From a virus: a stretch of 27,518 nt of DNA. Under the pieces are notes generated by a model. The model worked only from the letters and a program-made list of their open reading frames with translations, was not told where the DNA came from and did not search any database. Both the position numbers and the translations under genes were made by a program. Where the stretch lies: positions 1-27,518 of IMG/VR virus record IMGVR_UViG_3300042446_000607; one strand, given 5' to 3'. Shown piece by piece: positions 1 through 27,518 of this stretch; position 1 is the first letter of the stretch, and each line of letters opens with the position of its first letter.

Positions 1-2
1 TA

Positions 3-158
3 TTCCTGGGACTTACTGCATATGACACACAAAAGATTCGTGAAGAACTCAGTATAGAAACTAGCGATAGTGCAGAAGTGCGTGGCGCACTGACTCTATA
101 CATGGACTTTATCAACCTGTTCTTGAACCTGTTGCAGTTGTTCGGGGATAGGAAATAA
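3..158 (+). CDS. Bax inhibitor-1 (BI-1/YbhL-type) membrane protein, C-terminal end only
   Basis: This is the last 51 codons of a gene that enters from before the window; the reading frame begins at base 3 and ends with TAA. The visible residues include FLGLTAYDTQKIREEL and, near the end, LYMDFINLFLNLLQLFGDRK. This pattern (a Tyr-Asp-Thr-Gln-Lys-Ile loop followed by a last hydrophobic helix with Leu-Tyr-x-Asp-Phe-Ile-Asn-Leu-Phe) is the characteristic C-terminus of the Bax inhibitor-1/YccA family of multi-spanning inner-membrane proteins. Bacterial relatives (YccA) modulate the FtsH protease; a similar membrane or protease role in infection is inference. The next gene starts 2 bases after the stop. 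Confidence 0.8.
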   Translation, partial: FLGLTAYDTQKIREELSIETSDSAEVRGALTLYMDFINLFLNLLQLFGDRK

Positions 159-160
159 TT

Positions 161-352
161 GTGACTGACCTAGCAACGGCGTTAGAGTCGCATGACTGGA
201 GTTTAGATGGTTATGCAACAAGACCGCAACTGGATCAGTTGATGAAGTCTCATGCTGATGTTGCAGAAGCAAACACACTATGGGAACAACATTGTCCCTG
301 GAGCAAAACCAATGGTGGCTACATTGTCTGGGCCGCTTGCATTACTAAGTAA
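161..352 (+). CDS. Small hypothetical protein (63 aa)
   Basis: A 63-residue protein that I do not recognise. It starts with GTG two bases after the preceding stop, so it is probably translated by coupling from the membrane-protein gene; no strong Shine-Dalgarno sequence is visible. There is no signal peptide or membrane helix. The sequence is mixed polar with three Trp and two Cys residues and ends in a short hydrophobic stretch (GGYIVWAAC). Codon use and the tight spacing suggest that it is real, but a later start cannot be excluded. Confidence 0.55.
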   Translation: MTDLATALESHDWSLDGYATRPQLDQLMKSHADVAEANTLWEQHCPWSKTNGGYIVWAACITK

Positions 353-364
353 AGGAGCCAAATC

Positions 365-775
365 ATGGCAACATGGACGCTAAAAACGCTACACAAAAAG
401 TCTGCTGTTGAACGACAGTTCTGGTACAAAGACGGCAAAGTAATCATTCGTGAAGAAGGTTATCGTTGGGGCGAGTTCTATTGCGAAAGCGATGAACAAC
501 CTGTTATTGAGCCTGAAGATGGAGAATACAATCTAAGCGAAAGTGATTATGATTGGGAACTGTCAAGTCTTGACGATGGATGTTGGGCTGATTGGACTTT
601 TCCTGAGGACATGACGGAAGAAGAACAAGCAGAGATTGAAACAGCATGGGATGAAGATTACTTTGATGGCATGGAAGAACTAGGTTGGTCAAACAATGAC
701 ACAGATTACATCTTACAAGGACCGCTAGAGTTGACTGATGAAGAAGGCAATGTTGTATATTCAGGAGAAGAATGA
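365..775 (+). CDS. Acidic hypothetical phage protein, paralog A (136 aa)
   Basis: A very acidic, Trp/Tyr-rich soluble protein preceded by a strong ribosome site (AAAGGAG, 9 bases before ATG). No catalytic motif is visible. It shares an ordered series of short motifs with the gene at 951-1430: an N-terminal KKS, then E-x-YRWG, a central C/W-rich acidic block with W-x-F, TE-x-EQ-x-EI, and a C-terminal P-x-E-x-x-x-x-x-x-G segment. The two are most likely diverged duplicates separated by one small membrane-protein gene. The strong charge suggests a protein that binds another protein or mimics nucleic acid, but nothing in the sequence proves this. Function unknown. Confidence 0.75.
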   Translation: MATWTLKTLHKKSAVERQFWYKDGKVIIREEGYRWGEFYCESDEQPVIEPEDGEYNLSESDYDWELSSLDDGCWADWTFPEDMTEEEQAEIETAWDEDYFDGMEELGWSNNDTDYILQGPLELTDEEGNVVYSGEE

Positions 776-954
776 TGATGGGTAAATTTTTAGAATGGTG
801 TAATCGCAACAGTAAATCAATTAGCCTTACAATTGGCGGGTTGAATCTACTGTCTGGGCTAAGTGCATTGGTCACAGGTAACTATGCACTTGCCATAGTG
901 GGATTTACAATTGGTGGCGCTCTTATGTTTGACGCTTATCGGGGATTCAAATGA
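772..954 (+). CDS. Small membrane protein (60 aa)
   Basis: A 60-residue protein starting at three consecutive ATG codons that overlap the previous stop (ATGA at 772-775), so translational coupling is likely; which ATG is used cannot be decided. After a polar N-terminus of about 17 residues there are two hydrophobic stretches (about residues 18-35 and 38-52) rich in Gly, Leu and Ala, consistent with a two-helix hairpin in the inner membrane. It ends at the next start codon (ATGA 951-954). I know of no function. Confidence 0.65.
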   Translation: MMMGKFLEWCNRNSKSISLTIGGLNLLSGLSALVTGNYALAIVGFTIGGALMFDAYRGFK

Positions 955-1430
955 GTGTATATCTTATCAAACCCTTGGAAAAGAAAAGTGTTCAGTGGGT
1001 GGTAGAAATGTTTCGCCAAAACGACAATGATACTGTCAGTTGGTTTACCATGCGTGAAACATATCGATGGGGACAAGGATTTATTGAAGAGGATCTAGAT
1101 TGCAATCTTCCCTGGAAAGAAGACGACATTGCTTATGCTCGAACCGATTGTGGTTGGGGCTGTGAGTTTGACGACAGTATAGGAATCGAATGGGAATTTA
1201 GTGATGATATCACTGAAACAGAGCAACAAGAAATCAAAGAATCCTACTACGAAGGTGGCGCCGCCTGGTTATTTGATGGCGAACACGAATGGGGTGTCGA
1301 GGATGATCAGGTTGTGATATATGCACCTTTTGAGATTAGTCTGTGTGAAGATGATGGTACAGTGATTGAAGAAAATATTAAATTAAAACCTCGCCCCGCT
1401 GCCAGCAATAACTGGCCATTTCCAAACTAA
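951..1430 (+). CDS. Acidic hypothetical phage protein, paralog B (159 aa)
   Basis: A second acidic, Trp-rich protein, starting in the ATGA overlap with the small membrane gene. It keeps the same motif order as the protein at 365-775: KKS near residue 12, YRWG near residue 41, a D-x-G-W-G-C/E-W-E-F acidic block, TE-x-EQQEI near residue 89, and a final A/P-x-E-I segment before E-D-D-G-T-V. It differs by a Pro/Asn-rich tail of about 15 residues. This supports a local gene duplication. No enzyme motif, signal peptide or membrane helix is visible. Function unknown. Confidence 0.75.
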   Translation: MSVYLIKPLEKKSVQWVVEMFRQNDNDTVSWFTMRETYRWGQGFIEEDLDCNLPWKEDDIAYARTDCGWGCEFDDSIGIEWEFSDDITETEQQEIKESYYEGGAAWLFDGEHEWGVEDDQVVIYAPFEISLCEDDGTVIEENIKLKPRPAASNNWPFPN

Positions 1431-1432
1431 AA

Positions 1433-1612
1433 ATGAATCAGATATATCATATCCAATCTCTCAACGGAGATTTAATTGAGTATTTTTTTGATCCTGATTT
1501 GGTAGATAGTTGGTTCCCAGAGAATCTTGATAAAATTAATAATTTAGGCCCAGTTCTAGTTGACATTGTTGATAAAAAGCAATATAATAGCATGAACAAG
1601 GACAATACATGA
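1433..1612 (+). CDS. Small hypothetical protein (59 aa)
   Basis: A short gene between 951-1430 and 1609-1905 that fills the gap exactly: ATG lies 2 bases after the previous TAA and its TGA overlaps the next ATG (ATGA 1609-1612). The product is 59 residues, acidic, beginning MNQIYHIQSL and containing FFDPDLVDSWFPENL. There is no membrane segment. The perfect fit in the overlapping gene chain is the main argument that it is real. No family recognised. Confidence 0.6.
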   Translation: MNQIYHIQSLNGDLIEYFFDPDLVDSWFPENLDKINNLGPVLVDIVDKKQYNSMNKDNT

Positions 1613-1905
1613 AATGGTTTTGGAGATATCTTTTTAACAAAATAGATAGAGTTGGCTCTGATTGCGAGGCTGTGCCTGCTCGTAATATTAGCAAACACAG
1701 TCGACTAATGAATAGTACTGATGATTACCCAGACGGCGGCCTAAATATACAAGTTAAATCTGCTATTGGCGGTAAAATTGTAATCTTTAGGAACTACGAT
1801 CAAAGAACAGATAGAACAAACCACACAACTTATATTATCAACAGCGATGAGAATTTTTCTGAATCACTAGGTAAAATTATAACTACTGAAAGTCTTAAAT
1901 TATGA
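1609..1905 (+). CDS. Conserved hypothetical phage protein (98 aa)
   Basis: A 98-residue soluble protein starting in an ATGA overlap. The C-terminal half carries the segment IGGKIVIFRNYDQRTDR followed by N-x-TTYII, which I recall from uncharacterised proteins of marine T4-like phages (memory, not a search). The first 12 residues are basic and aromatic (MKWFWRYLFNKI), which could be a short amphipathic membrane-binding helix. No catalytic motif is visible. It overlaps the next gene by 4 bases. Confidence 0.65.
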   Translation: MKWFWRYLFNKIDRVGSDCEAVPARNISKHSRLMNSTDDYPDGGLNIQVKSAIGGKIVIFRNYDQRTDRTNHTTYIINSDENFSESLGKIITTESLKL

Positions 1906-2351
1906 ATCAAGAGCAACGAGAAAAAATTGATAGAATTAAACAATATGCAGAACGAAAAATCTGGGTCACGTTCCGCAAAGAAGGCATCCACAAGTATCCG
2001 GCAGCCTTGGAAGACCCGCAACTAGCAACAGGAGATGAATATGATGTTTCGTTTTTGGGCTATCCTCATCGTCATATTTTTCATTTCAGGGTTTGGATTG
2101 ACGTATTCCACAATGACCGAGATGTGGAGTTTATACAATTCAAGCGTTGGCTCGAAAAATTGTATTCTAGCAACCAAGGTGTACTGTCGTTAGACTACAA
2201 GAGTTGCGAAATGATCTCAGACGATCTGTACTTGCAGATTGCCGAAAGGTATCCTGACCGTGCGGTCTGGATTGAAGTGGCCGAAGATGGTGAGAACGGC
2301 GCTTTGATCAAGTATGAAATTTCTCGCTCAAGTTTGTCAATCAAAATTTAA
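1902..2351 (+). CDS. Conserved hypothetical phage protein (149 aa)
   Basis: A 149-residue soluble protein whose start overlaps the previous stop. The middle holds an aromatic/His-rich stretch, FLGYPHRHIFHF, followed by V-F-H-N-D-R-D-V-E-F-I-Q-F-K-R-W-L, which reads like the conserved core of an unnamed family in T4-like phages (from memory). The paired His residues and the HNDRDVE motif could bind metal, but this is speculation. The C-terminus is acidic and then ends with a short Ser/Ile tail. Eleven bases separate it from the next ATG. Confidence 0.65.
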   Translation: MNQEQREKIDRIKQYAERKIWVTFRKEGIHKYPAALEDPQLATGDEYDVSFLGYPHRHIFHFRVWIDVFHNDRDVEFIQFKRWLEKLYSSNQGVLSLDYKSCEMISDDLYLQIAERYPDRAVWIEVAEDGENGALIKYEISRSSLSIKI

Positions 2352-2362
2352 TAGGAAATAGT

Positions 2363-2569
2363 ATGGCCAAGCCTACATTTAAAACCAACCCTCGTCTTAA
2401 TCAAATTTTTGAAGAGCTAGAAAAATTTCTAGATTTTTGTATTAGATTTGGCTATCGTTACAACGAAACCGATTTGTATAACTGGAAGAGTTATGCATGG
2501 CAACAATACAGCAAACATGCCCAAGGCAAAAACGCCAAGGACATGTGGACTGCTGACACAAGACCTTAA
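2363..2569 (+). CDS. Small hypothetical protein (68 aa)
   Basis: A basic, aromatic-rich 68-residue protein starting MAKPTFKTNPRLNQ, preceded by an AGGAAA ribosome site. It appears mainly helical, with repeated Phe, Tyr and Trp residues (FLDFCIRFGYRYNE, LYNWKSYAWQQYSK). No membrane helix and no recognised domain. It is the last of the small genes before the glycan-type operon, 8 bases upstream of the glycosyltransferase start. Confidence 0.6.
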   Translation: MAKPTFKTNPRLNQIFEELEKFLDFCIRFGYRYNETDLYNWKSYAWQQYSKHAQGKNAKDMWTADTRP

Positions 2570-2577
2570 GGGTTAAT

Positions 2578-3774
2578 ATGAGAAAACTATTCTACATGGG
2601 CTTGGAAAGTTACGAAGCCCGTTACACACTACAACTCACTGAATGGAATCGACGTGTATTTGAACGTCGAGGCATTGATGTAGTGTATGTTCCTGGATCC
2701 ACTATAGACAATACTAAAAGTATTAGTGTAGGACAGGTTTTAGACGCACACGGGCGCAGTTACTTTGGCATGAGTCAGATGATGAATCTTGTACAGCTGA
2801 TGCGTAATGGTGAATGCTCAGGAAAAGATGTTGTGTACTTTGAAGACATGTTCCAGCCAGGCATTGAAAGCTTGCCTTATATCATGAATCAGATTCCAAC
2901 AGAACAAAGACCTCGTGTGTATGTTCGTTGTCTGGCACAGGCTATTGATCCCGACGACTTTGTACATGTATGGGGCATGAGCAAGTGGATGAGTTTGTAT
3001 GAACAAATGGTCAATGAATTTGTTACAGGTGTACTGGCTACCAACGAAGAAATGGTAGCCCACATGCGTATTGCCAATTGGACTGCACCTATCTACAATA
3101 TTAGCGGTTTAGCATTTGGCAAAGAAGAAGTGTTAGAACGCATAGGTGGCACAGCAAATATCAAACCATTTGCCGATCGTAAAATGCGGGTAGGGTTTGC
3201 CGCAAGATTTGACCAAGAAAAGCAACCAGGTTTCTTTATGGACCTGGCTGAACGTGTTCAAGAAGAACAGCCTCAGATTAGCTTTGCTATCTTCTCTGGA
3301 GGTCCGTTGCGGTCAAACAATAATAATTATGTAAAACGTGCTCGCAAATTACAAGCTAGTGGATTACTTGAGATTCATGAAAACTTAACTAAAAATGAGT
3401 ATTACTCTCTTCTTAATGACACTCGTGTTCTTTTCAATTGTGCTCTTCAAGACTGGGTGTCAAACACAGTTTCAGAAGCTGACACACTTGGCGCTAATGT
3501 GCTTTACCCTGCTTATCGTAGTTTTCCAGAAACATTTGCTAACGACCTAGACCGTCTGTACATTCCCTGGAGTGAGGATGATGTAGTTAGAAAACTTAAT
3601 AATCTATTAGAAAAATCTCATCATAACATTGGTCTCATCAGTGACTGGAACAACGGAACTATTGATAGAATCTGCGATATCATGCAAGGCAAAGGAGAGC
3701 AATGGAATCGTGCAGGCAATCGATATCGAGACCATGTGGCTGGCGCAAAATATAAAGTTAGGAAAGTTGAATGA
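2578..3774 (+). CDS. GT-B-fold glycosyltransferase-like protein
   Basis: A 398-residue protein that looks like a GT-B (GT4-like) glycosyltransferase. The N-terminal half has Rossmann-like alternation with a GIDVVYVPG strand near residue 33. The C-terminal half opens with MRVGFAARFDQEKQPGFF near residue 204, the usual Gly/Arg then Glu-Lys pattern of GT4 donor domains, and continues with FAIFSGG and a segment around ALQDWVSNTVSEADTLG (about 300) that corresponds to the E-rich donor-binding motif. Donor and acceptor are unknown. It begins the operon running to 8420 and overlaps the epimerase by ATGA. Related proteins occur in T4-like phages and may glycosylate DNA or virion or cell-surface glycans. 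Confidence 0.7.
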   Translation: MRKLFYMGLESYEARYTLQLTEWNRRVFERRGIDVVYVPGSTIDNTKSISVGQVLDAHGRSYFGMSQMMNLVQLMRNGECSGKDVVYFEDMFQPGIESLPYIMNQIPTEQRPRVYVRCLAQAIDPDDFVHVWGMSKWMSLYEQMVNEFVTGVLATNEEMVAHMRIANWTAPIYNISGLAFGKEEVLERIGGTANIKPFADRKMRVGFAARFDQEKQPGFFMDLAERVQEEQPQISFAIFSGGPLRSNNNNYVKRARKLQASGLLEIHENLTKNEYYSLLNDTRVLFNCALQDWVSNTVSEADTLGANVLYPAYRSFPETFANDLDRLYIPWSEDDVVRKLNNLLEKSHHNIGLISDWNNGTIDRICDIMQGKGEQWNRAGNRYRDHVAGAKYKVRKVE

Positions 3775-4748
3775 ATGTTGACTCTTATAAATTAGTAGTA
3801 GTTACTGGTGCTGCCGGGTATATCGGTGGACAAACAATGATTTCGTTAAAGCGGTTAGGGTACATAGTTCTTGGAGTTGATCAGAATACGTTGCCCAAAC
3901 ATTTAATGTTGGTACCAAATCAATTCCATCGAGGGGATTTTGCATCTGAGGAAATCATCAATGTCATCGAGGCCGCCAGGCCAGCCGCGGTCATTCATTG
4001 TGCAGGAACTAGTCTAGTTGGACCCAGTGTTAAGAATCCAAAAGAATACTGGAATAATAACATTGCAAAGAACATACAATTTCTGGATAGAATTTGTAGT
4101 ATTCCAGCAGAATATCGTCCCAAAATTATCTTTAGTAGTAGTGCTAGTGTTTATGGTAATCCAATTATGACTCCTTGTCACGAAGTTGATCCTTGCGAAC
4201 CAATTAGTCCATATGGAGAAACAAAACGGGCTATGGAATGGATTTTAGAAGGATATAAAGTAGCTTATGGATTAGAATATGTTGCATTCCGATATTTCAA
4301 TGCCTGCGGTGCAGATAGTAAAATACAGCACGGGCAAGCACCCAATGCAACACACATTATTGCTCGTGTGTTAGAGAGTTTACGGGATGGTCAAGAATTC
4401 ACTCTCAATGGTAACAATTATCCCACTGCTGACAAAACCTGCATTAGAGATTACATTCATGTTGAGGACATTGCACATGCACACATATTGGCAATTGATG
4501 CAGAACTTCCTAGTGGGACTTATAATCTTGGAACCAGTACAGGATCAAGTAATCAGGACATTATCAATTCAGCAGAAAAAATTACAGGATTAAAACTACA
4601 GGTAAAAATAGGTCCACAAAGAGATGGTGATCCGGAGATCCTGACTGCCAGCGCAGATAAATTTAGTTCTTTAACCAATTGGAAACAGCAGTTTTCACTA
4701 GATGATATAATTAAACATGCCTGGCTTTGGTATAATAGAAAACAGTAA
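3771..4748 (+). CDS. NAD-dependent sugar epimerase (UDP-glucose 4-epimerase-like)
   Basis: A full-length (325 aa) extended short-chain dehydrogenase. The NAD-binding Gly motif TGAAGYIGG is at residues 12-20, the catalytic Ser region SSSASVYG at 122-129, and the Tyr-x3-Lys pair at Y148/K152 (SPYGETK). The following block with FRYFNACGAD matches GalE-type enzymes, where this Asn/Ala/Cys-Gly segment contacts the nucleotide sugar. Expected reaction: epimerisation at C4 (or related oxidation-reduction chemistry) of an NDP-hexose; the exact sugar cannot be told. It overlaps its neighbours on both sides (4 and 32 bases) and probably supplies the sugar donor used or modified by the surrounding enzymes. 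Confidence 0.9.
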   Translation: MNVDSYKLVVVTGAAGYIGGQTMISLKRLGYIVLGVDQNTLPKHLMLVPNQFHRGDFASEEIINVIEAARPAAVIHCAGTSLVGPSVKNPKEYWNNNIAKNIQFLDRICSIPAEYRPKIIFSSSASVYGNPIMTPCHEVDPCEPISPYGETKRAMEWILEGYKVAYGLEYVAFRYFNACGADSKIQHGQAPNATHIIARVLESLRDGQEFTLNGNNYPTADKTCIRDYIHVEDIAHAHILAIDAELPSGTYNLGTSTGSSNQDIINSAEKITGLKLQVKIGPQRDGDPEILTASADKFSSLTNWKQQFSLDDIIKHAWLWYNRKQ

Positions 4749-5415
4749 ACTTTGGGTATTTGGACAAAGTATGTCCTTGCCTTACAATATTGGGTCACCC
4801 GAACATGGATGGCCCAATCTTCTTAGTAAAAAGCTAAATATAGAGTACGAAAATTATGCTCAAGCAGGAGCAGATAATTTTTTCATTTATCATACGTTTT
4901 TAGAAAATCTTAACAGAATTACAGACAACGATTTGGTAATAATTGGATGGAGTCACCCATCACGAAAATCCTTTATCATTGACAATGATAACCCAGTACA
5001 CACAGAAGCTATTAAAAAAAGTTTAGTGTATACCACCAAAACAAAACAGTTATTTCGCAGTAATAACAATTTTCTTAACACACAAAAAAAGTGGTCAACA
5101 TTGACTCCTACGTCAACTGGGATCAATTTTTATGATAATTGGTTTGACAATTATTATTCGTTATACGAACAAACCTGCAATTTTCTAAGTTACACCGATA
5201 GTGTAAAATTGCGGTGTCCTGGGACTTATGTTCCGTTTTATTTTAGCAAAGAAAGCACACAAGATTTAAAACTTGTTGGTGCTGGATATATGTTGGATTT
5301 CATTGTTGACAACAATGTTGCGATAAGTAAAAATGATTGTCACCTTAATGATTATGGTCACCAAATGTGGTCAGAGCATATTTACAATTATATAAAAAAA
5401 TCAAAAAATGCATAA
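4717..5415 (+). CDS. SGNH/GDSL-hydrolase-like phage protein
   Basis: A 232-residue protein with the outline of an SGNH hydrolase. Near the N-terminus KLWVFGQSMSLPYN takes the place of block I (usually G-D-S; here G-Q-S, keeping the possible nucleophilic Ser). A block IIb-like A-Q-A-G-A-D-N follows near residue 47. The C-terminal D-C-H-L-N-x-x-GH-x-x-W segment matches the Asp/His block V. Such proteins are esterases or acyl-transfer enzymes; the loss of the block I Asp makes activity uncertain. The only reasonable start gives a 32-base overlap with the epimerase. A similar but better conserved protein lies at 15386-16090. Confidence 0.55.
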   Translation: MPGFGIIENSKLWVFGQSMSLPYNIGSPEHGWPNLLSKKLNIEYENYAQAGADNFFIYHTFLENLNRITDNDLVIIGWSHPSRKSFIIDNDNPVHTEAIKKSLVYTTKTKQLFRSNNNFLNTQKKWSTLTPTSTGINFYDNWFDNYYSLYEQTCNFLSYTDSVKLRCPGTYVPFYFSKESTQDLKLVGAGYMLDFIVDNNVAISKNDCHLNDYGHQMWSEHIYNYIKKSKNA

Positions 5416-7288
5416 TGTTTACTTACTACAGCCCGCACATGGAAATGTGTTTGGCGGAACCGAAGGGTATTGGTTGCCGTATTCTGTAGGATGCCTTTGG
5501 AGTTTTGCTGTACAAAACCCGGTGATTAAAGATAACTTTGCACTTAAAGAGTTGGTCTTTAAAAGAATGTCAATTGACGAAACAATTAAAAACTTTGATA
5601 ATCCATCCGTGGCAGCATTTAGTTGTTATGTCTGGAATTACGAATATTGTAAAAAACTAGCCGAGGCTATTAAAGAAAAATGGCCCAAGTGTCTTATTGT
5701 ATTTGGTGGACCACAAGTTACTAAATTACCCTATGAAAAATCTTTCTTTAAGAAACATCCATATGTTGATACAATTGTCAATGGTGAAGGTGAGCCGGCA
5801 TTTTTAGATATACTATTATCATTATATCATAATAAACCAATTAAAAAAGTTAGTACGTTTGCTAGAATGGCCAACTTAGAGTACCCAAGCCCATACACAT
5901 CGGGTGTGTTTGATAAAATAGTCAAGGATAATCCTGAGTATTACTGGCAAGGAGTATTAGAAACCAACCGTGGATGCCCGTATTCATGTACTTTTTGTGA
6001 TTGGGGTAGCTTAACATACAGCAAGGTTCTTAAATTTGCAGAAGATCGGGTACTAGACGAGCTTACTTGGATGGCTAACAATCGTGTTGCATATTTGTTT
6101 ATTGCTGATGCAAATTTTGGCATGCTCTATGAAAGAGATAAAAAGTTTGCACAACACATCCATCAATTACAAAACACAAAGGGATTTCCGCATGTTGTTA
6201 TTGCCCAATGGGCTAAAAATGCAAAACAAAAAATTATAGAAATTGCAAAAATATTTTTTAGTAATGATAAAAATAGAGGATTTACTGTCAGTGTGCAAAG
6301 CATGAACGACCAAGTTCTCGATGCTATCAAAAGAAAGAATATGGAAATCAGCGATCTTAAAGAAATGCTAGAAGAATGTTTTAAAAATGGTATTCCAGCA
6401 TACACTGAAATGATCCTCGGACTACCCTATGAGACCTATGAAACTTGGAAACAAAATCATGGGCTGATACTCGAGGCCGGGCAACACAACAGCCTGGATG
6501 TTTGGCTTGCACAATTATTAGAAAACTCAGAACTCAACAGCTATGAGCAACGGACTCTGCACCAGATTGAAAGTATTGCTGTTCCAAAGTTTGTAACTGG
6601 TGCATTAGTTAATGAGGGTGATGATATTATGGAAAAAGAAGTAGTAGTCAAAGCCACAAAGTACATGCCCCTTGAGGATTTTGTTAAGAGTTATTTGTTT
6701 AGTTATATTATAATGACTTATCACTATAGTGGCATCACGCATATTCTAAGTAGGTTCCTAAGAAAACATAAAAATATCAGTTACTACGATTTCTATTCTC
6801 AAATTGAAAATAAAATTGTTAACGGTCCTAGTACTAGTTTACTGACTCAAGAATACTATAGAATGAAGAATTTTATTGTTTCTTTTTTAGAAAGTGGCGA
6901 AAGTATTATTCCAAACAGGGATGGGCATAGTGCGCTTTGGACCAGTATCCACATATTGTTTGATAATGTTGATTTGACGCTTGAAGAAATTTATCAAATT
7001 ATTAACAACGAATTTTGCGAGTTGGATCCTGAAATTTATAAAGAAGTAATGTTGTTGCAATCTGATTATCTACATCATTATGAAGGTAGTTACCCGTATA
7101 CTGTTGACTATCAATACAACATTTACGATTATGTGTTCAACAACTCTGACGAATTAAACGTTCCAAACACACTTGAAATTTCGTATCCATTTAAGCATAA
7201 AAACAAACAGGACTTCTTTGAACAATTATATTTTGGTCGACGAGCATCAGTATCAAAAAACAGAATTAACAAAATTGACAATGTTTGA
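5408..7288 (+). CDS. B12-binding-domain radical SAM protein
   Basis: A 626-residue class B radical SAM protein. Residues about 1-140 form a cobalamin-binding-type Rossmann domain, with IVFGGPQVT near 97-105 and the typical V-D-x-I-V-N-G-E-G-E-P-A-F near 120-132. The radical SAM cluster is C190-x3-C194-x2-C197 in NRGCPYSCTFCDWG. The usual barrel follows (a SAM-binding region near EMILGLPYET) and then an uncharacterised C-terminal extension of about 200 residues. Family members methylate unactivated carbon or phosphorus, or rearrange carbon skeletons. With a sugar epimerase, aminotransferase and oxygenase as neighbours, the substrate may be a sugar, but this is inference. It overlaps both neighbours by 8 bases. 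Confidence 0.88.
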   Translation: MHNVYLLQPAHGNVFGGTEGYWLPYSVGCLWSFAVQNPVIKDNFALKELVFKRMSIDETIKNFDNPSVAAFSCYVWNYEYCKKLAEAIKEKWPKCLIVFGGPQVTKLPYEKSFFKKHPYVDTIVNGEGEPAFLDILLSLYHNKPIKKVSTFARMANLEYPSPYTSGVFDKIVKDNPEYYWQGVLETNRGCPYSCTFCDWGSLTYSKVLKFAEDRVLDELTWMANNRVAYLFIADANFGMLYERDKKFAQHIHQLQNTKGFPHVVIAQWAKNAKQKIIEIAKIFFSNDKNRGFTVSVQSMNDQVLDAIKRKNMEISDLKEMLEECFKNGIPAYTEMILGLPYETYETWKQNHGLILEAGQHNSLDVWLAQLLENSELNSYEQRTLHQIESIAVPKFVTGALVNEGDDIMEKEVVVKATKYMPLEDFVKSYLFSYIIMTYHYSGITHILSRFLRKHKNISYYDFYSQIENKIVNGPSTSLLTQEYYRMKNFIVSFLESGESIIPNRDGHSALWTSIHILFDNVDLTLEEIYQIINNEFCELDPEIYKEVMLLQSDYLHHYEGSYPYTVDYQYNIYDYVFNNSDELNVPNTLEISYPFKHKNKQDFFEQLYFGRRASVSKNRINKIDNV

Positions 7289-7877
7289 CAAAATATTAAA
7301 ATTTGAACAAGCTCTAGCAGAGTTTACCGGTGCGCCATATGCAATCATGACTGATTGTTGTACGCATGCTATTGAACTGTGTTTGCGATACGATCAAGTC
7401 AAGGAGTGCAAGTTTACTCCTTATACCTATTTGAGTATTCCAATGACCATGCACAAGTTAGGTATCAAATACGAGTACCTTGATCATGCCTGGCAACGCT
7501 GGGTCGGCGAATACCCTTTTGTAGGCACACGCATTTGGGATTCAGCACGTAGACTCGAACAAGATATGTATCGTCCGGACACATTGACCTGCCTGAGCTT
7601 TGGGCATGGCAAACCACTTCACATTGGTCGTGGTGGTGCTATCTTGCTGGATGATGTCGAAGCCTACAATATCATGCTGGCTCAACGCTACGACGGCAGA
7701 GACTTAGCTATCAAGCCATGGGAATCACAGCAGGTGTTCAAGGTGGGTTATCATTACAAGCCCACCATAGAAGAAGCAGAAATTGGTTTGGACCTGCTCA
7801 ACGTAATCAAGGTTAATAGGCCGCAACCCGTGTATGTTGATTATCCAGACTGTAGACAAATAACCATTGAGGATTAA
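7281..7877 (+). CDS. Short DegT/DnrJ/EryC1/StrS-type aminotransferase
   Basis: Starting at ATG 7281 (8-base overlap with the radical SAM gene) the product is 198 residues. Although an open frame extends upstream, that part lies wholly in the previous gene. The sequence keeps the core of sugar aminotransferases: FTGAPYAIMTDCCTHAIEL near 15-33 (phosphate-binding Thr/Ser region), an Asp at D87 (WDSAR) that would contact the PLP pyridine nitrogen, and LSFGHGKPLHIGRGGA with K111 as the Schiff-base Lys. Family members are about 370 residues and add amino groups to NDP-keto-sugars; here the C-terminal small domain is largely missing. It may be a minimal phage form or need a partner. Confidence 0.75.
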   Translation: MFDKILKFEQALAEFTGAPYAIMTDCCTHAIELCLRYDQVKECKFTPYTYLSIPMTMHKLGIKYEYLDHAWQRWVGEYPFVGTRIWDSARRLEQDMYRPDTLTCLSFGHGKPLHIGRGGAILLDDVEAYNIMLAQRYDGRDLAIKPWESQQVFKVGYHYKPTIEEAEIGLDLLNVIKVNRPQPVYVDYPDCRQITIED

Positions 7878-7880
7878 AAA

Positions 7881-8420
7881 ATGTTTGTACAAAAAATTAA
7901 ACTAGACTATAATTTTGGTATTTTTCTAAATGCCGACTATACCACACACGAAGATACCTGTATCAAACATCAGGTGACCGAAATGGCTGACATCTATGCA
8001 TCCTATGGTGGATTGCCAAAAAGTTACTGTTATGAAAATACTAAAATTAATCAACTTTGGTGGACTCCGGATCAGATAGACTTTATAGAAATTGGTCAAC
8101 AGTTAGGTATGGAAATTGTCACTATGTCAAGTATTAGACAACAACCTGGCTGTATAACCACCTTGCACAAAGATACATTCTACCAAATTAAAAAACGATT
8201 TCCTGAACGTACTGAACTAAAAGTCAGAGCCAATGTCTATTTGGAAGATTACAAATTTGGGCAAATGATTCAATACATTTCCCCGGACAATACTTTTGAA
8301 ACCAGTGTTGGTTGGAAACAGGGCGAGGGCTGGATGTGGGATAGTGATATCCAACATCTAAGCTGTAATGCAGGCATGGAAGACAAATATACTCTCCAAA
8401 TTTCAGGCTTTAGGATTTGA
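7881..8420 (+). CDS. Putative 2-oxoglutarate/Fe(II)-dependent oxygenase-like protein
   Basis: A 179-residue protein ending the sugar-type operon, 3 bases after the aminotransferase stop. The C-terminal half looks like a double-stranded beta-helix oxygenase: a His-x-Asp pair at H96/D98 (TTLHKDTF), strands KVRANVYLEDY and MIQYIS, and a distal His at H159 (SDIQHLSCNAG), followed by a YTLQISG strand. This spacing fits the iron-binding H-x-D...H triad and resembles Asp/Asn beta-hydroxylase-like proteins of phages. The 2OG-binding basic residue is not clear. It may hydroxylate a sugar, lipid or base; this is inference from context. Confidence 0.55.
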   Translation: MFVQKIKLDYNFGIFLNADYTTHEDTCIKHQVTEMADIYASYGGLPKSYCYENTKINQLWWTPDQIDFIEIGQQLGMEIVTMSSIRQQPGCITTLHKDTFYQIKKRFPERTELKVRANVYLEDYKFGQMIQYISPDNTFETSVGWKQGEGWMWDSDIQHLSCNAGMEDKYTLQISGFRI

Positions 8421-8445
8421 CTTTTTTAAATAAATCTGTTAAACT
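8417..8445 (+). promoter_or_regulatory. Sigma70-type promoter before folE
   Basis: TTGACT (8417-8422), a 17-base spacer, then TAAACT (8440-8445). The -35 box overlaps the stop codon of the oxygenase-like gene. Transcription would start near 8452, opening a new unit with folE. A late-promoter-like AATAAATA lies just downstream at 8447-8454; it differs from the T4 consensus at the first base. Confidence 0.5.
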
Positions 8446-8457
8446 TAATAAATATTC

Positions 8458-8477
8458 TTGCTACACAAAGGTAGCAA
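8458..8477 (+). promoter_or_regulatory. Leader stem-loop before folE
   Basis: A perfect 7-bp inverted repeat, TTGCTAC and GTAGCAA, around a 6-base loop, a few bases after the predicted transcription start. No T-tract follows, so it is not a terminator. It may stabilise the 5' end of the mRNA or be a protein-binding site. Equivalent 7-bp stems precede groES and ahpC. Confidence 0.5.
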
Positions 8478-8516
8478 ATATCAAAATTTAAAATCCGCGT
8501 AAGGAAGGATATCAAT

Positions 8517-9200
8517 ATGTCATACAACAAAACAAAATGCGACCCTGAATTGGGTCTACTAGTACACAAACACTTGGTCAAGTGTGGTGTAGAAACTCCT
8601 ACATTTCAACATGCAGTTGATCGTAAAGATAAAATTGAGTTAATCGAAAAAGACTTTAAACATATCATGGAAGTGTTGGGTTTAGACCTTAGTGATGATA
8701 GTCTAATGGATACACCAAAGCGTGTGGCCAAGATGTATGTTAATGAAATCTTCTGGGGTCTTGACTATGAAGCGTTTCCAAAATGTACTACAGTTGACAA
8801 CAAGATGAAATACGATGAAATGGTTATTGAACGTAATGTCAACGTACAAAGCAATTGCGAACATCACTTTGTTGTGATTGATGGTGTAGCAACTGTGGGT
8901 TACATTCCCAAACAAAAAGTCTTGGGCTTATCTAAGATCAATCGTGTTGTTGAATACTTTAGCAAACGTCCACAAATTCAAGAGCGTCTGACAGAACAGG
9001 TATATCATGCTCTACAATACATTCTTGACACTGATGATATTGCGGTGGTAGTCGATGCTCAACACTATTGTGTAAAGAGTCGCGGCGTAGAGGACACAGG
9101 ATCGTCAACAGTTACTAGCAAACTTGGCGGAGTATTCAAGAGTGATCCATCAGTTCGTAACGAGTTTATGAATATTGTTAATGCGTGTAAAAGAAATTAA
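8517..9200 (+). CDS. folE: GTP cyclohydrolase I
   Basis: A 227-residue GTP cyclohydrolase I of normal length. Zinc ligands are C114, H117 (in SNCEHHF) and C185, each offset by four from the E. coli enzyme. The conserved blocks GYIPKQKVLGLSKINRVVEY and RPQIQERLTEQ follow, then AVVVDAQHYCVKSRGV. It converts GTP to 7,8-dihydroneopterin triphosphate, the first step of folate and of queuosine/7-deazaguanine synthesis. A QueD-like gene at 9978 and a QueE-like gene at 13235 favour the deazaguanine route. The gene has its own promoter, leader hairpin and an AAGGAAGG ribosome site. Confidence 0.95.
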   Translation: MSYNKTKCDPELGLLVHKHLVKCGVETPTFQHAVDRKDKIELIEKDFKHIMEVLGLDLSDDSLMDTPKRVAKMYVNEIFWGLDYEAFPKCTTVDNKMKYDEMVIERNVNVQSNCEHHFVVIDGVATVGYIPKQKVLGLSKINRVVEYFSKRPQIQERLTEQVYHALQYILDTDDIAVVVDAQHYCVKSRGVEDTGSSTVTSKLGGVFKSDPSVRNEFMNIVNACKRN

Positions 9201-9203
9201 TAT

Positions 9204-9896
9204 ATGAATAACGTAAACGAATACAATGTATCCAAATTTAAAGAAGAGTTTCTGAATACAGATTTATACCGGACTCTCGAAAAAGACTTTGACCATTTAG
9301 TCTGGACCAAACACTGGCCGTATCAAAAACATGCAAGTACTCCTAGACAAATGTGGGGAGATCGGCTACGAGAGACTTATTTTTCTCTAACACCTTTTTA
9401 TTATCTAAAACCATTGTTGGAAAAATCTCCGGACACAATATATGATATAGGATGTGGCTGGAATATTTTTAAAAAATATATACCTAATATTGTTGGTGTA
9501 GATTTCAATGATGACTATCGAGACATTGATGATCAATTTGATGATGAATATGTTAAAAATCATCAACAATATTTTGAATCAGTATTTTCAATTTGTGCCT
9601 TGCATTTTTGTTCATTAACTAAATTTGAGAATCAAATACAACAATTTGTTTCAATGATCAAACCTGGCGGGCGAGGATATCTGGCATTAAATTTTCAAAG
9701 ATTCACTGACTTTACAAGTGAAACTGATTTAATTAAACTTTTTAACACAGCAAAGCCCAACGGTGCAATGTACAATCAGTTTATCCGTGATGCGTTATCA
9801 AATATAGATTGTAATTATTTGATTGTGGACGTTGACATTAGCACTCACAATGAACAAATGGACGGAAATATTCGTATTGTGGTAGAAGCCAAGTAG
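9204..9896 (+). CDS. Class I SAM-dependent methyltransferase-like protein
   Basis: A 230-residue protein starting 3 bases after folE. The SAM-binding motif I is visible as IYDIGCGWNIFKKY (about residue 78), followed by the acidic strand end IVGVDFNDDY (motif II). A later SVFSICALHF strand and MIKPGGRGYLAL (about 152) match motifs IV and V of Rossmann methyltransferases. The N-terminal 75 residues carry aromatic residues typical of a substrate-binding cap. The substrate is unknown: small molecule, sugar or deazaguanine are all possible. Overall divergence from standard families is strong. Confidence 0.7.
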   Translation: MNNVNEYNVSKFKEEFLNTDLYRTLEKDFDHLVWTKHWPYQKHASTPRQMWGDRLRETYFSLTPFYYLKPLLEKSPDTIYDIGCGWNIFKKYIPNIVGVDFNDDYRDIDDQFDDEYVKNHQQYFESVFSICALHFCSLTKFENQIQQFVSMIKPGGRGYLALNFQRFTDFTSETDLIKLFNTAKPNGAMYNQFIRDALSNIDCNYLIVDVDISTHNEQMDGNIRIVVEAK

Positions 9897-9930
9897 TCAA
9901 GCTTCAGCGGTCTTTAGAGCATCATCCCGC

Positions 9931-9959
9931 TATACAAATTCTGCTGTCTATGCTATAAT
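9931..9959 (+). promoter_or_regulatory. Extended -10 promoter before the QueD-like gene
   Basis: TATACA (9931-9936, weak -35), a 17-base spacer and TATAAT (9954-9959) preceded by TG-C, giving the extended -10 form TGCTATAAT. It lies in the 81-base gap before 9978, and an AGGAG ribosome site follows at 9966-9970. Confidence 0.6.
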
Positions 9960-9977
9960 TTAACATAGGAGAAAAGC

Positions 9978-10511
9978 ATGTCAGACAATTTTAACGCAGT
10001 AGTCGAGCAAAAGTATCGTCCGGTGACCTACAAGTTTACCAGTACCAAAGAGTACATTGATGCATTTCCGTGTGCCTACCGACAGTGGAGAGCCGACAGT
10101 CATTGTAACTTGAATCATGGTTACTCGTTTAGTATGAAGTTTTACTTTGGTACCAACCACCTTGACGTCCGCAACTGGGCCGCTGACTATGGTGGTCTCA
10201 AAGAACTTAAAAAGATTTTAGAAGATCAATTTGATCACACAACCTTGGTCAGTGCCGATGATCCGGAACTAGAATTCTACAAAGAAATGGAACGTCGTAA
10301 ACTGGCCAAGCTCACAATCTTGCCCCGAGTTGGATGTGAATCACTTGCAGACATGCTGTACAAGTATGTGAACGGTGTTTACATTCCTGACTTTTGGGGA
10401 GAGTACGAAGCAAGTCGTTTATGGTGCTACCGAGTGGAAGTGCGTGAAACACAAGCAAACATGGCTTTTAGAGAAGGCCATAGAGAATGGAACGAGGATT
10501 TATTTGAATGA
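9978..10511 (+). CDS. queD: QueD-like 6-carboxytetrahydropterin synthase (PTPS family)
   Basis: A 177-residue PTPS/QueD-family protein. Recognisable parts are SHCNLNHGYSFSMKF (42-55) with the putative catalytic C43, the DVRNWAADYGGLK segment (63-75) equivalent to 'D-x-G-x-x-x-D-F-x-x-L-K', FDHTTL (85-90) with the Asp-His pair, a Cys-Glu (C120/E121) for the pterin-binding Glu, and VEVRETQANMAF at 153-164. QueD makes 6-carboxytetrahydropterin from dihydroneopterin triphosphate, the step after FolE. Some canonical zinc His positions read Tyr here (Y34, Y49), leaving H42 and H47, so metal ligation is unusual. It has its own promoter and overlaps the next gene by 4 bases. Confidence 0.8.
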   Translation: MSDNFNAVVEQKYRPVTYKFTSTKEYIDAFPCAYRQWRADSHCNLNHGYSFSMKFYFGTNHLDVRNWAADYGGLKELKKILEDQFDHTTLVSADDPELEFYKEMERRKLAKLTILPRVGCESLADMLYKYVNGVYIPDFWGEYEASRLWCYRVEVRETQANMAFREGHREWNEDLFE

Positions 10512-11350
10512 AATTAATTGAAATACCAGCTTTAATTTTAGAGCCAAAATATGATGTGGCTGTATTATTACCCACACGAGGACGCACAACTGCATTGCTC
10601 GATAGTCTAAACAGCCTGATTGACCACGCCGATGATGTAAAATCAATACAAATTTTACTGGGCATGGATGATGATGACACAGAGTCTATTGAGTGGGCGG
10701 CAAAAAATATTTTTAAAGATTTTGACAGTCGAGGTATTTCAACGTCAATATTGGAATTTAAACCGGTTGGCTACACTCGCTTGAATGAATATGTAACAGC
10801 ACTGGCTAAAAAAAGCAATGCACGTTGGTTAATGTTCTGGAACGACGATGCACTCATGCAAACACAGGGCTGGGACAGTCGAATAAAAGAGCACACCGGT
10901 AAGTTTCGTGTGTTGAGAATGCCCACACACAATGAACACCCTTATGCTGTATTTCCAATTGTGCCAAGAGATTGGTTAATGTTATTTGATTATCTAAGCG
11001 CACATCAACTTTCCGACGCATGGATTAGTCAGATTGCCTATATATTGAATATCATGGAAACTATTTCCGTTGATGTACTACACGATCGACACGACCTAAC
11101 CGGTAATAATAACGACGAAACTTTTCAGAATAGAATTATGTACGAGGGTCGGCCTGAAGATCCTAGAGACTTTAATCACTTTGACCATCGACGTCAACGC
11201 TTTTTAGATGCTAGTCGAATTGCTTGGTTTATGCATGCTCGAGGTGAAGATGTTAGTTGGTTTATGAATGTACTGGCAAACAAACAAGACCCGTGGGTTA
11301 GAATGCTTGATGAGTTTGACCCAAATAAACAAATGGCAAAATTTAATTAA
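10508..11350 (+). CDS. GT-A-type (family 2-like) glycosyltransferase
   Basis: A 280-residue protein starting in an ATGA overlap. VAVLLPTRGRTTALLDSLNS near residue 17 is the nucleotide-binding start of a GT-A fold, a DDDD run appears near 55, and MFWNDDALMQ near 115 resembles the metal-binding D-x-D region. FRVLRMP and LSDAWISQ later fit acceptor-side motifs. It probably transfers a sugar from an NDP donor; the acceptor is unknown. There are no membrane segments. Similar cytoplasmic GT2-like proteins are common in T4-like phages, where they may decorate DNA or virion proteins. Confidence 0.65.
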   Translation: MKLIEIPALILEPKYDVAVLLPTRGRTTALLDSLNSLIDHADDVKSIQILLGMDDDDTESIEWAAKNIFKDFDSRGISTSILEFKPVGYTRLNEYVTALAKKSNARWLMFWNDDALMQTQGWDSRIKEHTGKFRVLRMPTHNEHPYAVFPIVPRDWLMLFDYLSAHQLSDAWISQIAYILNIMETISVDVLHDRHDLTGNNNDETFQNRIMYEGRPEDPRDFNHFDHRRQRFLDASRIAWFMHARGEDVSWFMNVLANKQDPWVRMLDEFDPNKQMAKFN

Positions 11351-11352
11351 TT

Positions 11353-12123
11353 ATGGACTTACAAAAAAGAATTCTTGACTACTGGAACACACAACCATGT
11401 AATGTTGGGCACAGTAGTGCTACCATTGGCTCTGAACAGTACTTTGACGAAGTAACAAGCAAACGATATCGTGCTGAACCACACATCCTTGATTTTGCTG
11501 GATTTCACAGTTGGCGAGGTAAACGTGTATTAGAAATTGGATGTGGTATTGGCACGGATGCTGAACAGTTTGCTCGTCACGGTGCCGAATACGTGGGCAT
11601 TGATTTGTCAGATGCCAGTTTAGATTTGTGCAAGCAAAGATTCAATGTCTATGACCTCGAAGGTGAGTTTTACAATATTGACATCACTGACCGCAAAGTG
11701 TTAGACTTAGGACAATTTGATTTGGTCTACAGCTACGGAGTCCTGCATCATTACCCAGGCATGCAAGATCATATTAAAACTGTTGCCAGTTTGTTAACAC
11801 CCGACGGCGAGTTTAGATTTATGGTCTATGCCAAAAACTCCTGGAAGTATGCTATGATTCGAAAAGGTCTAGATCAATTTGAAGCTCAGGCAAATTGTCC
11901 TTATGCAGAAGCATATACTTCAGAAGAAATACACGAGTTGCTAAAAGAAGATTTCGATGTGTTACGCTTACGACAAAGTCATTGCTTTATGTATAATGTA
12001 GAAAAATACAAGCAGGGTATTTTTGAACTTGAGCCGTGGTTTGAAGCAATGCCCGAATTAATGAGAGAAGCAGTTAAAGAATATTTAGGCTGGCATCTTT
12101 TGGTAAAAGCAAAGAAGTTATGA
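11353..12123 (+). CDS. Class I SAM-dependent methyltransferase
   Basis: A 256-residue methyltransferase with a clear SAM-binding core: VLEIGCGIGTDAEQFARHG (about 57-75, motif I), YVGIDLSDASLDLCKQRF (motif II), FDLVYSYGVLHHYPG (motif IV, near 122) and LLTPDGEFRFMVYAK (motif V). The first 50 residues (YWNTQPCNVGHSS and a YF-x-x-VTSKRY segment) resemble the N-terminus of methyltransferases that act on small molecules or sugars. The target is not identifiable. It follows the glycosyltransferase by 2 bases and overlaps MazG. Confidence 0.85.
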   Translation: MDLQKRILDYWNTQPCNVGHSSATIGSEQYFDEVTSKRYRAEPHILDFAGFHSWRGKRVLEIGCGIGTDAEQFARHGAEYVGIDLSDASLDLCKQRFNVYDLEGEFYNIDITDRKVLDLGQFDLVYSYGVLHHYPGMQDHIKTVASLLTPDGEFRFMVYAKNSWKYAMIRKGLDQFEAQANCPYAEAYTSEEIHELLKEDFDVLRLRQSHCFMYNVEKYKQGIFELEPWFEAMPELMREAVKEYLGWHLLVKAKKL

Positions 12124-12398
12124 ACTCAAAAATAAACGAAGTGATGGATATCCTCCAGGAAGAGTGTGCTGAGGTTATACAAATTGTAAGCAAGATACGT
12201 AGATTTGGCATAGATGAAATTCATCTGAAACGTGGAATGTCCAATAGAGAAATGTTGTGCGAAGAAGTAGGCGATGTACTGTGCATGGTTGAATTGCTTA
12301 GAGAACTTAAAATTATTGATGATGCTAGTATACAAGCCGCTGTTCAAAATAAAAGAAAAAAGTTACAGCAGTGGTCAACCATATATGAAAGCCAGTGA
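12120..12398 (+). CDS. MazG-like NTP pyrophosphohydrolase (92 aa)
   Basis: A small all-helical MazG-superfamily protein. The metal-binding pattern is visible as E-E-C-A-E (residues 14-18) on the first helix and E-E-V-G-D (about 43-47) on the second, the E-x-x-E...E-x-x-D arrangement of these enzymes. They hydrolyse NTPs or dNTPs to the monophosphate, cleaning altered nucleotides or lowering (p)ppGpp; phages often carry one. A second, different MazG-type gene is at 17521. It starts in a TATGA overlap and itself overlaps the radical SAM gene by 14 bases. Confidence 0.8.
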   Translation: MNSKINEVMDILQEECAEVIQIVSKIRRFGIDEIHLKRGMSNREMLCEEVGDVLCMVELLRELKIIDDASIQAAVQNKRKKLQQWSTIYESQ

Positions 12399-13233
12399 CA
12401 TCAAATGGCTTCATGTTGAAGCTAGTTCAAAATGCAATGCTTGGTGTCCGGCTTGTCCCAGAAACAACAATGGATATGGATTGAAGCCAGGACTGGTTGA
12501 ACAAGATCTTGAAACTGATCGGTTAGCTGATATTCTAAATCAACTGCCAATGTTGGACGGCATACAATTTTGCGGAAACTACGGTGATCCAGTGATAGCT
12601 CACAATTTTATTGAATTGATTAAACTTGCTAAACGTCACACTCAAAAAATACAAATACATACCAACGGTAGCTTAAGAACTACTGCATGGTGGAAAGATT
12701 TAGCAAATTTATTAACTGACATCAATCATGACGTTTGGTTTGGTATAGATGGGCTAAAAGGTGTACACGAAATATATCGGCAAGGCACAGACTATAACAA
12801 AGTAATTGAAAATGCCAAGGCATTTATATCAGCTGGTGGAACAGCAACATGGCAATTTATACCATATGCACACAACGAACATCAGGTTAAAGATTGTATA
12901 CGCACTAGCCAAAAACTAGGATTTAAACATTTTAAATTGGTTAAATTATATCGCAATCGTCAATTGGCCAAAAATTATAGAACTGGAGAGGAATTTGATC
13001 TTTTACCACCGGTGGAATTTCAACATCTGATACGTATGCCAAAAATATCAACTGTGGTTGATCCAAAAAATTGTATACATTTATTGCCGCCTTCGATGTA
13101 TCTAGCCGCATCAGGAAAACTGAGTACATGTTGTTTTTTTGCTCCAGTAGAAAAATTTGACAGCATTGACGAATTACTGTATAATAAACTAGATCTAACA
13201 CACAATCAGTGTTTGATATCATGTGGAACATAA
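12385..13233 (+). CDS. Radical SAM protein with SPASM-like C-terminus
   Basis: ATG 12385 is the best start because the N-terminus MKASDIKWLHVEASSKCNAW then begins directly at the first barrel strand; an upstream open extension lies inside mazG. The 4Fe-4S motif is C17-x3-C21-x2-C24. FCGNYGDPV (about 52) corresponds to the SAM-binding 'GGEP-like' region and IQIHTNGS to the next strand. Late Cys residues (C-I-H-L and T-C-C-F-F, and one at the C-terminus) suggest an auxiliary SPASM/Twitch cluster. Such enzymes modify peptides or small molecules; no precursor peptide is visible beside it. 282 residues. Confidence 0.8.
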   Translation: MKASDIKWLHVEASSKCNAWCPACPRNNNGYGLKPGLVEQDLETDRLADILNQLPMLDGIQFCGNYGDPVIAHNFIELIKLAKRHTQKIQIHTNGSLRTTAWWKDLANLLTDINHDVWFGIDGLKGVHEIYRQGTDYNKVIENAKAFISAGGTATWQFIPYAHNEHQVKDCIRTSQKLGFKHFKLVKLYRNRQLAKNYRTGEEFDLLPPVEFQHLIRMPKISTVVDPKNCIHLLPPSMYLAASGKLSTCCFFAPVEKFDSIDELLYNKLDLTHNQCLISCGT

Positions 13234-13234
13234 T

Positions 13235-14116
13235 ATGAAAATAAAAGTAAGCGAACTGTTTTACTCCGCACAAGGTGAAGGACGCTTTGTTGGTGTACCC
13301 AGTGTTTTTTTACGCACATTTGGCTGTAACTTTAAATGTGCAGGATTTGGTATGCCCCCAGGGGAAGTGAGTCATGAAGCCACTGACATTGCGGCAACTC
13401 ACAAATTGATCCAGCCTTTTAAAAAGTTTGAAGACTTGCCATTGGTCAATACCGGCTGTGACAGTTATGCCAGCTGGCATCCGGACTTTAAAGACCTAAG
13501 TCCAACTATTGATAACAATAAGCTGGTAGATCAAATGTTGGCATTGACACCCAATCACAAATGGGTACAAGACAATGGTAATGATGTACATTTGGTTATC
13601 ACAGGTGGTGAGCCGTTGTTGGGATGGCAACGTGCATATGAAGAATTAATTAGTAACCCAAACATGGGAGATTTGCGTAACATTACATTTGAAACCAATG
13701 GTACTCAAAAATTGCAACCCAGTTTTAAAGATTTCATGCACGAATGGCAACGAGCTCCATTGGGCGGCAAGAAAGATCGCGAAATTACATTTTCAGTCAG
13801 TGCCAAGCTCAGTGCCAGCGGTGAGAGTTGGGAGGAAGCAATCTGTCCTGACATTGTTGCCAGCTATCAAGCACTAGGCACAGTATATCTCAAATTTGTT
13901 GTTGAAACCAACGAACATTTTGCAGAAGTAGAACGTGCAGTTAAAGAATTTAGAGCAGGTGGATTTACCGGTGTTGTTTACGTTATGCCACAGGGTGGTG
14001 TGGTTACTCCTTATGCGCAGAATCGTGTTCGTGTGGCAGACTGGGCATGCAGTCGTGGTTATTACTACAGTCCAAGACTACACGTTGACCTATGGGGCAA
14101 CGGATGGGGGAAATAA
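13235..14116 (+). CDS. queE: QueE-like 7-carboxy-7-deazaguanine synthase (radical SAM), with insertion
   Basis: Starting at ATG 13235 (a GTG four codons upstream is in the previous gene) the product is 293 residues. SELFYSAQGEGRFVGVPSVF (6-25) is the QueE N-terminal signature, and VITGGEPLLGW the SAM-binding motif; FETNGTQ follows. The cluster ligands are C31 and C35 (GCNFKC), but the third Cys is C75 in GCDSYASW, about 39 residues later, where ordinary QueE has C-x3-C-x2-C followed by D-T/S-x-Y-A. QueE converts carboxytetrahydropterin to 7-carboxy-7-deazaguanine. With FolE and QueD here this gives three consecutive steps; QueC is not seen in the window. Confidence 0.85.
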   Translation: MKIKVSELFYSAQGEGRFVGVPSVFLRTFGCNFKCAGFGMPPGEVSHEATDIAATHKLIQPFKKFEDLPLVNTGCDSYASWHPDFKDLSPTIDNNKLVDQMLALTPNHKWVQDNGNDVHLVITGGEPLLGWQRAYEELISNPNMGDLRNITFETNGTQKLQPSFKDFMHEWQRAPLGGKKDREITFSVSAKLSASGESWEEAICPDIVASYQALGTVYLKFVVETNEHFAEVERAVKEFRAGGFTGVVYVMPQGGVVTPYAQNRVRVADWACSRGYYYSPRLHVDLWGNGWGK

Positions 14117-14117
14117 A

Positions 14118-14381
14118 ATGAATTTTGTTTTAAATTACATTAAGTCTCATGTGCCACAAATGGAAATGATTGGGGTTATCATGCGTATCATTAGTTTTAG
14201 TTTGGTGTCATGGTTAGGCCCGGCTAGTCCGTTTATGTTTGTATGGGTATTCAATACTTTAGATGCTATTCTATTAACATATTGTGCTAGACTAAAGAGA
14301 GATCCAGCATACACGCTGTTAAATGCTTTCTGGATCCTAGTTGGGATCATTGGGATTGCTAGAGCAGGAGGGTGGGCATAA
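14118..14381 (+). CDS. Small multi-pass membrane protein (87 aa)
   Basis: The 87-residue frame from ATG 14118 fits between queE (1 base gap) and the next start. After a short N-terminus it has about three hydrophobic stretches: around residues 18-34, 38-54 and 68-83, the last ending in GIIGIARAGGWA. Between the second and third is a short basic loop, CARLKRDPAY. The layout loosely recalls the last helices of small phage transporter-like proteins, but it is too short for a complete known transporter. Function unknown; inner membrane location inferred. Confidence 0.65.
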   Translation: MNFVLNYIKSHVPQMEMIGVIMRIISFSLVSWLGPASPFMFVWVFNTLDAILLTYCARLKRDPAYTLLNAFWILVGIIGIARAGGWA

Positions 14382-14756
14382 ATGAAACTGTTTGACAAGT
14401 TCTTTAAGAAAAAAACAAAACAACCCGAGCAACCAAAAGAAGCAAAGGCTCCTAAGAAAACAGAAAAAGAGTTAGCTACTGAACGTGGAGAGCCTTATGT
14501 GGCAATACTAGGTTTAGAAATTGATGCCAATAATATGCATCAAGGTGCATTTGACCTTGACTGGAATGAAAAATTTGTAGCCAATCTGCTACGTGCAGGA
14601 TATGCGGGAAAAACAGATGCTGACATAGTCGACCAATGGTTCCAAAATGTCTGCAGACATGTGGTGATGGAAACATGGGAACAAGAGCAGGCAATGAATC
14701 CCAATACATACACCAGAGAACGAGACCTAGGCGGCGGAAGAAAAGAAATTTCATGA
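14382..14756 (+). CDS. Conserved hypothetical phage protein with basic N-terminus (124 aa)
   Basis: Starts immediately after the preceding TAA. The first 33 residues are Lys/Pro/Ala-rich and disordered (KLFDKFFKKKTKQPEQ), followed by a compact acidic domain: ELATERGEPYVAILGLEID, then GAFDLDWNEKFVANLLRAGY, GKTDADIVDQWFQNVCRHVV and an E-rich helix. I recall proteins with the same 'FDLDWN-x-KFV' and 'W-F-x-x-VCR' blocks in many T4-like aquatic phages, all unnamed (memory, not a search). The Lys-rich tail may bind nucleic acid. Its TGA overlaps the next ATG. Confidence 0.7.
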   Translation: MKLFDKFFKKKTKQPEQPKEAKAPKKTEKELATERGEPYVAILGLEIDANNMHQGAFDLDWNEKFVANLLRAGYAGKTDADIVDQWFQNVCRHVVMETWEQEQAMNPNTYTRERDLGGGRKEIS

Positions 14757-15238
14757 TTTTCAATCACATTAAACAACTCAAAGCAGACGGTAAAAAAATT
14801 GGCATCACGTTCTCGACCTTTGACATGCTACACGCAGGGCATATTGCCATGCTCAGTGAAGCAAAGAATCACTGCGATTACTTGATATGCGGACTACAAA
14901 CAGACCCTACCATTGATCGTCCTGATACTAAAAATCATCCTGTGCAAAGTATTGTTGAGAGACAAATACAGTTGGCAGCCTGCCGCTATGTAGACGAAGT
15001 TGTGGTGTACCAAACCGAGCAAGATCTAATTGACCTGTTGTTGATCCTGCCACTGGATGTGCGTATCTTGGGTGTAGAATATGCTGAGAAAGAGTTCTCA
15101 GGACAAGGCGAATGCTATGACAGAGGCATTGAAATTGTGTTTAACAAACGTGATCATAGTTTCAGTAGTTCGAGTTTAAGGAAGCGGGTAGTTCACGCAG
15201 AAACATTTAAGGTATTAAAAGATGGAAATCCAACCTAA
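14753..15238 (+). CDS. Cytidylyltransferase-like nucleotidyltransferase
   Basis: A 161-residue nucleotidyltransferase of the HxGH superfamily, starting in an ATGA overlap. FSTFDMLHAGHIAML (about 20-34) contains the H27-x-x-H30 signature, and SFSSSSLRKRV near the C-terminus is equivalent to the I-S-T-T-x-x-R-x-R signature that binds the nucleotide phosphates. Members activate phosphorylated alcohols or sugars as CDP- or ADP-derivatives (for example glycerol-3-phosphate cytidylyltransferase or HldE-type ADP-heptose synthase). The exact substrate is unclear. With nearby glycosyltransferases and an SGNH protein it fits glycan or polyol-phosphate decoration. Confidence 0.8.
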   Translation: MIFNHIKQLKADGKKIGITFSTFDMLHAGHIAMLSEAKNHCDYLICGLQTDPTIDRPDTKNHPVQSIVERQIQLAACRYVDEVVVYQTEQDLIDLLLILPLDVRILGVEYAEKEFSGQGECYDRGIEIVFNKRDHSFSSSSLRKRVVHAETFKVLKDGNPT

Positions 15239-15389
15239 AGACACAAGCAAGGGACATTTTTATGTTAGCCTTGTCAAAAGTGTGTTACGCATTACAGCAG
15301 GTGGTGCGTTAATTTCCGGCTTTATAGTACATGCTGGTGTATTGTTAATTGTAGCCGAAGTGCTTGGCATTGTTGAGGAACTGGTGTGA
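15222..15389 (+). CDS. Small membrane protein (55 aa)
   Basis: A 55-residue gene whose ATG lies inside the end of the cytidylyltransferase gene (17-base overlap) and whose TGA overlaps the next GTG start. The N-terminus is polar (MEIQPKDTSKGHFYVSLVKS), followed by a hydrophobic segment, about residues 22-50, with one His in the middle, enough for one or two membrane helices. The 'KGHFYVSLVKS-x-x-R' opening is familiar from small proteins of T4-like phages (memory). Function unknown. Confidence 0.6.
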   Translation: MEIQPKDTSKGHFYVSLVKSVLRITAGGALISGFIVHAGVLLIVAEVLGIVEELV

Positions 15390-16090
15390 TTTTATATGTA
15401 AACGGCGATAGTCACACAGCTGGTGCAGAAATTGTCACACCATATGCATTTGCAGAGGATGACCAACGCTATGTCTACATGGGTCGTAGACCACATCCTG
15501 AAAATATTATTGCCACGTGGGGCAAAACATTAGCTGATGCAATCAAAGCGGGTTTTTGGTACGATGCTGAGTCTGCTAGTTCAAATGCACGTATTATTAG
15601 AACCACAGAAAAATACCTAACAGAGCATGCCAGTAATCTGTACGAAACATTGATGATTATTCAATGGAGTACCTGGGAACGAGAAGAATGGTTACACAAC
15701 GGTGTTTATTATCAAGTGAACGCCAGTGGAATTGACGACGTTCCACAAGAGCTACAAGAAAAATACAGAAATTATATTATTGGAATCGATTGGCAATTAA
15801 AAACCGAACAAGCACACAACGATATATGGCAACTGCATTGCCGACTCAATGATCTAAATGTCAAGCATGTGTTTTTTAATGGTAACTCAGATTTTTCTAA
15901 AATTACTGATCAACGCAGTTGGGGAGTAAGTTACATGGATCCTTACAAACCAAAATCTACATTTTCGGATACACTTACACAACGTGGGTTTGATACAGTA
16001 GCACCCAGTTCTTATCATTTTGGTAAACCTGCCCATAGCTTTTGGAGCAATCATATGCTACAATATGTTATCAGTAACCATTTGATTTGA
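15386..16090 (+). CDS. SGNH/GDSL-hydrolase-like phage protein
   Basis: A 234-residue protein starting with GTG in a GTGA overlap. Block I is well preserved: LYVNGDSHTAG (3-13), with S9 the likely nucleophile. A SNARI segment near residue 70 stands for block II (G/S-x-S/N), and HFGKPAHSFWSNHML near the C-terminus holds the His of block V. SGNH enzymes hydrolyse or transfer acyl esters; in phages, this family is widespread beside glycosyltransferases, and a role in acylating or de-acylating surface glycans is plausible but unproven. The protein is soluble with no signal peptide. Confidence 0.65.
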   Translation: MILYVNGDSHTAGAEIVTPYAFAEDDQRYVYMGRRPHPENIIATWGKTLADAIKAGFWYDAESASSNARIIRTTEKYLTEHASNLYETLMIIQWSTWEREEWLHNGVYYQVNASGIDDVPQELQEKYRNYIIGIDWQLKTEQAHNDIWQLHCRLNDLNVKHVFFNGNSDFSKITDQRSWGVSYMDPYKPKSTFSDTLTQRGFDTVAPSSYHFGKPAHSFWSNHMLQYVISNHLI

Positions 16091-16096
16091 GGCAAA

Positions 16097-17104
16097 ATGC
16101 AATATCTTTTAATCGATACTTCTAACATGTTTTTTCGTGCTAGACATGTGGCCTACAGGGCAGAAGATGCTTGGGAAAAAATTGGATACGCATTACACAT
16201 TACACTGGCTTCAATTAACAAAGTAGCACGACAATTTAATGCAGACCATGTGGTATTTGCACTCGAAGGTCGTAGCTGGCGTAAGGATTTTTACAAGCCC
16301 TACAAAGCAAACCGTGCAGAATCACGTGCGGCCATGTCAGAAAAAGAGCAAGAAGAAGACAAATTGTTCTGGGAAACTTATGATAATCTGACTAAATATT
16401 TGCTAGAGCAAACAAACTGTTCAGTAATCCGACACCCTAATGCAGAAGCAGATGATGTAATTGCACGTTGGACTGCTCTGCACCCACAAGACAATCATAT
16501 TATCATTTCAAGCGACACAGATTTTGTGCAGTTACTGGCGGACAATGTGCAACAGTACAATGGCATAACTGATGAACTTCTTACAATTAATGGTATCTTT
16601 GATGCCAAGGGTAAACCTGTAATTGATAAGAAAACAAAAGAACCTAAAACTATTCCAAATCCAAAGTGGCTTCTATTTGAAAAATGCATGCGTGGTGACA
16701 CATCCGATAATGTTTTTAGTGCCTTCCCGGGTGTACGCCTTAAAGGAACTAAAAACAAAATTGGCTTGCAAGAAGCATTTGACGACATGAATAAAAAAGG
16801 ATATGCTTGGAACAATCTCATGCTTCAGCGTTGGACCGACCACAACGGTCTAGAACATCGTGTGTTAGATGACTACGAACGCAATCGACATTTAATTGAT
16901 CTTGGTGAACAACCAGAAGAAATTAAACAACAAGTCGATCAAGCAATATGTGAACAGATTAGTCATCGAGACATTGGACAAGTTGGTGTCAGATTTATGA
17001 AGTTTTGTGGCAAGTACGAGCTTAGTCGTATCAGCGAAAATCCCGAACAGTTTGCTCGCTGGCTAAACGCAACATATCAAGGAGTATTAAATGATCATAG
17101 CTAA
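16097..17104 (+). CDS. FEN-family 5'-3' exonuclease (T4 RNase H-like)
   Basis: A 335-residue flap-endonuclease-family enzyme. The metal ligands are in the expected order: D7 (LLIDTSN), E57 (FALEGRSWRKDF, where most relatives have Asp), E117/D119/D120 (EADDVIARW), D140/D142 (SSDTDFVQLL) and D201/D204 (GDTSDNVFSAFPGV). The last block begins the helix-hairpin-helix that binds DNA. It removes RNA primers or 5' flaps during phage DNA replication, as T4 RNase H does. The gene begins 6 bases after the SGNH gene and overlaps the next gene by 14 bases. No polymerase domain is attached. Confidence 0.9.
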   Translation: MQYLLIDTSNMFFRARHVAYRAEDAWEKIGYALHITLASINKVARQFNADHVVFALEGRSWRKDFYKPYKANRAESRAAMSEKEQEEDKLFWETYDNLTKYLLEQTNCSVIRHPNAEADDVIARWTALHPQDNHIIISSDTDFVQLLADNVQQYNGITDELLTINGIFDAKGKPVIDKKTKEPKTIPNPKWLLFEKCMRGDTSDNVFSAFPGVRLKGTKNKIGLQEAFDDMNKKGYAWNNLMLQRWTDHNGLEHRVLDDYERNRHLIDLGEQPEEIKQQVDQAICEQISHRDIGQVGVRFMKFCGKYELSRISENPEQFARWLNATYQGVLNDHS

Positions 17105-17540
17105 AGCAGTTATTCCAAATCAATATTGGATCTTGAAAGAAAACGATCGTAAGATTGGTAACATTGAATCTGGACCTGACGGATTTTCTGTTAAAATAAA
17201 AGATCTAACCACGTGTTTTAAAACACTGAGTATGGTGCAACAACGTATTGGCATTGACTTTGAACCTATTAAACAAAGATCTGTACCTGAACCTAACCAA
17301 GTACACGGATATCCAACCACAGACCATCCATATAATCCAATTTTTGATGTTAAACGTCAACTGCCTATTTGGACGCAGGAAGAAAAATCCAAGTCGTGGT
17401 TTGCCGCAGGATGGTATCGATTAAAGACCGGACGAGTCTGGAATGTTGTACAATGTCCAAAACTTATTACACTTCAGCGTTATCCATACACTGGACCATT
17501 TTATACCGAGGAAGAAGCCTGTGACAAATCCGTTTCGTGA
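17091..17540 (+). CDS. Conserved hypothetical phage protein (149 aa)
   Basis: A 149-residue protein of a type I recall from aquatic T4-like phages, without assigned function. Blocks are KAVIPNQYWILKENDRKIGN at the start, VHGYPTTDHPYNPIFDVKRQ in the middle, and W-x-x-x-E-K-SKSWFAAGWYRL then LQRYPYTGPF near the end. The beta-rich, aromatic, basic character would suit a nucleic-acid-binding or structural accessory protein. It overlaps the exonuclease by 14 bases and the MazG gene by 20, so the three are co-expressed. No motif for catalysis is visible. Confidence 0.7.
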   Translation: MIIAKAVIPNQYWILKENDRKIGNIESGPDGFSVKIKDLTTCFKTLSMVQQRIGIDFEPIKQRSVPEPNQVHGYPTTDHPYNPIFDVKRQLPIWTQEEKSKSWFAAGWYRLKTGRVWNVVQCPKLITLQRYPYTGPFYTEEEACDKSVS

Positions 17541-17892
17541 TCAAGAAAAATTTATGAGAGCCTGCGACCAAACAGTGGGTGAATTCAATGGTACACAATA
17601 TGATATGTATTGTGCGTTAATCGAAGAAGAGTTTAAAGAACTTCAACAAGCATTAGCCGATAACAATGATGTGGAGTGCTTGGATGCACTGATCGACATC
17701 TTGGTTGTGACTATCGGTGCCATACAGTCAGCTGGGTTTGACGGTGAAGGTGCGTGGAAAGAAGTCATGAGTACAAACTTTGCCAAAATCGACAAGTTAA
17801 CTGGCAAGGTGCGTAAACGTGAAGATGGTAAGGTATTAAAGCCAGTGGGGTGGACCCCTCCTAATCTAGCACCTTATCTAAAAAGAACATAA
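17521..17892 (+). CDS. MazG-like nucleotide pyrophosphohydrolase (123 aa)
   Basis: GTG 17521, with AGGAAG just upstream, gives 123 residues; an ATG 11 codons later is the alternative. The helix-rich domain carries the MazG/HisE metal-binding residues: a first helix with LIEEEFKELQQAL (E-x-x-x-E) and a second with CLDALIDILVVTIGA (E/D-x-x-D). The end, GKVLKPVGWTPPNL, resembles the substrate-loop tail of phage MazG/phosphoribosyl-ATP-pyrophosphohydrolase-like proteins. Expected role: hydrolysis of a non-canonical or surplus dNTP. It is distinct in sequence from the MazG at 12120. Confidence 0.85.
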   Translation: MTNPFRDQEKFMRACDQTVGEFNGTQYDMYCALIEEEFKELQQALADNNDVECLDALIDILVVTIGAIQSAGFDGEGAWKEVMSTNFAKIDKLTGKVRKREDGKVLKPVGWTPPNLAPYLKRT

Positions 17893-18098
17893 TGTTACAC
17901 ATTAACAAATTCATCGATCGAGTCAAAGCGGCAGAAAGCAGAAGTCAACGTGACTTGATCATGACCATCAACGAAGCCAGGGACTTGCACGGGGATATTA
18001 CAAAATTACTTTTAAGTCTTCAAGTACTACGTGAACAGTCTACTGCAACCCCTGTGGAACCCGTAACCAGCATTGAGGTTGTCGGCGGCTCATTCTAA
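17892..18098 (+). CDS. Small conserved hypothetical phage protein (68 aa)
   Basis: Starts on the last base of the MazG stop codon (TAATG). A 68-residue, mostly helical protein: LHINKFIDRVKAAESRSQRD, then a helix MTINEARDLHGDITKLLLSL, and a flexible Thr/Pro/Val-rich tail. I recall close look-alikes in T4-like cyanophages and pelagiphages, all unnamed (memory). No enzyme motif. A short coiled-coil or oligomerisation role would fit. Confidence 0.65.
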   Translation: MLHINKFIDRVKAAESRSQRDLIMTINEARDLHGDITKLLLSLQVLREQSTATPVEPVTSIEVVGGSF

Positions 18099-18125
18099 AA
18101 CTACCTAAAACTACCTACATAACGG

Positions 18126-18133
18126 GATAAATA
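18126..18133 (+). promoter_or_regulatory. Possible late promoter (GATAAATA)
   Basis: GATAAATA, one base from the T4 late consensus TATAAATA, 17 bases before the gene at 18151. A tandem repeat of AAAACTACCT precedes it (about 18097-18117). Support is weak because the sequence is short and A/T-rich. Confidence 0.3.
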
Positions 18134-18150
18134 AAAGTAGGAGTTTAACA

Positions 18151-18453
18151 ATGAGCAGACCAAAACCTAAAGTTCTAGTAGAACTAACCAACAAAGTCAA
18201 TTACAAGACCGAACAGGTACTTGCGGCTGAAGGGATATGGGCTGTGTTTTTTGACGGGCTACCTATCAACCTCAAAACATCAAATATGCTAATTCAATAT
18301 CCTGGCCCCAAGTACAAGAAGGTTAGTTTTTCCAACAGCGGCCATGCAATTAATCTAGCAAAAAAACTTAACACACAATTCAAGACTGACAAATTCTCAG
18401 TGGTGTTATTAAAGCAAGGTCCCCAGATTTTTCCAGATGGTAAACAAAAATGA
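18151..18453 (+). CDS. Conserved hypothetical phage protein (100 aa)
   Basis: A 100-residue basic protein with an AGGAG ribosome site 10 bases before its ATG. Order of blocks: MSRPKPKVLVELTNKVNYKT, EGIWAVFFDG, IQYPGPKYKKVSFSNSGHA and INLAKKLNTQFKTDKFSVV. I associate this pattern with an unnamed family widespread in T4-like aquatic phages (memory). The mixed alpha/beta pattern with many Lys residues could bind DNA or RNA, but no motif proves it. It overlaps the next gene by 17 bases. Confidence 0.7.
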   Translation: MSRPKPKVLVELTNKVNYKTEQVLAAEGIWAVFFDGLPINLKTSNMLIQYPGPKYKKVSFSNSGHAINLAKKLNTQFKTDKFSVVLLKQGPQIFPDGKQK

Positions 18454-18793
18454 ACTAACACAAACGTTAGTTGAATTATTACCCAATTCATTATCTGTAA
18501 CCACAGAAAAAGCACTCAAGACTTGGTACTGTAATATTCGATCCAATGGTGGGTTACGACTTACTGATTACGGCTACAAAGCTTTTCAATTCTTAGAGAT
18601 TGAAAGTTGGAATGTGCCGATTGAGTTTAAAAATCTCAATAAGAAAGGTCTATTGGCACTAGACCGTAAACTGACCTTTCCTTATTATATTGATTCAAAA
18701 AATAAACAGCTAGTTATGTTTTCTAGTAAGGAAGCAATGTTGGCAACTTTATACGGGGATTTACAAAAGTTTCTCGACAGTTATTCCGGGTAA
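18437..18793 (+). CDS. Conserved hypothetical phage protein (118 aa)
   Basis: A 118-residue protein translated from a start inside the previous gene. The middle carries NIRSNGGLRLTDYGYKAFQ, then LDRKLTFPYYIDSKNKQLV and a C-terminal helix LYGDLQKFLDSY. This combination is familiar from unnamed proteins of T4-like phages (memory). 'GGLRLTDYGY' resembles the turn of a winged-helix DNA-binding domain, so a DNA-related role is possible. It ends at the AT-rich intergenic region. Confidence 0.65.
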   Translation: MVNKNELTQTLVELLPNSLSVTTEKALKTWYCNIRSNGGLRLTDYGYKAFQFLEIESWNVPIEFKNLNKKGLLALDRKLTFPYYIDSKNKQLVMFSSKEAMLATLYGDLQKFLDSYSG

Positions 18794-18868
18794 CTATAAT
18801 CCACTATAATATTATCAGATATTATTGATAATATTATCGGATTATCAAGGTAATACTTGAGTATTATC
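18793..18868. repeat. AT-rich iteron-like and palindromic region
   Basis: Tandem ACTATAAT at 18793-18800 and 18803-18810 (10-base step). ATTATC occurs at 18811, 18833, 18841 and 18863, with steps of 22, 8 and 22 bases. TAATATTATC (18807-18816) and GATAATATTA (18827-18836) form a 10-bp inverted repeat; GATAATATTATC (18827-18838) is itself a perfect palindrome; TAATACT/AGTATTA (18851-18866) is a third palindrome. It could be a regulator-binding site or a replication-related element. Confidence 0.5.
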
Positions 18869-18887
18869 TTATTTTGTTGTTTTTTTA

Positions 18888-18908
18888 CCACAATTTTGTG
18901 GCTTTTTT
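18888..18908 (+). terminator. Weak AT-rich terminator
   Basis: CCACAA and TTGTGG form a short stem with a 2-4 base loop (18888-18901), followed by C and six T. A second TTTTTTACCACA copy follows directly. It separates the gene ending at 18793 from the promoter at 18926. The stem is short, so efficiency is doubtful. Confidence 0.45.
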
Positions 18909-18925
18909 ACCACAGTTGTGTTTGG

Positions 18926-18954
18926 TTGACTGGAAATGCCCATTTTGCTATAAT
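18926..18954 (+). promoter_or_regulatory. Strong sigma70 promoter before the GIY-YIG gene
   Basis: TTGACT (18926-18931), 17-base spacer, TATAAT (18949-18954) with an extended -10 TG-C. Only six bases separate the -10 box from the ATG at 18961, so the mRNA would begin at or next to the start codon. Confidence 0.75.
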
Positions 18955-18960
18955 ATATAC

Positions 18961-19302
18961 ATGAACACAAAAACAGTAACCCGTAAAAAGCGTACAGACC
19001 GCACTCACATCATTTATATGATCGAAAGCGGTACAGACTTCTACATTGGTGTCACAGCCAAGACCATGAGCACCGTTAAAAAGAGTGTGTTGGTTCGTTG
19101 CAACAAACACATTTATCGTATGCGTTCTGAAGACAAGTCATGGATGCTGTACGAGACCATGCGTGAGCGTGGTACTGACTCATTCACTGTTCGTGTGATG
19201 GCTGTGGTGCGTGGCAAAACAGAAGCTCACAATTTTGAGCGTGACATGATCCGTAGCATGAAGCCCAACTTAAATACTGATGTTCGTGGAGTTAACTTTT
19301 AA
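18961..19302 (+). CDS. GIY-YIG-type endonuclease-like protein
   Basis: A 113-residue protein that covers a minimal GIY-YIG nuclease domain: IIYMI (17-21) and FYIGVT (27-32) correspond to the two signature strands, followed by R46, H50, E93 (NFERDMI) and N103, in the order of the family's catalytic Arg, His, Glu and Asn. The N-terminus is basic. Free-standing phage copies are often homing or selfish endonucleases (T4 Seg-like); none of the usual C-terminal DNA-binding modules is present. ATG 18961 is chosen because the promoter -10 box ends at 18954, which would exclude the upstream in-frame ATG. This would make the mRNA leaderless. Confidence 0.7.
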   Translation: MNTKTVTRKKRTDRTHIIYMIESGTDFYIGVTAKTMSTVKKSVLVRCNKHIYRMRSEDKSWMLYETMRERGTDSFTVRVMAVVRGKTEAHNFERDMIRSMKPNLNTDVRGVNF

Positions 19303-19311
19303 TGGTGCAGT

Positions 19312-19464
19312 ATGAAAATCAAACAATCCAAACCTAGAAACTTTGTTGCCAAAGATTTGCGCACACCAAAATATCGCATGCGCAAAGAAGAATTAAAAAC
19401 GGCATACCAACGACATGAAAAACATCAAACACGTTGTTGTCTTGTTGACTTTAAAATTGCATAA
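19312..19464 (+). CDS. Small basic phage protein (50 aa)
   Basis: A 50-residue, strongly basic protein, MKIKQSKPRNFVAKDLRTPK followed by YRMRKEELKTAY and a Cys-Cys near the end. The 'RNFVAKDLRTPKYRMR' core is one that I recall as a small conserved gene in marine T4-like phages (memory). It follows the nuclease gene by 9 bases. Its charge suggests nucleic-acid binding. The -35 box of the next promoter (19445) lies within its 3' end. Confidence 0.65.
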   Translation: MKIKQSKPRNFVAKDLRTPKYRMRKEELKTAYQRHEKHQTRCCLVDFKIA

Positions 19465-19473
19465 GTGTATAAT
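19445..19473 (+). promoter_or_regulatory. Strong sigma70 promoter before 19499
   Basis: TTGACT (19445-19450), 17-base spacer, TATAAT (19468-19473). A ribosome site CAGGAG (19485-19490) and ATG at 19499 follow at normal distance. Confidence 0.7.
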
Positions 19474-19498
19474 CAGTATCTAACCAGGAGTATATCAT

Positions 19499-20044
19499 AT
19501 GATCACAATGAAAGAATGGATGGAACTAGTTGACTATAAAATCACCGAAGGTGGTGATTTTGGCTGGGACTGTTACGGATCAAATAGTTACCAGCTAAGT
19601 AGCTGGAACGGTGTTCACGACCAGGGTGGGTGGAGTTTCAATATTGTATTCAGTACCAAGAGTCAAAAGGTCTACGAAGTAGCAGTCTGCGACTACACCA
19701 ACAATCGTGCATATCGCATGATCAATCCCGACTATGTTAAAAAGTACAACAAAGAAGCCAAGACTCGCGGCGAAATGCTGAACCAAGCCTGGGACGATGT
19801 TGACTATGTGGATCTAGAAGTGGACGACGACTTTATCCAAAAATGTCTTGCTATCAAAGCCGGAGAAGTGTATGATACCCGTGTGAGTGTGCCTATTGAT
19901 CTGTCAGATGATGGCATGTTTACACTGATGAAAATGGCACACGAACGCGACATTACATTTAATCAAATGGTCGAACAAGTCCTACGAGAACAATTGGGTC
20001 TGCTGGGTATGGATTCAGTTGTTGACAACAAAAACAAATTCTAA
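19499..20044 (+). CDS. Conserved hypothetical phage protein (181 aa)
   Basis: A 181-residue acidic protein. The N-terminal domain starts MITMKEWMELVDYKITEGGD and runs through F-G-W-D-C-Y-G-S-N, GGWSFNIVF and VYEVAVCDY, then YRMINPDYVKKYNKEA; I recall this as an unnamed family in T4-like phages. The C-terminal 50 residues (RVSVPIDLSDDGMFTLMKMA, then helix-turn-helix-like NQMVEQVLREQL) resemble a ribbon-helix-helix (Arc/MetJ) DNA-binding segment, suggesting a regulator; this is a weak inference. It has its own strong promoter, and the promoter for the tRNA cluster overlaps its 3' end. Confidence 0.7.
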   Translation: MITMKEWMELVDYKITEGGDFGWDCYGSNSYQLSSWNGVHDQGGWSFNIVFSTKSQKVYEVAVCDYTNNRAYRMINPDYVKKYNKEAKTRGEMLNQAWDDVDYVDLEVDDDFIQKCLAIKAGEVYDTRVSVPIDLSDDGMFTLMKMAHERDITFNQMVEQVLREQLGLLGMDSVVDNKNKF

Positions 20045-20050
20045 TATAAT
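20022..20050 (+). promoter_or_regulatory. Perfect consensus promoter for the first tRNA cluster
   Basis: TTGACA (20022-20027), exactly 17 bases, TATAAT (20045-20050). Transcription would begin near 20057, just before tRNA-CAT. It overlaps the last codons of the upstream gene. Confidence 0.85.
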
Positions 20051-20060
20051 TACGTTTATA

Positions 20061-20138
20061 GGGCCGTTAGCTCATGTTGGTTAGAGCAGTGGACTCATAA
20101 TCCATTGGTGCTGTGTTCGACTCACAGACGGCCCACCA
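20061..20138 (+). tRNA. tRNA with CAT anticodon (Ile2 or elongator Met)
   Basis: Acceptor GGGCCGT pairs with ACGGCCC, D-arm GCTC/GAGC, anticodon loop CTCATAA (anticodon CAT), T-arm TGTG-TTCGACT-CACA, and CCA is encoded. The G/C acceptor and TTGGT variable loop look somewhat more like tRNA-Ile2 (whose C34 becomes lysidine) than elongator Met, but both share the anticodon. No initiator features. Confidence 0.9.
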
Positions 20139-20145
20139 GACAATT

Positions 20146-20232
20146 GCGACTGTGGTGAAATAGGTAGACACAAGAGACTTAAAATCTCTCGCTCGCAAGG
20201 GCATGCCGGTTCGATTCCGGCCAGTCGCACCA
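20146..20232 (+). tRNA. tRNA-Leu(TAA)
   Basis: Class II tRNA. Acceptor GCGACTG/CAGTCGC, anticodon stem AGAGA/TCTCT around CTTAAAA (anticodon TAA), a long variable arm CGCTCGCAAGGGCATG, T-arm GCCGG-TTCGATT-CCGGC, and encoded CCA. It begins 7 bases after the previous tRNA and reads the A-ending Leu codon frequent in this A/T-rich genome. Confidence 0.93.
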
Positions 20233-20237
20233 ACAAC

Positions 20238-20312
20238 CTGGCCTTAGTTCAATGGACAGAACAGTAGCCTTCTAAGCTATCAATACAGGTTCGATTCCTG
20301 TAGGCCGGACCA
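20238..20312 (+). tRNA. tRNA-Arg(TCT)
   Basis: Acceptor CTGGCCT/AGGCCGG (one U-G pair), D-arm GTTC/GAAC, anticodon loop CTTCTAA (anticodon TCT), T-arm ACAGG-TTCGATT-CCTGT, and encoded CCA. It reads AGA/AGG, codons used often in the window. The next protein gene starts 16 bases later and is probably on the same transcript. Confidence 0.93.
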
Positions 20313-20327
20313 TAACAAGGATTTACA

Positions 20328-20573
20328 ATGACTAATTCGCAGAAATCAAAAGTAGAGTTTGCACCTGGTGCATTTGATGATTTTGATGGAACACAAGAAG
20401 AACTTGATGCTTTGCAGAAAGAGCTTGTTGAAATGTTTTCTAATCTAACACCAGAAGAATTAGCAGAACAAAGTCGAGCTGTGGACTTTGAAGAACTCAT
20501 GGAAGAAGATCCTGCGCTGGCAGAAAAACTGTTTAACAGTTTTAACGACGAGCCCACAAGAAAACTGCAATGA
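20328..20573 (+). CDS. Acidic conserved hypothetical phage protein (81 aa)
   Basis: An 81-residue, very acidic protein of blocks VEFAPGAFDDFDGTQEELDA, a helix with EELAEQSRAVDFEELMEEDP and the ending EPTRKLQ. I recall this as an unnamed family in T4-like phages (memory). Mostly helical, no membrane segment. It follows the first tRNA cluster and overlaps the next gene by ATGA, beginning a run of six small genes to 21911. Confidence 0.7.
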   Translation: MTNSQKSKVEFAPGAFDDFDGTQEELDALQKELVEMFSNLTPEELAEQSRAVDFEELMEEDPALAEKLFNSFNDEPTRKLQ

Positions 20574-21121
20574 CCAAGATAAACAGCAGTCCTGAGCGTA
20601 ATACCTTCCAAGTAGAAGGTGCTATCAAGCGGGCAGAAGAAGCAGGCCAAGAGCCTGACCAAGACTATATTGACATGTGGGAACAGATCAAGATTGACGA
20701 TGCTAACAAGATCCACGATCCTGAGTGGCAAAAAGACAATATGGAGTACGATCTACGCAGTACTTTATGGATCTGTGACAAAGTAAAAGCCAGCGACAAT
20801 TATGCACAGAACTTGTATGCGGCCATGTGTAACATGCAGTTTCAAAAATTAGAAACTTGGCCTATCTTAAAGAATCAGCGGTGGAGTTGTAGTTGGCGTC
20901 ATAGTGGTGGTATCATTGCAGACATGCAAGAAAAAGGCGACTACATTGATTGGTACTGTAGCGGCATTGGTAACAAAGAAAACGGTTTTGGATTAGATGG
21001 GTACGAACCCACATTGGATTCTGATGGCAGAGACTACGTTGCCGAAGGTGTAGTCACAGAAGAGATCCGAGAAGATCTACGTAAACTTGGATGGACGCCA
21101 ATTGAATGGGAAGATGATTAA
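20570..21121 (+). CDS. Conserved hypothetical phage protein (183 aa)
   Basis: A 183-residue soluble protein starting in an ATGA overlap. Distinctive blocks: DNMEYDLRSTLWICDKVKAS, YAQNLYAAMCNMQFQKLETW, NQRWSCSWRHSGGIIADM, GDYIDWYCSGIG and VTEEIREDLRKLGW. The pattern is one that I associate with an unnamed T4-like aquatic phage family (memory). The central Trp/Cys-rich region could be a binding pocket. No catalytic motif recognised. It overlaps the next gene by 8 bases. Confidence 0.72.
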   Translation: MTKINSSPERNTFQVEGAIKRAEEAGQEPDQDYIDMWEQIKIDDANKIHDPEWQKDNMEYDLRSTLWICDKVKASDNYAQNLYAAMCNMQFQKLETWPILKNQRWSCSWRHSGGIIADMQEKGDYIDWYCSGIGNKENGFGLDGYEPTLDSDGRDYVAEGVVTEEIREDLRKLGWTPIEWEDD

Positions 21122-21332
21122 CAGTTTATCAGGGTGGTATGTGGCCAGTATTACGCCTCCTGTAAACGGTCGCGTTTCTAAACATGTATATGTGGGGTGG
21201 ACACCTTGCATAGATTGGTGCAAAGAGCAATTTGGAAATAATGCAATAGATGGTTGGAGATTCATCGGAGAAGGTGTATTTGAATTTAGAGATGAAAAAA
21301 TGTTAACATTGTTCTTACTGAGGTGGGCATGA
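21114..21332 (+). CDS. Small conserved hypothetical phage protein (72 aa)
   Basis: ATG 21114, overlapping the previous stop by 8 bases, gives 72 residues; a longer upstream extension lies inside the previous gene. The protein is aromatic and beta-like: WYVASITPPVNGRVSKHVYV, then GWTPCIDWCKEQFG, and GWRFIGEGVFEFRDEK before a LFLLRWA ending. The two Cys residues in PCIDWC could pair or bind metal. I recall look-alikes in T4-like phages without function. Confidence 0.65.
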   Translation: MINSLSGWYVASITPPVNGRVSKHVYVGWTPCIDWCKEQFGNNAIDGWRFIGEGVFEFRDEKMLTLFLLRWA

Positions 21333-21547
21333 TCGAAGTAACTCTCGAAGGACACAACCCAACTCGTGTTATGGAAATAGTACAAGAGTTGAGAGACAGC
21401 GGTCTTCAACAAGGCTCCGACTTTGACTTTCAATATCATCCTCCCAAGTTTGATGCAATAAATGGTCACGAAATGAAACCTAAATATACAATTTTTTTCT
21501 TTTACAACAATGCAACTGCCAGTTGGTTTGCATTAAAACACAAGTGA
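21329..21547 (+). CDS. Small hypothetical protein (72 aa)
   Basis: ATG 21329 in an ATGA overlap is preferred over GTG 21323. The product has 72 residues: a beta strand MIEVTLEGHN, a helix TRVMEIVQELRDSGLQQG, then an acidic/aromatic segment DFDFQYHPPKF and two strands ending in YTIFFFYNNATASWFALKH. This alpha/beta layout resembles a small ferredoxin-like fold. No known family is recognised. Confidence 0.6.
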   Translation: MIEVTLEGHNPTRVMEIVQELRDSGLQQGSDFDFQYHPPKFDAINGHEMKPKYTIFFFYNNATASWFALKHK

Positions 21548-21554
21548 GGTAATT

Positions 21555-21911
21555 ATGGATTGGTCTAAACAAGAAATGGTACGACTGCTTAAAAGTGCTC
21601 CTGGCACACAGTACCAAGAAGCAGATGACACGCAGAAAATGGTCATTAGAGATTGGGTGCGTAGTTTGCTACAAGCAGGTTCTGTCAGCCTTGAGTTTGT
21701 CAAGGCTGATGGTACAATTCGACAAATGAAATGTACTCTTAATCACGACTTGATCAAATGGGAAACTGTTACAGAATCGGCACTCCCCAAGAAAGAACGC
21801 AAAGAACCCACAGAGGATGTTGTGCGGGTGTATGACTTGGAAAAACAAGAATGGCGTAGTTTTAGATTTGACCGACTGCATAAAATTACAACCGAGTTAT
21901 CTTTTACCTAA
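21555..21911 (+). CDS. SH3-barrel (DUF2693/WYL_2-like) phage protein
   Basis: A 118-residue protein. After an N-terminal helical part (WSKQEMVRLLKSAPG, IRDWVRSLLQAGSV) comes SLEFVKADGTIRQMKCTLNHDL, then a Lys/Glu linker and DVVRVYDLEKQEWRSFRFDRL. The last segment, a strand-turn-strand ending in W-R-S-F-R-x-D-x-x, is typical of the small SH3-like barrel phage proteins annotated as DUF2693. These probably bind nucleic acids or proteins; function is not established. Six bases separate it from the previous stop, and it ends before the groES promoters. Confidence 0.7.
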   Translation: MDWSKQEMVRLLKSAPGTQYQEADDTQKMVIRDWVRSLLQAGSVSLEFVKADGTIRQMKCTLNHDLIKWETVTESALPKKERKEPTEDVVRVYDLEKQEWRSFRFDRLHKITTELSFT

Positions 21912-21915
21912 TTGG

Positions 21916-21944
21916 TTGCAAATATTTTTTGTATAGTATAAAAT
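21916..21944 (+). promoter_or_regulatory. Sigma70-like promoter before groES
   Basis: TTGCAA (21916-21921), 17 bases, TAAAAT (21939-21944). It is a moderate match (4/6 and 5/6), with overlapping A/T-rich alternatives such as TATAAA at 21937. It lies just upstream of a late-type promoter, suggesting dual timing. Confidence 0.45.
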
Positions 21945-21951
21945 AACGAAT

Positions 21952-21959
21952 TATAAATA
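21952..21959 (+). promoter_or_regulatory. T4-type late promoter (TATAAATA) before groES
   Basis: An exact match to the T4 late promoter consensus, located 62 bases before the groES ATG, with no gene between. In T4 this element is read by the late sigma factor gp55 with gp33 and the gp45 clamp. Late expression would fit chaperonins that fold virion proteins. Being short and A/T-rich it could arise by chance, but its position is apt. Confidence 0.55.
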
Positions 21960-21974
21960 TTGATTCGTGATGCC

Positions 21975-21991
21975 ATTCATGGGTCATGAAT
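21975..21991 (+). promoter_or_regulatory. Leader stem-loop before groES
   Basis: ATTCATG and CATGAAT form a perfect 7-bp stem around GGT, close to the start expected from the late promoter. No T-tract follows. It may protect the mRNA 5' end or be a binding site; a similar 7-bp stem precedes folE and ahpC. Confidence 0.5.
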
Positions 21992-22021
21992 AAAATCTTG
22001 CTTAATTTAAAGGAGAAAAAT

Positions 22022-23940
<1,919 letters not shown>

Positions 23941-23943
23941 TCT

Positions 23944-23971
23944 AAAAGCCCGGACATTGTCCGGGCTTTTT
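23944..23971 (+). terminator. Rho-independent terminator after groEL
   Basis: AAAAGCCCGGAC and GTCCGGGCTTTT form a perfect 12-bp stem around a 3-base loop (ATT), running into T's. It is a strong and clearly intrinsic terminator, four bases after the groEL stop. Confidence 0.95.
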
Positions 23972-24038
23972 AACAAGAGTTATTGATTTTTTCTATTGTC
24001 GTTATTAAAACAATTTCAAGAAAAATCCATAAATCTGC

Positions 24039-24067
24039 TTGATTATATAGATATATAATATTATAAT
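24039..24067 (+). promoter_or_regulatory. Sigma70-type promoter before ahpC
   Basis: TTGATT (24039-24044), 17 bases, TATAAT (24062-24067); an overlapping TATAAT also lies at 24054-24059. Transcription would start near 24074, at the edge of the leader stem. No OxyR-type site could be recognised with confidence. Confidence 0.6.
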
Positions 24068-24071
24068 AAAC

Positions 24072-24091
24072 ACTCAGTACAAACACTGAGT
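24072..24091 (+). promoter_or_regulatory. Leader stem-loop or operator before ahpC
   Basis: ACTCAGT and ACTGAGT form a perfect 7-bp inverted repeat around a 6-base loop, overlapping the predicted transcription start. It may be an operator or a protective 5' hairpin. The ribosome site AAAGGAAA follows before ATG 24116. Confidence 0.55.
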
Positions 24092-24115
24092 AACATTTTA
24101 ACAAAGGAAAATAAC

Positions 24116-24676
24116 ATGAAAACAGTTGGCGATAAATTAACCCCATTTGCAGTAACAGGTGTCAAGCCAGGACAACCAGAAGATGCCTTCTATACAATTA
24201 CAGAAAAATCATTTGAAGGCAAGTGGAAAGTAATTGTTTACTATCCAAAGGACTTTACATTTGTATGCCCTACAGAAATTGTAGCATATGACAAATTAGC
24301 AGGTGACTTTGCCGAGCGTGATGCAGTTTTACTCACAGGCTCGACAGACAACGAGTTCTGTAAGGTAGCATGGCAAAAGTCACACGATGACTTGCGCAAG
24401 ATTATACATCACCAGTTTGCTGATACTGCTCGTCACCAACCTGGCGAAGAACGTGGCGGTGTAAGTCTTATTGAGCAGTTGGGCGTGTTCTATGCTCCAG
24501 CAGGTGCCGCACTTCGTGCCACATTCATCGTTGACCCAGACAACGTTATCCAGCACGTTACTGTGAACAACTTGAATGTTGGTCGTAGCCCAGAAGAAAC
24601 TCTGCGTGTGTTGGATGCGTTACAGACTGGCGAACTATGTGCCTGTAACCGTACCGTTGGCGGCGAGACACTATAA
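24116..24676 (+). CDS. ahpC: Peroxiredoxin AhpC (alkyl hydroperoxide reductase)
   Basis: A complete 186-residue 2-Cys peroxiredoxin. The peroxidatic Cys is C51 in YPKDFTFVCPTEIVAY, with the conserved Thr two residues later. The resolving Cys lies in the C-terminal ELCACNRTVGGETL (C175, with an extra Cys at C177), as in the AhpC type that uses AhpD. ATFIVDPDNVIQHVTVNNLN and GRSPEETLRVLDALQ are also typical. It reduces H2O2, organic hydroperoxides and peroxynitrite. The pattern, from memory, matches betaproteobacterial AhpC. It is followed by ahpD, sharing the A of the stop/start (TAATG), so they are one operon. A phage-borne copy is unusual. Confidence 0.95.
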   Translation: MKTVGDKLTPFAVTGVKPGQPEDAFYTITEKSFEGKWKVIVYYPKDFTFVCPTEIVAYDKLAGDFAERDAVLLTGSTDNEFCKVAWQKSHDDLRKIIHHQFADTARHQPGEERGGVSLIEQLGVFYAPAGAALRATFIVDPDNVIQHVTVNNLNVGRSPEETLRVLDALQTGELCACNRTVGGETL

Positions 24677-25182
24677 TGGCATTTATTGACGCAATTAAAA
24701 CTGCGTTGCCAGACTACGCCAAGGACACCAAGTTAAACCTTGATGCTGTTCTTGTGCGTAGCACATTGGATGCTGATGTGGCCATGGGTTGTGCTGTGGC
24801 CGCACTCGCCGCAACTGGTAACGGAAAGGTATTAGCTGTTATGTTAGCGGATCAACCAGTACATGCTGAATCAGCAATGACCGCCGCTTCAATTATGGCA
24901 CAGAACAATGTATGGTATCCCTACGTTGAGATGGCTGACGATCCTGCTCTTAAAGGATTGCCAGCACAGTTACGCATGAATGCCATTGCCAGTCACGGTG
25001 GAACTACCAAGTCAAACTTTGAGGCATTTAGTTTAGCCGCAAGTATTGTGGGCAAGTGCCACTTCTGTGTGAAAGCGCACTACGAAACACTCAAGCAAGA
25101 AGGATACACAGTAGAGCAATTACGTGATATTGGCCGTATTGCCAGTGTTATGAATTCGGTGGCCAAAGTTCTGAACAGCTAA
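24676..25182 (+). CDS. ahpD: Alkylhydroperoxidase AhpD
   Basis: A 168-residue AhpD, all helical, with the redox pair C128-x2-C131 in VGKCHFCVKAHYETL, H135 four residues later, and E116 upstream: the Glu...Cys-x-x-Cys...His relay of AhpD. NNVWYPYVEMA and LPAQLRMNAIASHGG are also family blocks. AhpD reduces AhpC (in mycobacteria it does so with dihydrolipoamide through lipoyl proteins) and has weak peroxidase activity of its own. It starts at the stop of ahpC and shares the betaproteobacterial look. Together the two form a self-contained peroxide-detoxifying pair. Confidence 0.93.
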   Translation: MAFIDAIKTALPDYAKDTKLNLDAVLVRSTLDADVAMGCAVAALAATGNGKVLAVMLADQPVHAESAMTAASIMAQNNVWYPYVEMADDPALKGLPAQLRMNAIASHGGTTKSNFEAFSLAASIVGKCHFCVKAHYETLKQEGYTVEQLRDIGRIASVMNSVAKVLNS

Positions 25183-26270
25183 TGCACAAAAAACATCAAG
25201 TCATCAGATGTGAAGCATATATCTTTCAAGGAGATACTTTTTCCGTTGAACAGGCTGAAAATTTTCTTAAAGAGTACGACACAGACTGTGATACTATTTT
25301 AGCTAGTGTGTGGGAAGTACCTTATTATAAAATGTCTACTAACTGGAGACAAGGGTATAAAAACCTAGTACAAACAGCAAAAAGAAAATTAAAAGGAAGA
25401 ATTTTTGTTATACTTGATTCCTGGTATCAACCATATTACCAAGACTTGTTAGATCCAGCTGTTGATGATGTTTTGTTAATTGATTATTTCTTGGTTAGAA
25501 TCTATAACGAAGTTGTAGTTAAAAAACTATGCGATTTTAAAAAAATACCCGATGTAAAAAATCCATTTTTATTCTTAACTGGCAAACCATCTAAACTCAA
25601 CAGAACTCGATTGTTATATAAGTTACAACAGAAGAATTTGTTAGAAAACAGCATATGGTCGTTTTATCCAATTAAAGATAAAATTAATCAAGAACATTCA
25701 ACTGTGCCTGAAATAACAGTTGACGAATACATTGATTTTACAAACAAATATCAACGTCAACCAGATAGTGTTAAATTTAAACCGTCTGGCCACTCTTATT
25801 TTTTTCTTCCGGTACCTTACGACGTTAAACTTTATGATAGTACAGGTTTTTCAATTGTACCCGAAACTATATTTAATAATACAAATTCGTTTGATACTGT
25901 TTTTTTCACAGAAAAAACCTGGATTCCAATATTAAATAATCATGCTTTTATAATTGCTGGAATTCCTGGTGTACTCAAACAACTATCAACTATGGGGTTC
26001 AAAACCTTTGAAGAATATTTGCCAGTTAAATATGACAACATACTTAACCACGAACAACGATTAAATGCAATTGTTGAAAACGTGGAATTTTTAGTTAATA
26101 ACATCGATGCCCTAGAGAATGATTTAATTAACGATATCAAACACAATCATCAAAATTTAATAAAATTAGCTTGCAATAATGTTGATAATATTCTCAATCT
26201 TGCCAAACAGCATCAATGGCAAATTAAACAGTTTGACGACCTAGTTAACACCGCTGATAAAATTCTATAA
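25182..26270 (+). CDS. Phage protein with glycosyltransferase-like C-terminal motif (362 aa)
   Basis: A 362-residue protein starting at the ahpD stop (TAATG). The N-terminal half alternates strands and helices (ILASVWEVPYYKM, IFVILDSWYQPYY) and the C-terminal half includes SIVPETIFNN, FFTEKTWIPILNNHAFIIAG and IPGVLKQLSTMGFKTFEEYL. This 'F-x-T/S-E-K-x-x-x-P-I...PF-I-I-x-G...L-x-x-x-G-F-K-T-F' pattern recalls a family common in T4-like phages, probably GT-B-type glycosyltransferases (memory). Donor and acceptor unknown. It is more A/T-rich than ahpCD, like an older phage gene, so ahpCD appears to have been inserted before it. Confidence 0.5.
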   Translation: MHKKHQVIRCEAYIFQGDTFSVEQAENFLKEYDTDCDTILASVWEVPYYKMSTNWRQGYKNLVQTAKRKLKGRIFVILDSWYQPYYQDLLDPAVDDVLLIDYFLVRIYNEVVVKKLCDFKKIPDVKNPFLFLTGKPSKLNRTRLLYKLQQKNLLENSIWSFYPIKDKINQEHSTVPEITVDEYIDFTNKYQRQPDSVKFKPSGHSYFFLPVPYDVKLYDSTGFSIVPETIFNNTNSFDTVFFTEKTWIPILNNHAFIIAGIPGVLKQLSTMGFKTFEEYLPVKYDNILNHEQRLNAIVENVEFLVNNIDALENDLINDIKHNHQNLIKLACNNVDNILNLAKQHQWQIKQFDDLVNTADKIL

Positions 26271-26295
26271 CAATTACAGATTATGGATATATAAT
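26267..26295 (+). promoter_or_regulatory. Promoter of a short transcript
   Basis: ATAACA (26267-26272, weak -35), 17 bases, TATAAT (26290-26295). It is followed after six bases by ATG 26302 and then, about 130 bases later, by an intrinsic terminator. Confidence 0.5.
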
Positions 26296-26301
26296 AGTAC
26301 T

Positions 26302-26406
26302 ATGAACTATCAATCATTGTCCATGTACACCAAGTGTGACGCACGAGATTTCGTGAGTTACAACTATGAGCACATGTGCAATGCGGGTCTTGGGAAATCT
26401 AGATAA
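26302..26406 (+). CDS. Possible 34-residue peptide gene, perhaps leaderless
   Basis: A 35-codon frame from ATG to TAA (start MNYQSLSMYTKCDARDF) lying exactly between a promoter and a terminator. The predicted mRNA 5' end coincides with ATG, so there would be no ribosome site. Codon choice looks like that of neighbouring genes. The same span has short hairpins (CACGA-GATT-TCGTG), so it may instead be a small RNA. Confidence 0.35.
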   Translation: MNYQSLSMYTKCDARDFVSYNYEHMCNAGLGKSR

Positions 26407-26424
26407 CTAGAAAGTACTGCTAAT

Positions 26425-26456
26425 AAAGACCCGCCAACTAGGCGGGTTTTCTTTTT
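26425..26456 (+). terminator. Rho-independent terminator
   Basis: ACCCGCC and GGCGGGT (26429-26435 / 26441-26447) form a 7-bp GC-rich stem with a 5-base loop, followed by TTTCTTTTT. It ends the short transcript and also stops read-through from ahpCD. Confidence 0.9.
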
Positions 26457-26496
26457 GTAGGTAGACCAGAATTGACAGATCTAGTACAATAGAAAC

Positions 26497-26545
26497 ATGA
26501 AGGAAGCAATTCCGGGCAACAACAGAGTGTTGTAAAAATACAACA
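26497..26545 (+). other. 12-codon frame with mutually exclusive hairpins
   Basis: ATG 26497 to TAA 26535 encodes 12 residues (MKEAIPGNNRVL), six bases after a TACAAT box. TGTTGT (26528-26533) can pair either with ACAACA upstream (26519-26524) or, as TGTTGTA, with TACAACA downstream (26539-26545). The layout resembles a leader-peptide switch, but no T-tract is attached, so this is tentative. Confidence 0.3.
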
Positions 26546-26554
26546 AACAAGTAG

Positions 26555-26583
26555 TTGACAAAAATTGCAAAGTATCATATAAT
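26555..26583 (+). promoter_or_regulatory. Perfect consensus promoter for the tRNA/ncRNA unit
   Basis: TTGACA (26555-26560), exactly 17 bases, TATAAT (26578-26583). Start expected near 26590. Together with the identical arrangement at 20022 this is the strongest promoter of the window, as suits a stable-RNA operon. Confidence 0.88.
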
Positions 26584-26589
26584 TGATGC

Positions 26590-26880
26590 ATACGTTGAGA
26601 AATCAACAATGTTCTTTAACAATGTTAGAGTTTTTGTATAGTAGCCCGCAAGGGTTGCTATATTAAAATGTATTAAAGGTTACCTACACCGTTAGGGATC
26701 TACAGCGAGGACAGTGGGGCCGCCCACGCTCAAACTAGGTCTATGAAACCGGGCAGAAATGTCCAGAAAAGCGGCGGAGCATGTAGGCAGTAATGACCGT
26801 GCAGGCCTATACAAGACGGTTGTATAGGTAGACATAGATGCACAATGGTTCCTTTAGTATTTTTTAATATAGTAAATTTT
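26590..26880 (+). ncRNA. Structured non-coding RNA, 5' domain
   Basis: There is no credible protein gene here, but many nested stems. GTTGA-GAAA-TCAAC (26594-26607) and TATAGTAGCCC-GCAA-GGGTTGCTATA (26637-26662, two G-U pairs) both have GNRA loops. A long helix, 26665-26679 with 26851-26865, encloses CCTACA/TGTAGG (26683-88/26782-87), GGACA/TGTCC (26709-13/26760-64), GTGGG-GCCG-CCCAC (26714-26727) and the perfect 9-bp CCTATACAA/TTGTATAGG (26806-26828). TCTATG (26740-45) with CATAGA (26833-38) would be a pseudoknot. Transcribed from the consensus promoter at 26555. It recalls the large ornate phage RNAs (GOLLD, ROOL) known to lie near tRNAs, but I cannot confirm membership. Confidence 0.65.
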
Positions 26881-26970
26881 GGAGCGGTGGCCGAACGGTA
26901 AGGCAGCGGATTGCTAATCCGTACAACGTGTTAAAGCGTTGACTGGGTTCGACTCCCAGTCGCTCCGCCA
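26881..26970 (+). tRNA. tRNA-Ser(GCT)
   Basis: Class II tRNA. Acceptor GGAGCGG/TCGCTCC region with a G discriminator and encoded CCA, anticodon stem GCGGA/TCCGT around TTGCTAA (anticodon GCT), long variable arm ACAACGTGTTAAAGCGTTG, T-arm CTGGG-TTCGACT-CCCAG. It reads AGC/AGT. It sits inside the ncRNA transcription unit. Confidence 0.93.
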
Positions 26971-26976
26971 AGTTTT

Positions 26977-27041
26977 GAGAGTCACATCGCCTGGATACTT
27001 CCTTTGGTAACAAAGCACTAGGTCCTGCAACCGTGGCTCTC
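26977..27041 (+). ncRNA. 65-nt structured RNA between tRNA-Ser and tRNA-Glu
   Basis: A self-closed element: GAGAGTCAC (26977-26985) pairs with GTGGCTCTC (27033-27041), 9 bp with one U-G. Inside, CCTGG (26990-26994) pairs with CTAGG (27018-27022), and CTTTG-GTAA-CAAAG (27002-27015) is a perfect hairpin with a GNRA loop. There is no T-loop or anticodon arm, so it is not a tRNA. It may be a module of the larger RNA. Confidence 0.6.
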
Positions 27042-27049
27042 CCTTATTT

Positions 27050-27124
27050 GCTCGATTCGTCTATCGGTTAGGACATGCGGTTTTCATCCGCATAAGAGCG
27101 GTTCGACTCCGCTATCGAGTACCA
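27050..27124 (+). tRNA. tRNA-Glu(TTC)
   Basis: Acceptor GCTCGAT/ATCGAGT (first pair G-U), anticodon stem TGCGG/CCGCA around TTTTCAT (anticodon TTC), T-arm AGCGG-TTCGACT-CCGCT, encoded CCA. D-arm and the TCGTCTA region match Glu tRNAs. It reads GAA/GAG. Confidence 0.92.
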
Positions 27125-27129
27125 GACAT

Positions 27130-27215
27130 GGAGATGTGGCCGAGTGGCTGAAGGCGGCAGACTGTAAATCTGTTCTGTAAAAAGCGCGGTGGTTCGAATC
27201 CATCCATCTCCACCA
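27130..27215 (+). tRNA. tRNA-Tyr(GTA)
   Basis: Class II tRNA. Acceptor GGAGATG/CATCTCC, anticodon stem GCAGA/TCTGT around CTGTAAA (anticodon GTA), variable arm TCTGTAAAAAGCGCGG, T-arm GGTGG-TTCGAAT-CCATC, encoded CCA. G34 of a GUN anticodon is the site of queuosine, of interest because FolE, QueD- and QueE-like genes are nearby. Confidence 0.93.
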
Positions 27216-27414
27216 GAACGTTCCGGATTAGTCTCTGGATACTGTGACCCACAGGATGAGAAGTAGTGTGACAACTACGGGTGGTAGTCTTTAAACCCAA
27301 AGGCCGCTGGCAATGCGATAACGGTTCCTGTCGGGAAGCGGGTGGAAGGAGTGTGTGATGGGTATGATAGCGTCATATCTTGATACTCTATAATTACCGC
27401 CGGGGGATGCAGAG
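27216..27414 (+). ncRNA. Structured non-coding RNA, 3' domain
   Basis: No protein gene is visible. Hairpins include CTGTG-ACC-CACAG (27242-27254) inside a TCTC/GAGA closing stem, GTAGT/ACTAC (27263-27278), TTCC/GGAA (27325-27337) and GGTATGA-TAGCG-TCATATC (27361-27379). CTGGATACT at 27235 repeats a segment at 26991. It is G/C-richer than the flanking coding DNA, as expected for structured RNA. It appears to be the continuation of the same transcript that contains the three tRNAs. Confidence 0.55.
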
Positions 27415-27512
27415 CATTTTTAAGTACATACCCTACGCCTACTTGGAATAGGAGATAGTGTCCATAGCACTGAAGAAAGGTTTAAATGTACTTAAAAATG
27501 TTTTGTTTTTAT
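27415..27512 (+). terminator. Long closing stem with T-tract, end of the RNA unit
   Basis: CATTTTTAAGTACAT (27415-27429) and ATGTACTTAAAAATG (27486-27500) form a perfect 15-bp stem, followed at once by TTTTGTTTTT. The 56 bases between hold small stems such as AGTG/CACT. It may serve both as the closing helix of the RNA and as its terminator. Confidence 0.65.
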
Positions 27513-27518
27513 AGTCAA

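Follow-up and report, generated by a model that had tools for sequence, protein, structure and literature searches.

Phage tRNA islands are customarily read as codon-supply cassettes. The 3' end of one viral sequence raises the question of what else such an island may encode, and of how a phage would transcribe kilobases of RNA that is never translated. The sequence is a 27,518-base virus record from IMG/VR, referred to in its entirety as the window. A sequence-only reading of its last part proposed a single RNA of ~920 nt with three tRNAs embedded in it, running from a perfect promoter to a terminator and containing no protein gene.

The window and its tRNA array

Proteins encoded in the window include an epimerase, radical-SAM proteins, an exonuclease, a GroEL-type chaperonin, and a peroxiredoxin-like protein; genes of the AhpC/TSA and CMD families (24116-25182) lie shortly 5' of the array. 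The protein directly 5' of the array is found with 100% identity in contigs of up to 342 kb and with 94% identity in contigs of 345 kb and 262 kb. These matches place the window in a huge phage, whose tRNA array it cuts near the start. In a near-identical 342-kb relative (G001) the array continues, with 18 more tRNAs on an 11-kb piece and 22 on one of 16 kb; 7 of 10 array pieces carry 19 to 31 tRNAs.

The features of the array in the window are collected in Table 1. All three proposed tRNA genes were recovered at their predicted positions, and the region is devoid of protein genes, as claimed: there is no ORF of at least 80 aa downstream of position 26270. The predicted rich folding was also confirmed, since the segments 26590-26880 and 27216-27512 fold below their shuffled counterparts (z of -4.1 and -3.6, respectively), as does the whole unit (z of -7.3, from 20 shuffles only).

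Table 1. Features of the tRNA array within the window
Feature	Position	Strand	Remarks
Sigma-70 promoter of the array, TTGACA-N17-TATAAT	26555-26583	+	12/12 matches; kept in L006
boxB-like hairpin GTTGA-GAAA-TCAAC, directly 3' of the promoter	26594-26607	+	Sequence and fold; identical in L006
boxA GTTCTTTAACA	26611-26621	+	Exact match to GYTCTTTAANA, downstream of the promoter
11-bp leader hairpin with GCAA cap	26637-26662	+	3' arm shared with the closing helix of A
Structured RNA element A	26653-26873	+	Covariance model R2, 190.7 bits; covariation, 21 sequences
tRNA-Ser(GCU)	26881-26970	+	
Structured RNA element B	26972-27042	+	Position taken from an identical copy in L003 (6791-6861); covariation, 13 sequences
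tRNA-Glu(UUC)	27050-27124	+	
tRNA-Tyr(GUA)	27130-27215	+	
Structured RNA element C, the most widespread	27217-27415	+	Covariance model R1, 205.5 bits; covariation, 29 sequences
Stem of at least 15 bp, 3' of C; terminator stem of the sequence-only reading	27415-27500 (27415-27429 with 27486-27500)	+	
Structured RNA element D, start only (5' strand of closing helix)	27505-27518	+	Cut by the window end

The stem thought to terminate the unit is present, but the unit does not simply end at 27512, as the array runs on in the 342-kb relative. Other relatives, such as L006, have different sequence at the position of the stem. In a fold of eight sequences, the T-tract that follows it (27501-27512) forms the 5' strand of the long closing helix of element D in this phage; the pair count given for D below was restricted to the inner portion of this helix, and some D rows lack the outer T's. 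Because the T-tract belongs to this helix, the stem and T-tract are probably not a terminator; partial termination may occur at the stem. It went unlisted in our terminator scan because the scan accepted loops of 3 to 8 nt only.

Two further arrays had unusual features. A 524,565-base contig (G003) carries an array with A, C, and E twice, in opposite orientations, at ~119 to 127 kb and ~416 to 425 kb, which reflects either a genuine inverted duplication or an artifact of assembly. The array of a 225-kb phage contig (L283, 4545-4623) includes a tRNA that ARAGORN calls tRNA-Pyl (anticodon CUA).

Five families of structured RNA

The idea of one large RNA was not confirmed. Comparison of L003, L006, L023, and further contigs divided the non-tRNA sequence of the array into at least three separate elements, A, B, and C, each with its own closing helix, followed by D, of which the window holds only the start, and by E, which lies beyond the window and in L003 begins ~0.8 kb after the start of D. 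The elements are ~70 to 220 nt in size. Covariation among homologues had been named in advance as the way to check the proposed structures, and compensatory changes well above both shuffled and slid controls were found in all five elements. For C (29 sequences), 27 of 46 predicted pairs changed on both sides with pairing kept, and 96.4% of cells were paired; the covariation score was 0.488, compared with 0.172 for shuffled and at most 0.095 for slid controls, and none of 500 shuffles attained any of the five measures. The corresponding scores were 0.611 against 0.229 for A (21 sequences; double changes in 25 of 33 pairs), 0.613 against 0.219 for E (16 of 20 pairs), 0.495 against 0.172 for D (23 of 33 pairs), and 0.331 against 0.193 for B (13 sequences; 11 of 21 pairs), for which one measure, further pair types, pointed the opposite way (16, compared with 20.2 in shuffles). 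Alignment A1 took in 29 of 36 representatives, the seven with differently cut ends being left out, alignment A2 took in 21 of 23, and A3 19 of 20; A4 includes four partial rows, with L133 doubtful. Inspection by eye also identified a pseudoknot in C, in which GGU-ACC becomes GGC-GCC in L125.

No conserved reading frame was found. In A, C, D, and E, the majority of rows have a stop in all six frames, and element lengths vary with no constraint to multiples of three, which together speak against a hidden protein. B, at 71 columns, is too short to judge, with stops in 3 to 13 of its 13 rows depending on the frame. Searches of Rfam, at the gathering score and at E values of up to 10 (A to C) or up to 5 (D and E), returned only tRNAs and sub-threshold matches, so that the suspicion of a phage-borne class of structured noncoding RNA outside Rfam proved correct. 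We conclude that A to E are five new structured RNA families in the tRNA arrays of huge phages. One sub-threshold match, to permuted tmRNA (RF04321), overlaps C at 20.4 bits against a cutoff of 47; it does not mark a tmRNA, because relatives carry real permuted tmRNA genes elsewhere. These genes (126 to 140 bits to RF04321, in L011, L012, L281, and L283) are in huge-phage contigs that have a related GroEL or else A, C, or E.

An iterative profile search covering 227 loci gave 136 for C, 63 for E, 62 for A, 51 for B, and 43 for D, counts that are redundant by contig. The core pattern of C occurs in at least 120 viral stretches and that of E in 9; the A pattern occurs in 34, of which 30 were also matched by the A profile, and the remaining four (L101, L110, L117, and L120) are probably chance matches. 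Among 84,980 prokaryote genomes, one per species, the C pattern was found in four places, where the match was limited to the pattern itself; these we attribute to chance. In a set of 47 long contigs, 25 of them picked for the A or C pattern and 21 by GroEL alone, C was strong in 33, present at 12 bits in one more, and absent from 13, while A was found in 18 and E in 29. Of the 21 GroEL-picked contigs, some of which are near duplicates, 8 had strong C, 5 had A, and 13 had E. E values of the three covariance models are rough.

Every member found is a metagenome contig. A blastn search of 50,697 phage records gave no match for A and only short matches for C (E of 0.3 to 1), and models R1 and R3 matched none of six large-phage records (five isolates and one uncultured), in searches run with stricter filters and no positive control; no cultured member is therefore known. 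In the open-access literature, among the matches listed, there was no description of these RNAs or of boxA in phage tRNA arrays.

The leader of the array

The promoter proposed for the array is indeed perfect, matching the consensus at all 12 positions, and it is the only perfect one listed between 25000 and 27518. What follows it resembles the start of a bacterial rRNA operon. The boxA of the leader matches exactly the gammaproteobacterial consensus, which PMC5725501 gives as GYTCTTTAANA; E. coli rrnB has the boxA motifs GCTCTTTAACA and GCTCTTTAAAA in its two leaders. In rrn leaders the order is boxB, boxA, boxC, with boxA necessary and sufficient for complex formation, according to PMC10250234, and from this order the hairpin between promoter and boxA in the phage leader may have a boxB-like role. 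The likeness to a bacterial rRNA operon leader (boxB-boxA, rrnTAC) thus extends over a promoter, a hairpin, boxA, and then a long helix; unlike its bacterial counterpart, the phage leader precedes tRNAs and new noncoding RNAs and no rRNA.

The motif is not confined to this phage. Across 279 loci, in which related phages are not independent, the published consensus occurs at 63 distinct sense-strand sites in tRNA arrays (0.107 per kb), compared with 3 antisense sites in the same regions and 21 sites in 2.08 Mb outside arrays (0.005 per kb), an enrichment of ~20-fold on the sense strand. A TTGAC-type promoter lies immediately 5' of 51 of the 61 boxA sites that precede a tRNA or element, against a background of 3.4%; this count used our own boxA pattern, which differs slightly from the published consensus. 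Upstream of A, a boxA-like motif is present in 28 of 39 distinct sequences, at a distance of 37 to 48 nt in 26 and of 87 and 98 nt in the other two. When A leaders were clustered (n = 27), 12 clusters had the published boxA (0.02 expected) and 16 a looser motif, so that boxA is missing from 11 to 15 of them, depending on the motif. A GOLLD-bearing contig that lacks C and A (G007) also has boxA and a promoter, ~570 nt upstream of its GOLLD match. The motif and its position suggest that the array is transcribed with antitermination of the rrn type.

We also considered, and set aside, a switch in which the leader hairpin and the closing helix of A exchange strands. A 7-of-9 pairing rule held in 22 of 26 cases, and shuffled leaders often did equally well; the exchange is only a lead and is not significant alone.

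Two further features of the upstream regions were noted by eye. A recurring unit, consisting of a promoter-like site, an ORF of ~35 to 50 codons, and a GGACCC..GGGTTTT-type hairpin with a T-tract, stands ahead of the array and ahead of E (window, 26267-26455, with a 34-aa ORF at 26302-26406; L003, 7690-7935; L023, 8320-8530) and resembles a leader-peptide attenuator. A small ORF with an LTPEQLKKLIxDKFxRA-like motif, seen 5' of E in L003 (8120-8134) and in its relatives L006, L023, and L096, ends right before E or stands before A.

Placement, release, and possible roles of the elements

The tRNA cluster of phage T4 also holds non-tRNA stable RNAs between phage tRNAs, the stable RNAs C and D; these are single small RNAs of one phage group. 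In the huge-phage arrays, the elements often abut the tRNAs. Counting an end as flush when it lies within 10 nt of a tRNA, and taking elements between two tRNAs with random placement in the same gaps as the expectation, the 5' end was flush for 45 of 70 copies of C (2.2 expected; mostly at 0 to 1 nt) and 19 of 23 copies of B (1.5 expected), for 5 of 24 copies of A and 5 of 23 of D, and for none of 13 copies of E (0 of 16 overall). The 3' end was flush for 16 of 24 copies of A (0.7 expected), 17 of 23 of B (1.5 expected), 23 of 70 of C (2.1 expected), 19 of 23 of D (1.0 expected), and 8 of 13 of E (0.3 expected). This geometry suggests that the elements are released by tRNA maturation.

Release in this way would not account for every copy of C. 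Where C has an upstream tRNA, that tRNA is more than 10 nt away in 31 of 79 cases, and eight distinct copies have no tRNA within 1.5 kb. Six of these eight start where an upstream ORF (ORFs called mechanically) stops: five begin 1 to 4 nt past the stop codon, and the sixth shares 2 nt with it. The eight copies away from tRNAs show that tRNA processing is not the sole route and define a second context for C. A self-cleaving origin of its 5' end was considered, the idea coming from the flush start of C behind unrelated genes. A stand-alone C-like RNA in L026 (13304-13580) has its own terminator-like hairpin and sits immediately 5' of genes for peroxiredoxin-like and AhpD-like proteins.

Taken together, we think it probable that the window ends in the head of a huge-phage operon of tRNAs and noncoding RNAs, built like an rRNA operon, from which the elements are cut out along with the tRNAs as stable, trans-acting RNAs. 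Host RNA polymerase would start at the perfect sigma-70 promoter, and the boxB-like hairpin and boxA in the nascent leader would recruit NusB/S10 and partners, so that the polymerase escapes termination by Rho over many kilobases of RNA that is not translated. A, B, C, D, and later E would fold between the tRNAs, each by means of its own closing helix, as the covariation indicates; enzymes that mature tRNAs would then cut at the tRNA ends and thereby free the elements. In infected cells, the freed RNAs might serve as stable phage RNAs that act on the translation machinery of the host or in its vicinity, conceivably with a function akin to that of GOLLD, which is encoded in the same kind of locus. 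That they act on translation is a tentative proposal, drawn from their context of many array tRNAs and, in relatives, permuted tmRNAs. It seems rather improbable that the operon, with its own boxA-type antitermination, yields a set of split structured RNAs from which, along with the tRNAs of the phage and in certain phages also tmRNA and GOLLD, a translation complex specific to the phage is assembled or remodeled on the ribosomes of the host.

The elements could instead be fragments of one multipart RNA, such as a ribozyme or a GOLLD-like cage, that is split by tRNA genes and active only once reassembled. The order A-B-C-D is maintained in most multielement loci, and of the 18 contigs with A, 17 also have C and 17 have E (two lack C or E). 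In L089 (minus strand, 7162-6797), the terminal helix of E contains A, giving a single contiguous RNA, the two being separate in L003. GOLLD itself, as described in PMC12286853, forms a 14-mer cage and sometimes carries a tRNA in a linker; an overlap of a GOLLD match with a tRNA was seen in the contigs that we searched. Against this, every element is self-closing, E is placed either 5' or 3' of the others, D is occasionally 5' of C, and C also occurs where A, B, D, and neighboring tRNAs are all missing. Base pairing between elements was compared for six pairs, and in five the best helix did not rise above both controls. Only A and E gave a slight excess (0.29, against 0.25 in the parallel control and at most 0.17 in six row shuffles), in a helix that involves a variable stretch, and we did not count it as support. 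With no clear coevolution of pairing between elements, a joint machine is unsupported, and we regard a single split RNA as unlikely.

Equally, the frequent flush placement between tRNAs and the long closing helices are what would be expected of processing scaffolds or spacers, whose only task is to shield tRNA precursors or keep them apart until cleavage. Many invariant nucleotides, however, are distant from the ends, foremost in B (the central stretch of C looks overconserved because the search pattern selected it), and C also stands alone behind protein genes. The adjoining tRNAs, moreover, differ between phages, the tRNA after A being Ser in L003 and Asp in L023; with such variable neighbors the elements act as cassettes. 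A purely structural role is thus also unlikely.

The sequence-only reading had raised the possibility of a divergent GOLLD or ROOL. The setting is the same: phages and prophages carry GOLLD, a large structured RNA, often within tRNA islands, and ROOL is a phage RNA near tRNA islands, as PMC12286853 describes them. The locus examined here is likewise in a phage, beside tRNAs, and rich in covarying RNA, and one of the two related contigs with GOLLD carries C in the same array. GOLLD, however, is one RNA, often of more than 800 nt (PMC12286853), whereas here there are several separate elements, with no match to it in sequence or structure. The GOLLD model (RF02032) gave no match at the gathering score in G001, with G007 and G043 as positive controls; in an initial search of seven phages it matched only one, and it matched 2 of the 47 contigs. 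The ROOL model (RF03087) matched none of the 47 contigs in a search run with no positive control, and the cmscan lists for A to E contain neither family. The locus is therefore not GOLLD, and nothing found here makes it ROOL; membership in either is very unlikely.

The rRNA-like leader and the tRNA spacers could also bring to mind relics of captured ribosomal RNA, an extremely unlikely origin, since comparison with E. coli rrnB gave only noise-level scores (best of 2.5 bits for R1 and of 2.4 bits for the five profile HMMs, the sole method used for B, D, and E) and four R2 matches of 15 to 18.5 bits, to two hairpins on both strands and confined to the closing helix, so that homology to 16S, 23S, or 5S rRNA was rejected by sequence and by structure.

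For the biology of huge phages, these results mean that a tRNA array is also a dense store of strongly conserved RNAs, comprising five families that Rfam lacks, the most widespread of which occurs in at least 120 stretches of viral sequence. The boxA motif offers a concrete explanation of how such long untranslated RNAs are transcribed by a phage, one that may extend to GOLLD. If the elements bind ribosomes, phages would reshape translation by RNA too, beyond the proteins and tRNAs that they supply.
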